NCBI RefSeq assembly: GCF_037076345.1
Contig: NZ_AP024702.1
Location: 868,001 to 932,000 of the forward strand
Source: Haloferula helveola
GTDB taxonomy: Bacteria > Verrucomicrobiota > Verrucomicrobiia > Verrucomicrobiales > Akkermansiaceae
Length of the DNA stretch: 64,000 bases
Direction of reading: 5' to 3'
This document shows, one piece after another, positions 1 through 64,000 of the stretch; positions within the stretch are counted from its first letter, which is position 1, and each line of letters opens with the position of its first letter. The notes beneath the pieces were generated by a model, which was not told where the DNA came from, searched no databases, and saw only the letters and a list, made by a program, of their open reading frames with translations. The translations under genes were made by a program, and so were the position numbers.

Positions 1-87
1 GCGGTCCCCGCCGGCATTCGAGGTCCGATTTCGTCTTTGCACCGGACCCTGCCGATCCGGCATCATCACGACAGTGACCGAGACGCG

Positions 88-900
88 ATGGCTCTACGCA
101 AAAAACTCCCCATACCCCGTCTGCGAACCAAGTCGCGGCTCGGGAAATACCGGATTGAGGGAGTCCTCGCCGAGGGTCACTACGCGACTCTCTACCGGGC
201 TCTCGACACGATCGAGGCGCGACGCGTTGCGCTGAAGATCCCCCACCCTCATCTCGCCGACGAGGAGTTCATCGAGAGTTTCCTGAAGGAGGCCCGTCTC
301 GCCGCCAGCGTGGATCACCCGTGCCTGCTTTCACTGAAGGATGCGAGCTACATCAATGACCTGTTGGTGATGGCCTATCCGCTCGGACAGGAAAGCCTCG
401 CCGACCGGCTTACCCGCCGGATCGCCTCCGCCAGTCTGAGCACGTTCATCGAGAACTGCCTCGAAGGCCTCGCCGCGCTGCACGCCCGCCGCATCATCCA
501 CTGCGATATCAAGCCGGAGAACTTCATCGTATTCCCGGGACCGACACTGCGACTGGCGGACTTCGGCATCGCACGTCAGGCGCGCCGCACCCTCAACGCT
601 TCGGGTTCGGGAACCCTCGGCTACATGGCACCAGAGCAAGCGATGGGGCGGGCGTCGACCCGCTCGGATGTGTTTGCCATCGGCTTGCTGCTCCACCGGA
701 TGATCACCGGGCACGTCCCCGAGTATCCTTTCAAGTGGCCGGCGAAGGGCTACGACCGGCTCCGGCGCAAGGCGCGGCCCGAGTTCATCGCCTTGCTGAA
801 AAGGGCACTCGACGTCGAGCCGCGCAAGCGTTTCCGGGATGCCGGAGCATTCCTGGCAGCCTATCGCCAAACCCGGAAGACCGCCCTCATCCTCCGCTAA
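88..900 (+). CDS. Ser/Thr protein kinase (Hanks-type), short, soluble
   Basis: A 270-residue protein made almost wholly of a eukaryotic-like kinase domain. Visible landmarks are the ATP-anchoring lysine in VALKIPHP (about residue 50), an alpha-C-type glutamate in FLKEAR, the catalytic loop IIHCDIKPEN (Asp about 140), the metal-binding LADFGIAR (Asp about 158) and the GTLGYMAPEQ activation segment end. It should phosphorylate protein Ser/Thr in the cytoplasm; no transmembrane or sensor domain follows the kinase. The glycine-rich loop is poor: the expected GxGxxG reads AEGHYA. The ATG at 88 is chosen because the upstream 17 codons from 37 are His/Arg-rich and not kinase-like. A PP2C phosphatase begins 4 bp after its stop, so the two likely form an antagonistic pair. 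The substrate is unknown. Confidence 0.9.
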   Translation: MALRKKLPIPRLRTKSRLGKYRIEGVLAEGHYATLYRALDTIEARRVALKIPHPHLADEEFIESFLKEARLAASVDHPCLLSLKDASYINDLLVMAYPLGQESLADRLTRRIASASLSTFIENCLEGLAALHARRIIHCDIKPENFIVFPGPTLRLADFGIARQARRTLNASGSGTLGYMAPEQAMGRASTRSDVFAIGLLLHRMITGHVPEYPFKWPAKGYDRLRRKARPEFIALLKRALDVEPRKRFRDAGAFLAAYRQTRKTALILR

Positions 901-904
901 CTCC

Positions 905-1744
905 GTGAGCCGCGCATCGACCAAGGATCCCGCCGGCCCGGTGCTCGCTGTGGAAGCCGACTACGACGAACCGAAGACCCTCAAGCTCCCGGGTGGCACG
1001 GCGGTGATCCTGTCACGCCCCAGTCCGGTGCCCGACCGCATCAACCAGGACGCCGCCGCCATTCTCGGAGCAGGCGATGAGTCGCACCTGCTCGTCGTCG
1101 CCGACGGCATGGGGGGCACTCGCCAAGGCGGAGCGGCCGCTGCGGCTTTGGTCCGTCAGCTGGCCGCGCAATTCACCCCGCCCGACCCTGCGAAGCCGGT
1201 CCGTGCGGCCATCCTCGACGGCATCGAGGGCGCCAACGCCGAGATCCATCGCGACCTGCCCGGCTCCGGCACCACCTTGGCGGCGGTCGAGATCACCGGC
1301 ACCGCGATGCGCGGCTACCACATCGGCGACTCGAGCATTTTCGTCGTCGGCCAGCGCGGAAAACTCAAGCTCCGGAGCGTGTCCCACTCTCCGGTCGGAT
1401 TCGCGGTCGAGGCCGGACTGCTCGGCGAGGACGAAGCGCTGCTGCACGACGAGCTCCATCTGGTTTCGAACATGGTCGGCTCGCCCGAGATGAGGATCGA
1501 ACTCGGTGCCCCGCTGGAGCTGGCTCGTTTCGACACCGTGCTCGTCGCCAGCGACGGCCTCACCGACAACCTGACCGTCAGCGAGATCATCGAATCCATC
1601 CGCAAGGGTCCGCTCCGGGAAGGTGTCGCCCGGCTGGTCGAACTCGCCCTTTCCCGGATGAACTCCGAAGACACCGGGCAGCCCGGCAAGCCGGACGACC
1701 TCAGCCTGATCGCCTACCGCCGCGACCGTTCGCAAAAAGGTTGA
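905..1744 (+). CDS. PP2C-family Ser/Thr protein phosphatase
   Basis: A metal-dependent phosphatase of the PPM/PP2C family, predicted to reverse phosphorylation by the adjacent kinase. Family motifs appear in order: DRINQDAA near the N-terminus, the metal-binding VADGMGG, the GTTLAAV strand, HIGDSSIF, the second acidic site VASDGLTDN and the terminal DDLSLIAYR. The length (about 279 residues) is that of a minimal bacterial catalytic domain. The start is taken at the GTG at 905, immediately after the kinase stop; an in-frame ATG at 839 would create a 62-bp overlap and add residues that look like read-through of the kinase region. Tight spacing implies co-transcription with the kinase. No membrane segment or FHA domain is visible. 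Confidence 0.9.
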   Translation: MSRASTKDPAGPVLAVEADYDEPKTLKLPGGTAVILSRPSPVPDRINQDAAAILGAGDESHLLVVADGMGGTRQGGAAAAALVRQLAAQFTPPDPAKPVRAAILDGIEGANAEIHRDLPGSGTTLAAVEITGTAMRGYHIGDSSIFVVGQRGKLKLRSVSHSPVGFAVEAGLLGEDEALLHDELHLVSNMVGSPEMRIELGAPLELARFDTVLVASDGLTDNLTVSEIIESIRKGPLREGVARLVELALSRMNSEDTGQPGKPDDLSLIAYRRDRSQKG

Positions 1745-1803
1745 TCATCATTCATCGGAATCACGGCTCGCCGCCGACAGACTGACATGGGGAGACTGCA
1801 GCC

Positions 1804-2850
1804 ATGAAATGTGTCCAGGTCCGCGAGTTCGCTCAGCCCCTCGAACTGGCCGAGGTCGCGGAGCCGAGCCCGCCACCGGGAGGCGTAGTGATCGAGGTGA
1901 AGGCGGCCGGCCTGTGCCGCAGCGACTGGCATGCATGGCAAGGGCATGATGCGGACATACGCTCCCTTCCCCATATTCCCGGACATGAGTTCTCAGGGAC
2001 GGTCGTCGCGGTCGGACGAGGAGTGGAACGCTGGCAACCGGGCGACCGGGTCACAGCCCCCTTCGCCTGTGGCTGCGGTAGTTGCCCCGAGTGCGCTTCC
2101 GGAAACTCGCAGGTCTGCCCCAGTCAGTATCAGCCAGGCTTTTCCGGACCTGGCGTGTTTGCCGAGTTGGTCGCGTTGCCGCATGCGGACCACAATCTCG
2201 TCGGACTTCCCAAGTCCGTCGGCTTTGGCGAGGCCGCCTCTCTCGGATGCCGCTTCGCCACCGCCTTCCGCGCTCTCGCTCATGCCGACCAAGCCGCGCT
2301 GAGGCCCGGCGAAACTCTAGCCGTCTTCGGTTGCGGAGGCGTGGGTCTTTCCGCAGTCATGATCGGCGCGGCACTTGGAGCCGAAGTCATCGCGATCGAC
2401 CTGCGCACCGAGGCCCTGCAGCAAGCCCGGGAGTTCGGCGCCGCCCATGTGTTGAATGCCGGTGATCTGGAGGGCATCGCCGAATGGACCCACGGCCGCG
2501 GCGTGAACGTGGCGGTCGATGCGATCGGCAGCCGCGAAACCTGCATTCAGGCGATCCACTCCCTCGCACCGCGTGGCAGGCACATCCAGATCGGACTGAT
2601 GTTCGGCGACGACGCCGCACCTGCCCTGCCGATGCCGTCCATCATCGCCAAGGAGCTGAGAGTCATCGGAAGCCACGGCATGGCGGCATCGAGATATCCG
2701 GAGATGCTCGAAATGGTGGCGTCCGGACGGCTGTCCCCTGCCCGACTGGTGTCCCGCTCGATCGCGCTTCACGAGGTGCCTGCGGCACTTGAGGCGATGG
2801 GACGTCATCAAGGCGCCCCGGGCATCACGCTGGTCGAGCGATTCGAGTAG
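1804..2850 (+). CDS. Zinc-dependent alcohol dehydrogenase (MDR family)
   Basis: A 348-residue medium-chain dehydrogenase/reductase. It has the catalytic-zinc cysteine in GLCRSDWH (about residue 38), the GHEFSG zinc/active-site motif (about 60), the four-cysteine structural zinc lobe CGCGSCPEC...C (about 90-105) and a Rossmann glycine motif GCGGVGLSAV (about 178), consistent with NAD(P)-dependent oxidation of an alcohol. The substrate cannot be read from sequence. A GGGGAGA stretch about 10 bp upstream supports the ATG at 1804. It is separated from the kinase/phosphatase pair by about 60 bp and may be co-transcribed. It converges on the prolyl oligopeptidase gene. Confidence 0.92.
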   Translation: MKCVQVREFAQPLELAEVAEPSPPPGGVVIEVKAAGLCRSDWHAWQGHDADIRSLPHIPGHEFSGTVVAVGRGVERWQPGDRVTAPFACGCGSCPECASGNSQVCPSQYQPGFSGPGVFAELVALPHADHNLVGLPKSVGFGEAASLGCRFATAFRALAHADQAALRPGETLAVFGCGGVGLSAVMIGAALGAEVIAIDLRTEALQQAREFGAAHVLNAGDLEGIAEWTHGRGVNVAVDAIGSRETCIQAIHSLAPRGRHIQIGLMFGDDAAPALPMPSIIAKELRVIGSHGMAASRYPEMLEMVASGRLSPARLVSRSIALHEVPAALEAMGRHQGAPGITLVERFE

Positions 2851-2890
2851 GCTGCCCCGACCACCGGAGTCAGGCCTATGAGTCCGCCAC

Positions 2891-5062
2891 TCAGTCCTTC
2901 AGGTTCGCCTCAAGGAATGCCCACTGGTCCGCGGCGAGATCGATGACCTTGTCGAGCGCGGTGCCGGCGCCGTGGCCGGCGCTGGTGTCGATGCGGATCA
3001 GGACCGGCGGGGCGTCGGACGGCTGGCACGCCTGAAGACGGGCGGCGAATTTGAAGCTATGGGCAGGGACGACGCGGTCATCGTGATCGGCGGTCGTGAC
3101 GAGCGTGGCGGGATAACGGATGCCGGGCTTCAGGTTGTGGTAGGGCGAGATCTTCAGCAGGTTCGCGAACTCCTCGGGGTCCTCGGGATCGCCGTAGTCG
3201 CGCTTCCACGCCCAGCCGATCGTGAACTTGTGGAAGCGGAGCAGGTCCATGACACCAACCGCCGGCAGGCATGCGCCAAACAGCTCGGGGCGCTGGGTCA
3301 TGCAGGCCCCGACGAGCAGGCCGCCATTGCTCCCGCCCTGGATCGCCAGTTTTTTACGGGAAGTGTAGTGGTTCTCGGTCAGCCACTCGGCAACAGCGAT
3401 GAAGTCGTCGTAGCTGTTCTGCTTCTTGAGCTTGATCGCGGACTCGTGCCATTCCTTGCCGTACTCGCCACCCCCGCGGATGCAGGCGAGGACAAAGATT
3501 CCGCCGCGTTCGAGCCAGACGGCGCGGCTGACGGAGAACCCGGGAGTCATCGGGATATTGAAGCCACCGTATCCGTAGAGCAACGCGCGGTTGGAACCAT
3601 CAAGTCCGATCCCCTTTTGGTGAACGATGAATGCGGGGACCTTGGTTCCATCCTTGCTCGGAACGAAGACCTGCTTCGCCACGTAGCCCGAGCCGTCGAA
3701 GTCGATGTCAGGTTTGCGCCACAACTCGCTTTTGCCGGAGGCGATCTCGTAGCGGTAGATGGCACCGGGGTCGGTGAACGAGCTGAAGCCATAGAAGGTG
3801 TGGGTGTCGTCGAGCCGGCCACGAAACCCGCCAGCCGAGCCAAGCCCCGGAAGATCAACATCGCGCACGTGCTTGCCTTCGAGGTCGTGCACTCGAATCA
3901 CGCTGCGGGCGTCCTTCAGGTATCCGCAGACAAGATGACCGCCAACGAGCGAGACTTCGTCGAGGTTTTCAGCCGTCTGCGGAATGACTTCCTGCCAACC
4001 GTCACGAGCCGGTTTTTCGATATCGATCGCAATGACCCGGTAGCGCGGGGCATCGAGATTGGTGCGGTAGAAAAAGCGGGAGCCGACGTTTCCGATGAAA
4101 CCGTAGGCGGCATCGGCATCCTTCAGCAGCTCGACGATCTCGCCGTCGCCGCCTTCCCCCCCGAGCTTTTGGTAAAACGAGCGGTTGCTGGTCGACGTGC
4201 CGTCGAACACGTGGATCACGAGGAACTTGCCGTCATCCGTGACACCGCCCCCGAACCCCCAACCGGGGTGGTCCTTCCGACGGTAAACCAGCCGGTCTTC
4301 GGACTGGGGTGTGCCGACCTTGTGAAACCACAACTGGTGATTCTCGTTCTTGGCGGTCAGCTCGGCATTGTCCCCCGGAGCATCGTAGCGGCTGTAGTAG
4401 AATCCGGAGCCGTCCGGCAGCCACGAGATCCCGCTGAACTTCACCCATTGCAGATGGTCATCGAGATCCTTGCCGGTCGACACGTCGCGAATCCGGATTT
4501 CGTTCCAGTCGCTACCGCCACGGGACAGTGCCCATGCGAGCAGCTTCCCGTCCTCGCTGGGAGCCCAGTCGGCGAGCGAGACGGTGCCGTCTTCGGACAA
4601 TGTATTGGGATCGAGCAAGAGCTCCGGCTCACCCCCGAGCGACGCCGAGGTCTTCAGCACGCTCTGATTTTGCAGACCGGAGTTGTGGGTGAAGAACCAG
4701 CGCCCGCCGAACTCCCGCGGTGTCCCGATGCGCTCGAAATTGAGCAACCCGGCGACACGATCGTGGATCTCCTGACGCTGGGTGAGGTCGGCAAGGTAGG
4801 CTTGGGTAACCTCGTTCTGTGCCGTCACCCACGCCTTCGTTTCCTCGGAATTGTCGTCCTCGAGCCAACGGTAGGGATCGGCGACTTCGCTGCCATGGAG
4901 CGTCTCGACAGTCTCTTCGGTCCGGGTGTCGGGGTAGGAAATGGCGGTGGCAAGTGCGATCAAAGCGGCGGTCATGGACTGCCGGACTCTGGCATGGAAA
5001 CGGGCGGCGTCACGGCCAAGGACCGACTTTTTCAGGCGCAGTCGATGCCGCACCTCGGCCAC
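2891..5062 (-). CDS. Prolyl oligopeptidase family serine peptidase (S9A)
   Basis: An enzyme that cleaves peptides after proline. The N-terminal landmark is YPDTR followed by HGSEVADPYRWLED, then a seven-bladed propeller, then an alpha/beta-hydrolase domain with the nucleophile motif GGSNGGLLVG (about residue 565), an Asp in TTADHDDRVVP and the terminal His in SAGHGAGT. The full catalytic triad is visible and the length (about 700) is typical of S9A. The start is uncertain: the GTG at 5062 gives a basic n-region before the hydrophobic MTAALIALATA, resembling a long signal peptide, and a GGAGGA lies about 14 bp upstream; the ATG at 4975 starts directly at that hydrophobic stretch but lacks a ribosome-binding site. 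Export is therefore possible but not proven. Confidence 0.92.
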   Translation of the reverse strand: MAEVRHRLRLKKSVLGRDAARFHARVRQSMTAALIALATAISYPDTRTEETVETLHGSEVADPYRWLEDDNSEETKAWVTAQNEVTQAYLADLTQRQEIHDRVAGLLNFERIGTPREFGGRWFFTHNSGLQNQSVLKTSASLGGEPELLLDPNTLSEDGTVSLADWAPSEDGKLLAWALSRGGSDWNEIRIRDVSTGKDLDDHLQWVKFSGISWLPDGSGFYYSRYDAPGDNAELTAKNENHQLWFHKVGTPQSEDRLVYRRKDHPGWGFGGGVTDDGKFLVIHVFDGTSTSNRSFYQKLGGEGGDGEIVELLKDADAAYGFIGNVGSRFFYRTNLDAPRYRVIAIDIEKPARDGWQEVIPQTAENLDEVSLVGGHLVCGYLKDARSVIRVHDLEGKHVRDVDLPGLGSAGGFRGRLDDTHTFYGFSSFTDPGAIYRYEIASGKSELWRKPDIDFDGSGYVAKQVFVPSKDGTKVPAFIVHQKGIGLDGSNRALLYGYGGFNIPMTPGFSVSRAVWLERGGIFVLACIRGGGEYGKEWHESAIKLKKQNSYDDFIAVAEWLTENHYTSRKKLAIQGGSNGGLLVGACMTQRPELFGACLPAVGVMDLLRFHKFTIGWAWKRDYGDPEDPEEFANLLKISPYHNLKPGIRYPATLVTTADHDDRVVPAHSFKFAARLQACQPSDAPPVLIRIDTSAGHGAGTALDKVIDLAADQWAFLEANLKD

Positions 5063-5088
5063 GGCGTGCGGGATTTTCCTCCGAAATG

Positions 5089-5124
5089 AAAAACGCCGGC
5101 CCCATGGAGCGGGACCGGCGTTTT
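5089..5124 (-). terminator. Rho-independent terminator of the 8.6-kb gene
   Basis: A perfect 10-bp outer stem (AAAACGCCGG / CCGGCGTTTT) with a run of T on the minus strand lies 25 bp past the stop codon at 5149. The flanking A and T runs are symmetrical, so it could act in both directions, but no plus-strand gene ends here. Confidence 0.75.
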
Positions 5125-5148
5125 AATTCGATCATGCCGGCAACCGGA

Positions 5149-8100
5149 TTACTCGGTGGCCTGCAGGCGGCCGAACAGCCGACCTCCTCCCCCGGCGGCT
5201 GCCGCATCAATGGTCGCCGTCACGCTGTTGAGCGGAGTGCCTGGCGTCACCGTGAAACTCACATTGCTGGCAGGTCCCCCGCTCGCGTCCCGCACTTCCA
5301 CTCCCGTCGGTGACGGCGTCCATGTGCCAAGGTCGGTTCCGTGCTGCACATACAGCTTCGCCGTGCCGCGGTCGGCGACCGGCAGGCAGCTGAAGTTCAG
5401 CTCCAGTCCGCCGGCGGTTTCGGTCACCGTCGGCAGCAGGCCCGCCGCGTTGGCGTCGACATTCGGATTGGCCGCACCGAGCAGGAAGGCGAGGCCGTCC
5501 TTCACCCCGTCGCCGTTGGCGTCGCCTTCGAAGGTCACGCCCGTCGCTCCGTCCAGCACCGACCAGTCCGCGAACGGATCGCCCGCGACCACCTCCGGTC
5601 CTGTCAGCACCGTGCCGAGTCCGCGGCCGTTGCTCGAATACCATTCATACTCGAGCACGTCGTACACGCCGTCGGTCACGAAATCGATCTCCGCCACGTA
5701 GTATTCCCCGTTGTTGGCCGCATCGCCGTTGCCTCCTCCGAGGACGCTGTGCGCGTCGTCGATCACGATGTCCGCACCCACGTTGTCGAGGTCGTGCAGG
5801 ATGATCCTGAGCGTCGGCGTCGAGTTATACGCGCCGTAGTAGATGTGCACCGACCCCGACGCCAGACCGCTGATGTCCACCAGACCCTTCGCTCCCTGCC
5901 AGTCCCGGTAGCCGTAGTTGCCCACACTGGCGAATCCGCTGGCGCCCGTGCCGTCGCCGGTCGCCAGATCCGCTCCGGGATCGTTCCCCGTCCACAGCCT
6001 CATCTGCTGCTGGCCGAAGCCGTCGAAGGTCACGTCGTCGGTCTCGTAGGTGATGCGCCCAGGCTCCCCGCCCTCTCCGGCGGTGCCGCTGACGCTGTTG
6101 TTGCTGTTGCCCAGCATCTTGTAGGCGATGACAGGACCGGTGTAGTTGCGCACTCCCGCGGGCTTCGGTGTCCCGGTCGGATCGTTGGCGCAGTACCAGC
6201 CCGTGCCCGGATTGTCCTCATTGACCGAGACGTGGAAGTAGCGACCCTCGCCGCTCCCCGTCGTGTTCGGATTGAGCTGCGACGCGATGGTCGTCTGGAA
6301 GTCGTTGGTAACGCTTCCCGCGTTGGCCACAGGATCGTTCACCGTCAGCGTGTTGTCCGAGGGAATCGCCGTCGTCGTGTCGAGGTCGTTGCCGTTGAGG
6401 TCCGAGATCACCGCGCTCGCCACGATCTCCAGGGTCAGGCTGCCCGACGTGCCGCCGGTCGATACCTCGACCTCGTAAACCGCGGGGTCGCCCGTGGCGT
6501 TCACGGCGTCGACGGTGACCGGCACGCTGCCGGCGCTCGCACCGAAATCGGAGGTCTCGACCGAACCCGCGTCGATCGGCTCGCTGAAGGTCACCGTGTA
6601 GACCAGGCGTCCGGAGACGTTGGTCAGGATCGGCAGCGGGTGCGTGTTGTCCGCGAAGGTCGTCACGCTCGGTGGCGTGTCGTCGATGGTGAATTCCCAC
6701 GCGTCCGGATCGGCAAGACCCGCATAGGGGTTGAGGGCGCGGTCCGTCAGCGCTCCGGCATCGATCTCGATGTGGTAGGTGGCGCTGGGCAGTCCGCCGG
6801 TCGGGCTGATCGTCAGCGTGTTGCCCGAAAGCACCACTTGGGGATCCGGGAGGGTGATCGTCGTCGTTCCCGGCGTCGTCTCATTGACGATGCGGATGTC
6901 GCCGGTTCCGATATAGATCTCCTCATCGAAGGTGGCGACCCGCTCGATGCTGCTTCCCGACGCGTTGTCGGTGGAAACCAGCAGCGGTGCGACCGTGTCG
7001 AGCGGAAGAACGTCCGCGGAGGTCGCGCCGAAGCGGAGCTCGTCAAACTCGGGAACGTTGTTCTGACCGGTTCCTCCGCGCTTGCCCGCGATGCTGATCG
7101 TATCGAAGGCGTTGTCCGCGTTGACGGTGCCGAGCTGGTCGAAATTGGCGGTCAGCGTGGCGACCACCGGCCCCAGGTTCAGGTCCTTGTCCGGAATATA
7201 CACCTCGAAAATGTCATTATCGACGGCGGTCCCGGGATTGGGATCGAACGCACCCCACGTGATCTTGCCGACCACGAGGACCGTCGATCCCTCGGGGCCC
7301 CAGGATACCCCGGAAGGGGTCCGCTTCTCGGCACCGCCGCTGCCGTCGCTGTCGTTGTTCCAGAGCTGGAGACGGTCCGAAGTGCCGTTGTTGCCCTGGT
7401 TCACCACGAAGGTGAAGCCGCTGCCGGTGTTGCCGCCGATTCGGTCGAAGCCGTCGGCACCCCCGGTGCCGAGGGCAAGATACGTCGTCCGTTCGTTGGT
7501 CGACGCGCTCGTGTCCGGATGCTTCTGAATCAGCGCGCTGACCCAGAGCGTGGCTCCGTCATTCATCAGGCCCGCGTCGGTCAGGGTGCTGCCCGGGCTG
7601 ATCTCGTTGTTGATGATTCCGTTGCCCACACCCGGGTTGGCGGTGGCACGCCCGCCCTGGTAGCCGAGCTTGCCGTAGGTCAGGCTGCTGTCCGCCACGA
7701 GCGCTTCGGCATTCCACGTGCCGGTAAGACCCAAACCGGGAGTGTTCCCGCTCAACGTCGAATCCAGGTCCGCAAACGGCTCGTAGACGAGTGGGAGCCC
7801 GGTGGCAGCGTCGGTGGTCGCGGACTCCAGCGGTGACAATCCGGTTTCGTTCTGGTCCGGCGACTTGTCGCGGGCCTTGACCTGGTACGAATAGGTGGTC
7901 GACGGATCCAGACCGGTATCGATGTAGACCGCGCTGTCCTGCCAGCCGCTGTCGTCACCACCCGGGTTACCGGTGGTCTCCTCAAAGTAATACTCCACCC
8001 CGCTCGGGTCGCTCGCCGTGCTGGCGGTCATGGTGATCGTTGTATCGGAGGTCGCGGCGGGAACCGACACCCACGTCATCGGGTCAGGTGTCGGCGGCAT

Positions 8101-11100
8101 GTTGTCCACGACGGTCGTAGTAGCGGACTCGAGTGACGACACTCCGGTTTCGTTGTTGTTGGACGACTTGTCGCGCGCCCTGACCTGATACGAATAGGTC
8201 GTCGACGGATCCAGGCCGGTGTCGATGTAGGTCGCGCTGTCCTGCCAACCGCTGTCGGTTCCGCCGGGATTGCCGGAGGTTTCGTCGAAGTAATACTCCA
8301 CTCCGCTCGCGTCACTCGCCGTGCTGGCGGTCATGCTGATCTGGTCTTCGCCCAGCGCAACAGGCACGCTTGCCCAAGTCATTGGATCGGGTGTCGGCGC
8401 GGTGGTGTCATTGACGTCGACCACCACGTCGGCATAGGTCGCGCCGAAGCGGATTTCGTCGACCTCGGGAACGCCCAGATTCGGACGACCACCGGTGAAG
8501 GAGATCGTATTGAAGGCATTCGCGGGATCCGCCACGCCAAGCTGATCGAAATCCGCGGCAATCGTGGAAATCGGTGCACCTTGAACAAGGTCCGTGCCGG
8601 GCAGATAAAGCTCGAACACATCATCTTCGACGCCGAACTCCCCCCATGTGATCTTCCCAACCGCGAGGAAAGTCGCGTTGTCGGCAACGGTCACTGTCGA
8701 GCCTCTCGTCGCCCCACCGGTGCCATCGCTGCCGTCGTTCCAAGCCTGGGCCGTAACCCCGCCCGGACTGACCTTGCTCACAGCCACGGTGAAACCGCTG
8801 CCCGCATTGCCTCCGATCCGGTCGAAGCCGTCGGCGTTGCCGGTGCCGAGAGCAAGATAGGTCCGGTTGTCCGTCGTGGGAGCGGGATCGGAATTGTAGT
8901 TCACGATCAGCGCGCTGAACCAAAGGGTGGAGCCGTCGACCATCAGGCCGGCATCGGTCAGGGTGGTGCCGGGCGAGATTCCGTTCTGTTGGAACTGCCC
9001 ACCTCCGGTCGTCACCCGACCGCCCGAAGTTGCGAGGCTGCCGTAAGACAAGCTACCCGGCGAAACGGCCGACGCCGCGCTCCAGGTGCCTGACAAGCCG
9101 AGTCCCGGAGTATTGCCGTTGAGGGTGGGGTCAAGATCGTCGAAGGGCTCGTAAACCAACGGCCCGGGTGGAGGGGGGGCGAGAGTGGTCGCGACAGTCG
9201 GCGCCGAAGGAGCGGTCTCGGTCGCCGCTACCGCCTTGTCGCGCGCCTTGACCTCATACGTGTAGCTGGTCGATGGGTCGAGGTTGACGTCCGTCCATTT
9301 CGGACTGTCCTGCCAACCGCTTTCGTGGCCGCTGATGGTGGTGTTGGTGAAGTAGTATTCCACTCCGCTCGGGTCACTCGCAGTCGTGGCAGTCATCGTG
9401 ATGACGCGGCTTGAGAGAGGCGTTGGAGCAATGGCCCAAGTCACCGGGTTTGGCGTCGGCGCGGTGGTGTCAGCCGGAGTGGTCGAAGTGGATTCCACCG
9501 TCGACCATGCGGTCTCGTTCTGGTCCGGCGACTTGTCCCGCGCCTTGACGCGGTAGGAATAGCTCGTCGAGTTGTTGAGTCCGGTGTCCAGGTAGGTCGG
9601 ACTGTTCTGCCAGCCGCTGTCATCCCCACCTGGATTGCCGGAGGTTTCCTCGAAGTAGTACTCCACCCCGATGATGTCGGTCGCGGTGGTTGCGGCCATC
9701 GTGATCTCCCCCTCGCCTGCAGCGGTCGGCGTGGTTGCCCAGGTCAACGGGCTCGGGTCCGGTGGTGTGGTGTCTCCACCGTCCAGCAGCACCCGCATGT
9801 GGGTGGCCATCGACTGGCCGATCAGGAAGTAGCTCTCCGCGTTTCGATTCCAGTGGTAGCCTTGGTCGGCAGGTGACTCCGAGGCTTCCCGCCAGAACTC
9901 CCGCGTGTCGACGACCGCGACATTGTCCTCAAACGCCGGATACTTGACGAAGTCCTCCATCGCCAGCTGGGCATCCATCAATGCCAGTGCATTGGTGCCG
10001 GTTTCGCCAGGCCCGCCGATGCCGGTGGTGGCAATGACGAAGGGAATGTCGGCCCCGCTCGGGTGGATGGCGGCCAGATCCGTGCGCACGTCATTGATGA
10101 AATTCTCCATGTTGGCCTCGTACTCCGCCACCGCGGTTCCGTTGACGCGGTCATTCCATCCCTGGTGCCATCCGAACCCTGCAAGCTCGTAGCTGCCGAT
10201 GGTCGCGTAATCCGGGAAGTAGGTCGACAGGTTGGCGAGCGCATCAGTGACATCACTGATCATCTGCTGGTACCAGAATCCCTGATCCCCGGCCGCCACG
10301 GGCGGATTCACGCTCCACCCGGAAGTGGGGGGACGGAAATCGACATACAGGCTCTTGCCGCCCCAGGCGGTCTTGATGAGCAACACCTGCTCCCCGAGAT
10401 AGTCGCCCAATTCCACCCCGAACTGCAGTTCCGGGCCGATGGTGTCGGCTGCGACACCGTAGCCTGCGGAAAGTTCGCCATTCAGCAAGGTCGTGCCGCC
10501 CCGCTTGTAGGAGATCCAGACATCGTCCCGCAAGGCCCAGCTGGCACCGTCCTTGAGATGCCCGTAGTTGGCCGGATCGTTGGTGACGAGGTAATCCAGC
10601 GTCCCTTGGGAGAAGGCCGGGTTCATCTCACCATGCCCCTCCATGTTCGATTGGCCCGCAAGGATGAACACCTTCAGGGGCGGTTGCGGGGCCGTTCCGG
10701 TGGTCGTCCCGGAGGACTCCTCGGAAGGCGCCGAAGTGTTCTGCGCCGCGCTCTTGTCGCGGACGGTCACGGTATAGCCGTAGGTCGTGCCCGGCGTCAG
10801 GCCGGTATCGGTATAACTCGGGCTGTCCTGCCAACCGCTGTCGTTTCCTCCTCCGGAAGTACAAGTGAAGTAGTACTCCACACCCGACGGGTCAACCGCG
10901 GTCATCGCGGTCATGGTGATCGACGTATCGCCGGCGGGTGCCGGGGCGCTCGACCAGATCGCGGGATCAAGGAAGGGCGGCGTCACATCGGGGCCGCCCG
11001 AATCGACGAGATCAACGGTCACCGTCTCGTAGGCTTCGGTGAGCCCGCGCGAGTCGGACATCGTCACCTCGAACTGATAGGTTCCCGTCGTTCCATCGAA

Positions 11101-13755
11101 CAAAACGGCGCTCGCCGTGGCGTCGGTGCCGTTCGGCGTGATGGTCACCGCTCCCGGACCGGCGGTCTGGGTCCAGGTAAAGATGCTGTCGCCCTCGGCG
11201 AGGTCGGTCGCCGTCACCCGCAGCGTGGTCCAGTTGGCGGTGACATCGACGGTCGGGTCATCGGCCGCGGCCGACGCGATGCTCTTGAAGACGAACGGTG
11301 ACGACGGAGTCGGGTCGGCGTCGATGGCATCGAGCACCGCCTGCGCTTCCTCCACCGTGCCTCCCGTCAGGTATCGCTGGGCAAAGGCGACCACATCCGG
11401 GTCGGGGGTCACCAAGGTCGAGGAACCATCATACAAGACCAGCCCGTTCAGCAGGTTCTCATGAAAGCCGCCCCACCCGTTCGAGTTGTCCATCGCGCGC
11501 ATCGCCGCTGGAACAGCCTCCGCCACCAGGCTTCTCGCCATGGCCTGCATCGCCTCGTTGCGAACGCCAAGGCTGAACATCCGGTCGGCGGGCGACTCAA
11601 GGGCGACCATGTCCACCAACTCGGGCGCCATCAGTTCCACCTCGGCAGGAGTGAGCACCTTGAAAAGGTTGCTGATTCGCCCGCGCGCATTCCCGGTCGG
11701 ATGTCGCGCAGCCACCTTCAGGGCGTCGAAGAACAGTCCGCTTCCCACCTCGGAGATGAGAGTGTCCATTTCGGACCGGTTGTTGGCGAAAGCCCCGCCT
11801 CCGAAAATGGCGGTGATCAACGCCGCCTGATCGAGTTGCAGCGGATCATCGGGGTCGGCAGGGAAAGCGGCCCGGGCGCGGGAAACCAGCGTGGTCATCA
11901 TCGTGGACCGGTAGGGCACCTTGTGCGAGCCGTGAAACTTGTGGAGCGCCTTTGCCGCGAGGGTCCGGACGTAGCCGTCGTCGTCTTCGAGCAGGGATAC
12001 CAGTTGGCCCGTGAAGCCGGTGTCATCGGTCTCGCCGATGGCCTGGATCGCTCCGTAGCGCGAGGTCCCTCCCAAATCCAGCGCCTTGGCCCGGAGATCG
12101 TCGCGGGTGGCGGTGTCGATGGTCCTCCCTCCGAGTTCTTCCGACGCCAACCGGCGGACCTTGGCCGACCAGACACCGAGATCATCCACCAGCTCCGCGG
12201 TGGTCCGCGCGGTCGCGTCGTAGTCCTCGACATCCATGGAGTCCGTGATCTGGCCCGCGGTAAGGGCCAGCGCGCCGGTGCTGTCCCGCCCGGTGATGTG
12301 GAGACTCTCCAAAGGCAGCGCGTAGGTCAGCAGCATGGCGGTGCTCATGCGGAAGTTGTAGTACTCGCTTCCGTTCGGCGCGCGGTTCTCGCTGAAGGAA
12401 TCGTAATCGAATCCACCGTCCCAGCGGCGGTGCAGATCGAGCATCCAGCTGATCTTGCCGAAGTACTCCTGGACCGCCGACGGGCCGCCCCTTTGCACTC
12501 CCATCGGCGCCCAGAGGTAGTTGAAGAATGCCCCGGTGTGCCCCACGTCACGATCGGTATCGCCGGATGCCAACGCCATTTTCACAAAGAACTCGGCCTG
12601 ATCCTCGTAGACCGGATCGTTGTCCAGGACGATGGCGGCCAGCGCGCACTTGCCGTTGTTCTCGTGCCTGGGATCGTAGGCCTCGTGCTCGCCATAGGGT
12701 ATGGAACCCCGGTTCACATAAGAGGCGTAGAACATCTTCGCCCGATCGATCATCTCGTCGACCGCGGGATCATTGACACCGCACTGCTTCGCCAACTGCA
12801 CCCCGAGCAGGCACGGCATTCCGACCGAGTTGACCACTCCGTAGCCGGTGTTGACCGGGCGGTACGGGTTTGATGCATCATACGCCCCTTGCCGGAGGGA
12901 GTGCGCCATCGTGCCGTAGTGGCTGACTCCCTTGGCGAGGTTGATGGCCAGGGCTTCGATCGTCGGAAATACCAGCGCGTCCCCGGTGATCAGGTAGTAT
13001 TCCCCCAGAAGGATCAGCTCGTGAACCCGGCCCCAAGGAGCCGAGTAAGCGGTGGACGCCGTGTAGTTCCGCAAGTCATCGAGCTCGGACGCGCTTTTGA
13101 TCAGCGCCCGCGCCTCGGTCTCGGCGGCCTGTAGGTAGAGAGCCCGGTCCGGAAAGAAGTCATCCTGCGCGGCAAGAAGACTCAAGACTCCCATCCGGTA
13201 TCTGCCGGAGCTCTCGTTGTTGTAGTAGTAGTCCATCCCCTCCTCGAGGATCTTCTCCGACTTCGGACAACTGTAGGGCGCCGTGGCGGTGTAGGCGCCC
13301 ATGGTGCGCAGGGTCAGGGTGACCGTAGTCTGCACCCCGGCGCGCCACCGGATCAGCTGGAGGTCGGCCGGCGTCTGCGCCTCGGCGTCGGCAATCGCCG
13401 CAGCCAGAGCTCTCCGCGCATCAATGCCAAACAAGGCAGGGGCCGCAGCGGTTCCGCTCGCGCCCAGGATGAGGTCGTCGGGCAGGAAAACTCCGTCCGC
13501 AGGCGAACCCGCATCCACTTCGCGCACCTGGATCTGCCGACTCTCGACCGATCCGTTGATTCCACCCCCGGTGGTGTCGTAGTAGACCCAACCCCGCATT
13601 CCGGTCGGACCGAGATTCCAAGTCGTTGTCAGGTTGTCGGGAATGAGTTCACCAGCGGTCAGGTCCGGCGGGGCGGCCGGGACCGAGGTGATGCCAAGGA
13701 AGAGGGTGGCAATGACTGCGATGGGGCCGGCGACGCGGTTCCGTGAGCGGGTCAT
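5149..13755 (-). CDS. Giant secreted protein: DUF6288-like region, HEAT-like segment, SASA acetylesterase domain, FN3-like and LamG-like modules
   Basis: This 2868-residue protein has a signal peptide (ends ITSVPAAPP). Residues about 30-520 resemble DUF6288 proteins: a PDZ-like start, then an alpha-helical region with SEKILEEGMDYYY. About 530-620 looks HEAT-like. About 820-910 is an Ig/PKD-like domain. About 1026-1325 is a SASA/carbohydrate-esterase domain with the nucleophile motif AGQSNMEGHG and a GWHQGWND segment. Five FN3-like modules share GVEYYF...SGWQDS...DTGLDPSTTYSY (nt about 10690-10960, 9480-9745, 9185-9445, 8110-8380, 7815-8080). Two LamG-like modules begin VYEPF (nt about 9165 and 7800). 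Invasion/bacterial-Ig-like segments and a Verrucomicrobia-style C-terminus follow. The esterase would deacetylate sugars outside the cytoplasm; the rest suggests carbohydrate or surface binding. No PEP-CTERM tail. The terminal third is duplicated in the upstream gene. Confidence 0.88.
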   Translation of the reverse strand: MTRSRNRVAGPIAVIATLFLGITSVPAAPPDLTAGELIPDNLTTTWNLGPTGMRGWVYYDTTGGGINGSVESRQIQVREVDAGSPADGVFLPDDLILGASGTAAAPALFGIDARRALAAAIADAEAQTPADLQLIRWRAGVQTTVTLTLRTMGAYTATAPYSCPKSEKILEEGMDYYYNNESSGRYRMGVLSLLAAQDDFFPDRALYLQAAETEARALIKSASELDDLRNYTASTAYSAPWGRVHELILLGEYYLITGDALVFPTIEALAINLAKGVSHYGTMAHSLRQGAYDASNPYRPVNTGYGVVNSVGMPCLLGVQLAKQCGVNDPAVDEMIDRAKMFYASYVNRGSIPYGEHEAYDPRHENNGKCALAAIVLDNDPVYEDQAEFFVKMALASGDTDRDVGHTGAFFNYLWAPMGVQRGGPSAVQEYFGKISWMLDLHRRWDGGFDYDSFSENRAPNGSEYYNFRMSTAMLLTYALPLESLHITGRDSTGALALTAGQITDSMDVEDYDATARTTAELVDDLGVWSAKVRRLASEELGGRTIDTATRDDLRAKALDLGGTSRYGAIQAIGETDDTGFTGQLVSLLEDDDGYVRTLAAKALHKFHGSHKVPYRSTMMTTLVSRARAAFPADPDDPLQLDQAALITAIFGGGAFANNRSEMDTLISEVGSGLFFDALKVAARHPTGNARGRISNLFKVLTPAEVELMAPELVDMVALESPADRMFSLGVRNEAMQAMARSLVAEAVPAAMRAMDNSNGWGGFHENLLNGLVLYDGSSTLVTPDPDVVAFAQRYLTGGTVEEAQAVLDAIDADPTPSSPFVFKSIASAAADDPTVDVTANWTTLRVTATDLAEGDSIFTWTQTAGPGAVTITPNGTDATASAVLFDGTTGTYQFEVTMSDSRGLTEAYETVTVDLVDSGGPDVTPPFLDPAIWSSAPAPAGDTSITMTAMTAVDPSGVEYYFTCTSGGGNDSGWQDSPSYTDTGLTPGTTYGYTVTVRDKSAAQNTSAPSEESSGTTTGTAPQPPLKVFILAGQSNMEGHGEMNPAFSQGTLDYLVTNDPANYGHLKDGASWALRDDVWISYKRGGTTLLNGELSAGYGVAADTIGPELQFGVELGDYLGEQVLLIKTAWGGKSLYVDFRPPTSGWSVNPPVAAGDQGFWYQQMISDVTDALANLSTYFPDYATIGSYELAGFGWHQGWNDRVNGTAVAEYEANMENFINDVRTDLAAIHPSGADIPFVIATTGIGGPGETGTNALALMDAQLAMEDFVKYPAFEDNVAVVDTREFWREASESPADQGYHWNRNAESYFLIGQSMATHMRVLLDGGDTTPPDPSPLTWATTPTAAGEGEITMAATTATDIIGVEYYFEETSGNPGGDDSGWQNSPTYLDTGLNNSTSYSYRVKARDKSPDQNETAWSTVESTSTTPADTTAPTPNPVTWAIAPTPLSSRVITMTATTASDPSGVEYYFTNTTISGHESGWQDSPKWTDVNLDPSTSYTYEVKARDKAVAATETAPSAPTVATTLAPPPPGPLVYEPFDDLDPTLNGNTPGLGLSGTWSAASAVSPGSLSYGSLATSGGRVTTGGGQFQQNGISPGTTLTDAGLMVDGSTLWFSALIVNYNSDPAPTTDNRTYLALGTGNADGFDRIGGNAGSGFTVAVSKVSPGGVTAQAWNDGSDGTGGATRGSTVTVADNATFLAVGKITWGEFGVEDDVFELYLPGTDLVQGAPISTIAADFDQLGVADPANAFNTISFTGGRPNLGVPEVDEIRFGATYADVVVDVNDTTAPTPDPMTWASVPVALGEDQISMTASTASDASGVEYYFDETSGNPGGTDSGWQDSATYIDTGLDPSTTYSYQVRARDKSSNNNETGVSSLESATTTVVDNMPPTPDPMTWVSVPAATSDTTITMTASTASDPSGVEYYFEETTGNPGGDDSGWQDSAVYIDTGLDPSTTYSYQVKARDKSPDQNETGLSPLESATTDAATGLPLVYEPFADLDSTLSGNTPGLGLTGTWNAEALVADSSLTYGKLGYQGGRATANPGVGNGIINNEISPGSTLTDAGLMNDGATLWVSALIQKHPDTSASTNERTTYLALGTGGADGFDRIGGNTGSGFTFVVNQGNNGTSDRLQLWNNDSDGSGGAEKRTPSGVSWGPEGSTVLVVGKITWGAFDPNPGTAVDNDIFEVYIPDKDLNLGPVVATLTANFDQLGTVNADNAFDTISIAGKRGGTGQNNVPEFDELRFGATSADVLPLDTVAPLLVSTDNASGSSIERVATFDEEIYIGTGDIRIVNETTPGTTTITLPDPQVVLSGNTLTISPTGGLPSATYHIEIDAGALTDRALNPYAGLADPDAWEFTIDDTPPSVTTFADNTHPLPILTNVSGRLVYTVTFSEPIDAGSVETSDFGASAGSVPVTVDAVNATGDPAVYEVEVSTGGTSGSLTLEIVASAVISDLNGNDLDTTTAIPSDNTLTVNDPVANAGSVTNDFQTTIASQLNPNTTGSGEGRYFHVSVNEDNPGTGWYCANDPTGTPKPAGVRNYTGPVIAYKMLGNSNNSVSGTAGEGGEPGRITYETDDVTFDGFGQQQMRLWTGNDPGADLATGDGTGASGFASVGNYGYRDWQGAKGLVDISGLASGSVHIYYGAYNSTPTLRIILHDLDNVGADIVIDDAHSVLGGGNGDAANNGEYYVAEIDFVTDGVYDVLEYEWYSSNGRGLGTVLTGPEVVAGDPFADWSVLDGATGVTFEGDANGDGVKDGLAFLLGAANPNVDANAAGLLPTVTETAGGLELNFSCLPVADRGTAKLYVQHGTDLGTWTPSPTGVEVRDASGGPASNVSFTVTPGTPLNSVTATIDAAAAGGGGRLFGRLQATE
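5594..7787. repeat. 2.2-kb direct repeat, copy 1
   Basis: This block encodes a LamG-like module, two Ig-like modules and a terminal unknown module of the 8.6-kb gene. It matches 14891-17087 in the same orientation, with one 3-nt length difference. Nucleotides 7021-7320 read identically to 16321-16620. Divergence is concentrated around 6680-7000 and at the outer edges, so the match is a mosaic. Confidence 0.95.
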
Positions 13756-13872
13756 GGGTGTATGGGTGTTTTGTTTGGATCCCGAAGCCCGGACCGACGG
13801 TATGGCCGCACAGGATGGTGCAAACGGTTGGGACTCGAGGGGTGTTTCTGTTTTAATGGGCGCCTGCGCCGG

Positions 13873-13908
13873 GAGAGAAATCGGCGGCCTCCATCTGGAG
13901 GCCGCCGA
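13873..13908 (-). terminator. Hairpin terminator between the two giant genes
   Basis: A perfect 11-bp stem (CGGCGGCCTCC / GGAGGCCGCCG, loop ATCT-like) at 13882-13908, about 45 bp beyond the stop codon at 13954, followed on the minus strand by a modest T-rich stretch (GATTTCTC). It separates two co-directional genes, so they are probably transcribed separately. Confidence 0.6.
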
Positions 13909-13953
13909 GTGAATGGCATTTCAGTGTTCCAACAACGGTTTGGACCGCCGCGA

Positions 13954-16900
13954 CTATGGAGCAACCTCCTTAACGGTCACATCGTCGATGTACCAGCCGA
14001 GGTAGTCGTCGGAGGCGCCACCGAATCCGACGAGCACCCACTCCAGACGTACCGGCTGACCAAGGGCTGCCGGCGGAATGGCAATCGGTGTTCCTCCGTT
14101 GGCGAGGGCCCAATCTGCATTGTTGGTGTCCCCGTCGACTGCGGTGTAGATCGCGGCGGCGATCACCGTGTCGGTGGTATCGTCGATGATGTTGAGCACC
14201 GCGCTGTCGCCTGCTTCGAGGTCGAGCGCCTCCGCGAACGTCACCTCCGCATCAGCCACGGAAGTCAGGTCGATCACCGGGGAGCGCAGGCGCGTCGTGG
14301 TCGGGTCGAGGTAGTAACCGGGGTTGCCAACGTTGGTGCCCCAGCAATTCGTCGACATGCCGTAGCCCTCGGTCACGCTACCACCAAAGCCGCTGGAATT
14401 GGGTGCTCCCCACGCCCAGGACGTTCCCTGGGCTGTGGACACCGTGAATCCGCCGTCGCCGCCCTCGAAGTTCTCCGAGAGGAGGATTCCCTCGTTCTGA
14501 TTCACCCGCACGAACAGGCGGGGCGAAGTGAGCAGCCCGGGGCTCAGCGTGACATCCACGACTTCAATCCCGTTCCCGTCCGGCGCACCGGCTTCGGTCA
14601 CGACTGCACCGGTGTCTTCAGTCCACATTACGAGGTCGAAGGACGTCTCGATGCTCGTGAACAGTCCCGTCAGCGCGTTGTCCCGACGGGTGAAGCTGAA
14701 GCTTGTCACGCCAGCCGGGTCAAATGGGGTCGTGAAGGGATTCACCGATCCCCCATCGGTCGGATCGAGGCCGAACTGGCGTTCGTAGTCATTGCTGAGA
14801 CCGTCGCCATCGAAGTCGCCGTTCGGATCACTGAGGTCAGCCGGCGCGTAGATCGTCGCCCACGTGGTGTAGTCGTCGCCGGAAACGACATCCGGTCCTG
14901 TCAGCACCGTGCCGAGTCCGCGGCCGTTGCTCGAATACCATTCATACTCGAGCACGTCGTACACGCCGTCGGTCACGAAATCGATCTCCGCCACGTAGTA
15001 TTCCCCGTTGTTGGCCGCATCGCCGTTGCCTCCTCCGAGAACGCTGTGCGCGTCGTCGATCACGATGTCCGCACCCACGTTGTCGAGGTCGTGCAGGATG
15101 ATCTTGAGCGTCGGCGTCGAGTTGTACGCGCCGTAGTAGATGTGCACCGACCCCGAGGCCAGACCGGTAATATCCACCAGACCCTTCGCTCCCTGCCAGT
15201 CCCGGTAGCCGTAGTTGCCCACACTGGCGAAACCGCTCGCGCCCGTTCCGTCGCCGGTCGCCAGATCCGCACCGGGATCGTTCCCCGTCCACAGCCTCAT
15301 CTGCTGCTGGCCGAAGCCGTCGAAGGTCAGGTCATCGGTCTCGTAGGTGATGCGGTCGGGTTCGCCCCCCTCTCCGGCGGTGCCGCTGACGCTGTTGTTG
15401 CTGTTGCCCAGCATCTTGTAGGCGATAACAGGACCGGTGTAGTTGCGCACTCCCGCGGGCTTCGGTGTCCCGGTCGGATCGTTGGCGCAGTACCAGCCCG
15501 TGCCCGGATTGTCCTCATTGACCGAGACGTGGAAGTAGCGGCCCTCGCCGCTCCCCGTCGTGTTCGGATTGAGCTGCGACGCGATGGTCGTCTGGAAGTC
15601 GTTGGTAACGCTCCCCGCGTTGGCCACAGGATCGTTCACCGTCAGCGTGTTGTCCGAGGGAATCGCCGTCGTCGTGTCGAGGTCGTTGCCGTTGAGGTCC
15701 GAGATCACCGCGCTGGCCACGATCTCCAGGGTCAGGCTGCCCGACGTGCCGCCGGTCGATACCTCGACCTCGTAAACCGCGGGGTCACCCGTGGCGTTCA
15801 CGGCGTCGACGGTGACCGGCACGCTGCCGGCGCTCGCACCGAAATCGGAGGTCTCGACCGAACCCGCGTCGATCGGCTCGCTGAAGGTCACCGTGTAGAC
15901 CAGGCGTCCGGAGACGTTGGTCAGGATCGGCAGCGGGTGCGTGTTGTCCGCGAAGGTCGTCACGCTCGGAGGCGTGTCATCCACGGTGAACTCCCACGTG
16001 TCCGGGTCGGAGATCCCGGCAAAGGGGTTCAGGCTGCGGTCGGTCAGCGCTCCGGCATCGATCTCGATGTGGTAGGTGTCACCGCCCGGCAGCGGCGCCG
16101 CCGGGGTGATCGTCAACGTGTTGCCGTCAACCACCACCTGCGGATCCGGCAGGGTGATCGTCGTCGTGCCCGGGGTCGTCTCGTTGACGATGCGGATGTC
16201 GCCGGTTCCGATGTAGATCTCCTCGTCGAAAGTGGCGACCCGCTCGATGCTGCTTCCCGACGCGTTGTCGGTCGACACCAGCCCGGGCGCCACGAAGTCC
16301 AGCGGAAGAACGTCCGCGGAGGTCGCGCCGAAGCGGAGCTCGTCAAACTCGGGAACGTTGTTCTGACCGGTTCCTCCGCGCTTGCCCGCGATGCTGATCG
16401 TATCGAAGGCGTTGTCCGCGTTGACGGTGCCGAGCTGGTCGAAATTGGCGGTCAGCGTGGCGACCACCGGCCCCAGGTTCAGGTCCTTGTCCGGAATATA
16501 CACCTCGAAAATGTCATTATCGACGGCGGTCCCGGGATTGGGATCGAACGCACCCCACGTGATCTTGCCGACCACGAGGACCGTCGATCCCTCGGGGCCC
16601 CAGGATACCCCGGAAGGGGTCCGCTTCTCGGCACCGCCGCTGCCGTCGCTGTCGTTGTTCCACAGTTGGAGACGGTCCGAAGTGCCGTTGTTGCCCTGGT
16701 TCACCACGAAGGTGAAGCCGCTGCCGGTGTTGCCGCCGATTCGGTCGAAGCCGTCGGCACCCCCGGTGCCGAGGGCAAGATACGTCGTCCGTTCGTTGGT
16801 CGACGCGCTCGTGTCCGGATGCTTCTGGATCAGCGCGCTGACCCAGAGCGTGGCTCCGTCATTCATCAGGCCCGCGTCGGTCAGGGTGCTGCCCGGGCTG

Positions 16901-18069
16901 ATCTCGTTGTTGATGATCCCGTTGCCCACAGCGGGGTTGGCGGTGGCACGCCCGCCCTGGTAGCCGAGCTTGCCGTAGGTCAGGCTGCTGTCCGCCACGA
17001 GCGCTTCGGCATTCCACGTACCGGTCAGCCCCAGACCGGGAGTATTCCCGCTCAACGTCGAATCCAGATCCGCGAAGGGCTCGTAGATCAGCGGAGATGC
17101 CGTATCGAGAATGGTGATCGTGCCATCCGTCTCCAGGTTTGAGGTGTCCCAAGTGCCGGGCGGCAGCGTCAGTGTGCCGACGGAACCCGTGAGGGTTACA
17201 CTGCCGGTGGTGTCGAAGAGTGTGAAGGTGTCACCGTTATCCAACGTGCCGGAAAGAAGAGCCACCTCGATCTTGGCGCCATTCAGATCAATGACCGTCT
17301 CGGCTCCATTGGGAGAGTAGGTGTCCGAAGTGAGCAGGTCAGCATCGATCTCAAAACGATGGGTTGCCGGAGGGTAATACCATGGGCTCGACGCCGTACC
17401 GTCGGCCGAAGCGGTGAAGCCGGCCGGGCCGTCGGCGGCGAAATCCACATCGAGCAGTGTGGCCCCGGTGTCGGCGATGTTGACCGTACCGATCTCCCAG
17501 TTGGGAGCCGCGGGGTAAGTGTTCGCGTCCCAGCCGCCGCGGAATTCGACCTCCACAGTATCTCCTGCCGTGAGGGTTCCCAAGCTGGCGACGCTGGTGA
17601 TCAGCGTGGGAACCGCGTAGTCGGTGGACGTTCCGGTGAAGACCTCCTCCGCACCCCAGACCGAAGCGGCGGTAGTGCCGTCATAACCGTTCGAGGAGAA
17701 GTCCCCGGAGAGCACCTGGGTGAAACCGCCACCGTTCACGTTCACATAAACGGCGCCGCCGTCCCAGCCCGACTCGAAGTTGTAGCGATGGGAGAAGGTT
17801 AGCGTTACCTGACCGCTGTTTGCGACCACCACGGTCGGGCTCTCGAGATACGAAAAGGTATTCCCATCTCCGCCGTTCGCGGACCATTTCCCCAAGGTCT
17901 CGGTTGGAATGACCGAACCGGGATCGAGGGCCGTGTCTCCAATGACTCCGGCCCCGCCGACTTCAATCACGCCCTGCCCGTGCGCGGAGAGCGCCAGAAG
18001 CGCGGTGCCGAGCGACGCGACCCGAGCGAGGCTCTTTGCGCTAGATTTCTCAATTGGGATTTTTCTCAT
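13954..18069 (-). CDS. Large secreted multidomain protein sharing 730 residues with its downstream neighbour
   Basis: About 1371 residues from the ATG at 18069, chosen because MRKIPIEKSS... then gives a clean signal peptide ending ALSAHGQG; an upstream in-frame ATG at 18111 would place extra residues before the basic region. The first ~330 residues form beta-rich jelly-roll-like segments (FSHRYNFESGWDGG; SSPWYYPPATHRFEID). Then come a LamG-like module starting YEPFADLDSTL, two Ig-like modules and the module containing FHVSVNEDNPGTGWYC, all nearly identical to the end of the 8.6-kb gene. A short Ca-binding-type segment (DPNGDFDGDGLSNDYE) and a C-terminal MAM/jelly-roll-like domain (SENFEGGDGGF ... 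GWYIDDVTVKEV) finish it. No catalytic residues are recognised; a surface or carbohydrate-binding role is inferred only from module types. Confidence 0.85.
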   Translation of the reverse strand: MRKIPIEKSSAKSLARVASLGTALLALSAHGQGVIEVGGAGVIGDTALDPGSVIPTETLGKWSANGGDGNTFSYLESPTVVVANSGQVTLTFSHRYNFESGWDGGAVYVNVNGGGFTQVLSGDFSSNGYDGTTAASVWGAEEVFTGTSTDYAVPTLITSVASLGTLTAGDTVEVEFRGGWDANTYPAAPNWEIGTVNIADTGATLLDVDFAADGPAGFTASADGTASSPWYYPPATHRFEIDADLLTSDTYSPNGAETVIDLNGAKIEVALLSGTLDNGDTFTLFDTTGSVTLTGSVGTLTLPPGTWDTSNLETDGTITILDTASPLIYEPFADLDSTLSGNTPGLGLTGTWNAEALVADSSLTYGKLGYQGGRATANPAVGNGIINNEISPGSTLTDAGLMNDGATLWVSALIQKHPDTSASTNERTTYLALGTGGADGFDRIGGNTGSGFTFVVNQGNNGTSDRLQLWNNDSDGSGGAEKRTPSGVSWGPEGSTVLVVGKITWGAFDPNPGTAVDNDIFEVYIPDKDLNLGPVVATLTANFDQLGTVNADNAFDTISIAGKRGGTGQNNVPEFDELRFGATSADVLPLDFVAPGLVSTDNASGSSIERVATFDEEIYIGTGDIRIVNETTPGTTTITLPDPQVVVDGNTLTITPAAPLPGGDTYHIEIDAGALTDRSLNPFAGISDPDTWEFTVDDTPPSVTTFADNTHPLPILTNVSGRLVYTVTFSEPIDAGSVETSDFGASAGSVPVTVDAVNATGDPAVYEVEVSTGGTSGSLTLEIVASAVISDLNGNDLDTTTAIPSDNTLTVNDPVANAGSVTNDFQTTIASQLNPNTTGSGEGRYFHVSVNEDNPGTGWYCANDPTGTPKPAGVRNYTGPVIAYKMLGNSNNSVSGTAGEGGEPDRITYETDDLTFDGFGQQQMRLWTGNDPGADLATGDGTGASGFASVGNYGYRDWQGAKGLVDITGLASGSVHIYYGAYNSTPTLKIILHDLDNVGADIVIDDAHSVLGGGNGDAANNGEYYVAEIDFVTDGVYDVLEYEWYSSNGRGLGTVLTGPDVVSGDDYTTWATIYAPADLSDPNGDFDGDGLSNDYERQFGLDPTDGGSVNPFTTPFDPAGVTSFSFTRRDNALTGLFTSIETSFDLVMWTEDTGAVVTEAGAPDGNGIEVVDVTLSPGLLTSPRLFVRVNQNEGILLSENFEGGDGGFTVSTAQGTSWAWGAPNSSGFGGSVTEGYGMSTNCWGTNVGNPGYYLDPTTTRLRSPVIDLTSVADAEVTFAEALDLEAGDSAVLNIIDDTTDTVIAAAIYTAVDGDTNNADWALANGGTPIAIPPAALGQPVRLEWVLVGFGGASDDYLGWYIDDVTVKEVAP
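14891..17087. repeat. 2.2-kb direct repeat, copy 2
   Basis: Partner of 5594-7787, lying 9.3 kb away in the same orientation. The extra codon relative to copy 1 is in the loop reading PLPGGDTYH here and GLPSATYH in copy 1. Long stretches differ by only a few bases, for example two changes at about 16660 and one at about 16830. Confidence 0.95.
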
Positions 18070-18211
18070 GGTACTGGTTGGCTTTATCCGGGAGATTCCT
18101 ACTAGCTTCATAGTAGAATGAGCTTCGCAGGGCACTACCAACTCGCATACTGTCCGCCAGACTTCATGAGGCCAGAATTAACCTTTTCCCTTTTGCGTAT
18201 AACTCGCGCTC

Positions 18212-18236
18212 ATTTGCGCCATCATGCATTTTACCT
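18212..18236 (-). promoter_or_regulatory. Candidate operator half, repeat 1
   Basis: Reads ATTTGCGCCAT plus CATGCATTTTACCT on the plus strand. It matches 18268-18292 at 22 of 25 positions, with 56 bp between repeat starts. The site lies 143-167 bp upstream of the start of the 4.1-kb gene, a plausible distance for a regulator-binding pair. The regulator is unknown. Confidence 0.4.
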
Positions 18237-18267
18237 CAACCCTCCTTTTCGCGTTTTCCCACCACCT

Positions 18268-18292
18268 ATTTGCGCCATAAGGCACTTTACCT
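18268..18292 (-). promoter_or_regulatory. Candidate operator half, repeat 2
   Basis: Second copy of the 25-nt repeat: the ATTTGCGCCAT core is fully conserved, and AAGGCACTTTACCT follows. Both copies are in the same orientation. Confidence 0.4.
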
Positions 18293-18448
18293 ACCCCATC
18301 GATGACCGGCGTGTTCGCGATTCCGAGGACTGCGAAAATAGGTGGATCCCGTCACTGGCCAGCCGGCCGAAACCCCCGACGTATCGATCTTTCCGGGGGT
18401 TGAACCGGGCTCATTGACCAAGACCGATCCCAAAGAAAACGAGCCGGA

Positions 18449-20536
18449 TCACTCGTCCGGAGCCGCGAAGCCGACGGACCATTCGGCGAGAAACCGTTCG
18501 GCCCGGGTTGGGTCGTTCAGAAGATGATTGCGACCTGTCGACATCGCTTCGATTTCAGCGGCGGACATTGCGGCCTTTCGTAGGAGCCGAAGACGACACG
18601 GCTGGTTGCCGCTGCGTTTCATCCATTCCCAAGCCAAGCGCCCCATGGTGAAACGGACGTTGAGTTCGACGATCGGTTTCAACGCCAATGACCGGTCGGC
18701 ACGGCGGTGGACCATGGCGTCGATGCAAAGGGGACCCTCGTAGCCCGGGAGCAAGTCGGCGAGGAGAGGCGGGAGCCGTTTGCCGTAGAGATCGAGGACA
18801 CGGGCTTCACGAAAGAGGAACGCCGCGATGGACTCGGGGATGAGGTTTCCCCACTTGGGACCGACCCGGATGCCGACGAAGCGGCCGGCCGGATCGTTCT
18901 CAATGACCGTGAAGCCCAGGAGTTCCACGGCCCCTCCCGGCTTCGCGTCGTAGAGCGCGGAAAAATCGAGCACGCGGTCGAGCCAGGGTTCGACGACAAC
19001 CGCGCCATGGGCGGCAAGCGTGTTGTCGATCCAGCCTCGGGTTTTCTCCGGGTGGCTCTGCGAGTTGACCCTGAGATGGCCCCGGCCGGAGCAGGCGAAA
19101 GGCGCTTTCAGCAGAGCCTGCGTCGTCGGGTCCTCGTTCTCGTTCTCGTTCTCGTTCTCGTTCTCGTTCACCGGGTTCGGATTCGAGGACGAGCAGGAGG
19201 ACGATAACGAGGAGGAAGGACTGAGATGGCGGGCGATCGCCTCGGTCACCGACTCCGCATCGTGCAGCAACTGGCCCGTCTCCGGAACAGGACCGAGGGC
19301 TTGCTCAAGCTTGAGACCGATGGCTTTGGAAAACCACTCGCTTGGAAGCGGCTCCCGCCACGGATGCTCCATGCCCGGAGCGACGTCGCCGGCGAATCGG
19401 CGCAGCGCCTCGGAGGCATCAGGCGACCAGGCCCACGGGCGGAGGCCGGAGAGCTTGCGGGACGGCTCGGGGGAATCGGGACCGGAACGGTCCCGCTCCT
19501 TGATGATCTCCGGGAGGTCGAAACCGGCGGCTTTGAGTCGCGCGAGATGCTCGACCGAGGGCGGGCGACGCATGAGGAGGGCATCGTCGCGACGACAACA
19601 GGCGAACATCAATACCTCCAAATCGTGCTCGAGGGAGAGCGATACCTTGTCAGGCTGCCAGCGCTTGCCCATGGCCGCGGCGCGGGCGTGGGACTCGGCA
19701 CTCGGATTGAACCAATGAAGAACCGGGGTACGTCCGCGGGAGAACTCGCACACCTCGAGCCGTCGGATGAAGTCCTCATCAAGCCCGGCCAACCGGCGGC
19801 TCTCGGCATTGAACGGCGGGATCCCCTTCGCCCTCGCCGGCGTGAGAGGAAAGGTGAGGCAGCGCCGGAAGCCGTCCCAATCGCTCTCCCCCCTCGCCTT
19901 CCACTGGCGGAACCACTCGAGACCGTAGTGGACGTGGCTGATCTCGTCACGGTGGATGCGCTCGAGGATGGCCGCCGTTTCGGCGTCGCCGGATTCCGAA
20001 AAGACCCGCGCGAAGGCTTTCGAGTAGTCGAGATTCGCCTGCTCGAAGGTGAGCGACAGCCTCGTGACGTAGTCGAGCGGCGTGGCCATCGGCGCGACGA
20101 TGTTCCAGAAGAATCCGTTCACCGGCAGGTCGCCGAACTCCACCCCGCAGTCGGCCATGCGGCGCAGGTAGAGCTTGGTGTGCATCTGCTCTTCCTTGAG
20201 CGTCTTCAACACCCCGGCCCGGAACTCCGCGGGTGCGTCGGGAAACTTTAGCAACACCAGCGCCATAAGCTCCGTCGCCAGCAGCTCGTGGTTGGCGAAG
20301 AAGTGGAGCAGCTTGCCGCGCTCGCGGTCGTCATCGATGCCCGATGCTTTGGGAAAAGCGACACGCACGCCGCGCCCCGAAAGACGCAACGCCTCCGGCC
20401 GACCGGGGGCCGAAGGCGTTTCAAGAGCTTCACCGCGCCGCAAGTCCTCCAGACCGGAGGCCGGAGGTGGCGCGAGTTTGTCGTCCAGCGAATCCGCGAA
20501 GAGCACTCGCTCGGCGAATTCGCGGACGGTCGTCAT
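18449..20536 (-). CDS. DUF455 ferritin-like domain fused to an ATP-grasp domain
   Basis: Residues 1-265 match DUF455, a four-helix ferritin-like family. Candidate diiron ligands are visible in HELLATELM, KEEQMHTKL and HRDEISHVHYG. Residues about 270-690 look like an ATP-grasp unit: a preATP segment with LRPWAWSP, a probable ATP-binding lysine in LLKAPFACSGRGHLR (about residue 475), acidic residues in GPLCIDAMV, and the terminal metal-binding VELNVRFTMGR. The protein would therefore couple an oxidative or metal-binding domain to carboxylate-amine or similar ligation; the substrate is unknown. A low-complexity linker (Ser-rich, then six Asn-Glu pairs at about 457-468) separates the preATP and ATP-binding parts and is encoded by an exact hexanucleotide tract. 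At 695 residues it is roughly twice a plain DUF455 protein. It stands alone on the minus strand. Confidence 0.82.
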   Translation of the reverse strand: MTTVREFAERVLFADSLDDKLAPPPASGLEDLRRGEALETPSAPGRPEALRLSGRGVRVAFPKASGIDDDRERGKLLHFFANHELLATELMALVLLKFPDAPAEFRAGVLKTLKEEQMHTKLYLRRMADCGVEFGDLPVNGFFWNIVAPMATPLDYVTRLSLTFEQANLDYSKAFARVFSESGDAETAAILERIHRDEISHVHYGLEWFRQWKARGESDWDGFRRCLTFPLTPARAKGIPPFNAESRRLAGLDEDFIRRLEVCEFSRGRTPVLHWFNPSAESHARAAAMGKRWQPDKVSLSLEHDLEVLMFACCRRDDALLMRRPPSVEHLARLKAAGFDLPEIIKERDRSGPDSPEPSRKLSGLRPWAWSPDASEALRRFAGDVAPGMEHPWREPLPSEWFSKAIGLKLEQALGPVPETGQLLHDAESVTEAIARHLSPSSSLSSSCSSSNPNPVNENENENENENEDPTTQALLKAPFACSGRGHLRVNSQSHPEKTRGWIDNTLAAHGAVVVEPWLDRVLDFSALYDAKPGGAVELLGFTVIENDPAGRFVGIRVGPKWGNLIPESIAAFLFREARVLDLYGKRLPPLLADLLPGYEGPLCIDAMVHRRADRSLALKPIVELNVRFTMGRLAWEWMKRSGNQPCRLRLLRKAAMSAAEIEAMSTGRNHLLNDPTRAERFLAEWSVGFAAPDE
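19133..19168. repeat. Six exact copies of the hexanucleotide CTCGTT
   Basis: A perfect 36-bp microsatellite inside the DUF455/ATP-grasp gene, encoding (Asn-Glu)6 on the minus strand. Gain or loss of units keeps the frame and would change linker length only. Confidence 0.97.
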
Positions 20537-20579
20537 GCCGGCAGGCTAGCGCCCGCCGGCAACGCCGCAAGTCATCGAC

Positions 20580-20930
20580 TTACGGTTGGGTGGGCAAGCT
20601 CGACATCATGCTCGCGAAGATCGTGCCATAGAGGATGCCGAAGACGACGATCAGGATGGTCCAGATCAGCATGATTTTCTGAATGCCCCACTTCTTGGCG
20701 TTGATCCAACCGATGATGAGCGGGATCAGCGGGGTGCACAGCAGGCCGCCGACGAGGGAGATGATGCCCATCGTGGGCTTCTCCTCCTTCTTGAACGCAG
20801 CCATGATCTCCATGATCCAGCAGACCAACATCCCGATCCCGACCAGGAGGGCGAGAATGGATGCGATCGGGCTGGGAGTGGGAATCTCGGTGGGCGCCGG
20901 AGCGCTGGTTTGAGCGATGATTTCGAACAT
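20580..20930 (-). CDS. Small integral membrane protein, unknown function
   Basis: A 116-residue protein starting at MFEIIAQTSAPAPTEIPTP, with three or four hydrophobic segments (about residues 22-45, 54-75 and 86-108) separated by the basic loops FKKEEKP and NAKKWG. The composition resembles short DUF4190/TM2-type membrane proteins, but no diagnostic motif is certain. The ATG at 20930 is preferred over the upstream frame to 21287, which lacks hydrophobic or family character and runs antisense to the start of the DUF72 gene. It lies 43 bp upstream of the DUF455/ATP-grasp gene in the same direction and may share its transcript. Confidence 0.7.
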   Translation of the reverse strand: MFEIIAQTSAPAPTEIPTPSPIASILALLVGIGMLVCWIMEIMAAFKKEEKPTMGIISLVGGLLCTPLIPLIIGWINAKKWGIQKIMLIWTILIVVFGILYGTIFASMMSSLPTQP

Positions 20931-21026
20931 AGTCTTTGGGGTTATGGGACGCCTTCCTCGGGAAGGCGGTCGGTAAGGATCTAACGAAGGCGTGCGCACC
21001 CGGCAAGACAATGCTCTCCTGCCCCC

Positions 21027-21986
21027 ATGTCGCCGTTCTCCCCGGATCAGCAGGACCTGCTCTCGTCCCTCGCGGCGGACGGGGTCTTCCTCGGGACCTC
21101 TTCGTGGAAATACCCCGGCTGGCTGGGCCAGCTCTACGAAGAGCAGCGCTACCTCACCCGTTCGAAATTCAGCAACGCGCGGTTCGAACGCGAATGCCTG
21201 GCAGAATATGCGGAGGTTTTTTCCAGCGTCTGCGTCGACGCCTCCTTCTACCGCTTTCCCGATCCAAAGTTCCTCGCCGGGATCCATGACCAGGTGCCGG
21301 ACGGCTTCCGCTTTTCACACAAGGTCACCGATACCGTCACGACCCGCCATTTCCCGAACCTCCCCCGCCACGGCAGCCACGCGGGGAAGACGAATCCGGT
21401 GTTTCTCGATGCGGGCGTGTTTCTCCAGTCCTTCCTGAAGCCGTTGGCACCTTACCGGAAGAAGACCGGGCTGCTGATCTTCGAGTTCACCCGCTTCCGA
21501 AAGGGCGACTTCGAGCGAGGCCGCGACTTCCTCGACGCCCTTGACCGCTTTCTCGCCGCGCTGCCGACCGATGAGTGGGACTTTGGAGTCGAGCTTCGCA
21601 ACCCGTCGCTACTGCGGCCCGAGTACTTCGACCTGCTCGACCGGCGAAGCGTCGGCCATGTCTACAACCACTGGGAGCGGATGCCGCCCAGCGGCGAACA
21701 GCTCGATCTCCGGAGTCCGTCGACCCTTTCAGCCGCCTGCGGCATGCGCCTGCTGCTCAAGCCCGGACGGCGCTACAAGGAAGCGGTCGAGTCGTTTCAG
21801 CCCTACGACCGGACCCAGGAAGTCCGGCCCGAAGCCCGCGAGGCGGCGGAGCGATTCGTGCTCGAATCGGAAAAGAAGCCGAAGAAACGCAAGGGCTACG
21901 TTTACGTGAACAACCGACTCGAGGGGAACTCGCTGCAAACCATCGCGGCGCTGCTGGACTCGCTGAAGGGGCTAGCCGGGAAGTAA
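21027..21986 (+). CDS. DUF72 (YecE-like) family protein
   Basis: A 319-residue protein of the DUF72 family, which adopts a TIM-barrel fold related to metal-dependent enzymes but has no settled reaction. Family signatures are the N-terminal FLGTSSWKYPGW, the ASFYRFPDPKFL segment, FRFSHKVTDTVTT, the mid-protein LLIFEFTRF, DWDFGVELRN and the C-terminal KGYVYVNNRLEGNS. It is slightly longer than the common 240-300 residue members and has an extended YKEAVESFQPYDRTQEVRPEAR region that probably reflects the Glu-rich C-terminal helix. No signal peptide, so cytosolic. It is divergent from the small membrane protein gene. Confidence 0.88.
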   Translation: MSPFSPDQQDLLSSLAADGVFLGTSSWKYPGWLGQLYEEQRYLTRSKFSNARFERECLAEYAEVFSSVCVDASFYRFPDPKFLAGIHDQVPDGFRFSHKVTDTVTTRHFPNLPRHGSHAGKTNPVFLDAGVFLQSFLKPLAPYRKKTGLLIFEFTRFRKGDFERGRDFLDALDRFLAALPTDEWDFGVELRNPSLLRPEYFDLLDRRSVGHVYNHWERMPPSGEQLDLRSPSTLSAACGMRLLLKPGRRYKEAVESFQPYDRTQEVRPEAREAAERFVLESEKKPKKRKGYVYVNNRLEGNSLQTIAALLDSLKGLAGK

Positions 21987-22399
21987 CGCCAAGGCCCGCG
22001 ACCGGGGTTCGTAGTTCCGCCTTTAGGCGCTCCCGACGGGAAAGGATTTTTCGGCGCCACTCCAAGTCGCGGCATGCGCCACCCTCTCCGACCCCCGAAT
22101 CCGTCCCGCACCCCCGCCACTGAAGTTTGTAGTTCCGCCTTCAGGCGGCCGGGGGCGGGATGAGTTTCCGGTGACTCACAAAACACCTCATCCTCCGCTG
22201 CACAGGGCTCCGCAGCCCCCTAAAGGGGGAACTACGAACCACCGTGGCAAGCCTCCAGACCGGGGTGAGAGCGACAGAGCGAGGCGCACTTACTTTGGGA
22301 TGGACCTGCCACGGCATGCTGACCCAATCTGCTCAAATGCGCGCCTGAATCCAATCCGGGCCGCATAAACCCACAGCTCAACAAATCCTCCGAAAACCC
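21987..22399. other. 413-bp gene-free region with palindromic elements
   Basis: No gene is visible. It holds a lone hairpin unit at 22006-22029 (GTTCGTAGTTCC followed by a CGCCT/AGGCG stem) and the complete MITE-like element at 22125-22242. The remaining ~150 bp before the ATG at 22400 must contain the promoter of the SGNH gene, but no clear -35/-10 pair was identified. Confidence 0.7.
22125..22242. repeat. MITE-like element, copy 1 (left of SGNH gene)
   Basis: 118 bp with imperfect terminal inverted repeats. The left end reads GTTTGTAGTTCCGCC plus a hairpin CCGCCT-TC-AGGCGG; the right end is a CCCCCT-AA-AGGGGG hairpin followed by GAACTACGAACCAC, the inverse of the left. The interior (GTGACTCA ... 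CATCCTCCGC ... GGCTCCGCAGCC) is shared with copy 2 at 28102-28215. No coding capacity. Confidence 0.8.
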
Positions 22400-25300
22400 A
22401 TGAAAGCAGCCTTCCTGCTTGCGCTCGCGCTTGGCCTTGCCCCCGTTCTGACCGAAGCCGTCCCGGTCATCCGCATCATGCCGATGGGCGACTCGATCAC
22501 CAACGGCTCCTCGTTCGACAGCCCCGACGGGACCGGCGGCTACCGCGGCCCGCTCTACGATTTGCTCACCACCGCTGGCTACGATATCGACTACGTCGGG
22601 AGCCTGACTGTGAACAGCGAGCTGCTCGTCGAGAAGGAACACGAAGGACACGGCGGCTGGCGCATCGACCAGCTCGATGCCAATGCACCGACATGGTTCA
22701 GCACGATCAGCCCGGACATCATCCTGCTGCACATCGGAACCAATGACTTCGGCCAGAACTTCGACACGCCGAACGCGATCAACCGACTGGATGACCTGAT
22801 CACCAAGATGGCGGGCCTGCGCCCCGACGCCCACATCATCGTCACCAATCTGATGGAACGGGGCGAGCCGCAGAACACCGACATCCAGAGCCAGTTCAAT
22901 CCGTTCGTGCAGGACGTCGTCAACGACCAGATCGCGGCCGGCAATCTGGTCTCGTTCCTCGACATGCGCTCCGAAGTGCCGCTCAGCGACATGCCGGACA
23001 ACCTGCACCCGGACCAAAACGGCTACGACAAGATGGCGGCGGCGTGGTTCGATGCGGTCGATGCCTATCTGAATCCGGGAGACGGTGTCGCACCCGAACT
23101 CGTCCGCGTCCACGCCACACCATCGCCGGGTGAAGTGGTGGTGAATTTCAATAAGCAGCTCGACCCGACGACCGCCGAGAACGCCGCGAACTACTCACTC
23201 GACGGAGGCATCAGCGTAATCTCCGCCGTGCTCGCCTCCAACGAGCGGGACGTGATCCTGACGACCGATCCGCTGGCTCCCTCGACCACCTACACGCTCA
23301 CGGTCAGCAACGTTGAGGACGTCGCCCCGGTTCCGAACACGATCGCCCCCGCGTCGACTGCCGAGTTCGTCAGTCAGATCGCGCCGGGTTACGACAACAA
23401 CGTCGAAGAGTCCGAGTGCTACACTCTCGTCTACTCGCTCGATCTCCCCAACGCCGCGAACTACAAGATCGCGCCCGTGCCGTACAGCGTCGACACCCAC
23501 GTCAGCATCGGCACCTACGACCGGGTCGCCTACTACATGGAGCTCCAGACTCCGGGCGGCGAACTCCAGTATGCGTGGGCTTCGATGGACGCGTTCGACA
23601 CCGACGCCGCACACATCGGGGTGCCCACACTCGCCACCGGGGTGACCTTCCAGCAGTCGGTAAGCAATCTGAATGTCGTCTCGAACGTCCCCGGCGTGGA
23701 TGTCGGCGAAGGACTGACCGGCAACCTCGAATTCTGGCCGACCAACTACCAGGCGCCCAACGGAGCAGGCGTTCCGGGTGCCAGCGACGCAGTCTACGAC
23801 TTCGGTGACAACATCTCGCCCGGCGACTTCGGTTCGATGCAGATCCACAACACGTCCGCCGCGGAGACCGTGATCTCGTTCAGCCGCTGGGGCGGTGCGG
23901 CCGGCAATGCCTGCGTCGGCATCGGCAACCAACCGTCCGGCAACCCCGACTGGACCTTTGCCGACAACGCCGCCGATTACACGATCAAGAAGCTGCAGGT
24001 TCTGGTTCGCACGACCGGTGACCTCACCTCACCGACCTTGGTTTCCGCCGAAGCGGGATTCGACGGTGAAAGCATCATCGTGACCTTCAGCGAGCCGATC
24101 CGCTACGACACGCTGCTACCGGAGAACTTCTCCGTCGACGAGGGCGTATCGGTCCTGAGCGTCAGCGTGGGAGACGACCGGCGCACGGTCATCCTCAACA
24201 CCACTCCCCTGCCCGCCGCAGCGCTGACTCTGACCGCCGACAACCTCCGCGACACCTCACAGAACGCCAACGTGATCGCACCCGGCTCGAGCATCGCGGT
24301 CACGGCCGCCGCGCTCCCCGCCGAAGTCGTCGCCAGTGTCGGCGCGGCGGCGGACGGCTACGAACTCGTCTACTCGCTCGACATTCCCGTCACCGGCAAC
24401 TTCAACGCGCTCGGTTCCGCAGCCTACCGGATCGACAACAGCGACAAGCCGGGATCGTTCTCACGCGTTGCCTACTACATGGAGCTGCAGTCCGGCGCCA
24501 CGACCAACTACGTCTGGGTTTCGATGGATCCCTTCACCCAGGAAAAGGACAAGCTCGGGGTGCCCACCGTTTCCACCGGTGCGCGCTTCCAACAACTCGT
24601 AAGCAACCTCGACATCATTTCCAACAAAGCGGGACTGACGACCGGACTCGGCCTTGCGACCGGTAACATCGAGTTCTGGCCGAACAGCTACAATCAGGGA
24701 AACACCGCGGGGATACCGGGAGCAAGCGGAGCAACTTATGACTTCGGCGACAACTTCACCACCAGCCCGGGCTACGGGTCCATGCAGGTTCACAATCACG
24801 GCGCCGGGCAGACGGTGTTCGCGCTGAACCGTTTCGGCGTCGACGGCAATCCGCTTTGCGTCGGTATCGGCAACGACCCGAGTCCGACCAACGGTGGCGT
24901 CGACTGGACCTTCGCCGACAACGCCGGCACGGAGTACACGAAGCGCACCCTCCACGTGATGGTGCTTCCGGCAGCGCTTCCGCCGGAAATCACGGACAGC
25001 GTTGGTGCGGCGGCGGACGGTTACGAGTTGGTCTACTCGCTCGATATTCCAGCCACCGGCAATCTCAACAGCGCGAACCGCTACGCGATCGATCGCAGCG
25101 CCGAGCCCGGAACCTTCTCGCGGGTTGCCTATTTCCTCGAACTCGATGACGGCGTCACCACCGAGTACATCTGGACCGCGATGGACGCCTTCACCCAGGA
25201 CAAGGGACGGATCGGCGTCCCGACCGACGCGTCCGGCGCGATCTTCCAGCAGTATGTCGACAACCTCGATGTCCTTTCCAACCAGCCGGGCATCGTCACC

Positions 25301-28054
25301 GGCACCGGACTCGGCACCGGCAATATCGAGTTCTGGCCCGGCAGCTATAACCAAGGGAACTCCCTCGGAGTTCCAGGCGCCAACGGCGGCACCTTCGACT
25401 TCGGCGATAACCGCACCACGGCCGTCGGCTACGGTTGCATGCAGGTACACAACTATGGCGCTGCGCAGACCCTCTGGGCGCTGAACCGCTTCGGTGTCGA
25501 TGGCAATCCACTCTGCCTCGGCATCGGCAACGACCCGAACCCCGGCAACGGCACCGACTGGACCTTTGAGGACAACGCCGGCAGCTACATCAAGCGCACG
25601 CTGCACGTGCTGGTGCTGCCGTCCGACCTGCCTGCCGAAGTCACCACGAACGTCCCGGAATCCGCCGGATACGAATTGGTCTACACGCTGGACATTCCGG
25701 AGCTCGGCAACCTTGCCGTGCCCGGTGCCGGCTTCACGGACTACACGCTCAACAACAGCTTCGGTAGCGCTGCATTCAGTCGCGTCGCCTATTACATGGA
25801 GCTCCAGAAGACCGGCGATCCGGAACCCACCTTCGTTTGGGTCTCGATGGATCCCTTCACCCAGAACCGCGGGCAAATCGGCGTCCCGACGGTCGCGTCC
25901 GGCGCGCTGTGGCAGCAGTACGTGACGAACATGACGGTGATCTCCAACAGCCCCAACGTCACCGAAGGCAGCGGACTGCAAGGCAACCTCGAGTTCTGGC
26001 CCGGCAACTACAACGCCAACAACGACGTCGGCATTCCCGGTGCCAGCAGCGCGCTGTTCGACTTCGGTGACGGTGGTGCGGGAACCGGCTACGGCCACGG
26101 GTCGATGCAGATCCACAATCCCGGAGCCGGCGAGACGGTCTTCGCCCTCAACAAGTGGGGCAACAACGGCAACACGACCAACGAACTGGCCGTCGGCATC
26201 GGCACCAATCCCGCCCTGACCAACAACGACCCCGACTGGACATTTACCTACAACGCCGGCGACTACGACCTCGTCCGCAGGCTCCACGTGCTCGTCCTAC
26301 CCGCCGACGGCGCTCCGGAAATCGAGAATGCGATCGGATCGACCACGCTCGACCGCTTTATCGTGAGCTTCGACCGCGAGCTGACGGATGACTCCGCCGA
26401 CCCCGCCCACTTCTTCATCGACGGAGGTCCCGCGATCACCGGTGCCACCCTGCTTCCCGGGAATCGCGAGATCGCCGTCACCACCGCCGCCCAAGTCGCC
26501 GGAGCGCTCTACACGGTCGAGGTCACCGGCGTGCGCGACCGGACCGGGGGAGCCGAGATCGTTCCGGGTTCGACGGTCGACTTCACCGCCTACGACGCGC
26601 CTGCGATTCTGGCCAACGTGCCGGATCCCGGAATGGAGTTGATCTACCACCTCGATGTCCCCGTCACCAAACCGCGCTGGAATTTCAACGCGGTCACCTA
26701 CGGCGTCGACGAGGCGAAATACGGTGAGATCCTGTTCGACAGGGTCGCCTACCTCTTCGAGCTCGACGGCGACTGGGTCTACGCCTCGTTCGACCCGCAC
26801 ACGACGGCGATCGCGGAGACCGGCGTCCCGAGTTCCCAGGTTACCTCGACGCCTTTCCAGCAGATCGTGACGAACATGAACGTGGCCTCGAACGTTCCCG
26901 GCATCATCACGGGCAACGGCATCGCTACCGGCAACATCGAGTTCTGGGGAGGGAATTACGACGAGGTCAACGCGCTCGGAATCCCCGGTGCCAGCGGTGC
27001 CGACTACGACTTCGGGGACACCATGACACCCGGAGGTCACGGATCGATGCAGGTCCACAACCACGGCGCCTCACAGACGCTCTTCGCCTACAACAACTGG
27101 GGCGCGAATTCCGGTGGAGCCAGCGAAATGGGAATCGGCAACAACACCGGCGACCCGTCACGACTCGACTGGACCCTGACCGAGAACGGCGCCAGCTACG
27201 CGACCCGGAATCTCTACGTGCTCGTCCATCCGGGCGGCACCGCCACCGGCCCCGCACCGACGATCCTCGTCCACCCCTGCGACCGCTCGGTCGCCGCGGG
27301 CGAAGACGTCACCTTTTCGGTCATCGTCGAAGGCGACGGCCCCTTCAACTACCAGTGGTATCACAACGGCTCCCCGGTCGGAACCAATGCCGCCTGGCTT
27401 GAACTGACATCGGTCGACGGAGGCGATCCCGGTTCCTACTCGGTGGTCGTCACAGGGGCCAATCTCGGATCCACCACCTCAGAGACCGCAGTTCTTGAAG
27501 TCTCGGGAGCGAACCAGCCGCCCACCTTCAGCGGTTACACATTCGCCGTGCAGCAGGGCACCAGCGCGGTGATCCCGATCGCCTCGATCCTTGCCAATGC
27601 CAGCGACCTGGACGGCGGCACTCCTGACCTCATATCCGCTGCCGACCCCAGCGTGGAAAACGGCGATGTCGTCCTCGGAGTTTCCGATCTCACCTACACC
27701 CCGCCTCCAGGATTCTACGGATCGGACAGCTTTGCGGTCACGATCGAGGACGGACAGGGCGGCTCGGTCGTCGGGGCCGTTTCCGTGTCGGTCACCTACC
27801 AACCGATCGACCCCGACGGCAGTGACCTGATCAGCTTCCTTCCGGGCGGCATGCCCGGCGCCGGTCAGGTCGAGGCCGTCTTCCACCTCACACCGGGGGT
27901 CGAATACGGGTTTCAGCGGAGCCTGAACCTCGTCGACTGGTTCATCCTGTCGACGGCGGTGGCGGGAGACGACGGCATCGTGGTCTTCACCGACCCCGCC
28001 CCCCCTGCCCCGGCGGCTTTCTATCAGGCGATCACTCCGGTCCCCTCGCCCTAG
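22400..28054 (+). CDS. Secreted SGNH/GDSL hydrolase with five repeated beta-rich modules
   Basis: A signal peptide (MKAAFLLALALGLAPVLTEA) precedes an SGNH hydrolase at residues about 22-225. The nucleophile block is MGDSITNG (Ser 32), block III is HIGTNDFG (about 113) and the catalytic Asp/His are in DNLHPDQNGYDKM (about 200), so an acyl-ester hydrolase is likely, plausibly a carbohydrate esterase. Then five copies of an unrecognised ~200-residue module (ELVYSLDIP ... FSRVAYYMEL ... NIEFWP.NYN ... GIPGAS...YDFGD ... GSMQVHN ... DWTF) begin at nt about 23414, 24356, 25018, 25668 and 26632. CopC/Ig-like segments starting APELVRV, SPTLVSA and APEIENA sit between. An Ig domain (YQWYHNGSPVG) and a cadherin-like domain (FYGSDSFAVTIEDGQGG) close the protein. 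It is monocistronic and bracketed by MITE-like elements. Confidence 0.9.
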   Translation: MKAAFLLALALGLAPVLTEAVPVIRIMPMGDSITNGSSFDSPDGTGGYRGPLYDLLTTAGYDIDYVGSLTVNSELLVEKEHEGHGGWRIDQLDANAPTWFSTISPDIILLHIGTNDFGQNFDTPNAINRLDDLITKMAGLRPDAHIIVTNLMERGEPQNTDIQSQFNPFVQDVVNDQIAAGNLVSFLDMRSEVPLSDMPDNLHPDQNGYDKMAAAWFDAVDAYLNPGDGVAPELVRVHATPSPGEVVVNFNKQLDPTTAENAANYSLDGGISVISAVLASNERDVILTTDPLAPSTTYTLTVSNVEDVAPVPNTIAPASTAEFVSQIAPGYDNNVEESECYTLVYSLDLPNAANYKIAPVPYSVDTHVSIGTYDRVAYYMELQTPGGELQYAWASMDAFDTDAAHIGVPTLATGVTFQQSVSNLNVVSNVPGVDVGEGLTGNLEFWPTNYQAPNGAGVPGASDAVYDFGDNISPGDFGSMQIHNTSAAETVISFSRWGGAAGNACVGIGNQPSGNPDWTFADNAADYTIKKLQVLVRTTGDLTSPTLVSAEAGFDGESIIVTFSEPIRYDTLLPENFSVDEGVSVLSVSVGDDRRTVILNTTPLPAAALTLTADNLRDTSQNANVIAPGSSIAVTAAALPAEVVASVGAAADGYELVYSLDIPVTGNFNALGSAAYRIDNSDKPGSFSRVAYYMELQSGATTNYVWVSMDPFTQEKDKLGVPTVSTGARFQQLVSNLDIISNKAGLTTGLGLATGNIEFWPNSYNQGNTAGIPGASGATYDFGDNFTTSPGYGSMQVHNHGAGQTVFALNRFGVDGNPLCVGIGNDPSPTNGGVDWTFADNAGTEYTKRTLHVMVLPAALPPEITDSVGAAADGYELVYSLDIPATGNLNSANRYAIDRSAEPGTFSRVAYFLELDDGVTTEYIWTAMDAFTQDKGRIGVPTDASGAIFQQYVDNLDVLSNQPGIVTGTGLGTGNIEFWPGSYNQGNSLGVPGANGGTFDFGDNRTTAVGYGCMQVHNYGAAQTLWALNRFGVDGNPLCLGIGNDPNPGNGTDWTFEDNAGSYIKRTLHVLVLPSDLPAEVTTNVPESAGYELVYTLDIPELGNLAVPGAGFTDYTLNNSFGSAAFSRVAYYMELQKTGDPEPTFVWVSMDPFTQNRGQIGVPTVASGALWQQYVTNMTVISNSPNVTEGSGLQGNLEFWPGNYNANNDVGIPGASSALFDFGDGGAGTGYGHGSMQIHNPGAGETVFALNKWGNNGNTTNELAVGIGTNPALTNNDPDWTFTYNAGDYDLVRRLHVLVLPADGAPEIENAIGSTTLDRFIVSFDRELTDDSADPAHFFIDGGPAITGATLLPGNREIAVTTAAQVAGALYTVEVTGVRDRTGGAEIVPGSTVDFTAYDAPAILANVPDPGMELIYHLDVPVTKPRWNFNAVTYGVDEAKYGEILFDRVAYLFELDGDWVYASFDPHTTAIAETGVPSSQVTSTPFQQIVTNMNVASNVPGIITGNGIATGNIEFWGGNYDEVNALGIPGASGADYDFGDTMTPGGHGSMQVHNHGASQTLFAYNNWGANSGGASEMGIGNNTGDPSRLDWTLTENGASYATRNLYVLVHPGGTATGPAPTILVHPCDRSVAAGEDVTFSVIVEGDGPFNYQWYHNGSPVGTNAAWLELTSVDGGDPGSYSVVVTGANLGSTTSETAVLEVSGANQPPTFSGYTFAVQQGTSAVIPIASILANASDLDGGTPDLISAADPSVENGDVVLGVSDLTYTPPPGFYGSDSFAVTIEDGQGGSVVGAVSVSVTYQPIDPDGSDLISFLPGGMPGAGQVEAVFHLTPGVEYGFQRSLNLVDWFILSTAVAGDDGIVVFTDPAPPAPAAFYQAITPVPSP

Positions 28055-28428
28055 GGGAAGTGGTGAAACGCCCGTCCCCATGAACCCGGCCCGCGACCGG
28101 GGTTTGCAGTTCCGCCTTCAGGAGGCTGGAGGCGGGACGAGTTCCCCGTGACTCAGGCCCCCATCCTCCGCAGCTCGTGGCTCCGCAGCCCCCTGAAGGG
28201 GGAACTACGAACCACGCAGGCGGACCATCGGGATCCGTCAGTACCGATTCAAGTTCTCTCGTTAGACTTTCACTCCAATCAGAGAGCGAAATCGGCAACT
28301 TCACCGAAAATCCTCAACTTTCAGCACGATCCGCTAATTCAATTCCAACATTTGGACCCGAATCGCCAATTTTCGCATTGTAAATCGGCGGCAAATACCC
28401 CCTCTTTCGCCCTGCAACCCCAACTTTC
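28055..28428. other. 374-bp gene-free region: element copy 2 and ilvB leader
   Basis: The left part contains the element at 28102-28215. The right part (about 28255-28428) is markedly AT-richer than the genes around it and directly precedes ilvB, so it probably holds the ilvBN promoter and 5' leader. I could not identify a convincing leader peptide, attenuator or riboswitch. Confidence 0.6.
28102..28215. repeat. MITE-like element, copy 2 (right of SGNH gene)
   Basis: 114 bp, same orientation as the copy at 22125-22242 and aligned to it end to end. The left hairpin is imperfect here (CCGCCT-TC-AGGAGG), while the right hairpin CCCCCT-GA-AGGGGG and the tail GAACTACGAACCAC are intact. Confidence 0.8.
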
Positions 28429-30156
28429 ATGAGCAAGGAGCAACTCGACGGCGCCCAGGCCCTGATCAAGACCCTCGACGATCTCGGCATCGAATACATC
28501 TTCGGATACTCCGGAGGTGCGGCCATCCCCATCTTTGACGCGCTGGAAACGGTCAAGACCAAGATGAAGTTCATTCTGGTCCGTCACGAGCAGGGTGCGG
28601 TGCACATGGCCGACGGCTACGCCCGCGCGACCGGCAAGCCCGCCGCGGTGCTGGTGACGTCCGGCCCCGGCGCCGGCAACACCGTGACCGGCCTGATGAC
28701 CGCCCAGATGGACTCGGTGCCGATGCTCGTGATCTGCGGCCAGCAGGTGACGTGGATGCTCGGCAAGGACGCGTTCCAAGAGGCCGACATTTTCGGCATC
28801 ACGATGCCGGTGGTGAAACACAACTTCCTCGTCAAGGAGACCAACGACCTGCCGAAGATCGCCCGCGAGGCTCATTACATCGCGACCACCGGCCGTCCCG
28901 GACCGGTGCTCATCGACATCCCGAAGGACATTTCCCAAGGCGAGTTCAACGGCGACCTTGATCCTGACATCGACCTGCCCGGCTACAATCCGGAGGAGGC
29001 CTTCAATATCGACAGCGACGCGGTCGACGAGGCGGTGCAGATGATTTCCCACGCCAAGCGTCCGGTGATCCTCGCCGGCCAAGGTGCGATGATCGCCCGC
29101 GCCGGCGAGCAGTTGATGGAGCTGGCGGAAAAACTCGGCTGCCCGGTCACCACCACCCTGCTTGGCAAGGGCGTGTTCCCGGAAACCCACGACCTCTCGC
29201 TCGGCATGCTCGGCATGCACGGCACCGCCTACGCCAACAAGGCGATGGTGGAAGCCGACCTGATCCTCAATGTCGGCTCCCGCTTCGATGACCGGATCAT
29301 CGGCAAGCCGCACATGTTCGGCCGCAATGCCAAGATCATCCACATCGACATCGACCGCGCCGAGATGGCGAAGATGATCGTGCCTCACGTGCAGATCGTC
29401 GGCGACGCCAAGGCAGCGCTCAGCGAGCTCAACAAGCGGACCTCGAAGCTCGAAACCAGCGAGTGGCTCGCGAACCTCAACGGCTACAAGAAGAAGTACC
29501 CGCTCGGCTTCAAGAAACAGGGCGGCCTGCGGATGCAGCAGGTCATCCAGGAGCTTTACAAGCAGACCGAAGGCAAGGCGATCGTCTCGACCGACGTCGG
29601 CCAGCACCAGATGTGGGCCGCGCAGTTCTTCCTCAACGACCGGCCCTACGAGTGGCTGTCGTCGGGCGGTGCCGGCACCATGGGCTTCGGCTTCCCCGCC
29701 GCCATCGGCGCCCAGCTCGCCTGCCCGGAAAAGACGGTGATCTCGATCTCCGGCGACGGAGGTTTCCAGATGACCCTGTTCGAACTCGCGACCGCGGCCA
29801 TCCACAAGCTGCCGATCAAGATCGTCGTTCTGAACAACCACTACCTCGGCATGGTCCGCCAGTGGCAGGAGTTGTTCTTCGAGAACCGCGAATCGGGCGT
29901 CGACCTCGCCGGCAACCCGGACTTCTGCAAGCTCGCCGCCGCCTACGGCATCCCGAGCGTGAACATCAAGCGCCCGGCCGACGTTTCGCGGATGGTGGAG
30001 AAGGCACTCGAATACAATGAGGGACCGATCCTGATCCACGCCGAGTGCGTGAAGACCGACAACGTCTTCCCGATGATTCCGGCCGGCGCCGCGCTCGAGG
30101 ACATGCTCACCGAGCCGCCGAAGACCAAGATGGCCAAGCCGACCGGTTCGACCTGA
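28429..30156 (+). CDS. ilvB: Acetolactate synthase large (catalytic) subunit
   Basis: Condenses two pyruvates, or pyruvate with 2-ketobutyrate, in the first shared step of valine, leucine and isoleucine synthesis. At 575 residues it has the usual length. Visible features are the N-terminal [15 protein letters not shown], the catalytic glutamate in [18 protein letters not shown] (about residue 48), [11 protein letters not shown], a central FAD/helical domain, and the C-terminal thiamine-diphosphate motif SGDGGFQMT ... VVLNN (about 440-470). The regulatory subunit follows after 101 bp in the same direction. The AT-rich upstream region probably carries the promoter. No ilvC, leuA or ilvD gene lies in the window, although ilvC often follows ilvBN elsewhere. 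Confidence 0.97.
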
Positions 30157-30257
30157 CGGTCGGAAGCCTCAAATTTAAAACTCCAAACCCGAAGGTGTTG
30201 GCACCCGGAAAAGCCCTCACCCTGTTGAAGTTTAACGTTTAAGATTTCGATTTTCCC

Positions 30258-30794
30258 ATGAGCACCATCGTCACCACTGACACGCCCGTGGCGCCGAATA
30301 GCGACACGGCGACCCACACCCTTTCCGTTTTCGTCAACAACAAGGCCGGCGTCCTGATGCGGATCTGCCAGGTCTTCGCACGCCGCGGATTCAACATCGA
30401 CTCGCTCGTCGTCTCGCGCGGCCGCGACATCCGCTACTCGCGCATGACGATCGGCATTTCCGGCGACCCGGACGGCCTCGACCAGATCATCAAGCAGGTC
30501 AGCAAGCTGATCGACGTGATCCACTGCTTCGAGCACACCAGCGACGACTCGGTCACCAAGGAACTGGTGCTGATCAAGCTCAAGTGCTCGCCCGACGACC
30601 GCTCCCAGGCGCTCCAGATCTGCGAGCACTTCGGCGGCAAGACCGTCGACCTCACGCCGACCTCGATGATCGTCATGATCAACGGCGACAGCCTCAAGAT
30701 CGACGCCGCCGTGGCGATGTTCTCGCAGTTCGAGATCATCGAAACGGTCCGCACCGGCAAGGTCGTGATGGCCCGCGGCGAGGTGGTGACCTGA
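30258..30794 (+). CDS. ilvN: Acetolactate synthase small (regulatory) subunit
   Basis: The ACT-domain subunit that activates the large subunit and confers valine feedback inhibition. The N-terminal ACT motif HTLSVFVNNKAGVLMRICQVF is followed by RRGFNIDSLVVSRG; a second domain (KELVLIKLKC ... FGGKTVDLTPTSM) completes the usual two-domain form. At 178 residues it is slightly long because of an N-terminal extension of about 20 residues before the ACT domain. Gene order and spacing after ilvB support an ilvBN operon. The 101-bp spacer contains AT-rich, A/T-phased sequence unlike the neighbouring genes. Confidence 0.95.
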   Translation: MSTIVTTDTPVAPNSDTATHTLSVFVNNKAGVLMRICQVFARRGFNIDSLVVSRGRDIRYSRMTIGISGDPDGLDQIIKQVSKLIDVIHCFEHTSDDSVTKELVLIKLKCSPDDRSQALQICEHFGGKTVDLTPTSMIVMINGDSLKIDAAVAMFSQFEIIETVRTGKVVMARGEVVT

Positions 30795-30952
30795 GGAGCT
30801 CCGAAGAACCGCCGCTGCGACGTTCAAAGAGCGTCCCAAGTGGCATCTTCCGTGCTTCCGAAGCGGGCGAAGTCACAGTCTTGTGACGGAGATCCCCTTC
30901 CCGGCACCATGGCTGCTCCGCTGGGATGCCTAGACTCCCTACTACTCCCCTC

Positions 30953-31681
30953 ATGAACCTCCGATTCATCGCCCTTGCCGTCGCAGCCAGTCCCTCGGTT
31001 CTTCCCGGCGTCACCCTGCTTCTTGAGGATTTCGAGGATTCGACCGTGGGCTACACGACGAGCATCTCGGAAACGAGTGACGGTTCCAACGACTACTTCG
31101 GCCGGGTCGCGCCCGACGGAATCTCGGTGGGAACGAACATAGTCTACTCCAATCTCCAGGGCAGCGGCTACTTCGGAGGCCAGGACATGGACGCCAACGG
31201 TACTGGCGATCCGAACGCGGCCGGAGCCCAGGCGACGATCACGTGGACCGGTATCGACATCACCGGATACGGGAATCTGCGATTCTCGGCGTTCTGGGCC
31301 GAGGACGACGACGGCACCAACGAGGACTGGGACAGCGCAGACGACTTTGTGCTCGTGGAGTTCCAAATCGACGGTGGAGGATTCCAGAACCTCTTCGCGA
31401 TCGAAAACGACGGCACCACCTTCAATACCGCCCCCTTGATCGATACCGACTTCGATGGAATCGGGGACGGAGCCGTCATCACGGACAGCTTCACCCGCTA
31501 CTTCTCGACGATTTCCGGAACCGGAAGCTCGCTCGACCTCCGTATCACCATCGACCTCGATTCCGGAGACGAGGACATCGCGTTCGACAACGTGATGATT
31601 GAGTCCATTCCGGAGCCTGGGATCGCGCTGCTCGGCAGCCTCGGGCTGCTCGGGCTTCTGCGCCGCCGGCGCTCGGCCTGA
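30953..31681 (+). CDS. PEP-CTERM sorting-signal protein, unknown function
   Basis: A 242-residue exported protein. The N-terminus from the ATG at 30953 is a signal peptide (MNLRFIALAVAASPSVLPGV). The body is acidic and beta-rich (LLEDFEDSTVGYTT ... NLRFSAFWAEDDDGT ... FQNLFAIENDG), like many verrucomicrobial extracellular proteins. The C-terminus is a textbook exosortase signal: IPEPG, a hydrophobic stretch ALLGSLGLLGLL and a basic end RRRRSA. It is therefore predicted to be cleaved and anchored by an exosortase that is not in this window. The internal ATG is preferred to the one at 30926 because it begins directly at the signal peptide. No enzymatic motif is visible. Confidence 0.85.
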   Translation: MNLRFIALAVAASPSVLPGVTLLLEDFEDSTVGYTTSISETSDGSNDYFGRVAPDGISVGTNIVYSNLQGSGYFGGQDMDANGTGDPNAAGAQATITWTGIDITGYGNLRFSAFWAEDDDGTNEDWDSADDFVLVEFQIDGGGFQNLFAIENDGTTFNTAPLIDTDFDGIGDGAVITDSFTRYFSTISGTGSSLDLRITIDLDSGDEDIAFDNVMIESIPEPGIALLGSLGLLGLLRRRRSA

Positions 31682-31693
31682 GTTTTTGATTGC

Positions 31694-32683
31694 TCAGCGT
31701 TCCAGCGTGAGACTGACCGCCCTCTGCGGCCGCCCGGCTTCATCCCGGACGCAAGCCGTGACCACCGGCACCGGCCGGCTCCAGTCGACGCTGACAGTGC
31801 CGAAGTTCGAAGGGCGGAACAACTCGCTCACACGGTAGCGGTTCGGCTCGTCACCTTTTCCAAGGGGAAGGTTAAGGCTGCTCGAAGTCATCTCGTAGAG
31901 CGGGTAGCCACAGGTCTGGGAATCGAGCGAGAGTTCAGCCACGTGGCGATCACCACTGATGAGAAGCACGGGAGGCATTTCCGGCTTCGCAAGCAGATCC
32001 AGTAGACGCTTCCGCTCCTTCGGAAAGTTTGCCCACTTTTCCCACCGGTGCTCGCTTGGCAGGACCTGAATCGATGACACGAGGATGTTTACCTTGGCCG
32101 TGCTGCCCGAAAGAACCTTCTCCAGCCACTGCCACTGGGCCTCGCCGAGAATCGTTCCATCCGAGCCGACCGGATCGCGGAAGTACCGGGTGTCGAGCAG
32201 GATGACCCGCACCATCTGACCGGGAGGGCCGAAGTCGGCGACACTGTAGACGCCCTCCTGCGTTCTGCGCGGGCTGGCTTCCGGGACGTCGAGGAAGTCG
32301 AGAAACACCTGCTGCGCCTCCTTCTTCATCGGATACTCCTTGCCGGCGTCATTCGCTCCGTAGTCGTGATCGTCCCACGTCCCGATCACGCGGGAAGTCG
32401 CCCGGATCGCGGCGTATGCCGGATGCTCGCGGGCGACCTGATACTTGGCGCGCAAAACCGCCATGTCCTCGGTGTCACCGTAGACATTGTCGCCCATCCA
32501 CACGAACACATCCGGCTTCAGAGCGGCGGCCGCTTCAAAGGCCGGCGCCTCCATGGTCTGCTTGAAGCACGACACGAAGACCATCTCCCCGACCGGGGCC
32601 GAGGCGGGGATCGGTGGCTCGTCGGCAGACAAGGCACCCGCAGCCAACAGGAGAACAAACCGGAGAGCTTTCATCGGTGCCAT
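31694..32683 (-). CDS. PhoD-like alkaline phosphatase / metallophosphoesterase
   Basis: A signal peptide (MKALRFVLLLAAGALSA) precedes a PhoD-type metallophosphatase. Metal-binding motifs occur in the expected order: FVSCFKQ near the N-terminus, VWMGDNVYGD (about residue 65), VIGTWDDHDYGAND (about 105) and the histidine motif ISGDRHVAEL (about 245). The family hydrolyses phosphate mono- or diesters outside the cytoplasm. At 329 residues it is shorter than classical PhoD and resembles the compact bacterial versions. Starts at 32683 and 32674 are equally possible (MAPMKAL). It converges with the PEP-CTERM gene and lies 53 bp from the TM2 gene, which reads the same way. Confidence 0.88.
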   Translation of the reverse strand: MAPMKALRFVLLLAAGALSADEPPIPASAPVGEMVFVSCFKQTMEAPAFEAAAALKPDVFVWMGDNVYGDTEDMAVLRAKYQVAREHPAYAAIRATSRVIGTWDDHDYGANDAGKEYPMKKEAQQVFLDFLDVPEASPRRTQEGVYSVADFGPPGQMVRVILLDTRYFRDPVGSDGTILGEAQWQWLEKVLSGSTAKVNILVSSIQVLPSEHRWEKWANFPKERKRLLDLLAKPEMPPVLLISGDRHVAELSLDSQTCGYPLYEMTSSSLNLPLGKGDEPNRYRVSELFRPSNFGTVSVDWSRPVPVVTACVRDEAGRPQRAVSLTLER

Positions 32684-32736
32684 TCAGTCCCCCGCGCTGC
32701 GGATGGCAAGCCCGCGCTGGTGACAGGCCCGGAAGC

Positions 32737-33135
32737 TCAGTCGGATTCCCGGTTCCGCTCGTCGACCTGACCATTGAGCGTCAGGAAGTCATACAGGTAG
32801 CCGATGAAAAACAGGCCTCCCGTCAGGAGCCAGATGATTCCGGTGCCGATTTTCCCGAGGTAGAAGCGGTGGATGCCCAGCGGACCGATGAAGGTTTGGA
32901 ACAGCCAGGCAACCGAGTAGTCGTACTTTCCGACCGCATACCGGTTCGCCGCCTGCCTTTCCATCTGCGGAATCAGGAAGACGTCGATGAGCCAGCCGAT
33001 CAGGAACAGCCCACCGGTGAAGAACCAGATCGTTCCGCTGATCGGCTTGCCGAAATAAAACCTGTGCGACCCGGTGAATCCGAAAATCCAGAGGATGTAG
33101 CCGACCGCCTTGCTGTGGGTGGGTGCCGTTGTCAT
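32737..33135 (-). CDS. Double TM2-domain membrane protein
   Basis: A 132-residue protein formed by two TM2-like units in tandem: [21 protein letters not shown]...GWLIDVF and [21 protein letters not shown]...GYLYDFL. Each unit gives two membrane helices with the conserved HRFY-GK loop, indicating an internal duplication. The TM2 family has no settled molecular role. The ATG at 33135 is preferred to the upstream frame to 33183 because the hydrophobic repeat starts soon after and AGGAC lies just upstream. It lies between a DUF4190 gene and a phosphatase gene, all on the minus strand. Confidence 0.85.
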
Positions 33136-33198
33136 GTCCTGATCATCGTCGGAAAGAGTCCGGCGCCCATTGGAAAGACCCACGGATTCTGGAACCCG

Positions 33199-33903
33199 TC
33201 ATTTCCGGATCGCGGGGATCTCGACACCGCCGCTGGTCCCTTGTTCGATCGACTGGCCCAACGGCCCACTAGAGGTCTCCACCAATACCGAGACATCCGG
33301 GTAGAGCACGACGAGTTTGCCCTTCATCTCGGGTGAAACGAGGAGCGGATCGGAGAGACCCGCATCAGGAAAGTAGGTCCAGTTCCCCTCGGCATAGTCG
33401 GGAACGGTCAGGTACTCCGAGAGATTCTCGACGGAATAGGCCTCGAGTTGGTTCAGCACATCGCTGCCGGTCATCGGCAGGGTCGCTCCGGTCAGCTTGT
33501 TCACCTCATCCGCCAGAGCGTCCTTCGGAAAGCCCTCGAACGCCTGCTCGAAGGAGATCATCGAGAGACCGAGCGTCTTCACGTTGCTGATGACCACGGT
33601 CCGCTCGGCCACCTGCTTCTGCCGCAGGATCATCGGGCTCACTAGACCCGCGATCACCGCGACCGGAAGGATCAAGAAGCTCAGGTATCCACAGATCAGG
33701 CCTGCGATCGCCATCCCTTTGCCCGACAGCGCTCCGCCGGACTTCTTGATGCTCGAAAGGCTGATGTGGCCCATGATGATTCCGGCCAGCCCGGAAAGCC
33801 CGGCCGTCGTGAAGCCGAGGATCCCGCAAACCAGCGCCCCGATCGCAAGGCCGGAGGTTTTCGGCTGGGCGGATGTGGGTGCCATCGGCGGAGGAGTATC
33901 CAT
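33199..33903 (-). CDS. DUF4190 membrane protein with pseudopilin-like middle segment
   Basis: A 234-residue membrane protein. After a Pro-rich cytoplasmic start comes a DUF4190-type pair of helices (LAIGALVCGILGFTTAGL ... IIMGHISLSSIKKSGG ... MAIAGLICGYLSFLILPV). The third helix continues into an amphipathic region with MILRQKQVAERTVVISNVKTLGLSMISFEQAF, which resembles the N-terminal helix of pseudopilins. The remaining ~120 residues are soluble and end ...GVEIPAIRK. The function is not known; it recalls Verrucomicrobia/Planctomycetes proteins in which DUF4190 precedes a pilin-like domain. The ATG at 33903 with AGGA 7 bp upstream is preferred to the GTG at 33933. Confidence 0.72.
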   Translation of the reverse strand: MDTPPPMAPTSAQPKTSGLAIGALVCGILGFTTAGLSGLAGIIMGHISLSSIKKSGGALSGKGMAIAGLICGYLSFLILPVAVIAGLVSPMILRQKQVAERTVVISNVKTLGLSMISFEQAFEGFPKDALADEVNKLTGATLPMTGSDVLNQLEAYSVENLSEYLTVPDYAEGNWTYFPDAGLSDPLLVSPEMKGKLVVLYPDVSVLVETSSGPLGQSIEQGTSGGVEIPAIRK

Positions 33904-33992
33904 GGGGCGATCCTGAGCGGGAGATTCCGGCACCGCAAGTCCGCCTGAGCGGGCCGGTTGACAGAACCGCCGCGCTTTCCGAGGCTGCGAGC

Positions 33993-34358
33993 ATGTTGAA
34001 ATACCTGCTGCCAGTTGTCGCCCTGCTCGCTCTCGCCGGATTCTCGCGTGCCGAAAGCGAATACCGCCACCTCGTGTTCTTCAAATTCAAGGAAGGCACG
34101 CCCGCCGAGGAAATCACCCGGATCGAGAAGGAATTCGCCGCGCTGCCTTCGAAGATCGACACGATCACCGGATTCGAGTGGGGCACCGACATCAGCCCGG
34201 AAAAGAAAGCCAAGGGGTTCACCCACGGCTTCATCGTGACCTTCAAGGACAAGGCCGGGCTCGACGTCTATCTGCCGCACGAGGCGCATCAGGAATTCGT
34301 CAAGGGACTCAGGCCCCACCTAGAGGACGCCTTTGTCTTCGACTTTGTCAGCAAGTAA
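33993..34358 (+). CDS. Exported Dabb-domain (stress-responsive A/B barrel) protein
   Basis: A 121-residue protein: the signal peptide MLKYLLPVVALLALAGFSRA, then a single dimeric alpha/beta-barrel domain. Dabb features are YRHLVFFKFKEGTP at the N-terminus, the conserved GFEWGTDISPE segment and THGFIVTFKDKAGLDVYLPHEAHQEF, ending in FVFDFVSK. Such domains bind small ligands or act in dimers; the ligand here is unknown. The ATG at 33993 is preceded by GAGG and gives the signal peptide directly; the longer upstream frame overlaps the divergent DUF4190 gene. A metallo-hydrolase gene follows 32 bp downstream in the same direction. Confidence 0.88.
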   Translation: MLKYLLPVVALLALAGFSRAESEYRHLVFFKFKEGTPAEEITRIEKEFAALPSKIDTITGFEWGTDISPEKKAKGFTHGFIVTFKDKAGLDVYLPHEAHQEFVKGLRPHLEDAFVFDFVSK

Positions 34359-34390
34359 AGGACCGGAGTCGCGGCGGCGTAATCTGGGCC

Positions 34391-35389
34391 ATGCCCGTTC
34401 CAGACCGCCGCACCTTCATCGGCACATCGCTCGCCGGCCTCGCCGCCTCGTTCAGCCAAAACGCGGCGGCCGCCAATCCTCCCGGACCACCGGACGCCTC
34501 TCCCTTCCGCAGCCCCTTCGTCTATCCTTTTCTGATCGGCGAGGTCGAGGCGTGGTCGATTTCCGACGCCAATCTGATGCTTGGCGAAGGCCTCGATCTG
34601 ATGTGGCCGCGGGAAGCGCATCCGGAAATGCGTGAGGTCATGGGCAACCATGGTGAGCCCGAGGGGGCACTGCCGCTTTACGTCAATGTGCTGGTCCTCA
34701 GGAAGGATAAGGAGGTTATCCTCTTCGATGCCGGCTTCGGCGGACCGGTGCGCCCGCGCCTCGGCTGGTTCGCCGACGGTCTGAAATCGATCGGCATCGC
34801 TCCGGACGACGTCACCGCCGGCTTCCTCAGCCACGCCCACTCCGACCACCTCAATGGCTTCGTGGCGGACGGCAAGCCGGCTTTCCCCAATGCCGCTTTC
34901 CACGTGCTTCCGGATGAACTGGCTTTCTGGAGGGCGAACGAACCCGATTTCTCGAAATCGAAACGCGCCAAAGGGCCGCTGCCGAAAATGATCGCCGACG
35001 CGCGCAAGTATTTCGACATCCTCGAGCCCAACACCGAGACACTGAAGGATGGAGACCAGCTGTTCGGCGGATTGGTCACGGTGCATGCCGCTCCCGGACA
35101 CACCGCCGGCCATGCCTGCTTCCGCATCACGTCCGGCGATGACGAACTGCTGCACCTGATGGATCTGGCGCATCACCACCTGCTGATGTTCGCGGATCCG
35201 AACTGGACCATCGCCTTCGACCACGACCCGGAGCAGTCGGTCGTGACCCGCAAGAAGTTCTGGGCCGAAGCTGCCGCCAAGCGCACCCGTTGCTTCGGCT
35301 TCCACCTTCCGTGGCCCGGCATCGGCCACATCCTCCCGGAAGCCAACGGCTACCGCTGGTGGCCAGAAGCATGGCGCTGGCAGCAATGA
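34391..35389 (+). CDS. Tat-exported metallo-beta-lactamase-fold hydrolase
   Basis: A 332-residue protein with a twin-arginine signal (DRRTFIGTSLAGLAASF...AAAA), so it is probably folded before export. The MBL-fold metal ligands are plain: SHAHSDHLNG (about residue 147), APGHTAGH (about 245) and LMDLAHHH (about 265). The enzyme likely hydrolyses an ester or lactone; the arrangement resembles quorum-quenching-lactonase or organophosphate-hydrolase-like members, but the substrate cannot be assigned. The ATG at 34391 is 32 bp after the Dabb gene, suggesting a two-gene unit. A small hairpin follows the stop codon. Confidence 0.88.
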   Translation: MPVPDRRTFIGTSLAGLAASFSQNAAAANPPGPPDASPFRSPFVYPFLIGEVEAWSISDANLMLGEGLDLMWPREAHPEMREVMGNHGEPEGALPLYVNVLVLRKDKEVILFDAGFGGPVRPRLGWFADGLKSIGIAPDDVTAGFLSHAHSDHLNGFVADGKPAFPNAAFHVLPDELAFWRANEPDFSKSKRAKGPLPKMIADARKYFDILEPNTETLKDGDQLFGGLVTVHAAPGHTAGHACFRITSGDDELLHLMDLAHHHLLMFADPNWTIAFDHDPEQSVVTRKKFWAEAAAKRTRCFGFHLPWPGIGHILPEANGYRWWPEAWRWQQ

Positions 35390-35394
35390 GGAGA

Positions 35395-35411
35395 GCGGCT
35401 TTTCAAGCCGC
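35395..35411. terminator. Hairpin between convergent genes
   Basis: GCGGCTT-TTC-AAGCCGC is a perfect 7-bp stem directly after the stop at 35389, in the 57-bp gap before the end of typA. The T-tract is weak, so a terminator role is only moderately likely. Confidence 0.4.
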
Positions 35412-35446
35412 TTCATCCATGCCGCGGGTCACAAAACAAGCGCTCC

Positions 35447-37270
35447 TCAGGCCTTGGCAGCCTTCGCCATCCGCTTGCGCTCGTGCGGGTCGAGGATCCG
35501 CTTGCGCAGGCGCAGGTGGTTCGGAGTTGCTTCGACGAGCTCGTCCTGCTCGATGTATTCGATCGCACGCTCGAGGGAGAACTTCTTCGGCGGGCTGAGC
35601 TTGGACGTCTTGTCCTTGCCGGCCGAACGCATGTTGTCGAGGTGCTTCTCCTTCACCGGGTTGACCGGAAGGTCGTCGGCGCGCGGGTTCTCACCGACCA
35701 GCATGCCGGTGTAGACTTCCTCGCCTGGACCAACGAGCAGGATGCCCCGCTCCTCGAGCGCCTGCAGCGAATACGTCGTGGTGACTCCCTTCTCCATGGA
35801 GACCAGCGTCCCGGTGATGCGGGTCGTGATTTCCCCGGCATGCGGAGCATACTCGTCGAAAAGGTGGCTCATGATCCCGTGGCCTGAGGTCAGGGTCACG
35901 AGTTCGCTTTCGAAACCGATGATCCCACGGGTCGGAATTTTCGCCTGGATCAGCGTCCGGCCGCTTGCCTCGACCTCCATGTTCTCAAGCATCCCCTTGC
36001 GGTTGTTGAGTGCCTTCAGGATCGCCTGCGAGTATTCGTCGGGCGCCTCGACGTAAAGCGTCTCGAACGGCTCCAGCAGCTGTCCGTCATCGTCCCGGCG
36101 GTAGATCACGGTCGGACGCGAGACGAGCACCTCAAATCCCTCCCGGCGCATCGTCTCCACAAGCACCGCGATCTGCATCGCACCGCGCGCGGAGACCTTG
36201 AACACGCCGGCCTGGCCGGTTTCCTCAACCTGGATCGAGATGTTCGTCTTCACCTCGCGCATCAGGCGGTCGTAGATCGCGCGTGAGGTCACGTGCTTGC
36301 CGTCCTTGCCGGCCAGCGGTCCGTCGTTGATCGAGAATTCCATCTGCACGGTCGGCGGGTCGATCGCAACGAAGGGAAGCTGCTCTGCGTCCTCGCTGGC
36401 GGCGAGCGTGTCACCGATGTCGATGTCCTCGATTCCGGCCGCGATCCCGACGATTCCTCCGGCGCTGCCGCCTTCCGAGTCCTGCGTAGCGAGGCCCGAG
36501 TAGGAGAAGGTCTTCATCACCTTCGAGCGCACTTTGGTGCCGTCCTTGCGGAGCAGCCAAACGTTATCACCCTTCTTCACGGTGCCGCCGAGCACCTTGC
36601 CGATCGCGACACGGCCGACGTAGTCGTCCCAGTCGATGTTCGAAACGAGCATCGAGAACGGTGCGTCCTCGCTGGCATCGGGCTCGGGCACATACTCGAC
36701 GATCTTCTTCAGCAGCGGCACGCAGTCCTTCCGCTCGTCGTCCGGCGAGTCCATGAAGTAGCCGTCGCGTGCCGAGCCATAGAGAAACGGAGCCTCGAAC
36801 TGGTCTTCGGAGGCATCGAGATCGAGGAACAGCTCGAGCACCATGTCGTGGACCTTCATCGGCGTCGCCAGCTCACGGTCGATCTTGTTGACCACCACGA
36901 TCGGCTTGAGGCCTTCCTGGAGCGCCTTTCGCAGCACGAAGCGCGTCTGCGCCTGCGGTCCGCCGGTCGCATCGACCACCAGCAGCACACCGTCGACCAT
37001 CTTCATCACCCGCTCCACCTCGGCACCGAAGTCGGCGTGGCCCGGAGTGTCGACGATGTTGATCGTGTAGCCCTCCCACAGAATGGCGGTGTTCTTGGCC
37101 TTGATCGTGATCCCCTTCTCGCGCTCGAGGTCCATCGAGTCCATCGCCCGCTCCTGCTTCTCCTGGTTGTCCCGGTAGGTGCCCCCGGCCTGCAGGAGCT
37201 GGTCCACGAGTGTGGTCTTCCCGTGGTCAACGTGGGCAATGATGGCGAGGTTTCTGATATTCAAGGACAT
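35447..37270 (-). CDS. typA: Ribosome-associated GTPase TypA/BipA
   Basis: A 607-residue translational GTPase, exactly the length of the E. coli protein. G-domain motifs are clear: P-loop AHVDHGKTT (about residue 12), the switch I threonine in KGITIKAKNT, DTPGHADFG (about 77) and NKIDRE (about 131). EF-G-like domains II, III and V and the family-specific C-terminal region (SPPKKFSLERAIEYIEQDELVEATP, shown here only by its start and end, with LRLRKRILD) follow. It acts on the 30S/70S ribosome in assembly and stress adaptation. The ATG at 37270 begins directly at MSLNIRNLAIIAH. It is monocistronic: the upstream gap to the FAD oxidoreductase contains a palindromic repeat. Confidence 0.97.
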   Translation of the reverse strand: MSLNIRNLAIIAHVDHGKTTLVDQLLQAGGTYRDNQEKQERAMDSMDLEREKGITIKAKNTAILWEGYTINIVDTPGHADFGAEVERVMKMVDGVLLVVDATGGPQAQTRFVLRKALQEGLKPIVVVNKIDRELATPMKVHDMVLELFLDLDASEDQFEAPFLYGSARDGYFMDSPDDERKDCVPLLKKIVEYVPEPDASEDAPFSMLVSNIDWDDYVGRVAIGKVLGGTVKKGDNVWLLRKDGTKVRSKVMKTFSYSGLATQDSEGGSAGGIVGIAAGIEDIDIGDTLAASEDAEQLPFVAIDPPTVQMEFSINDGPLAGKDGKHVTSRAIYDRLMREVKTNISIQVEETGQAGVFKVSARGAMQIAVLVETMRREGFEVLVSRPTVIYRRDDDGQLLEPFETLYVEAPDEYSQAILKALNNRKGMLENMEVEASGRTLIQAKIPTRGIIGFESELVTLTSGHGIMSHLFDEYAPHAGEITTRITGTLVSMEKGVTTTYSLQALEERGILLVGPGEEVYTGMLVGENPRADDLPVNPVKEKHLDNMRSAGKDKTSKLSPPKKFSLERAIEYIEQDELVEATPNHLRLRKRILDPHERKRMAKAAKA

Positions 37271-37343
37271 GGCGTCGGCGGATTCGGCGAAATTGCGGCG
37301 GCCCTATGGGACCAAAGCCCCGAAATGGCAAGCCACAAGGTAG

Positions 37344-37387
37344 CTGGAGCATCCTGCTCCAGTCCGTGCCAGGAGCGTCCCGCTCCT
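37344..37387. repeat. Twin-hairpin repeat, copy 1
   Basis: Two perfect stem-loops with a TCC loop: CTGGAGCA-TCC-TGCTCCAG (37344-37362) and AGGAGCG-TCC-CGCTCCT (37371-37387), joined by TCCGTGCC. The same arrangement occurs at 40515-40559, with the stem base pairs exchanged. Confidence 0.85.
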
Positions 37388-37394
37388 TTTCTTC

Positions 37395-38357
37395 TCAACT
37401 ACCCAACCACCTCCCCGCATCCAACTCCCCGTCAATCTCCACCCCGTCCACCAGCCACTCCGCCAGCCTCCGCGCCACTCCGGGCGCATAAAGCGAGCCT
37501 TTCGACCCCAAGCCGTTGAACACCACCTCGCCATTCACCTCCCCGATCAGCGGCATGCTGCGCCGCACGATCGGCCGGACCCCCGCCTCGTGGTCGACGA
37601 CCTCGAAATCCCCCACGCCCAAGGCCCGCAGGATTTCCTCGCCCCGTTCCCGGCCCGCCTGCGTCGGCTGGCCGTCCAGTTGATCCCACTCGTAGGTCGC
37701 GCCCACCTTGAAGAGCCCTTCACCGACCGGGACCAGCCAACCTCCACCCCCGATCAGGATCCGCGAACCATCGTGACCCGGAATCTTCACCGTCAGGATC
37801 TCGCCTTTCGCGCTTCGGTGTTCGCCCAACACTCCCGCCTCCAAGTCAAACACACCGCCGCATCTCACAACCTTCGACGTTCGGGGTTGGACGTTCGGGG
37901 TTCGATGTTCAAACGCCGCCCGCGTTCCCTCGCAAAATCCACTGACATCCACCCGCCCGCCTCCTTTCAACACCACCGCGGCCCGCCAGCCGTCGACCTC
38001 CTCATCAACCCTTTCGACCCAAGATTCCACATCCGGCCGATCCAGCTTCCCCGCGACCTTCTTCCAGTCCTTTTCCGTGACCAGCCGCACCACCGGCAGC
38101 GGAAACCATAGCTGACGCCCCAATTCCGCGCCCGCCCGCTCGAAGAATTCGACCGCTTCAGGAAGGAACTCACCGATCCTCCAGCTCGGCTCGAAATTCT
38201 TCCCCGTCACCGGATTCACCAGTCCCGCCGCCACCTTCGACGCAGCCCCGCTCCGGCCGTCGTCCACCAGCCGCGCTTCCACCCCGCGCTCCCTCAGGCG
38301 CCACGCCAGACAGCACCCGGCGAGCCCGGCTCCGACAATCTCCACCGCGTCCGACAT
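37395..38357 (-). CDS. FAD-dependent oxidoreductase (DAO family)
   Basis: A 320-residue flavoprotein of the D-amino-acid-oxidase/glycine-oxidase superfamily. The N-terminal dinucleotide fold is VEIVGAGLAGCCLAWRLRERG, followed by SKVAAGLVNPVTG (the usual substrate-domain entry), and the C-terminus has the FAD-closing GVRPIVRRSMPLIGEV...NGLGSKGSLYAPG. It resembles the oxidase domain of MnmC and related amine oxidases; the substrate is unknown. The ATG at 38357 is preferred since AGGGG lies about 6 bp upstream; an ATG at 38363 is also possible. An oddity is a ~40-bp repeat-like insertion (37872-37911) that adds Arg/Pro-rich residues in frame. Confidence 0.85.
   Translation of the reverse strand: MSDAVEIVGAGLAGCCLAWRLRERGVEARLVDDGRSGAASKVAAGLVNPVTGKNFEPSWRIGEFLPEAVEFFERAGAELGRQLWFPLPVVRLVTEKDWKKVAGKLDRPDVESWVERVDEEVDGWRAAVVLKGGGRVDVSGFCEGTRAAFEHRTPNVQPRTSKVVRCGGVFDLEAGVLGEHRSAKGEILTVKIPGHDGSRILIGGGGWLVPVGEGLFKVGATYEWDQLDGQPTQAGRERGEEILRALGVGDFEVVDHEAGVRPIVRRSMPLIGEVNGEVVFNGLGSKGSLYAPGVARRLAEWLVDGVEIDGELDAGRWLGS
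37872..37911. repeat. Intragenic TTCGACGTTCGGGGTT-type repeat
   Basis: The plus strand reads a chain of near-identical units (TTCGACGTTCGGGG, TTGGACGTTCGGGG, TTCGATGTTC) inside the FAD oxidoreductase. It encodes EHRTPNVQPRTSKVV on the minus strand without breaking the frame. Repeats of this style are normally intergenic in this phylum. Confidence 0.6.
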
Positions 38358-38402
38358 CGCCATCCCCTAGCCCATCGGCCGCCACCCGGCGAGCATCGGC
38401 AA

Positions 38403-38428
38403 GGACCGCGCGACCCCAGTCGCGCCCC
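38403..38428. repeat. Solitary GGACCGCGCGA palindrome arm
   Basis: The left-arm sequence GGACCGCGCGA...TCGCGCCCC matches the left half of the palindrome at 43605-43668. It sits between the divergent FAD oxidoreductase and the XRE-cupin regulator. Confidence 0.55.
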
Positions 38429-38502
38429 ACCTCCATGCAAATCGATCCGGCTCCACAAGATTTTTCTTTACCGATAAAAATGCTGCTGTTTTTTACATCT
38501 CG

Positions 38503-39048
38503 TTGGCCACCACCGAAACCAGCCCCCTTTCCCTCGACTTCTCGGTCATCCGCGATCTGCGCAAGCAGGCCGGCCTGACCCTGCAGCAGGTTTCCGATCG
38601 GTCAGGACTGTCCATCGCTAGTCTCTCAAAGCTCGAGCGCAACCAGAACCTGGTCGAGCTTGAGACCCTCCACCGGCTGGCCCGCGTCTTCGGGCTTTCC
38701 GCATCCGACCTCCTCTCCCTTGCGGAATCCCCAACCGCCCACAGGAAAACCGTCCACCGCTACCGATCGGGCCCCTTCGACTTCGAGAAGATCGCCTTCC
38801 AAGGCGTCGACCTCTTTCACGCCACTGCCACCGCCGGCGGATCGCTCCAGCACCCTGAGGCTCACGGCGACGACTACGAGATCTGCTGGGTCCGCTCGGG
38901 CCGCGTCCACATCGCTTTCAGCCACGAGCAGCACACGCTCGGTCCGGGCGAGGCCCTCAAATTCGACGCCGTCCTTCCTCACACCTACGAGATCCTCGAA
39001 GACGCCGAGCTCATCATCGCCCACCTGACCAAAACGCACCGCTTCTAG
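38503..39048 (+). CDS. XRE-family transcriptional regulator with cupin sensor domain
   Basis: An N-terminal helix-turn-helix (residues about 12-67: IRDLRKQAGLTLQQVSDRSGLS...LSKLERN) is joined to a C-terminal cupin (about 95-180: GGSLQHPEAHGDDYEICWVRSGR...LGPGEALKFDAVLPHTYE). This is the common one-component regulator design in which the cupin binds a small ligand. The TTG at 38503 is the only start that retains the complete HTH; no in-frame ATG lies between it and the AT-rich promoter-like stretch at about 38460-38500. It precedes, in the same direction, four genes of apparent sugar catabolism and is the natural candidate for their local control. Confidence 0.85.
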   Translation: MATTETSPLSLDFSVIRDLRKQAGLTLQQVSDRSGLSIASLSKLERNQNLVELETLHRLARVFGLSASDLLSLAESPTAHRKTVHRYRSGPFDFEKIAFQGVDLFHATATAGGSLQHPEAHGDDYEICWVRSGRVHIAFSHEQHTLGPGEALKFDAVLPHTYEILEDAELIIAHLTKTHRF

Positions 39049-39133
39049 CAGAGCGTCGGTGCCGTGGCCTTTGTCTTCCCACTTTCTACTTTCCACCAAT
39101 CACTCGCCACTGCCGCCTCCGGCGGCCCAAACC

Positions 39134-40501
39134 ATGATCGACCTCACCCAAGCTCCTTCCCTCGAAAGTCTCTCGCCGGCCCTTGAACGCGTCTTCGAAC
39201 TGGCCGGCAAGAAGGTCGCTTCGATCGATGCGGGATACGACGAGTCGAAAGGCTCTCCGGTTTTCACCGTCGATGGCAAGTACACCACCCGCGGCTGGAC
39301 CGAGTGGACCGAAGGATTCCGCTACGGCATCGCGATCCTCCACTTCGACGCCACGGGCGACCAGAACAGCCTCGAGTCCGGTCGCAACCGCACCGTCGAG
39401 AAAATGGCCAGCCACGTCAGCCACATCGGCGTGCATGACCACGGGTTCAACAACCTCTCGACCTACGGCAACCTCCGTAGGCTGATGCTCGAGGGACGGA
39501 TTCCGGAGAACGAGTGGGAACGCCACTTCTACGAACTCGCCATCAAGGTCAGCGGCGCCGTCCAGGCCGCGCGCTGGACCGAGCGCCAGGGAGGCGGCTT
39601 CATCCACTCCTTCAACGGCCCGCACTCGCTATTCGTCGACACCATCCGCTCCTGCCGGATCCTGATGCAGGCCCACCAGCTCGGCCATGTCCTGATGGGC
39701 GAGGGCGACAAGCCGATCTCGCTACTCGAGCGCGCGTTGCTGCACATCGAATCAACCGCGAACTTCTCCGTCTTCTACGGCGAGGGCCGCGACATCTGGG
39801 ACGTTCCGGGCCGCACGACCCACGAGGCGATCTTCAATACGAAGGACGGCGCCTACCGCTGTCCGAACTCCCAGCAGGGCTATACCGGCTTCTCCACGTG
39901 GACCCGCGGTCAGGCATGGGCGGCCGTCGGCTTCGCCGAGGAACTCGAGTTCCTTGCCACTCTTCCCGATAAGGCGCTCGAACCGTTCGGCGGCCGCGCC
40001 CGTTGGGAGGCCTTGATGCTCCGGGCCGCCATCGCGATCGCCGAGAACTTCATCGAGAACACTCCGGCCGACGGCATTTCCTACTGGGATCAGGCAGGAC
40101 CGAACTCCCACAAGCTCGATCTCAGCAAGCCCGCCGATCCGTTCAACGAATGGGAGCCGGTTGACTCGACCGCCAGCGCGATCACCGCCCAAGGACTGTT
40201 CCGCCTGTCACGCTACCTCCGGAGCAAGGGCGACGACGGGAAAGCCGACCGCTACGAAACCGCCGGCCTCGTCACCGCAGGGAGCCTGTTCCGGGAACCC
40301 TACCTGTCCACCGACGACGCCCACCAAGGCCTCCTGCTTCACAGCATCTACCACCACCCGAACGGCTGGGACAACCGCCCCGACCCGGACAAGGCCCCCT
40401 ACGGCGAAAGCAGCATGTGGGGCGACTACCACGCCATGGAACTCGCCGTCTACCTCCAGCGCCTGATCAACGGCGGCCCCTACCTCACCTACTTCGCCTG
40501 A
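39134..40501 (+). CDS. GH88-like (unsaturated glucuronyl hydrolase family) glycoside hydrolase
   Basis: A 455-residue (alpha/alpha)6-barrel protein. It resembles GH88 enzymes, which hydrate the double bond of unsaturated uronyl residues left by polysaccharide lyases. Two candidate catalytic aspartates are visible: Asp102 in GVHDHGF and Asp169 in SLFVDTI, matching the spacing of the aspartate pair known for this family. FSTWTRGQAWA (about 265) and the C-terminal ESSMWGDYHAMELA are also typical. There is no signal peptide, so it acts on imported oligosaccharides. The ATG at 39134 is chosen; the upstream extension from 39059 is encoded by intergenic repeat-like DNA. It is the first enzyme gene after the XRE-cupin regulator. 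Confidence 0.82.
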   Translation: MIDLTQAPSLESLSPALERVFELAGKKVASIDAGYDESKGSPVFTVDGKYTTRGWTEWTEGFRYGIAILHFDATGDQNSLESGRNRTVEKMASHVSHIGVHDHGFNNLSTYGNLRRLMLEGRIPENEWERHFYELAIKVSGAVQAARWTERQGGGFIHSFNGPHSLFVDTIRSCRILMQAHQLGHVLMGEGDKPISLLERALLHIESTANFSVFYGEGRDIWDVPGRTTHEAIFNTKDGAYRCPNSQQGYTGFSTWTRGQAWAAVGFAEELEFLATLPDKALEPFGGRARWEALMLRAAIAIAENFIENTPADGISYWDQAGPNSHKLDLSKPADPFNEWEPVDSTASAITAQGLFRLSRYLRSKGDDGKADRYETAGLVTAGSLFREPYLSTDDAHQGLLLHSIYHHPNGWDNRPDPDKAPYGESSMWGDYHAMELAVYLQRLINGGPYLTYFA

Positions 40502-40514
40502 CCCGCGGCCGTGG

Positions 40515-40559
40515 CTGGAGCGTCCCGCTCCAGTCCGTGCGGGGAGCATCCTGCTCCCC
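40515..40559. repeat. Twin-hairpin repeat, copy 2
   Basis: CTGGAGCG-TCC-CGCTCCAG (40515-40533) and GGGGAGCA-TCC-TGCTCCCC (40541-40559), both perfect 8-bp stems with TCC loops joined by TCCGTGC. Compared with 37344-37387 the paired bases G-C and A-T are swapped between the two hairpins. Confidence 0.85.
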
Positions 40560-40578
40560 AAACCCTCCCACCCCTCCC

Positions 40579-41391
40579 ATGCTCGACCGCCTCGCCATCC
40601 ACACGATCACCACCAAATCGTGGGATCTCCCCATCGCCGCGGCCAAATATGCGGCGGCCGGCATAAAAGGCGTCGGCGTCTGGCGCCAGTGGCTGGATGG
40701 CCGGCCGCTCACCGAATCCCGCCAGATCCTCGACGACCACGGTCTGAGCGCCGTCTCGCTCGTGCGCGGCGGCTTCTTCCCCCACCTGAGCCCGGAGGAG
40801 AAACAATCGGCGATCGACGACAACCTCCGCGCGCTCGACGAGGCCGCCGCCATCGGCGCCCCGCAGGTCGTGCTCGTCTGCGGTGCCAAGACCGAGCTTC
40901 CGCTTTCCGAGTCAAGGAAACACATCGAGGAGGGTCTCGCCGCCTGCATCGAACACGCGAAGGCAACCGGCGTGAAGCTCTCGATCGAGCCTCTCCATCC
41001 GATGTACGCCGACTGCCGTAGTGCGATCAACACGCTCGGCCAGACCAACGACCTCATCGACACCCTCGGCTCCCCACCCGAGATCGGTATCGCCGCTGAC
41101 GTTTACCACCTCTGGTGGGATCCCGACCTGAAGAAGGAAATCGCCCGCGCCGGCCAGCGCATCATCGGCTTCCACGTCTGCGACTGGCTCACCCCGACCA
41201 CCGACCTCCTCAACGACCGCGGCCTGATGGGCGAGGGCTGCATCGACATCAAGGGCATCCGCCGCGACGTCGAAGCGACCGGCTTCGACAGCTGGATCGA
41301 GGTCGAGATCTTCTCCGACCGCTGGTGGTCCCACGATCCCGACGACTACCTCCAAAAGATCATCCAAGCCTACCAACAGCACGTTCAATAA
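40579..41391 (+). CDS. Sugar phosphate isomerase/epimerase family TIM-barrel protein
   Basis: A 270-residue xylose-isomerase-like TIM barrel (AP endonuclease 2 superfamily). Characteristic pieces are the early GIKGVGVWRQWLD, VSLVRGGFFPHL, a metal-ligand-type glutamate in VKLSIEPLHPMYAD (about residue 140), the histidine region IAADVYHLWWDPDL (about 175), IGFHVCDWL (about 200) and the C-terminal glutamate in SWIEVEIFSDRWW (about 240). It probably isomerises or epimerises a sugar or ketose. The start ATG at 40579 follows a palindromic repeat. It belongs to the XRE-cupin/GH88 gene set, between the hydrolase and the oxidoreductase. Confidence 0.85.
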   Translation: MLDRLAIHTITTKSWDLPIAAAKYAAAGIKGVGVWRQWLDGRPLTESRQILDDHGLSAVSLVRGGFFPHLSPEEKQSAIDDNLRALDEAAAIGAPQVVLVCGAKTELPLSESRKHIEEGLAACIEHAKATGVKLSIEPLHPMYADCRSAINTLGQTNDLIDTLGSPPEIGIAADVYHLWWDPDLKKEIARAGQRIIGFHVCDWLTPTTDLLNDRGLMGEGCIDIKGIRRDVEATGFDSWIEVEIFSDRWWSHDPDDYLQKIIQAYQQHVQ

Positions 41392-41396
41392 GGAGC

Positions 41397-41448
41397 GCGG
41401 GTTTCCAACCCGCACCCGGAACCCAACGCAGACCGGGTTTCAAACCCG
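41397..41448. repeat. Palindromic repeat pair GCGGGTT-TCC-AACCCGC
   Basis: A perfect hairpin at 41397-41413 with a TCC loop and a second, CGGGTTTCAAACCCG, at 41434-41448, in the 71-bp gap between two operon genes. The TCC loop and paired layout recall the twin hairpins at 37344 and 40515 although the stems differ. Confidence 0.7.
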
Positions 41449-41462
41449 CACTCCACACTCCA

Positions 41463-42614
41463 ATGAAAACACATCGCATCGGCATCATCATGAACGGCGT
41501 CACCGGACGCATGGGCACCAACCAGCACCTGCTGCGTTCGATCGACGCGATCATCAAGCAGGGCGGAGTCAAAGTTTCGCCAACCGAGACGATTATGCCC
41601 GACCCCGTGCTCGTCGGCCGCAACGAAACGAAGCTCAAGGCCCTCATCGAAAAGACCAGCGTCGAGAAGTTCACGACCGATCTCGACTCGGTCATGAACG
41701 ACCCGAGCTACGAGATCTACTTCGACGCCCAGAGCACGCTGCGCCGTTTCGACGCCGTCAAGCAGGCCGCGGCCGCCGGCAAGCACGTCTACTGCGAAAA
41801 GCCGACCGCGATCAAAACCGAGGACGCCTACGAGCTTTACAAGATCTGCCGCGATGCCGGCGTGAAGAATGGCGTCGTGCAGGACAAGCTGTGGCTCCCG
41901 GGACTCGTGAAATTCATGCGCCTCAAGGAGAACGGATTCTTCGGCGACATCATGTCGGTGCGCGGCGAGTTCGGCTACTGGGTCTTCGAGGGCCACACCG
42001 TTCCCCCTCAGCGCCCGTCGTGGAACTACCGCAAGGAAGACGGCGGCGGCATGGTCGTCGACATGCTCTGCCACTGGCGCTACGTGATCGACAACCTGTT
42101 CGGTCCGGTGAAGAGCGTCTCCACCCTCGCCTCGACGCACATTCCCGAGCGGATCGACGAGGCCGGAAAACCCTACAAGTGCACCGCCGACGACTCGGCG
42201 TACAGCACCTTCGAACTCGAGAACGGCGTCGTGTGCCACTTCAACTCGTCGTGGAACGTGCGTGTGCGCCGCGACGACCTCCTGACCATGCAGGTCGACG
42301 GCACCAAGGGTTCGGCGATTGTCGGACTCCGCGACTGCTGGATCCAGCACTACGGCAATACCCCGCGACCGGTTTGGAATCCGGACATCCCCCAGCCGAT
42401 CGACTTCTACGCTGGCTGGAGCAAGGTCCCCGAGCAGGAAACCTACGACAACGCCTTCAAGATCCAGTGGGAGATGTTCCTGCGCCATGTCGTCCTCGAC
42501 GAGCCATGGCACTACAATCTCCTCGAAGGCGCCAAGGGCGTCCAACTCGCCGAACTCGGTCTGCAGTCGAGCGAAGAACGGCGCTGGGTCGAGGTCCCGG
42601 AGCTGAAACCCTGA
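41463..42614 (+). CDS. Gfo/Idh/MocA-family oxidoreductase
   Basis: A 383-residue NAD(P)-dependent sugar or polyol oxidoreductase. The N-terminal Rossmann region starts RIGIIMNGVTGRMGTNQHL, the active-site motif HVYCEKPTAI contains the conserved EKP (about residue 107), and the substrate-side segment GGGMVVDMLCHWRYVIDNLFG carries the conserved Asp/His pair (about 205). The GVTGRMG glycine motif is unusual for the family, being closer to dihydrodipicolinate-reductase-type folds, and may alter cofactor binding. The ATG at 41463 is preceded only by repeat DNA. It is the third enzyme of the putative uronate operon. Confidence 0.88.
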   Translation: MKTHRIGIIMNGVTGRMGTNQHLLRSIDAIIKQGGVKVSPTETIMPDPVLVGRNETKLKALIEKTSVEKFTTDLDSVMNDPSYEIYFDAQSTLRRFDAVKQAAAAGKHVYCEKPTAIKTEDAYELYKICRDAGVKNGVVQDKLWLPGLVKFMRLKENGFFGDIMSVRGEFGYWVFEGHTVPPQRPSWNYRKEDGGGMVVDMLCHWRYVIDNLFGPVKSVSTLASTHIPERIDEAGKPYKCTADDSAYSTFELENGVVCHFNSSWNVRVRRDDLLTMQVDGTKGSAIVGLRDCWIQHYGNTPRPVWNPDIPQPIDFYAGWSKVPEQETYDNAFKIQWEMFLRHVVLDEPWHYNLLEGAKGVQLAELGLQSSEERRWVEVPELKP

Positions 42615-42616
42615 CG

Positions 42617-42670
42617 GGACCGCGAGCTTCAGCTCGCCCCGGAGCCCATGCGAGCTGAAGCTCGCGGTCC
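42617..42670. repeat. 54-bp palindrome with 21-bp arms
   Basis: Arms 42617-42637 and 42650-42670 are perfect inverse copies (GGACCGCGAGCTTCAGCTCGC), separated by 12 bp. Each arm is itself a short palindrome. It fills most of the gap between the oxidoreductase and the SDR gene. Confidence 0.9.
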
Positions 42671-42682
42671 ATTTCCCCAACG

Positions 42683-43498
42683 ATGCCTACCCCACTCGAT
42701 ACTTCTCACTCGCCACTCGGCACTCCGCCGAAGGCGGCCTTGGTCACCGGCGGATCCCGCGGCATCGGCCTCGGCTGCGCCCTCGCTCTCGCCAAGGAAG
42801 GACACCGCATCGCCATCAACGGCATGCGGCCCGAAGACCAGGTCACCGAGGTCCTCGATCAGATCCGCACAGCCGGAGCCCCCGAAGTGATCTACTGCCA
42901 AGGGGATGTCGGAACCGGCGAAGGTCGTGGAGCCATCCTTGCGAAGGTCCGTGCAGAGTTCGGCGCGCTCAACGTCCTGGTCAACAATGCCGGCGTTGCG
43001 CCGACCGAGCGCAAGGACGTGCTGGTGACTTCTCTCGACAGCTTCCGGCGCCTGATGTCGATCAATCTCGAAGGCCCCTATTTCCTCACACAGTCAGTCG
43101 CCAACTGGTTGATCGACCAGAAGCAGGCGGATGCATCGTTCGAAGGCTGCATCATCAACGTCAACTCGATCAGCGCGACGGTCGTCTCCACCAACCGCGG
43201 CGAGTACTGCGTCAGCAAGGCCGGGCTCGCCATGGTCACGCAACTATTCGCTGCCCGGCTCGGCGAGTTCGACCTGCCGGTTTACGAGGTCCGCCCCGGC
43301 GTGACCAAGACGGACATGACCAGCGGCGTGACGGAAAAGTATGACAAGTTGATCGCGGATGGACTTTGCGTCACTCCGCGCTGGGGATTCCCCGAGGATG
43401 TCGGCAAGGCGGTCGCTTCCCTCGCACGTCGCGACTTCCCCTACTCGACCGGTCAGACGATCATGATCGACGGCGGCCTGACGATTCCGCGGCTCTGA
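42683..43498 (+). CDS. Short-chain dehydrogenase/reductase (annotated family: 3-ketoacyl-ACP reductase-like)
   Basis: A 271-residue classical SDR. Cofactor motif TGGSRGIG (about residue 22), NNAGVAP (about 95), the serine in NVNSISA (about 155) and the YCVSK catalytic Tyr-Lys pair (about 173) are all present, and the C-terminus has the usual YSTGQTIMIDGG. It probably oxidises or reduces a sugar-derived intermediate, as its neighbours are sugar enzymes rather than fatty-acid genes. The first ~15 residues (MPTPLDTSHSPLGTPPK) are encoded by CACTCGCCACT-type repeat DNA like that at about 39100-39115, so the N-terminus appears to have been overwritten by a repeat; a slightly later start cannot be excluded. 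Confidence 0.88.
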   Translation: MPTPLDTSHSPLGTPPKAALVTGGSRGIGLGCALALAKEGHRIAINGMRPEDQVTEVLDQIRTAGAPEVIYCQGDVGTGEGRGAILAKVRAEFGALNVLVNNAGVAPTERKDVLVTSLDSFRRLMSINLEGPYFLTQSVANWLIDQKQADASFEGCIINVNSISATVVSTNRGEYCVSKAGLAMVTQLFAARLGEFDLPVYEVRPGVTKTDMTSGVTEKYDKLIADGLCVTPRWGFPEDVGKAVASLARRDFPYSTGQTIMIDGGLTIPRL

Positions 43499-43678
43499 TC
43501 CGATACCTCCGCGGAAGACCTCCTAAAGGAGGAACTACAAACCCCAGTGACCCGCGACGAGGGTTCGTAGTTCCCCCTTCAGGGGGCCGCGGAGCCACGG
43601 GCGAGGACCGCGCGAGCCCACTCGCGCCCCATCGGTCCGGCAGATGCGCGAGTGAGCTCGCGCGGTCCATGCCTCCGG
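43499..43678. repeat. Cluster of palindromic units between convergent genes
   Basis: It contains CCTCCT-AA-AGGAGG plus GAACTACAAACC (43519-43544), an inverted unit GTTCGTAGTTCC plus CCCCCT-TC-AGGGGG (43563-43586), and a 64-bp palindrome with 23-bp arms (43605-43627 / 43646-43668; 22 of 23 matching). The first two belong to the same family as the 22125 and 28102 elements but face outwards. Confidence 0.8.
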
Positions 43679-44731
43679 TCACTCGAAGTTCTTCCGCTCC
43701 CTCGCGTGGAGCAGCGCTTCGTCGGCGGTGATGTAGCCGGCCTGGAGCAGACCCATGATCGACTGGTCGATCGTCCGGTTGCCATCCCGGAAGGCGATCT
43801 CCATCAGACCGACGATCTGCTCGAACTTCTTCTCGCGGATGCACGCCCGGATGCCGTGGTTCGCCCTGAGAACTTCAGACGCCAGGATCCGGCCCTGCCC
43901 ATCGGCCCGCGGAATCAGGCGCTGGGAAATGATTCCCTCAAGCACACCCGCAAGCTGCGTGATGATCTGTGCCTGCTGATCCGCCGGGAACACGTCGACC
44001 AACCGGTCAATCGACTGCGGCGCGTCCAGGGTGTGCAGGGTCGCAAGCACCAGGTGGCCCGTTTCCGCCGCGGTCAGGGCGATGCGGATCGTCTCAAGGT
44101 CACGGAGTTCCGAAACCACGATGACGTCCGGATCCTGACGCAGCGCCTGCCTCAGCGCGACCGGGAAGCCCTTGGTGTCGTGCCCGACTTCCCGCTGTTT
44201 GATCAGACAGGAGTTGTGGCTGAACACATACTCGATCGGATCCTCGATCGTCACGATCACCCCGGAGCGCGTCTCGGAAATCCGGCGAATCATCGCCGCA
44301 AGCGTTGTCGTCTTGCCCGATCCGGTAATGCCGGTCACGAGCACCAGGCCGCGTCGCAGCTGGCAGATCTGTCCGACCACATCGTGGTGCCCGAGGTTAT
44401 CCAACTCGGGAATCTCTTCAGGAATGAAACGAAAGGCCGCCTCGTGTCCACCTCGGACGACGTGCACGTTGCCCCGGAACCTCCCCACCCCCTCGAGCGC
44501 GAGGGCGTAGTCGAGCTCGAGTTCGGATTCGAGCTTCGTCCGCTGCGCCTCGCTCAACGTCTGGTCGATCAGTCGACCGACTGTTTCCGGATCGAACAGG
44601 AAATCCTCCAGCGGCTTCAGGCTTCCCGAAACTCGCGCGGCCGGAGGCGCCCACGCCGAAAGGTGCAGGTCGGAACCTCCAAGCTCGACGGTTTCGCGGA
44701 GGTAGTCGGTGATCTCTTTGGCTTCGCTCAT
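43679..44731 (-). CDS. PilT/PilU-type twitching ATPase
   Basis: A 350-residue type-IV-pilus-retraction-type secretion ATPase. Walker A is GITGSGKTTT (about residue 133), the Asp box is TIEDPIEYVF, the Walker B-like segment VIVVSELRDLETI keeps its catalytic Glu but has Ser where PilT normally has Gly, and the His box is ATLHTLDAPQSIDRLVDVFP. The N-terminal PAS-like part (LGGSDLHLSAWAPP) is standard. It should power retraction of a pilus, using ATP at the inner membrane. It is the second gene of a pair, 11 bp after the related ATPase upstream. No pilin, PilB, PilC or PilQ gene is in the window. Confidence 0.9.
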   Translation of the reverse strand: MSEAKEITDYLRETVELGGSDLHLSAWAPPAARVSGSLKPLEDFLFDPETVGRLIDQTLSEAQRTKLESELELDYALALEGVGRFRGNVHVVRGGHEAAFRFIPEEIPELDNLGHHDVVGQICQLRRGLVLVTGITGSGKTTTLAAMIRRISETRSGVIVTIEDPIEYVFSHNSCLIKQREVGHDTKGFPVALRQALRQDPDVIVVSELRDLETIRIALTAAETGHLVLATLHTLDAPQSIDRLVDVFPADQQAQIITQLAGVLEGIISQRLIPRADGQGRILASEVLRANHGIRACIREKKFEQIVGLMEIAFRDGNRTIDQSIMGLLQAGYITADEALLHARERKNFE

Positions 44732-44742
44732 GGTGAAATGGG

Positions 44743-45801
44743 TCAGGAAATGCCACGCATAGCCCGATCGAAGTCCTGGGGCCGGTCGCAGGCGGAACGG
44801 GCGACATCGACGTCGACGATGTTCTGTTTCGTCGCCGCGACAAGGTAGCGGAGGAACGGACAGGCCGTGCTGCCGTCGGCACGGTCGAGGTAATCGCGCA
44901 CCTCGGAGAACGCCCCCTCGGTGATGAACTTGCGGGTCACGGCGACATTCTCGAAGTACTCCAGCACCGCGACCAGTCCGCCATCAAGGCGTGGCAGCAG
45001 TTGCTGGGCGATCACCCCGATCAGCTGCCGGGCGAGCAGCTGCGTCGTTCCGAAACTCCCGGCATCAAGCATCCGCGTGAGCCGTTCCATCGCCACCGGC
45101 ACACCGGAGACGCCCGACCCGTGGAGCGTGGAAATCACCAGGTGCCCGGTCTCGGCCGCACGCAGCGCGGCAAGCGCCGAATCGGCATCACGGATCTCAC
45201 CGAAGAAAATGACATCCGGATTCTGACGCAACGCCTGGCGCAGAGCGGTCTCGAAGTCGCTGGTATCGCGCTGCACTTCCCGCTGGGAAAAGAACGACTG
45301 CTGGTTGACGAAAAGGTACTCGATCGGGTCCTCGATCGTCACGATGTGACGTTGCTGGTTGCGGTTGATCCACTCGAGACAGGCCGCGACGGTGGTCGAC
45401 TTGCCGGAGCCGGTCGGGCCGCAAACGAGGATCAGTCCCGAACGGCGACCGAGCCACTTGGTGAGGAGTTCGCCAGGCAGACCGAGTTCCTCGAAGTCCG
45501 GGATCTCGCTCTTGATCGGGCGCAACACCATGCCGATGCGTCCCAAGGTGCGGTAGCTGTTCACCCGGAGACGGCCTGCTCCGGGCACGACAAAGCTGGC
45601 GTCCCCGTCGTTGTCCTCATCCGGATCCATGCCGCACTCGCGCCAGACGCCAGCGATGGCTTCCTCCTCAATCGGCTCGCCGTGGGCGATGATCACCTCG
45701 CCGTCCTTCCTCACCCGCGGCCGCTCGCCTTCCACCAGGAACACATCGCTCGCGCCGCCCGTGAAGGCAGTGGTGAGGAGCTCAAGAATCGACGCATGCA
45801 T
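44743..45801 (-). CDS. Second PilT/PilU-like ATPase, divergent paralogue
   Basis: A 352-residue GspE/PilT-family ATPase. Walker A GPTGSGKSTT (about residue 127), TIEDPIEYLF, FFGEIRDADSALAALRAAETGHLV and STLHGSGV are all present. It differs from its neighbour in the His-box region (HGSGVSGVP instead of HTLDAPQSID) and in the N-terminal domain (GGASDVFLVEGERPRV). The pair probably works as a hetero-complex or as alternative retraction motors, as PilT and PilU do, but which is which cannot be decided. Tight spacing shows co-transcription. The C-terminus has a short CPFLRYLVAATKQN tail not seen in the other copy. Confidence 0.88.
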   Translation of the reverse strand: MHASILELLTTAFTGGASDVFLVEGERPRVRKDGEVIIAHGEPIEEEAIAGVWRECGMDPDEDNDGDASFVVPGAGRLRVNSYRTLGRIGMVLRPIKSEIPDFEELGLPGELLTKWLGRRSGLILVCGPTGSGKSTTVAACLEWINRNQQRHIVTIEDPIEYLFVNQQSFFSQREVQRDTSDFETALRQALRQNPDVIFFGEIRDADSALAALRAAETGHLVISTLHGSGVSGVPVAMERLTRMLDAGSFGTTQLLARQLIGVIAQQLLPRLDGGLVAVLEYFENVAVTRKFITEGAFSEVRDYLDRADGSTACPFLRYLVAATKQNIVDVDVARSACDRPQDFDRAMRGIS

Positions 45802-46100
45802 GCGATGGCGAAGCTAACAAAACCCGGTGCGACGGGAAGGAGGAATAGCAGATGTCTTGCGCGACCCTGGAGGGACCCTCGTGAAGAATACGAACCACGA
45901 ATGGACACAAATGGACACGAATCACAGCCAGACCGGCCAACAATACGCCTACGATACAACAAAGCTCCACTGCTGCCGATCACGACGCGATGCCTGAGGG
46001 AAAATTGGTGTCCATTCGAGTCCATTCGTGGTTCCCCTCGCCCCGACAATGGTTCCCCATGAACTTGTCACTGCCTCCCCCGGCTGACAGGCTGGGGAGC
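45802..46100. other. 299-bp gap with a long inverted repeat
   Basis: It carries inverted arms at 45892-45922 and 46008-46034 (GAACCACGAATGGACACAAATGGACAC... and the inverse ending GTGTCCATTCGAGTCCATTCGTGGTTC). The plus-strand frame that begins at 45990 reads through the right arm, which argues for the later start of the CDP-alcohol gene at 46101. No gene or clear promoter is visible. Confidence 0.7.
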
Positions 46101-46760
46101 ATGGACCCGGAGAGCCGCCGGCCTTTGAAAACCCGCTCGACGCGCTGGGCGCACGCGCTGGCGGCGTCGATGAGCCGGGCCGGCATCACACCGAACGCCA
46201 TCTCCGCCACCAGCCTCGTGTTCGCGATTCTCGGCGGCGCCTCCTTCATCATCGCCGGACATCAGGATGAAGGCGCCTGGGTCGTCTTCTGGCTCGTCGG
46301 GGCGGCCATGATCCAGCTCCGGCTGCTTTGCAACCTGATGGACGGCATGGTCGCGATCGAGGGTGGTCACAAGACTCCGACCGGCGAGCTGTGGAACGAG
46401 ATCCCCGACCGCTTCGCCGACGTGATCCTGCTCGGGTGTGCGGGCCTCGCGATCTGCCACTCAGAGGACCATGCCGACCTGCTGGGGGCGGCTGCGGGCT
46501 GCGCCGCGGTGATGACCGCCTACATCCGTGCGGTCGGTGCCTCGCTTACCGGCCGACACGACTTCTGCGGCCCGTGCGCCAAGCCGCACCGCATGGCGAT
46601 CCTGACCCTGGCCGCCATCCTCACCGCGATCCAGCCGTTGGGCGCCACCGATGGACGGATCATGTGGTGGGCTCTGGCCGTCATCGCGATCGGCACCATG
46701 CTGACCTTCTTCCGCCGCACCCTGCGGCTCGCCGCCGAATTGAAAAAGCGGGAATCATGA
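46101..46760 (+). CDS. CDP-alcohol phosphatidyltransferase family membrane protein
   Basis: A 219-residue integral membrane protein of the phosphatidylglycerophosphate/phosphatidylinositol-synthase superfamily. The usual DGxxAR...GxxxDxxxD motif reads MDGMVAIEGGHKTPTG then ELWNEIPDRFAD (about residues 75-104): the DG pair and the last two Asp are kept, but the Ala-Arg is AI and the first downstream Asp is Asn. The enzyme should transfer a phosphatidyl group from CDP-diacylglycerol to an alcohol. The start at 46101 has GGGGAG just upstream and begins with RPLKTRSTRWA, a common start for this subgroup. It overlaps the next gene as ATGA, so the three downstream genes are translationally coupled. 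Confidence 0.85.
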   Translation: MDPESRRPLKTRSTRWAHALAASMSRAGITPNAISATSLVFAILGGASFIIAGHQDEGAWVVFWLVGAAMIQLRLLCNLMDGMVAIEGGHKTPTGELWNEIPDRFADVILLGCAGLAICHSEDHADLLGAAAGCAAVMTAYIRAVGASLTGRHDFCGPCAKPHRMAILTLAAILTAIQPLGATDGRIMWWALAVIAIGTMLTFFRRTLRLAAELKKRES

Positions 46761-47392
46761 AGAGCGCCTCCCTCTCCTTCCTCACCCGACTCGCCACCGG
46801 CGTGAGGCTGGCGAGTGACCTTCCGGTCCCGGCCGCACCCCGCCTCTACTTCGCCAACCATTCGTCGCATCTCGACTTCGTCGTGATCTGGTCTGCCTTG
46901 CCGAAGCTCCTGCGCGCCCGCACGCGGCCAGTCGCCGCCGCGGAGTATTGGGAAGGCGACGCGCTCCGCCGTTGTCTGGCGGACCGGGTTTTCAACGCGG
47001 TCCTCATTCCCCGCAACCCGGCACGGATGCGAAAAGAGAACCCGGTCGAGTTGATGCACGAAGCCGTGGCGAACGATGCCGACCTCATCCTTTTCCCCGA
47101 AGGCACCCGCAGCAGAAGCGGCCATGTCGCACCCTTCAAACCGGGCTTCTACCACCTCGCGTCGCGGCATCCGGAAATCGAGCTCGTACCGGTGTATCTC
47201 GAGAACCTGAACCGCATCCTGCCAAAGGGGGAGCACGTCCCGATCCCGCTGATGGGACGTGTCGAATTCGGCGAACCGATCGCCGGCCCCGCGCCCGGTG
47301 AGGACAAGTCCGACTTCCTCCAGCGCTCGCGCATGGCCGTGATCGAACTCTCCCGCGGCAATCTGACCATTTCCCCCGATGAAGGATCCTGA
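46757..47392 (+). CDS. 1-acyl-glycerol-3-phosphate acyltransferase family (PlsC-like)
   Basis: A 211-residue acyltransferase. The HX4D catalytic motif is NHSSHLD (about residue 36), followed by the substrate-binding FPEGTRSRSG (about 117) and the later LVPVYLENL. It transfers acyl groups to a lysophospholipid or glycerophosphate acceptor. It is short, with no long N-terminal membrane anchor, as in many operon-borne members. The ATG at 46757 overlaps the stop of the CDP-alcohol transferase gene (ATGA), and its own end overlaps the CdsA-like gene by 14 bp, so the three are a single functional unit. Confidence 0.9.
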   Translation: MKSASLSFLTRLATGVRLASDLPVPAAPRLYFANHSSHLDFVVIWSALPKLLRARTRPVAAAEYWEGDALRRCLADRVFNAVLIPRNPARMRKENPVELMHEAVANDADLILFPEGTRSRSGHVAPFKPGFYHLASRHPEIELVPVYLENLNRILPKGEHVPIPLMGRVEFGEPIAGPAPGEDKSDFLQRSRMAVIELSRGNLTISPDEGS

Positions 47393-48371
47393 ACTCCTGT
47401 ACCTGATTGGCGGCGTCGTCGCCGTCCTGGTGATCGCCTCGCTGATCACCGAGACGCTGTGCCGCAAACGCGAGCCGACTCCGACCCTTATCAACCTTCG
47501 CCAGCGGGTTCGCGCGTGGTGGTGGATGATGCTCGTCTTCGGCTCGTCACTCGCCCTCGGCCGCACCGGCGTGTTCGGCTTCTACACCCTGCTGTCGTTT
47601 CTGGCGCTGCGTGAGTTCCTCACGCTTTCACCCACACCGCGCGGCGACCACCGCACGCTCGCGCTCGTCTTCTTCATCGTCCTGCCGCTGCACTACCTTT
47701 TCGCCTGGGCTCCTTGGTACGGAATGTTCCTGATCTGGATTCCTGTCTACTCGTTCGTCTTCATCCCGATCCGGAGTGCGCTTGGCGGCGACACCGACCG
47801 CTTTCTGGAAAGGACCGCCCGCATCCAATGGGGCGTGCTGACCTGCATCTACTTCCTCAGCTACCTGCCGATGCTCCTCTACCTCCCCATCCCGGGATAC
47901 GAGGGTCAGAATGCCAAGCTGCTGTTCTTCGTCGTCCTGGTCACTCAGATCAGCGACGTGATGCAGTATGTCTTCGGCAAGCTGTTCGGAAAGCACCCGA
48001 TCGCGCCCAGCGTCAGCCCGTCAAAGACCCGGGAAGGACTGATCTTCGGCGGCCTCGCGGCGACCGGGATCGGCACCGCCCTGTGGTGGGCCACTCCATT
48101 CCATCCGGGTGCCGCCGCCGCGATGTCGGCGTTGCTGGTGCTCGCCGGATTTCTCGGCGGACTCGTGATGTCGGCCGTGAAGCGGTCCCTCGGAGCCAAG
48201 GACTGGGGGCGAGGGATCCCAGGACACGGTGGCGTACTCGACCGCCTCGACTCGCTGCTCTTCGCCGCTCCCCTCTTCTTCCACGTCTGCGGCTACTACC
48301 TCAGCACCGACATGAACGAGGCCCACGGGCGATTCGAGGTCTTCGACAACATCCTCCACCTCTGGCAGTGA
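47379..48371 (+). CDS. CDP-diglyceride synthetase (CdsA family)
   Basis: A 330-residue multi-pass membrane enzyme that makes CDP-diacylglycerol from phosphatidate and CTP. The family signature is intact near the C-terminus: SAVKRSLGAKDWGRGIPGHGG with DRLD following (about residues 262-288). About eight hydrophobic segments precede and follow it. It provides the substrate for the CDP-alcohol transferase two genes upstream. The coupled trio recalls the E. coli ynbA/ynbB type of arrangement, a second lipid-synthesis set separate from housekeeping cdsA, so it is probably specialised; the lipid product is unknown. Confidence 0.9.
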   Translation: MKDPELLYLIGGVVAVLVIASLITETLCRKREPTPTLINLRQRVRAWWWMMLVFGSSLALGRTGVFGFYTLLSFLALREFLTLSPTPRGDHRTLALVFFIVLPLHYLFAWAPWYGMFLIWIPVYSFVFIPIRSALGGDTDRFLERTARIQWGVLTCIYFLSYLPMLLYLPIPGYEGQNAKLLFFVVLVTQISDVMQYVFGKLFGKHPIAPSVSPSKTREGLIFGGLAATGIGTALWWATPFHPGAAAAMSALLVLAGFLGGLVMSAVKRSLGAKDWGRGIPGHGGVLDRLDSLLFAAPLFFHVCGYYLSTDMNEAHGRFEVFDNILHLWQ

Positions 48372-48400
48372 TCGATCCCGACCGGAAACGTCCGATGCCG

Positions 48401-50008
48401 TCAGCGTCCGGCTGAACCCGAACCGACAGCCGCTTGATACTGAAGGCTGACCTCGGTCCCGGTGATCGGTCGGCTCCAGAGCGCGACCTCGTCGACCCAT
48501 CCGCGGAACTGGACGAGATTCTTCTCCAAAGTGGTGAAGCCGGATCCGGTCTTGCCGAAGCGGACGTTGATCCCCGACAGGCTCTTGCCCGGGCGGACCC
48601 TCGACTCCTCGTCGCGCGCCGCCAGCTTGCCGTCCACGTAAAGCTCCACCGCACCGGGACCCCAACTCGCCGCCACGTGATGCCACTGGCCGTCAGCCGA
48701 ACTCCTCGATGACGACAGAAGCACATCGCGATCCCCCGCTTCCATGAAGAACTGCACCCGACCCGATTCCGAAAGGTAGGCGTGCATTTCCTCCTGAGGC
48801 CCGAGCCCGCGCCCCTGGTTAACGCCGGCATACCAGAGCACCTCCGCCTGGCCGATGTCCGGATTGCGCCGGAACCAGAACGAGACGGAGCCTTCCTTGG
48901 GTGACACCCCCTCGGGCGAGTCGAGACTGTAGAGAAGCGAGCGGTCGCTGTCGGCGGGCAGAAACGCCCCGCGGTTGTCCTTCGCGAACCCGTCGAATCC
49001 CGAAGCCGGCCTGACACCCGCCGCAGCCGGGTCGACCGATCCCGCGTACATCCCGGTGGTTCCGCCCTCGACCTCGTTGGCTGCCTCTCCGACCACCTTC
49101 TCGTCAAGGCGCCAGTACCCGCGCGGGGCCTGCCCCATCACGGTGGTGGCGTAGGTCGGCCCGGAATTCAGCAGCGCGGGAAGCCCGGGGAAAGGATCGG
49201 CAGCAAGCGGCACTGTCGTGCTCCTACCGTCCGCCTCGAACAAGATGCCGGTCGTTCCTGCGAGCACCTTGCTCCGGCTGCCGTCCTTGCGGAAGCGGGC
49301 CTCGACGATTCCCTCGATGACATGCAGTTCCGCCTGAAGATCATCGCGCACCCGGACTCCGAAACGCGTTCCGATATCTACGAAATCCATCGTAGGAGTG
49401 ACGACGCGAAGCGGCTCCGCTCCATCGCCGGTATCAGCCCACAGCCAGCCCTGCTCGAGTTCCGGCTCCTCCAGCTTCGGAAAGCGGACGAAAGCCGGCC
49501 CCTGGATCACGAAACGCGTTCCGGACTCCAGATCCACCGTCAGGGTCCCCGACGACACCGTGAGCGAGCATCCTTCTTCCACGACTTCGAGTGCCCCGTC
49601 CGCCGTCTCGCCTGCCTTCGAGATCGACCATGCGCTGCCTTCGGACGCGGCGAGCGGAACCTTCCTCGGATCGGGCTGGCCGAACACCACCAACCACGCG
49701 ATACCCGCGAACAGCATGATAACCGCAGCGGCAGCGAGCACCGAATAACCGAGCACCTTCTTCTGCACCCGGGCACCCGGCAGCATCGGCAGCGTGCCTT
49801 CCTCCTTCTTCGTCTCCGCCTTGATCTGCAACAGGGCCGAGAGCTCGAAGTAGGAAAGATAGAGCGATCTCGCCTGTGGTGACTCTTCGAGGATCCCGAA
49901 CAGCTCCGCTTCCTCCTCTGGCGAAAGGGCGCCGTTCTCGAAGTCCCCGATCACCCGCCAAAGCGAATTCGAAGTGACCTCGGTTGGATGGGGATCCTGC
50001 TCGCTCAC
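48401..50008 (-). CDS. FecR/LamG-type membrane protein coupled to a sigma factor
   Basis: A 535-residue protein. An N-terminal anti-sigma-like cytoplasmic segment (SLWRVIGDFENGALSPEEEAEL) is followed by one transmembrane helix (about residues 88-110), a FecR-type domain (about 120-260, with GTRFVIQGPAFVRF and MDFVDIGTRFGV) and a C-terminal LamG/concanavalin-like domain (about 320-535, with GSVSFWFRR, HHVAASW and VDEVALWSRP). It probably senses a periplasmic or surface state and passes it to the sigma factor. The GTG at 50008 has a near-perfect AAGGAGGTG site 6 bp upstream and overlaps the sigma-factor stop, so the two are translationally coupled. The longer frame to 50200 merely reads antisense-like sequence through the sigma gene. 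Confidence 0.88.
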   Translation of the reverse strand: MSEQDPHPTEVTSNSLWRVIGDFENGALSPEEEAELFGILEESPQARSLYLSYFELSALLQIKAETKKEEGTLPMLPGARVQKKVLGYSVLAAAAVIMLFAGIAWLVVFGQPDPRKVPLAASEGSAWSISKAGETADGALEVVEEGCSLTVSSGTLTVDLESGTRFVIQGPAFVRFPKLEEPELEQGWLWADTGDGAEPLRVVTPTMDFVDIGTRFGVRVRDDLQAELHVIEGIVEARFRKDGSRSKVLAGTTGILFEADGRSTTVPLAADPFPGLPALLNSGPTYATTVMGQAPRGYWRLDEKVVGEAANEVEGGTTGMYAGSVDPAAAGVRPASGFDGFAKDNRGAFLPADSDRSLLYSLDSPEGVSPKEGSVSFWFRRNPDIGQAEVLWYAGVNQGRGLGPQEEMHAYLSESGRVQFFMEAGDRDVLLSSSRSSADGQWHHVAASWGPGAVELYVDGKLAARDEESRVRPGKSLSGINVRFGKTGSGFTTLEKNLVQFRGWVDEVALWSRPITGTEVSLQYQAAVGSGSAGR

Positions 50009-50547
50009 GCGGCACCTCCTTCCGCGAGATGGGTCCGGCGGCGAATGCAGTGCCTCAGGATGCTCCGGATCCGATGGAGCGAAACCCGCACGCTGTTGCT
50101 GGTGCGGCCCATTTCCTCCGCCAGCTGGCCCGGCTTGGCACCGGCCAAATGCCGTCGCAGGACGAGCGCCCGGTCTTCGGGACGCAAGGATTGGATGCAC
50201 TCGCCGAGAAACTCGGAACGCTTCTCGATTCCCTCGAAGCCTTCTTCGGCCGCCTGCTCCGCCAGCCGGTTGAGCAGTTCCTCGGGCATCGCCGACTCGC
50301 GACGACGCTTCTGGTCACGCCAGTAGGCCATGACGCGGAAGCGGGCCACCGAGAACATCCATGCCTTGAACTCGGTCCCCGGCTCGAACTCGTCGCGCTT
50401 CTGCCAGATCACCAGCGACGTCTCCTGCATCACGTCTTCCATGTCGGTCCGTCCCGGCATCAGGGAGACCAGGAACGCCCGCAAGGCGTTCTGGTGCTTC
50501 ACCAGCAGTTGGACGATCTCGTCGTCTTTGGAACTTCTTGGATCCAT
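50005..50547 (-). CDS. RNA polymerase sigma factor, sigma-70 family (ECF-like)
   Basis: A 180-residue extracytoplasmic-function-type sigma factor of the subgroup found in Verrucomicrobia and Planctomycetes. Region 2 is visible as DVMQETSLVIWQKRDEF and EFKAWMFSVARFRVMAYWRDQKRRR. Region 4 is ALVLRRHLAGAKPGQLAEEMGRTSNSVRVSLHRIRSIL. It directs RNA polymerase to a limited promoter set. The stop codon overlaps the GTG start of the FecR/LamG gene (GTGA), which is probably its regulator. It is divergent from the PEP-CTERM gene at 50707, across a 160-bp region that may carry its target promoter. Confidence 0.92.
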   Translation of the reverse strand: MDPRSSKDDEIVQLLVKHQNALRAFLVSLMPGRTDMEDVMQETSLVIWQKRDEFEPGTEFKAWMFSVARFRVMAYWRDQKRRRESAMPEELLNRLAEQAAEEGFEGIEKRSEFLGECIQSLRPEDRALVLRRHLAGAKPGQLAEEMGRTSNSVRVSLHRIRSILRHCIRRRTHLAEGGAA

Positions 50548-50706
50548 ACAAAATGCGAACGAACCACCTGACTATACCGGTCTCGCGCCAAACATTATCC
50601 GCAAATTCCTGACAATCGGGCCTGCGGTAACCAGCCACGCCGCCAGACCGAAAATTTCTTCGGATCCCCAGTAATGATGCGCTCCCGCTCGGTATTTCCC
50701 AGATGA

Positions 50707-51447
50707 ATGAGACTCAAAAACCTGGTTCTCCCCTTCATTGCCGGACTCATCCCGCACTCACTCAGCGCCGCCATCACCTACGTCGATGCGGTCCACGGAG
50801 CCTCGGGCAACACCTACGAGACCGGCGGTTCGGCCGGGGACACCGCCTGGCTCAACCTCACCGACAGTTCGGACGAGGATCAGGATCAATGGCGCCTCCG
50901 CACGGGTGCGAGCCGCGGGGTCGGTGACACCATTTTCCACGCCCGCGACAACGGCAGCCAGGACGGGGGCGACACCATCCCCGAACTCACCATCGAGCTG
51001 CCGGGTCTCGCCGACGGCACCTACAACATCTACGTCTTCTTCTGGGACGACCCCAACTCGGTCAACAACACGCAAAACATCGACGCCGGCCTGACCTCGG
51101 GCAACCTGACGACCTACGGCGCCGACAATCCGCTCATCAACGGGGAAGCCGCAACCGTCGCAGCCCTGGCATCGAGCTACTCCTACTCGGGAACCGATCC
51201 CTCGACGGCCACCCTGTTCAACACCTGGAATCTCCACGCGGCGCAGGTCGGCCAAGCGGTCGTGAGCGGCGGATCGACAGTCCTGGTCTATGTCGACCAT
51301 TCACAACCGACGACCGGCCTGACCTCAACCGCCCAGGTCCGCACGCTTTTCGACGGCGTCGGCTACGAGCTCGTTCCGGAACCCTCGACGGCCCTTCTCG
51401 GAGTTCTGGGCGCCTTCACCCTGCTCATCCGCCGACGCCCGCGATGA
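50707..51447 (+). CDS. PEP-CTERM protein carrying an unrecognised ~190-residue module
   Basis: A 246-residue exported protein. The signal peptide MRLKNLVLPFIAGLIPHSLSA is followed by one complete copy of the module shared with the two downstream genes: ITYVDAVHG at the start, DQWRLRTGASRG, YNIYVFFWDD in the middle and VGQAVVSGGSTVLVYVD ... RTLFDGVGYELV at the end. The C-terminus is an exosortase signal (VPEPSTALL, hydrophobic helix, RRRPR). The ATG at 50707 is used although an out-of-frame ATG lies 4 bp upstream. It probably forms a transcription unit with the next two genes and stands divergent from the sigma factor. Confidence 0.85.
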   Translation: MRLKNLVLPFIAGLIPHSLSAAITYVDAVHGASGNTYETGGSAGDTAWLNLTDSSDEDQDQWRLRTGASRGVGDTIFHARDNGSQDGGDTIPELTIELPGLADGTYNIYVFFWDDPNSVNNTQNIDAGLTSGNLTTYGADNPLINGEAATVAALASSYSYSGTDPSTATLFNTWNLHAAQVGQAVVSGGSTVLVYVDHSQPTTGLTSTAQVRTLFDGVGYELVPEPSTALLGVLGAFTLLIRRRPR

Positions 51448-51508
51448 CGATTGCCAGTCCGGAGGGCAGACCGATCCAAACCCTGCCTCCCCGGTTGAAT
51501 CGATACCC

Positions 51509-54406
51509 ATGAAGTCTGGATTCGCGATCGCCCTCGCCCTCTCCCTGGCCACCACATCTCACGCAGGTGTGACCTATGTGGACGCCACCCTGGCCAACAC
51601 CGACAACGCCTCAGGAGGAGGCGATGCCACGTGGGCCGATGGCGATGACGGAACTACTGGAGGAACCGTAGCCGACGGCTCCGCCACCAATGACGGCCTG
51701 TGGCGCTTTCGATCGGCCCAGGGAAATGGCGGCATCTGGGAAGCCACGAGCGGCAGCGCCGTGGCGGAGGACTGCGCCGAGATCGCGGTATCGGTCGCCG
51801 TTCCCAATGAACTCTACAACGTCTACGTTTTCTACTACCCGGTCACCACGTCCGGCGACTTTCCGATCCGGGCCGGTTTTTCACCTTCTCCGAATACCAA
51901 CCCGATCTTCGACCGGGCCGGAGCCAAAGGAACCGCCGGACAGGACGCCGCGACGCTGAGCTTCGATGTCGCCCCGCCGAGCGGTGGCGAGAGCCGCACG
52001 CTGCTCTACGGCCTGATCGGACAGGTCGAGGTGACCGACGGGTCGCTGGAGGTCTTCATCGACGACTTTCCCGCCTCCTCCACGGGCACTTCCAACGACC
52101 GGACCTGGTTCGCAGGCATCGGCTACGAAGTCGGCACACCGCCACCCGCGCCGGATCCGCCCGACCAGATCGAGGGCACGCTCATCTCCATCGACCCCGA
52201 CGCCGCGTGGACATGGTACACCGACGAACGGGCGATCATCGACTTCCCCCGCCTGATTGCCGGAGGAGTTCGGGGAAAGGACTGGTTCGGCTCGGTCGGC
52301 GACATCGTCGGCACCCAGTTCGATCTCACGACCGGCCAGCGGACGCCCTTTCTCCTCGGCCCTCCACCGATCAAGGAACCCTCCAACATCGGCTCGGGCG
52401 ATACCGCCGAGGACAAGGACGATCACAACACCGCGGCGTTCATCAGGCTTCCCGACGGCCATTACGTCAGCGCCTGGTCATCGCACTCGGAGAACAACGA
52501 GATCCACATCCGGCGTTCGACCAACCCCGGCGACGCGACCGCATGGGACCCGGAGCAAATCTACGAGCGAAGTGTGGCCGATGGAGCGAGCGAGCCCAAC
52601 GACGTCACCTATCACAACCTGATCTACCTCAGCGCCGAGGGCACCGGACAAGGGCGGCTCTACAACTTCTTCCGCAACGATCTCGCCGACAGTTGGGACC
52701 GCTGGTTCATCTACTCGGACGATCTGGGTGTCACTTGGAACTGGGGCGGCAGGCACACCGGTCAGGACGACCCGGAAATTCGGCCTTACCCGAAGTATGC
52801 CACCAACGGCGTCGACACGATCTGGTGGATCTCGTCGGAGGACAACTCGGGGCAGAACATCTGGTCGGGCTACATCAAAGACGGCGGCAACCACAAGATG
52901 GACGGATCGATCGTGGACGCCGACATCTTCGACAACAGCGCCTCACCGGTCGGCTCCTACACCTCCGTCATGATGAGTGGCGACCTCGACGACGGGACTT
53001 CGATGGAAGAACTGTGGCCGCGCGACCTCGAGTATGACGCCGCGGGCAATCTCGCCGGGACATGGCGGGCGAATGGCAACGGATCGAGCACCGACCTCCG
53101 CCAGTTCTACGGCCACTGGGATCCCGTAGGCGGGACATGGATCGTGAACCGCCTCTGTTTCACCGGCGACTTCAGCGTGACGCTCCAGCAGGACGGCAGC
53201 ACTCCCCACCGCGGCACGCCGCTTTCCGCCATCAACCCGAAGAATGCCAACGTCTGCTTCTTCAGCGCGAATGCCGATCCGGCGACCGGTGCGCCATTGG
53301 TTTCGCAAGCCGACGGCCGGCGCAACTTCGAGATCTTCCGCGCCGAAACCAGCGATAGCGGAGCGACCTGGCAGTACACCCAGATCACCCGCGATTCGTC
53401 GTGCCACAACTTCCGCGTGTCGGTCGTGCCATGGGACGAGGACAATACCTGCGTCATGTGGATGCGCGGCTATTACGACCGCTGGTTCTTCAACGCCAAC
53501 AACAACGGCTGGGACTGCGCGCTCGTCGCGTGGCTGGACCGTCCCTCCGAGTCTTCCGCGCCACTCCTCCACTACACCGACGCCGATCTGACGAACACGA
53601 CGCTGGCCGACGGGAGCCCGCTTACGACCTACACCACCAGCAGCAGCAGCGCCGGAGCAGACGACAACCAGTGGCACCTCCGGACGAACCCGTCGCTTGG
53701 CAACAACGGCACGATCTTCACCGCCAACGAATCCGTTCCGTATGCCGAGGACTGCCCGGTTCTGAAGACGACCGTCCCGGGAGTGGCTCCGGGAACCTAC
53801 GACGTCTTCGCCTGCTTCTGGTCTCTCTCCAACGACGACTTTGACCTCATGGCCGGTCTGACTGAGGACTCGCTCGCCTTTTTCCAAAGGAAGTCCTCCC
53901 AACACGCGCCGGCTTCGGAGTTCGACACCACGGTGCTCGACTCGGAATCCAGCCGTCGCCTTTACCGAGGCTATGTCGGCCGGGTTACTCTTCCAGCCGC
54001 CGGATCGGTCGAAGTGTTCGTCGATCAGTTCGCCAACGACGCCGACACCAACAGCCGGACTTGGTACGACGGCATCGCCCTGCAGCAGGTCGGCAGCGAC
54101 GACGATGATTCGGACAGCGATGGGCAGGCCGACTCCGACGAGGTCGTGGCGGGAACGGATGCATTCGACGGCGGTGACTTCTTTGCCATCGACACTTTCA
54201 GCGAACCGGACGGCGGACCGGTCGACCTCGACCTGTCCGGAAAAGCTGGCCGCATCTACCAGCTCTGGCGTTCGACCGACCTCATCACCTGGACCCCCGT
54301 CGGCCCCGCGACCGATCCGCTCGCCGCCGACGGACCCGTCTCGCTTTCCGATCCATCGCCTCCGGCCGTCCGGGCGTTCTACCGCGCCAGCGTAAGCCTT
54401 CCCTGA
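51509..54406 (+). CDS. Secreted BNR-propeller protein flanked by two copies of an unknown module
   Basis: A 965-residue protein with signal peptide MKSGFAIALALSLATTSHA. The first ~190 residues and a stretch near 690-860 are two copies of the module found in the neighbouring genes (N-terminal copy: VTYVDATLANTD ... LWRFRSAQGNGGIWEA ... VYVFYYPV ... DDFPASSTGTSNDRTWF). Between them, about 225-680, lies a BNR-type (PF15892-like) propeller starting WTWYTDERAIIDFPRLIAGG; two Asp-box motifs (SDDLGVTW and TSDSGATW) are visible. Related propellers act as polysaccharide lyases or carbohydrate-binding units, but catalysis cannot be assigned here. A short calcium-binding repeat (DSDSDGQADSDE) and a verrucomicrobial C-terminus follow. 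It lacks PEP-CTERM. Confidence 0.85.
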   Translation: MKSGFAIALALSLATTSHAGVTYVDATLANTDNASGGGDATWADGDDGTTGGTVADGSATNDGLWRFRSAQGNGGIWEATSGSAVAEDCAEIAVSVAVPNELYNVYVFYYPVTTSGDFPIRAGFSPSPNTNPIFDRAGAKGTAGQDAATLSFDVAPPSGGESRTLLYGLIGQVEVTDGSLEVFIDDFPASSTGTSNDRTWFAGIGYEVGTPPPAPDPPDQIEGTLISIDPDAAWTWYTDERAIIDFPRLIAGGVRGKDWFGSVGDIVGTQFDLTTGQRTPFLLGPPPIKEPSNIGSGDTAEDKDDHNTAAFIRLPDGHYVSAWSSHSENNEIHIRRSTNPGDATAWDPEQIYERSVADGASEPNDVTYHNLIYLSAEGTGQGRLYNFFRNDLADSWDRWFIYSDDLGVTWNWGGRHTGQDDPEIRPYPKYATNGVDTIWWISSEDNSGQNIWSGYIKDGGNHKMDGSIVDADIFDNSASPVGSYTSVMMSGDLDDGTSMEELWPRDLEYDAAGNLAGTWRANGNGSSTDLRQFYGHWDPVGGTWIVNRLCFTGDFSVTLQQDGSTPHRGTPLSAINPKNANVCFFSANADPATGAPLVSQADGRRNFEIFRAETSDSGATWQYTQITRDSSCHNFRVSVVPWDEDNTCVMWMRGYYDRWFFNANNNGWDCALVAWLDRPSESSAPLLHYTDADLTNTTLADGSPLTTYTTSSSSAGADDNQWHLRTNPSLGNNGTIFTANESVPYAEDCPVLKTTVPGVAPGTYDVFACFWSLSNDDFDLMAGLTEDSLAFFQRKSSQHAPASEFDTTVLDSESSRRLYRGYVGRVTLPAAGSVEVFVDQFANDADTNSRTWYDGIALQQVGSDDDDSDSDGQADSDEVVAGTDAFDGGDFFAIDTFSEPDGGPVDLDLSGKAGRIYQLWRSTDLITWTPVGPATDPLAADGPVSLSDPSPPAVRAFYRASVSLP

Positions 54407-54425
54407 ACCAAAATACCCACCTGAC

Positions 54426-56846
54426 ATGAAACTACCCGTCCTTGCAGCCCTGACCACGACGCTGATCACCTCGCTATCCGCCCAAACTGTCCTCGAGTGG
54501 GCGCTTTCCGAGACCAGCCCGAATCCGGATGTCGACGACACGCCGTCGCTCGGTGGCACGCTCGCCGTGCCGATCGTCGGGGACGCGTCCGACGGTGATG
54601 CCGACTCATCGGCCCTGATCGGGCGCTTCACACCGGTCACGCTGGCCGCCGAAAACGACTCCATCACGATCAGCTACGATGTGATCTTTATCGGAGGCTT
54701 CGGGTCAGGCGCGGCCAACGCCGACTTCCGCTGGGGGCTTTTCAACAGTCAGGGAACCAGCTTCACCGGCGAAGAGGCCGACCTCTCGGGCTGGACCGGA
54801 GCCTACGCTTTCAACTCGGGTTCCACGATCAACGACGCCGACATCTACGTCCGCGACACCGTCAACACGGACCGCTTCTACGTCAGCGCCGGGGCAACGG
54901 ACATCACCGGCGCTTCGGACTTCGCCAACCAGGACTTCGATTCCGACGGTGTGATCTATACCGCGACCCTGACCATCACCCGCCTGGCCGGAGACGTGAT
55001 GGACATCGCCGCCACCCTCACCGGTGACGACGGCTACAGCTTCAGCCTTGGCGGCCAGGAAACCGTAAACGCCGAGTTCACCTTCGACCGGATCGGATTC
55101 TGGATTAACTCGCTCTCGGCGGACCAGGTCGCCTTCAAGGAAAGCTCCGCTCCGGACTCCACCGACGGCGACTCCATCCCCGACCTTGAGGAAGTCCGCT
55201 GGTTCACGAACCTGACGGCCGCCGACGACAGCTCGAACTCGGATGGCGACGCGCTTTCGGATCTCGATGAGATCACGGTGACCTTCACCGACCCGACCGA
55301 TGCCGGCGACCCTCCGCCGCAGTTGCCCGCCCTGTTCGTCGACTTCAATGCCGACGGCACGGCCGGACAGATCGGACCCAACTCCGAGACCGACTACGTC
55401 GCCTACACCGCCCCTCACGAATCGAACTCGATCGACGATCCCGCAGGCCTCGACTTCCCCGTCTTCGGCACCACGGTGAACCTCGCAGTGGACTACACCG
55501 ACGACGATGACTTCACGGCGTTTCCCGTGACGGTCAAACAGATGATCGGCCGCGACAACACCGCCACCGCCGCCTACGACGGGACCATGGCCGAACTGAT
55601 GCGCGACTGGGTGGGAATCGACTCTCGCGCTGCGGAGGGCGGCAACGGCCCGGTCGGCAACGCGTTCGGAACCCCGACCAACATGACCTTCACGCTCACC
55701 GGAATCCCGGCCGGCGACTACGAATACCGCGCCTACCACCACGACGTGGCGAACATCGAGGGGAATTTCGAACTGACGATCACGGATGCGACCCGCACCA
55801 ACACCTCGCTCGGCAATTTCCAGATGACCGCCAGCGCACCCACGGAGGGCAACCCGGTGTATGACGCCACCGGCAACAAGGGCACCGCGGGAGTCGATGC
55901 GGGCACACTCACCTTCGCAGCCGGTGAGGAACCACCAACCGGTGGTGAAACACGGACACTCCTCGGTGCCAACATCGGACAGGCCGTCGTGTCGGGAGGA
56001 ACGCTCGAAGTCTACCTCGACGACTTCCCCGCATCCCTGACTGGAACTTCCAACGACCGCACCTGGCTCCAGGGCATCGGCTACATGTCGACCAGCGGAT
56101 CGGAGATCACCTATGTCGATGTCACCCTGCTCAACACCGACATCGTCGGTGGCGGTGCCGACTCCCTCTGGGCCGACGGCGACGACGCCACGACCGGAGG
56201 CACGATAACGGACGGCTCGGCGACCAACGACGGTCTGTGGCGCTTCCGATCCGCGCAAGGCAATGGCGGCATCTGGGAGGCCACCGGTGGCAGTTCCGTC
56301 GCGGAAGACTGCGTGGAGATCGTCACCAGTGTCGCGGTCCCCGATGACACCTATGACGTTTATGTCTTCTACTACCCGGTCAACGGCACGGGCGACTACC
56401 CGGTCAGGGCCGGACTGACGAGTGGCGCCCCGGTTCCGTCCAATCCGGGAACCGGCAACCCACCTTCGGCCCTGGCCTCGACCCTCACGATTCCCTTCAC
56501 CTCCGACGGAAACCCAGTCGTCTTCACCTACCGCGTCTATGAGGAACCCGGTAGCGAAGCCCTCAGCGTGGTGGGCGTGAACGGATTCGAAATCACCGAG
56601 GCGGTTGCCGGCGGCGACCTACAGGTCACCTCCATCACGAAGGTCGGCAACAATATCACCCTCACGTGGATTTCGGCGCCCGGAGCCAATTACGACATCA
56701 TGGCCGGTATCGACCTCGTCGGCTTCCCCACCCTCGCCGCGGACAACATCGCGTCGCAGGGAACCACCACCACCCACACTTTCGCCGTGCCTGCCGGCCT
56801 CCTGGCGGAACCTGCCGTGTTCTTCGTCGTCCAGGACGCCCCGTGA
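54426..56846 (+). CDS. Secreted multidomain protein with rearranged module halves
   Basis: An 806-residue exported protein (signal peptide MKLPVLAALTTTLITSLSAQ). Its first ~230 residues are beta-rich with no recognised family. A calcium-binding-type stretch (STDGDSIPDLEEV, SNSDGDALSDLDE) follows. Residues about 300-555 contain a variant first half, then the second half of the shared module (GTAGVDAGTLTF, GETRTLLGANIGQAVVSGG, DDFPASLTGTSNDRTWL). Residues about 560-665 hold the first half of the module again (ITYVDVTLLNTD, LWRFRSAQGNGGIWEA, VYVFYYPVNG). The order of halves is therefore reversed relative to the upstream gene. It starts 20 bp after that gene, so they are co-transcribed. The C-terminus is a typical verrucomicrobial beta-sandwich end without PEP-CTERM. 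Confidence 0.83.
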   Translation: MKLPVLAALTTTLITSLSAQTVLEWALSETSPNPDVDDTPSLGGTLAVPIVGDASDGDADSSALIGRFTPVTLAAENDSITISYDVIFIGGFGSGAANADFRWGLFNSQGTSFTGEEADLSGWTGAYAFNSGSTINDADIYVRDTVNTDRFYVSAGATDITGASDFANQDFDSDGVIYTATLTITRLAGDVMDIAATLTGDDGYSFSLGGQETVNAEFTFDRIGFWINSLSADQVAFKESSAPDSTDGDSIPDLEEVRWFTNLTAADDSSNSDGDALSDLDEITVTFTDPTDAGDPPPQLPALFVDFNADGTAGQIGPNSETDYVAYTAPHESNSIDDPAGLDFPVFGTTVNLAVDYTDDDDFTAFPVTVKQMIGRDNTATAAYDGTMAELMRDWVGIDSRAAEGGNGPVGNAFGTPTNMTFTLTGIPAGDYEYRAYHHDVANIEGNFELTITDATRTNTSLGNFQMTASAPTEGNPVYDATGNKGTAGVDAGTLTFAAGEEPPTGGETRTLLGANIGQAVVSGGTLEVYLDDFPASLTGTSNDRTWLQGIGYMSTSGSEITYVDVTLLNTDIVGGGADSLWADGDDATTGGTITDGSATNDGLWRFRSAQGNGGIWEATGGSSVAEDCVEIVTSVAVPDDTYDVYVFYYPVNGTGDYPVRAGLTSGAPVPSNPGTGNPPSALASTLTIPFTSDGNPVVFTYRVYEEPGSEALSVVGVNGFEITEAVAGGDLQVTSITKVGNNITLTWISAPGANYDIMAGIDLVGFPTLAADNIASQGTTTTHTFAVPAGLLAEPAVFFVVQDAP

Positions 56847-56925
56847 CTTCCGCGTCCTTCCTCCGACAGAATCCGCCCGGTTGAAGGTCATTGAACGGGG
56901 CGGATCCGGAGGCTATAGCGGACGG

Positions 56926-57975
56926 ATGAATGAAGAGAAGCTTCACGGGCTCGTCGGCAGGATTCTTCAGGACCTTGGTGGGGCGTTCAGCGTTCCGCTG
57001 GTCCAAATCGGTGAGCGTCTCGGTCTCTACAAGGCCCTTTCCGAGAGCGGGCCGCTGACGTCGGAGGACCTGGCCGGAGCAACCGGCCTGAGCGAGCGCT
57101 ATCTCAGGGAGTGGCTTTCCGCGATGTCGGCATCGGGCTACATCGACTACGATGCCGACGCACGGAAGTTCTCGATGAGCCCCGAGCAGGCGTTCATCCT
57201 GGCCCAGCCCGACAGTCCTTTCTACCTCGCCCCTGCCTTCGGCGCCGCCGCCGCCTTCCACGGGAACCTCGAGAAAGTGTGCGACGCGTTTTCCAGCGGT
57301 GAAGGCGTTCCGTGGGGAGACCAGTCCGAGTGCCTGTCGTGCGCGGTCGCGCGCTTCTTCCGTCCGGGCTACCACAATCACCTCGTTCAGGAGTGGCTTC
57401 CCGCTCTTGAGGGTGTCGTCGCCAAGTTGGAAGCCGGCGCCGACGTCGCGGACATCGGTTGCGGCCACGGCCTGTCCACCGTGATCATGGCCAAGGCCTT
57501 CCCGAATTCCCGTTTTGTCGGCTACGACTACCACCCGCCGTCGATCGAGGAGGCAACACGGCACGCCGCCGAGCACGACCTTGAGAACCTCAAGTTCGAA
57601 GTCCATCAGGCGAAGGACCTTCCGGGCTCCTTCGACCTCGTGACCCTCTTCGATTGCCTTCACGACCTCGGCGACCCGGTCGGTGCGATGCAATCGATCG
57701 GTCGGGCCCTGAAGCCCGACGGCACATGCATGATTGTCGAGCCGATGGCCGGCGATTCCCTGACCGAGAATCTCAACCCGGTTGGTCGCTTGTATTACTC
57801 CGCCTCCACCATGGTGTGCGTACCAACCTCGCTTTCCCAAGAAGTCGGCGTCGCCCTCGGGGCGCAGGCCGGGGAGTCCCGGCTCCGCGAAGTCATTGTC
57901 GACGGCGCCGGTTTCTCCACTTGCCGCCGTGCGGCCGAAACGCCCTTCAATCTGATCCTCGAAGCGAAGCCATGA
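56926..57975 (+). CDS. Class I SAM-dependent methyltransferase with winged-helix N-terminus
   Basis: A 349-residue enzyme. The N-terminal ~85 residues form a winged-helix-like dimerisation domain (LGLYKALSESGPLTSEDLAGATGLSERYLREWL, given here only in part), as in O-methyltransferase-like and Rv2258c-type proteins. The SAM-binding domain follows: VADIGCGHGLSTVIMAK (about residue 170), an acidic strand FVGYDYHPPS, and LVTLFDCLHDLGDP. The substrate is a small molecule and cannot be named. There is no signal peptide. The ATG at 56926 is chosen because the frame upstream overlaps the end of the secreted-protein gene. It is probably transcribed from its own promoter in the 79-bp gap. Confidence 0.88.
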   Translation: MNEEKLHGLVGRILQDLGGAFSVPLVQIGERLGLYKALSESGPLTSEDLAGATGLSERYLREWLSAMSASGYIDYDADARKFSMSPEQAFILAQPDSPFYLAPAFGAAAAFHGNLEKVCDAFSSGEGVPWGDQSECLSCAVARFFRPGYHNHLVQEWLPALEGVVAKLEAGADVADIGCGHGLSTVIMAKAFPNSRFVGYDYHPPSIEEATRHAAEHDLENLKFEVHQAKDLPGSFDLVTLFDCLHDLGDPVGAMQSIGRALKPDGTCMIVEPMAGDSLTENLNPVGRLYYSASTMVCVPTSLSQEVGVALGAQAGESRLREVIVDGAGFSTCRRAAETPFNLILEAKP

Positions 57976-58000
57976 ATGACTACGCTGGCTGACTCCGGCG

Positions 58001-58033
58001 CAAAAAAGGCCGGTGCCCGCAAAGGCACCGGCC
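58001..58033 (-). terminator. Rho-independent terminator of the outer-membrane barrel gene
   Basis: A perfect 10-bp stem (GGCCGGTGCC / GGCACCGGCC) at 58008-58033, followed on the minus strand by six T residues. It lies 19 bp past the stop at 58052 and also separates the convergent methyltransferase gene. Confidence 0.92.
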
Positions 58034-58051
58034 GGAGAAAGCCGAACCGGC

Positions 58052-58711
58052 TCAGAAGTTGAATCGGATTCCCAACTCGCCGAGGAAGTCGTCCTCAAGC
58101 GGCTGGACGCCGATCGGGCTGTACATGATATCGCCGTCATCGATGTGGATCCACCGTGCTCCACCGTAGATCTCGAAGTGTTCGGTCACATCGAACACCA
58201 ACCCGGTGAAAACCTGGGCGGCGAACACCTCGTCACTGTCACCCGTAGAAACAGGCGCTGCCGGCGAACCGATCGCGGTCAAGGTGGCGTCGTAATCCAC
58301 AAACGCGATTCCGACACCGGCACCGATGTAGAAGTTGAGCCGGTTCGCGATCATCCGCTCGTACTTGTAGTTGAGCGTGACCGGAACGATCTCAATGTCA
58401 CTGGTCAGGCCGAGCCGTACCCGGAAGTCGCCCACGAAGATCGGCTGGGAGAGATAGGTATCGTCCTTTTCCGTCCATCCGACCTCGAGAAACAGCGCGT
58501 GGCTGGAGATGTCGTTGCATGACTTCTCGATCCCGAGATGGGCGTGATACATCGGCTCCTCGAAATCAAAGAGGTAACCCGCACTCCCGCCGATGAACCA
58601 GTTCCAGAGGGCAGGCTCTGGCGGTGGCGGTGGCGGGATGACCTCTTTCGCACTCGGTCCGGCGAACACCGGACCACACATCATTGCTGCAAGCACTAGC
58701 ACCCTTTTCAT
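58052..58711 (-). CDS. Outer-membrane beta-barrel protein
   Basis: A 219-residue protein with signal peptide MKRVLVLAAMMCGPVFA, a short Pro-rich linker (IPPPPPPEP) and an eight-stranded-barrel-like body. Alternating strands are visible (WFIGGSAGYLF, VRLGLTSDIEIVPVTLNYKYER, LNFYIGAGVGIAFVDYDATL, FEIYGGARWIHIDD) and the last residue is an aromatic Phe in LGIRFNF, typical for recognition by the barrel-assembly machinery. It may be a small porin or structural protein. The ATG at 58711 has AGGAG just upstream. The terminator at 58001-58033 ends the transcript. Confidence 0.85.
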   Translation of the reverse strand: MKRVLVLAAMMCGPVFAGPSAKEVIPPPPPPEPALWNWFIGGSAGYLFDFEEPMYHAHLGIEKSCNDISSHALFLEVGWTEKDDTYLSQPIFVGDFRVRLGLTSDIEIVPVTLNYKYERMIANRLNFYIGAGVGIAFVDYDATLTAIGSPAAPVSTGDSDEVFAAQVFTGLVFDVTEHFEIYGGARWIHIDDGDIMYSPIGVQPLEDDFLGELGIRFNF

Positions 58712-58833
58712 AGCTCCTAACCTTTCACTCCCATCGCAGTGAGAACTCAAGAACAAACAGCGGTTGACCTCGCCCACGCCTCCAAACCCGTTGAATTCGC
58801 GACGAATCGGCATCCGTTCACCCAAAAAACGCG

Positions 58834-59628
58834 CTAGCGGAAAGGATCGCCCTCGGCGGGTTTTCTCGCCGCTTCGTCGGTGAATTTACCCTCCCTGAGG
58901 AAAGCCATCAGCTCGTCCCCGAACTCATCCAGCCGGTAGTAGATCTCGTCGTGATGAAGAAAGACGTAGATCCGGTCGTCGTGCTCCTGCCCGAATGATT
59001 CCGGAGTCCATGATCGGGCCCCGTCGTAAACCACCTGGTCCCGGTGCCTCCGAACGTAGGGCGTGGCCCGGGTTTCGATGATCATTGCGATCTTCCGGTC
59101 TCCCTTCGCCAGTTCGGGATAGGGCGTGTCGCGCATGTCCTTCACCGCCTCGCCGAAGATGAGGTTCACGATGCGGGGCATGTTTTCGAGATAGATCCGC
59201 GGCGCCTGCTCCTGCAGCGGGCTGCGGTTGTAAACCACGGTCTCGAGATTGGGAAACGGCTGGTCGCCGAGATACTTGTTCAAGCTCCACCCGCCCATGA
59301 CATGGACGAAGGCGTGGACCTTGCGGTATTCCTTGAGCCTGTGTTCCGAGATAAAGGCCTCGAGATTCGCAACACTACCGTCCAGCCCGTCGCGGGACAC
59401 GTAGTCCGGGATGAAGACGTCGTATCCATGCCCGGGATAGAAGCGCTTCGCCGCCCGGTGACCCCGAAGGCTGTTGCGCAGCCCCGGCAACACCAGCAGC
59501 GCTTCCTTTTCCGATCGCGGAACGGCGGGGTCGGTCGAAACAAAAGTCGGAGCACAGCCCGCAAGCAGACCCGCTACGAGCAACCCGAGCATACCCCTCA
59601 TCCACCGCCTGCCGCTTCTTCCCGCCAT
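58834..59628 (-). CDS. Lipoprotein resembling an alpha/beta hydrolase without its nucleophile
   Basis: A 264-residue lipoprotein: n-region MAGRSGRRWMRG, hydrophobic core LLVAGLLAGC with the lipobox cysteine at about residue 25. The body has an alpha/beta-hydrolase-like opening (LLVLPGLRNSLRGH ... GYDVFIPDYVSRDGLDGS), but the nucleophile elbow that should read GxSxG is FVHVMGGWS, with Val in the serine position. A histidine-rich tail (IYVFLHHDEIYYRLDEF) is kept. It may be a binding or scaffolding relative. The ATG at 59628 overlaps the upstream stop (TGATG), so the two genes are coupled. Confidence 0.75.
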   Translation of the reverse strand: MAGRSGRRWMRGMLGLLVAGLLAGCAPTFVSTDPAVPRSEKEALLVLPGLRNSLRGHRAAKRFYPGHGYDVFIPDYVSRDGLDGSVANLEAFISEHRLKEYRKVHAFVHVMGGWSLNKYLGDQPFPNLETVVYNRSPLQEQAPRIYLENMPRIVNLIFGEAVKDMRDTPYPELAKGDRKIAMIIETRATPYVRRHRDQVVYDGARSWTPESFGQEHDDRIYVFLHHDEIYYRLDEFGDELMAFLREGKFTDEAARKPAEGDPFR

Positions 59629-60074
59629 CACATCATCTGATTCCCTCCGGTGATCTTCAGCCAGTTGAGTACGATCGATCCGATCGCGATCACCACCGCG
59701 CCAATTCCCATGCGGATCAGTCCGGGCTTCCAAGCCTCGAACAGAATGGCCCGATTCCGTCCACCCGCCGATCGTCGGGAATCCGCACCCGGATCGGTCT
59801 TCAGTCGCTTGAGATTCTCCACCATTTCCGGGGAACCCCAGACCCGGAATGTGTCGCGGACAAACACCGCCCCGCCCCAGACAAAGACACCGGTTCCCAA
59901 CAGCACGATCGGGAAACCGACGAGGTTGAAGAGCATCTCGGCCGTCCGCCCCGCACGGTGGAGCGGCAGGATTGTTTCCACCACGAACGACACGACCATC
60001 GCCGCCACCAGACCGCCACCAACGATCCAGCCAACCATTCCGGCGGACTTCGGTTTTGCCTCCTGCCCTCCCAT
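59628..60074 (-). CDS. Small membrane protein of unknown function
   Basis: A 148-residue protein with three hydrophobic helices (about residues 13-36, 47-71 and 119-140) and a basic loop between helices two and three. No family was recognised. The ATG at 60074 is the first ATG; the TTG at 60077 precedes it by one codon. It is immediately upstream of, and translationally coupled to, the lipoprotein gene, suggesting that the two act together at the inner membrane or periplasmic face. Confidence 0.72.
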   Translation of the reverse strand: MGGQEAKPKSAGMVGWIVGGGLVAAMVVSFVVETILPLHRAGRTAEMLFNLVGFPIVLLGTGVFVWGGAVFVRDTFRVWGSPEMVENLKRLKTDPGADSRRSAGGRNRAILFEAWKPGLIRMGIGAVVIAIGSIVLNWLKITGGNQMM

Positions 60075-60134
60075 CAAACGTGAAGCTAGGGACGCCGCTC
60101 TCTTCCCTCAAGCTCCCGCTGCACGCCTTTCTAG

Positions 60135-60950
60135 TCACCCGGAGGTGTCCAGTTCCTCGCACACCTGACGGAACAACGACTCATCCATCTCCACCAGATT
60201 TCCGGCCGCGGGAAAGCCCCCGGATCTCACATCCTCGGCATACTCACGGAAGGCCGCGACACGTTCCTCCTGAAGACGGCGATACTCGGCCGCGAAGTCC
60301 CGGTAGGCCTTGGCATGTCGCGGCAGGCGCTCGTCGTAATCCCCGAGGATGTCGTCGGAGAACAGAAACTGCGTGTCACAGCCCGGACCCGAACCGAGCG
60401 ACATCAGCAGCATCCCGGTCTGCCGGCAAAGCCATGACGCGAGGTTGTGCGGAACCACTTCGAGCTCGGCGGCATAGGCACCCGCGCTCTCGAGATCCTT
60501 CATCGACCGGTAGAGCGCTTTCGCCTCGTCGACCGTCTTGCCGATCGCCCGGTAGTTGGTCCACGTGACGTGACGCGGAATCATGCCGAGGTGGCCGACC
60601 ACCGGAATCCGCTCGCGCGCCATACCCTCGATGATGAACGGGCTCGCCGAGCAATAGACCGAACTCGCGCCCAGTTCGAGGGCACGGAAGCCTACGCGGA
60701 TCGCCTCCTCCTGCGTCGCGAGACCGTGCGGAGTCGAGCCGGAGATGAAGCTGTTCGGGGCCGCGGCGATCAGTTCCGGGAGCTGCGCCTGAGCCTGCGG
60801 CGTATCAAACGGACAGCTCATCAGGTCGATCCCCGCCGCCTCGGCCGCCGCCGCCTCCTCGGGCGTCTTGACGTGGATGTGGGTCAGGCAGCGCTTCCCC
60901 TTCAGACCCCGCAGGTCGTGAACCGTGTATTTCTTCCGCGGCCGTAGCAT
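60135..60950 (-). CDS. PanB-like (ketopantoate hydroxymethyltransferase superfamily) protein with altered active site
   Basis: A 271-residue TIM-barrel protein. Segments that align with PanB are VVGHLGMIPRHVTW, the AGAYAAELEVVP strand and LGSGPGCDTQFLFSDDILG. The residues that bind metal and ketoisovalerate in true PanB are mostly absent: the VGDSLGM Asp position reads MSCPFDTP, the ADLPF Asp position reads ISGSTP, and the VKIEGG Lys/Glu pair reads VYCSAS. Only the Glu of LEVVP is kept. It is therefore unlikely to make ketopantoate and may catalyse another aldol-type or phosphoenolpyruvate-type reaction. It lies between the coupled membrane/lipoprotein pair and the autotransporter-like gene. 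Confidence 0.75.
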   Translation of the reverse strand: MLRPRKKYTVHDLRGLKGKRCLTHIHVKTPEEAAAAEAAGIDLMSCPFDTPQAQAQLPELIAAAPNSFISGSTPHGLATQEEAIRVGFRALELGASSVYCSASPFIIEGMARERIPVVGHLGMIPRHVTWTNYRAIGKTVDEAKALYRSMKDLESAGAYAAELEVVPHNLASWLCRQTGMLLMSLGSGPGCDTQFLFSDDILGDYDERLPRHAKAYRDFAAEYRRLQEERVAAFREYAEDVRSGGFPAAGNLVEMDESLFRQVCEELDTSG

Positions 60951-61010
60951 GCGGCACTTATGGATCGATGCGGATCCGAGGGCAATACCGCTGCGGTCCC
61001 GCCAGCGGAC

Positions 61011-61050
61011 AAAAGCCGCAGACCGGACCGCGGATTGCGGTCCGGCCTGC
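61011..61050 (-). terminator. Terminator of the autotransporter-like gene
   Basis: A 9-bp perfect core stem (CCGGACCGC / GCGGTCCGG, loop GGATT) at 61023-61045, extended by a GCAG/CTGC pairing to 61017-61050, with TTTT following on the minus strand. It lies 9 bp past the stop codon at 61059. Confidence 0.85.
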
Positions 61051-61058
61051 TTAGCGAA

Positions 61059-64000
61059 TCACGGGACCTCGTTCACCTGCAGGCGGGCGAACCTCGCCTT
61101 CTTGCCGTTCGGCAGCATCGCGGGATACGCAATCTTCACGACTTCGTAGTCCGGGTCGGCCGTCGAGTCGGCCACGAAGGCAGGCGTTGCGCCACTGTTG
61201 TACCAGACGCTGAGTTCGTTACTGAACTGCGCGGTGTAGGTGAGACTTCCGGATGTGCCGTGGTCGTCCCGACGCACAAAGACGTAGTCAATCGTGATGC
61301 CGGGCCCCGCGGTAGTCTGGATGATCGGGAGACCATTGACCGACCCATCCGGGACGAGCGACACGGCATCACTGACATTCGGATTCGTGCCGAACGCGAA
61401 CTCCAGCAGGTTGGTGAGCGGATCTCCATCCGGGTTCTCCGTAGGAAGACCAGGATCGGGAGTGAAGCCTGAAGCCCATTCGTCGTAGGGACTGAGCGCG
61501 CCGGTTGAATTGAGCTCCAGATTGTTGCCGTCGACCTCCAGCACATAACCGGCAATCGGCGAGTCGAGCGCCGGAGTGCCGGTGAAACCGCCGGAGGCGG
61601 ACATCAGGACGTAGCTCGCGAGAGTTGGCGTGCCCGTGACCTTTACCGTGCCGTTCGTCAGGTCGACCGAAGCCGTGGACGTGGTCGGCGAGCCGAGGAT
61701 GAACCCGAGCGAGGCGCCGCTGGCCACGGTGATCGCCGAGGCCTGGCTGCCACCGACAAGCGCGAGCGTGCCTTCGTTGACGCTGGTCGCACCGATGTAG
61801 GTGTTCACGCCGCCCAAGGTCACCGTGCCGGAACCGAGCTTCGTGACGGCGAGGTCAACCGTGGCTTGGGTAACGTCTCCGGTAACGGTGGTCGATCCCG
61901 ACCCGTTGAACCTGAGAACCGGAGCGGCGTTGGTGGAAGGAACGTCGACACCCGCCACGATCAGCGCCGCGCCGTTGGTCGTGGCGATGTCATTCTGGAT
62001 CGTGTGCGTCGTGCCCCCGGTGGACAGCGGAGCGGTCAGCGTCCCGGCATTCAGGCTGACACCGTTGGCACCAGTGAAGTTCAACTGCCAGTTGCCGGCC
62101 GTCGATGACGTGGTCAGGTTGCCGATGGTCAGAGTATTGCTGCCGGTCCCGCTGACGCGGCCCACGTCGATGGTGGCGCCGGATGCGGAGTTGTTGATGT
62201 TGTATCCGGTTCCGCCGACGCCAAAGGTGACGCTCGCGTCGTTCCGCAGGCTCAGGGTTCCGTTGCCTTGGATGGTCGGGCCCGTGGTATTGAGATTCCC
62301 GATCGCATATCCCAGAGCACGCTCATGGGTCGCGATCAGGGTGCCATTGCTGATTTCGAATTTGCCGGAACTCTCGACCGGGCCACCCAGCGTCCATGTG
62401 CCGCTACCGTTCTTGGTGAGGGCGGCGAATGCGAACGGAAGGCCCTGGGAGATTTCCCCATCACCGCTACCGATCAGCTGGAGGGTGGTCGTATTGTAGG
62501 TTCCGCCAACACTGGTGAAGGCGCTGGTGAACTTCAGCAGCCCCGTGCCCGAGGCGTCGATGATCCGGCTGGTGTTGGCACCCAACTGCACGTTGACCAC
62601 CCGGTCGGTCGTTTCGCCGCTGCCGATGTAGCGAAGCGTGGCACCACCCTGGACGTTGGTCGGACCACCGAGGTCGATGGTGCCGTTGGAGACGGTGGTT
62701 GGAGCTCCCAGCGAGCTGCTCGCCATCAGCGGAGTGCCGCCGTTGACGCTGTTGAACGAGGAAACCTCGAGCACCCCGGCGCCGCTGGTGGTTGAAGGGG
62801 CGATCGAAGTCCTGCCGGTGTAGGTATTGCTCCCGCTGAGGGTCAGCGTGCCGTTGTAGGACTTCAGGAGGGCGCCGTCGCCGCTGATCACGCCACTGAG
62901 GGTCTGGCTCGCATTCGTGGAGATCCAGAGAAGTCCACCCGCATTGATCAGGATGTTGCCCGCGTAGTCACCGCCCGCCCCTCCCAGCTTCGCTCCGTTG
63001 GCGTTGTTGTTCGTGCCGATCCGCAGGGTGCCGCCGTTGATCACGGTGTCGCCGGTGTAGGTGTTGACGCCGTTCAGCACCAGCGTTCCGCTCGAGTCGA
63101 TGTTGCCGTTGTCGGTGGACGCCGCCGCGTCTCCGGCTTTCACCAGGCTGACCGCTCCACCGTTGTCCACGATCGGGGTTGATGCGGTGATCACTTGGGA
63201 GCCGGTGGTCACGTACAGTTGCCCTCCGCCAGTCGGAGTGGTGAGGGAACCGGTGCCGCTGAGGGTGAGCAAGCCGCTGCCACCGTTGAGCAAGCCGTAG
63301 GTCTCCAAGGCATTCGATCCGAGATCCAGCGTGTTGGCCGCACCGGAGAAGCGCAGGGTGTTCACCGTCCGGTTTGCCGTGAGAGCGGTGGCGGCATCGA
63401 AGTTGACGTTGTCGGCAGACGCCCACGTCGTCTCGTCGTTGTTCGCCCCGGCACCCAGAGAGGTGACGAAGTCACCGCTGTAGACCGCGTAGTCCGTCTG
63501 GCTGTTGGGAGCCGTGCCCGAGGTCGCCCACGGGCCGACGATCTGGCCGGCCCCTGTCGTGCCGGCACCGGTGACGACAATCATGTTTTTGTTGCCAGAA
63601 GTCTCCGGGCCCGTCGCTCCGGCCGAAAAGGCCAGCGATGCGGTCCCGTTCCGGGTCAGCCCGCCCAAGGTGAGTGTCTGATCACCAGCCGCGGTCTGGT
63701 TGGTGGTGAGGTTGACGTTGAACGCCCCGCTGTTGACGGTGGCACTGCCGACCGATTCGGCGAAACTGTTGGCGCCTGCGGAGTTCTCCCACCAGATACC
63801 GCCGCCACCGGCCACCGTGATGGCGGCGCTGTTGATGCGGTCCACGGTGTTCTGCCCGTTCGAACTGACCATGCGCAACGTGCCGCCGCTGGTGAGGTTG
63901 AGAGCGCTGGTGTTGCTGATCCGACCGTTGGCACCGCTCAGCGTGATGCTGCCGGGGGCCGTGACAAGGTAGGGACTGGTTCCACTGTAAGCGTTGTCGC
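61059..64000 (-). CDS. Autotransporter-type beta-strand repeat protein, 5' end beyond the window
   Basis: At least 980 residues, cut off by the right edge: the frame stays open to base 64000 with no stop, and the first possible start inside the window (TTG at 63878) is not credible. The body consists of passenger-associated transport repeats, each ending in a Gly-Thr-Leu turn: LVLNGVNTYTGDTVINGGTL, LTLSGSNTYTGRTSI, LTKNGSGTWTLGGPV, VTLGGVNTYIGATSVNEGTL. Such repeats fold as a right-handed beta-helix and are usually surface-exposed. The C-terminus (DGDPLTNLLEFAFGTNPNVSDA ...) is the type seen in verrucomicrobial secreted proteins; no autotransporter barrel domain is present, so export must use another route. 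Confidence 0.9.
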   Translation of the reverse strand, partial: DNAYSGTSPYLVTAPGSITLSGANGRISNTSALNLTSGGTLRMVSSNGQNTVDRINSAAITVAGGGGIWWENSAGANSFAESVGSATVNSGAFNVNLTTNQTAAGDQTLTLGGLTRNGTASLAFSAGATGPETSGNKNMIVVTGAGTTGAGQIVGPWATSGTAPNSQTDYAVYSGDFVTSLGAGANNDETTWASADNVNFDAATALTANRTVNTLRFSGAANTLDLGSNALETYGLLNGGSGLLTLSGTGSLTTPTGGGQLYVTTGSQVITASTPIVDNGGAVSLVKAGDAAASTDNGNIDSSGTLVLNGVNTYTGDTVINGGTLRIGTNNNANGAKLGGAGGDYAGNILINAGGLLWISTNASQTLSGVISGDGALLKSYNGTLTLSGSNTYTGRTSIAPSTTSGAGVLEVSSFNSVNGGTPLMASSSLGAPTTVSNGTIDLGGPTNVQGGATLRYIGSGETTDRVVNVQLGANTSRIIDASGTGLLKFTSAFTSVGGTYNTTTLQLIGSGDGEISQGLPFAFAALTKNGSGTWTLGGPVESSGKFEISNGTLIATHERALGYAIGNLNTTGPTIQGNGTLSLRNDASVTFGVGGTGYNINNSASGATIDVGRVSGTGSNTLTIGNLTTSSTAGNWQLNFTGANGVSLNAGTLTAPLSTGGTTHTIQNDIATTNGAALIVAGVDVPSTNAAPVLRFNGSGSTTVTGDVTQATVDLAVTKLGSGTVTLGGVNTYIGATSVNEGTLALVGGSQASAITVASGASLGFILGSPTTSTASVDLTNGTVKVTGTPTLASYVLMSASGGFTGTPALDSPIAGYVLEVDGNNLELNSTGALSPYDEWASGFTPDPGLPTENPDGDPLTNLLEFAFGTNPNVSDAVSLVPDGSVNGLPIIQTTAGPGITIDYVFVRRDDHGTSGSLTYTAQFSNELSVWYNSGATPAFVADSTADPDYEVVKIAYPAMLPNGKKARFARLQVNEVP

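Follow-up and report, generated by a model that had tools for sequence, protein, structure and literature searches.

Three adjoining genes in the genome of Haloferula helveola raised the question of which module recurs in their products, and of how a copy whose halves are swapped in the third protein is to be read. The genes lie in the window, a stretch of 64,000 nucleotides (positions 868,001 to 932,000 of contig NZ_AP024702.1), within a host genome that is a single contig of 5.68 Mb.

Gene layout and the module family

Translation of the open reading frames between positions 50707 and 56846 of the window showed three genes adjoining on the same strand, all encoding exported proteins (P0001, P0002 and P0003). 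The initial annotation had reported a module recurring across the three proteins, and this proved real, with three complete copies (M1, M2a and M2b) and one copy present as two swapped halves (M3C and M3N). The reported span ended at 56420; the domain split around the swapped halves, named X, extends from about 55335 to 56606. The features, with their window positions, were as follows.

50707 to 51447, forward strand: P0001 gene, 246 aa; signal-peptide-like start (by eye), single module, PEP-CTERM tail
50773 to 51375, forward strand: module copy M1 in P0001, aa 23-223 (BLASTP, profile search, AlphaFold2 model)
51509 to 54406, forward strand: P0002 gene, 965 aa; module, BNR_4 propeller, module and tail
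51569 to 52132, forward strand: module copy M2a in P0002, aa 21-208; nearest relative of both swapped halves
52172 to 53551, forward strand: BNR_4 (PF15892) propeller of P0002 (Pfam match, 39.4 bits)
53564 to 54091, forward strand: module copy M2b in P0002, aa 686-861 (BLASTP)
54426 to 56846, forward strand: P0003 gene, 806 aa; family-less N-terminal region, X split by the permuted module, tail
55335 to 55841, forward strand: X_N, N-terminal part of X in P0003; contains the FVDFN strand and spans positions 3 to about 154 of the 216-position profile
55842 to 56084, forward strand: M3C, module C-half in P0003, about aa 473-553; model positions 97-176
56085 to 56105, forward strand: linker from M3C to M3N in P0003, 7 residues
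56106 to 56426, forward strand: M3N, module N-half in P0003, aa 561-667; model positions 1-96
56436 to 56606, forward strand: X_C, C-terminal part of X in P0003; profile positions about 155-216

BLASTP within a searched set of six sequences gave E-values of 5e-90 to 1e-82 for M2a against the joined P0003 halves, 3e-15 to 5e-14 for M2b and M2a, about 3e-13 for M1 and M2b, and 3e-8 to 5e-8 for M1 and M2a. The high protein identity first reported between copies held for M2a against the swapped halves (73% for the N-half and 64% for the C-half) but not for the whole-copy pairs involving M1 or M2b, which were 25-33% identical. M1 matched the module profile at E 2.4e-62, the profile itself containing M1.

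A profile search found 85 matches of the module family in 28 of 288 related genomes, host genome counted. An alignment (A3) was made from 64 of the 69 near-full copies, omitting five weak copies (two each of L098 and L114, one of L120). One A, one W, one Y and one G were invariant over the 64 copies, and D, N, R, G, R and D were near-invariant; the motifs YDVYVFYY and DDFPAS, proposed as hallmarks, mark the M2a/M3 subgroup.

As had been proposed at the outset, databases were searched with the module, and no confident match to a characterised domain was obtained. No Pfam family matched the module or X above its cut-off in P0001, P0002, P0003 and five single domains. Among the 64 copies, eight Pfam families matched at E up to 0.1, in a table that does not carry the cut-offs; the top match was GH101_dom-5 (E 0.0013, 3/64 copies), with fn3 at E 0.024 (3/64) and CBM_4_9 at E 0.05 (one copy), while CBM_35 and CBM_6 were absent among the eight. 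No NCBIfam family was matched at E 0.01 by any of the 64 copies. A profile search matched fibronectin type III at E 3.7e-5, and this identity was rejected as a local strand motif because the match covered 70 of 180 positions alone. No publication on the module was found in the accessible part of the open-access literature. Judged by sequence, the module is an unnamed family, so far chiefly in Verrucomicrobiota.

Predicted fold of the module

Structure prediction of a single copy with AlphaFold2 produced a confident beta-sandwich for M1 (pLDDT 89.7, pTM 0.89). The best fold match of this model was GH26-CBM35 (Z 9.2), followed by an alginate-binding CBM (Z 9.0 across 163 of 197 residues), and further matches were domains of mannan esterase, xanthan lyase, GH115, CBM61 and CBM36. 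The closest matches were about 10% identical to the module, and a Z near 9 at such identity may reflect just a common fold. In Foldseek, the top two rows were Cry5B toxin chains (E 6.9e-4 and 7.7e-4), with CBM35 rows after them (E 1.7e-3), and Eph-receptor and Cry-toxin sandwiches reached Z 7.6-8.2. Kinship to Cry toxins or Eph receptors was rejected, the likeness being that of a common fold at about 10% identity.

The module is predicted to be a lectin-like beta-sandwich. The initial suggestion of an unnamed extracellular binding or adhesion domain is best read as an unnamed binding domain, with at most weak matches to known families and with a lectin-like predicted fold; adhesion is less favoured, as the context points to polysaccharide use.

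Swapped halves of P0003 and the split domain X

The two halves in P0003 were complementary, running through model positions 97-176 and then 1-96 with neither gap nor overlap at junction 96/97, and the linker of 7 aa between them compared with 6-8 aa in six tandem module proteins. The sequence order of the module in P0003 is permuted, and the initial annotation's suggestion of a circular permutation, or of recombination in mid-module, was supported at the sequence level. Both M3C and M3N were nearest to M2a, and then to the counterpart of M2a in genome G096. Synonymous divergence between M2a and the halves was high (dS 1.12 and 1.08, with dN/dS of 0.18 and 0.26), in agreement with the codon differences first remarked on, and by these rates the halves are of similar age and under purifying selection.

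The block of C-half, linker and N-half is lodged within X of P0003, with no loss visible at either side. X_N matched the X profile at an i-Evalue of 1e-47 over positions 3-176, its end overrunning into the module C-half, and X_C matched at 6.4e-5; the alignment of X_C gave 39% over 76 columns, the opening dozen of which lay within the module N-half. In relatives X was intact, with 13 near-full copies on 8 stretches, one copy being weak. X, which the swapped pair splits and in which it sits, had been missed by the initial annotation.

Structure prediction had also been proposed to decide whether the halves are separate domains, and here the outcome pointed neither way. AlphaFold2 of the P0003 region gave a low-confidence model (pLDDT 53.9, pTM 0.37) from an alignment (A5) picked by a script out of 137 candidate row sets made with MAFFT. 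Besides the query, the 39 rows of A5 comprised 24 module C-halves, 12 X_N parts and 2 N-halves but no X_C part; A5 was chosen for correct row placement and is therefore no neutral sample.

The P0003 region may also be read as two tandem hybrids, one in which X_N folds with M3C and one in which M3N folds with X_C; on this view X and the module would be distant relatives, cut at comparable places. The hybrids would be contiguous and would not require nested folding, and one equivalence serves both junctions (X154 to module 97, and module 96 to X155). In hhalign, module columns 60-97 aligned with X columns 117-155 at a GLPAGTY-like motif (E 0.026). However, this match was not significant (probability 1.9%), and the module-X profile comparisons overall gave E 0.02-0.03 and a probability of about 2%, with the chimeric P0003 row included in the X set of one of them. 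Moreover, the cuts fall about 4 residues (module) and about 20 residues (X) past the aligned strand, which makes them comparable places but maybe different loops, and a single insertion into a single X domain accounts for the same sequence. Overall, two tandem hybrids are considered doubtful.

It is likewise unlikely that a single event swapped halves between two distantly related lectin-like domains. In that case a module tandem would have supplied a piece one repeat long, or a circle of it, which crossed once with X at a comparable loop, and the product, X_N / module C-half / module N-half / X_C, would form two working hybrid binding domains. If true, the joining of half-domains by single crossover would be a route to new surface lectins in these bacteria.

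Putative function and comparison with known systems

The score of the P0002 propeller exceeded the Pfam gathering cut-off for BNR_4 (27.3 bits), and BNR_4 matches were found in 22 of 23 scanned related propellers at E 0.001. A BNR propeller was present in 24 of the 39 module ORFs longer than 450 aa. His 306, His 326, Tyr 368, Arg 389 and Tyr 427 of P0002 were invariant. A search of the PDB with the single propeller sequence and with its profile found no ulvan lyase or FoRham1-type match; the best profile E was 0.0038, with sialidases and one designed protein. P0002 is a secreted BNR_4 propeller protein and probably a lyase, or an enzyme akin to one, with a uronate/rhamnose polysaccharide as its substrate.

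The C-terminus of P0001 scored 16.4 bits against TIGR02595 (cut-off 16), so that a PEP-CTERM signal is present, and 18.5 bits against PF07589, under the cut-off of 20.7. A small module+PEP-CTERM ORF lay directly upstream of the large module ORF in 10 of 39 cases; 29 of the 39 lacked one, and 24 were without any PEP-CTERM ORF. Another module protein (L022) begins with a BD-FAE esterase. A FecR-type regulator ending in the module was seen once (L123), and the window's own FecR protein (48401 to 50547) ends in a lectin-like LamG domain (Laminin_G_3). The presence of the module on propellers, PEP-CTERM proteins and one FecR-type regulator suggests one ligand for enzyme, envelope and sensor.

The favoured reading, which is considered fairly probable as a whole, is that the module is a polysaccharide-binding CBM-like sandwich, that P0002 is a probable lyase and that P0003 carries a half-swapped M2a-type module inside X. 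The modules on either side of the propeller would hold P0002 on its polysaccharide substrate, which P0002 would cleave, as a secreted lyase or related enzyme, in a uronate/rhamnose polysaccharide. P0001 would use its module to retain at the cell envelope either this polysaccharide or P0002 itself, and would so be a candidate partner of P0002. In P0003, recombination between model positions 96 and 97 would have put the halves of an M2a-type module in reverse order, possibly in one event.

Instead of binding sugar, the module could mediate protein-protein adhesion or pairing and so link the secreted enzyme to a PEP-CTERM partner. Matched modules occur on the large protein and the small upstream PEP-CTERM protein in the 10 cases above, X too is found in a small X+PEP-CTERM ORF adjoining larger X ORFs (L115), and in the six MOD-MOD-BNR fusions (L092-L096, L101) no module+PEP-CTERM ORF stands separately upstream. 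However, carbohydrate-binding modules are the nearest folds, 29 of the 39 large module ORFs have no such partner directly upstream, and the fusion pattern consists of six cases from related genomes, one of which (L094) has an upstream PEP-CTERM ORF without a module. Pairing as the role of the module is judged improbable. That the swapped halves are a functionless leftover, decayed or made by assembly, is very improbable: the arrangement was found in no other genome (match spans of the best ≤7 and ≤4 candidates per genome) and a stop-broken M2a-like copy in G096 means that such copies do decay, but the window belongs to a one-contig genome, a dS of about 1.1 means that the halves are no misjoined copy of M2a, and the dN/dS values together with the open 806-codon frame indicate constraint, partly perhaps older than the swap.

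Under the favoured reading of a polysaccharide-binding module, an unnamed recurrent domain, predicted to bind, would be added to exported proteins of Verrucomicrobiota. P0003 beside the M2a gene offers a natural, old and constrained test case of one nested domain against two hybrids, and is a natural example of the cutting and rejoining of protein domains.

Compared with known systems, the predicted beta-sandwich of the module is like those of CBM35 and related CBMs (3zm8, 2wz8; alginate-binding 8zqf) at Z 8.4-9.2, and as with CBM35-type CBMs the module occurs in exported proteins alongside enzyme-like domains. It differs from these CBMs in its sequence, which is about 10% identical to theirs and has weak Pfam matches alone (CBM_4_9, GH101_dom-5). 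PEP-CTERM sorted proteins (TIGR02595) belong to a known protein-sorting system (PMC1569441), and P0001 shares their signal-peptide-like start, VPEP motif, hydrophobic stretch and basic end; it differs from the usual members in carrying a binding module common to the protein of the neighbouring gene. L123 resembles ECF sigma/FecR regulators with a lectin-like end, in that a FecR domain is followed by the module, but differs from the window's FecR protein in having the module in place of Laminin_G_3.

According to the accessible text of two papers (PMC13193363, PMC8377490), BNR_4 includes PL25 ulvan lyase and L-rhamnose-D-glucuronate lyase. His85, His105, Tyr147, Arg168 and Tyr206 of the propeller alignment have a spacing similar to that of His85, His105, Tyr150, Arg166 and Tyr202 given for FoRham1 (an L-rhamnose-alpha-1,4-D-glucuronate lyase) in the accessible literature, a comparison of residue spacing and not of aligned sequences. 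Unlike in BNR_4 lyases, the P0002 propeller is flanked by new modules. Finally, circularly permuted domains of carbohydrate enzymes such as MalS, as far as the accessible text of PMC10223318 describes them, have their domain parts swapped as in P0003; P0003 differs from them in that its permuted block splits a second domain and its nearest unpermuted copy lies in the adjoining gene.

Module copies in three neighbouring proteins

The ~190-residue module was found in three neighbouring genes, the products of which appeared by eye to be exported from their signal-peptide-like starts:

50707-51447, same strand as P0002 and P0003: P0001, 246 aa; one module (M1), then a PEP-CTERM tail
51509-54406, same strand as P0001 and P0003: P0002, 965 aa; module M2a, BNR_4 propeller, module M2b, tail
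54426-56846, same strand as P0001 and P0002: P0003, 806 aa; N-terminal region, X_N, module C-half, module N-half, X_C, tail

The initial annotation had described a recurring module of high protein identity. The observation mostly stood. Identity was high between M2a and the swapped halves of P0003 (73% for the N-half and 64% for the C-half; 73-78% at the DNA level in the DNA repeat search), but it was 25-33% in whole-copy comparisons involving M1 or M2b, all with E <1e-7. A domain scan showed that the propeller of P0002 belonged to BNR_4 (PF15892; 39.4 bits, cut-off 27.3) while the N-terminal region of P0003 matched no known family. The C-terminal tails of P0002 (54089-54406) and P0003 (56601-56834) had matches on other exported-looking proteins of the same genome and its relatives, and are perhaps sorting or secretion tails. 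In addition, a long protein at 61059-63878 (- strand) contained repeated glycine- and threonine-rich strands, which we take to resemble autotransporter-associated repeats.

The swapped copy and domain X

The two halves in P0003 covered the module profile with no loss and no repeat, the N-half matching positions 1-96 and the C-half positions 97-176. The linker from C-half to N-half was 7 residues long, and tandem modules of six proteins (L092-L096, L101) were joined by 6-8 residues. M2a was the nearest relative of both halves, followed by its counterpart in the related genome G096 (68% and 62%), with the remaining copies scoring far lower among the best 14 listed per half. Synonymous divergence from M2a was alike for the two halves (1.12 and 1.08), which dates their copying to roughly the same time, and dN/dS values of 0.18 and 0.26 indicate that they are constrained. 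Judged by match spans, no genome but that of P0003 showed the arrangement in searches of 144 relatives and 384 genomes of the class, two overlapping sets with few candidates scored per genome.

The swapped halves split a second domain, X. On the 216-position profile of X, X_N reached approximately position 154 and X_C began at approximately 155. X was unbroken in 13 near-full copies from 8 stretches, the copy of L087 being weak, and a 1837-aa protein of the same genome (L023) combined unbroken X with three modules and a BNR propeller. The X profile matched in 34 of 288 relatives.

The observed order, in which neither domain has lost any part, would result from a single joining of X with a segment exactly one module period long, either excised from two modules in tandem or circularised. 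We infer such a single joining as the origin of P0003. A permuted module nested in X is preferred, on parsimony only; two hybrid domains (X_N with C-half, N-half with X_C) would also fit. The structure model of this region was of low confidence (pLDDT 53.9) and comparison of the X and module profiles gave no significant match. From the strand aligned between the two domains, the cut came ~4 residues later in the module and ~20 in X.

Distribution and gene neighbours

A profile of 11 copies from the same genome matched at E 1e-5 or better in 28 of 288 related genomes (own included), with at least 85 matches, the counts being lower bounds with at most 11 candidates scored per genome. Of 44 stretches read, comprising the window and 43 fetched loci, 38 contained the module. 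A rebuilt profile gave 79 matches on these stretches, 69 of which were in normal order and covered 93% or more of the model. The ten partial matches were in P0003, L085 and L105 (two each) and in L103, L099, L120 and L122 (one each); those of L085 were a stop-broken copy and those of L105 and L103 reflected a disrupted frame or the end of a contig. A scan of named genomes, which detects close relatives only, showed four module loci (uncultured Verrucomicrobia, Verrucomicrobiales LH_M34, Phycisphaeraceae and Pontiellaceae bacterium). The broken copy (L085:9278-10006) is a second M2a-like copy in G096 with its frame broken by one TAG stop, and adjoins an ORF that weakly matches X and ends in PEP-CTERM.

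These stretches contained 39 module ORFs of more than 450 aa, of which 24 carried a BNR propeller. Directly upstream of the 39, a small module and PEP-CTERM ORF was present in ten cases (window, L085, L086, L089, L090, L091, L099, L100, L102 and L106), a small PEP-CTERM ORF that matched X weakly in two (L087, L122), a PEP-CTERM ORF without module or X in three (L021, L094, L114) and none in 24, with PEP-CTERM called by our own pattern and the stretches coming from related lineages and not independent. A small X and PEP-CTERM protein adjoined larger X proteins at L115:4585-5523, a pairing like the module's own. At L022:2545-9469, three adjacent genes held four modules in total, and the module protein of the first had a BD-FAE esterase domain at its start (97.1 bits against a cut-off of 26.8).

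Regulatory genes adjoined P0001:

48401-50547, - strand, divergent from P0001: ECF sigma gene (Sigma70_r2, r4_2) and FecR-protein gene (Laminin_G_3 at the protein's end)

Among stretches of differing length, both gene types occurred together in 9 of the other 37 with the module and in none of the six with X but no module. In one of the nine (L123, 4916-6520), a FecR protein (29.1 bits, cut-off 24) ended in a module (ORF aa 352-529, i-Evalue 9e-37) where that of the window has LamG. This single case fits an anti-sigma-type protein that perhaps senses a ligand through its terminal binding domain.

Comparison with known enzymes and folds

BNR_4 matched 22 of 23 propellers scanned. PL25 ulvan lyase belongs to this family (PMC13193363), as does a rhamnose-glucuronate lyase (PMC8377490). 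Invariant in the propeller alignment were His85, His105, Tyr147, Arg168 and Tyr206 (P0002 aa 306, 326, 368, 389 and 427), spaced 0, 20, 62, 83 and 121; His85, His105, Tyr150, Arg166 and Tyr202 of FoRham1, an L-rhamnose-alpha-1,4-D-glucuronate lyase (PMC8377490), are spaced 0, 20, 65, 81 and 117. The resemblance in spacing is suggestive only. Against PDB, the propeller profile matched sialidases weakly, along with one designed protein.

For the module, a scan of 64 copies gave no NCBIfam match at E 0.01 and weak matches to eight Pfam families (best E 0.0013), and the profile matched fibronectin type III among PDB sequences (E 3.7e-5, 70 of 180 positions). The AlphaFold2 model of M1 (64-row alignment; pLDDT 89.7, pTM 0.89) was of high confidence and nearly all beta. 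Its top Foldseek rows were two Cry5B chains (E 6.9e-4 and 7.7e-4), followed by GH115, with CBM35 at E 1.7e-3. VIA-align ranked GH26-CBM35 best (Z 9.2), followed by an alginate-binding CBM, aligned over 163 of 197 residues at Z 9.0. Domains from xanthan lyase, GH115 and other proteins scored Z 8.0-8.5. Eph-receptor and Cry-toxin sandwiches also reached Z 7.6-8.2, so sugar binding is not proven by the fold alone. The initial proposal, an unnamed binding or adhesion domain with a circular permutation or recombination at its midpoint, was right in part. The module represents a new family of a kind already known, the CBM-like binding modules, with one unusual copy that is permuted and embedded.
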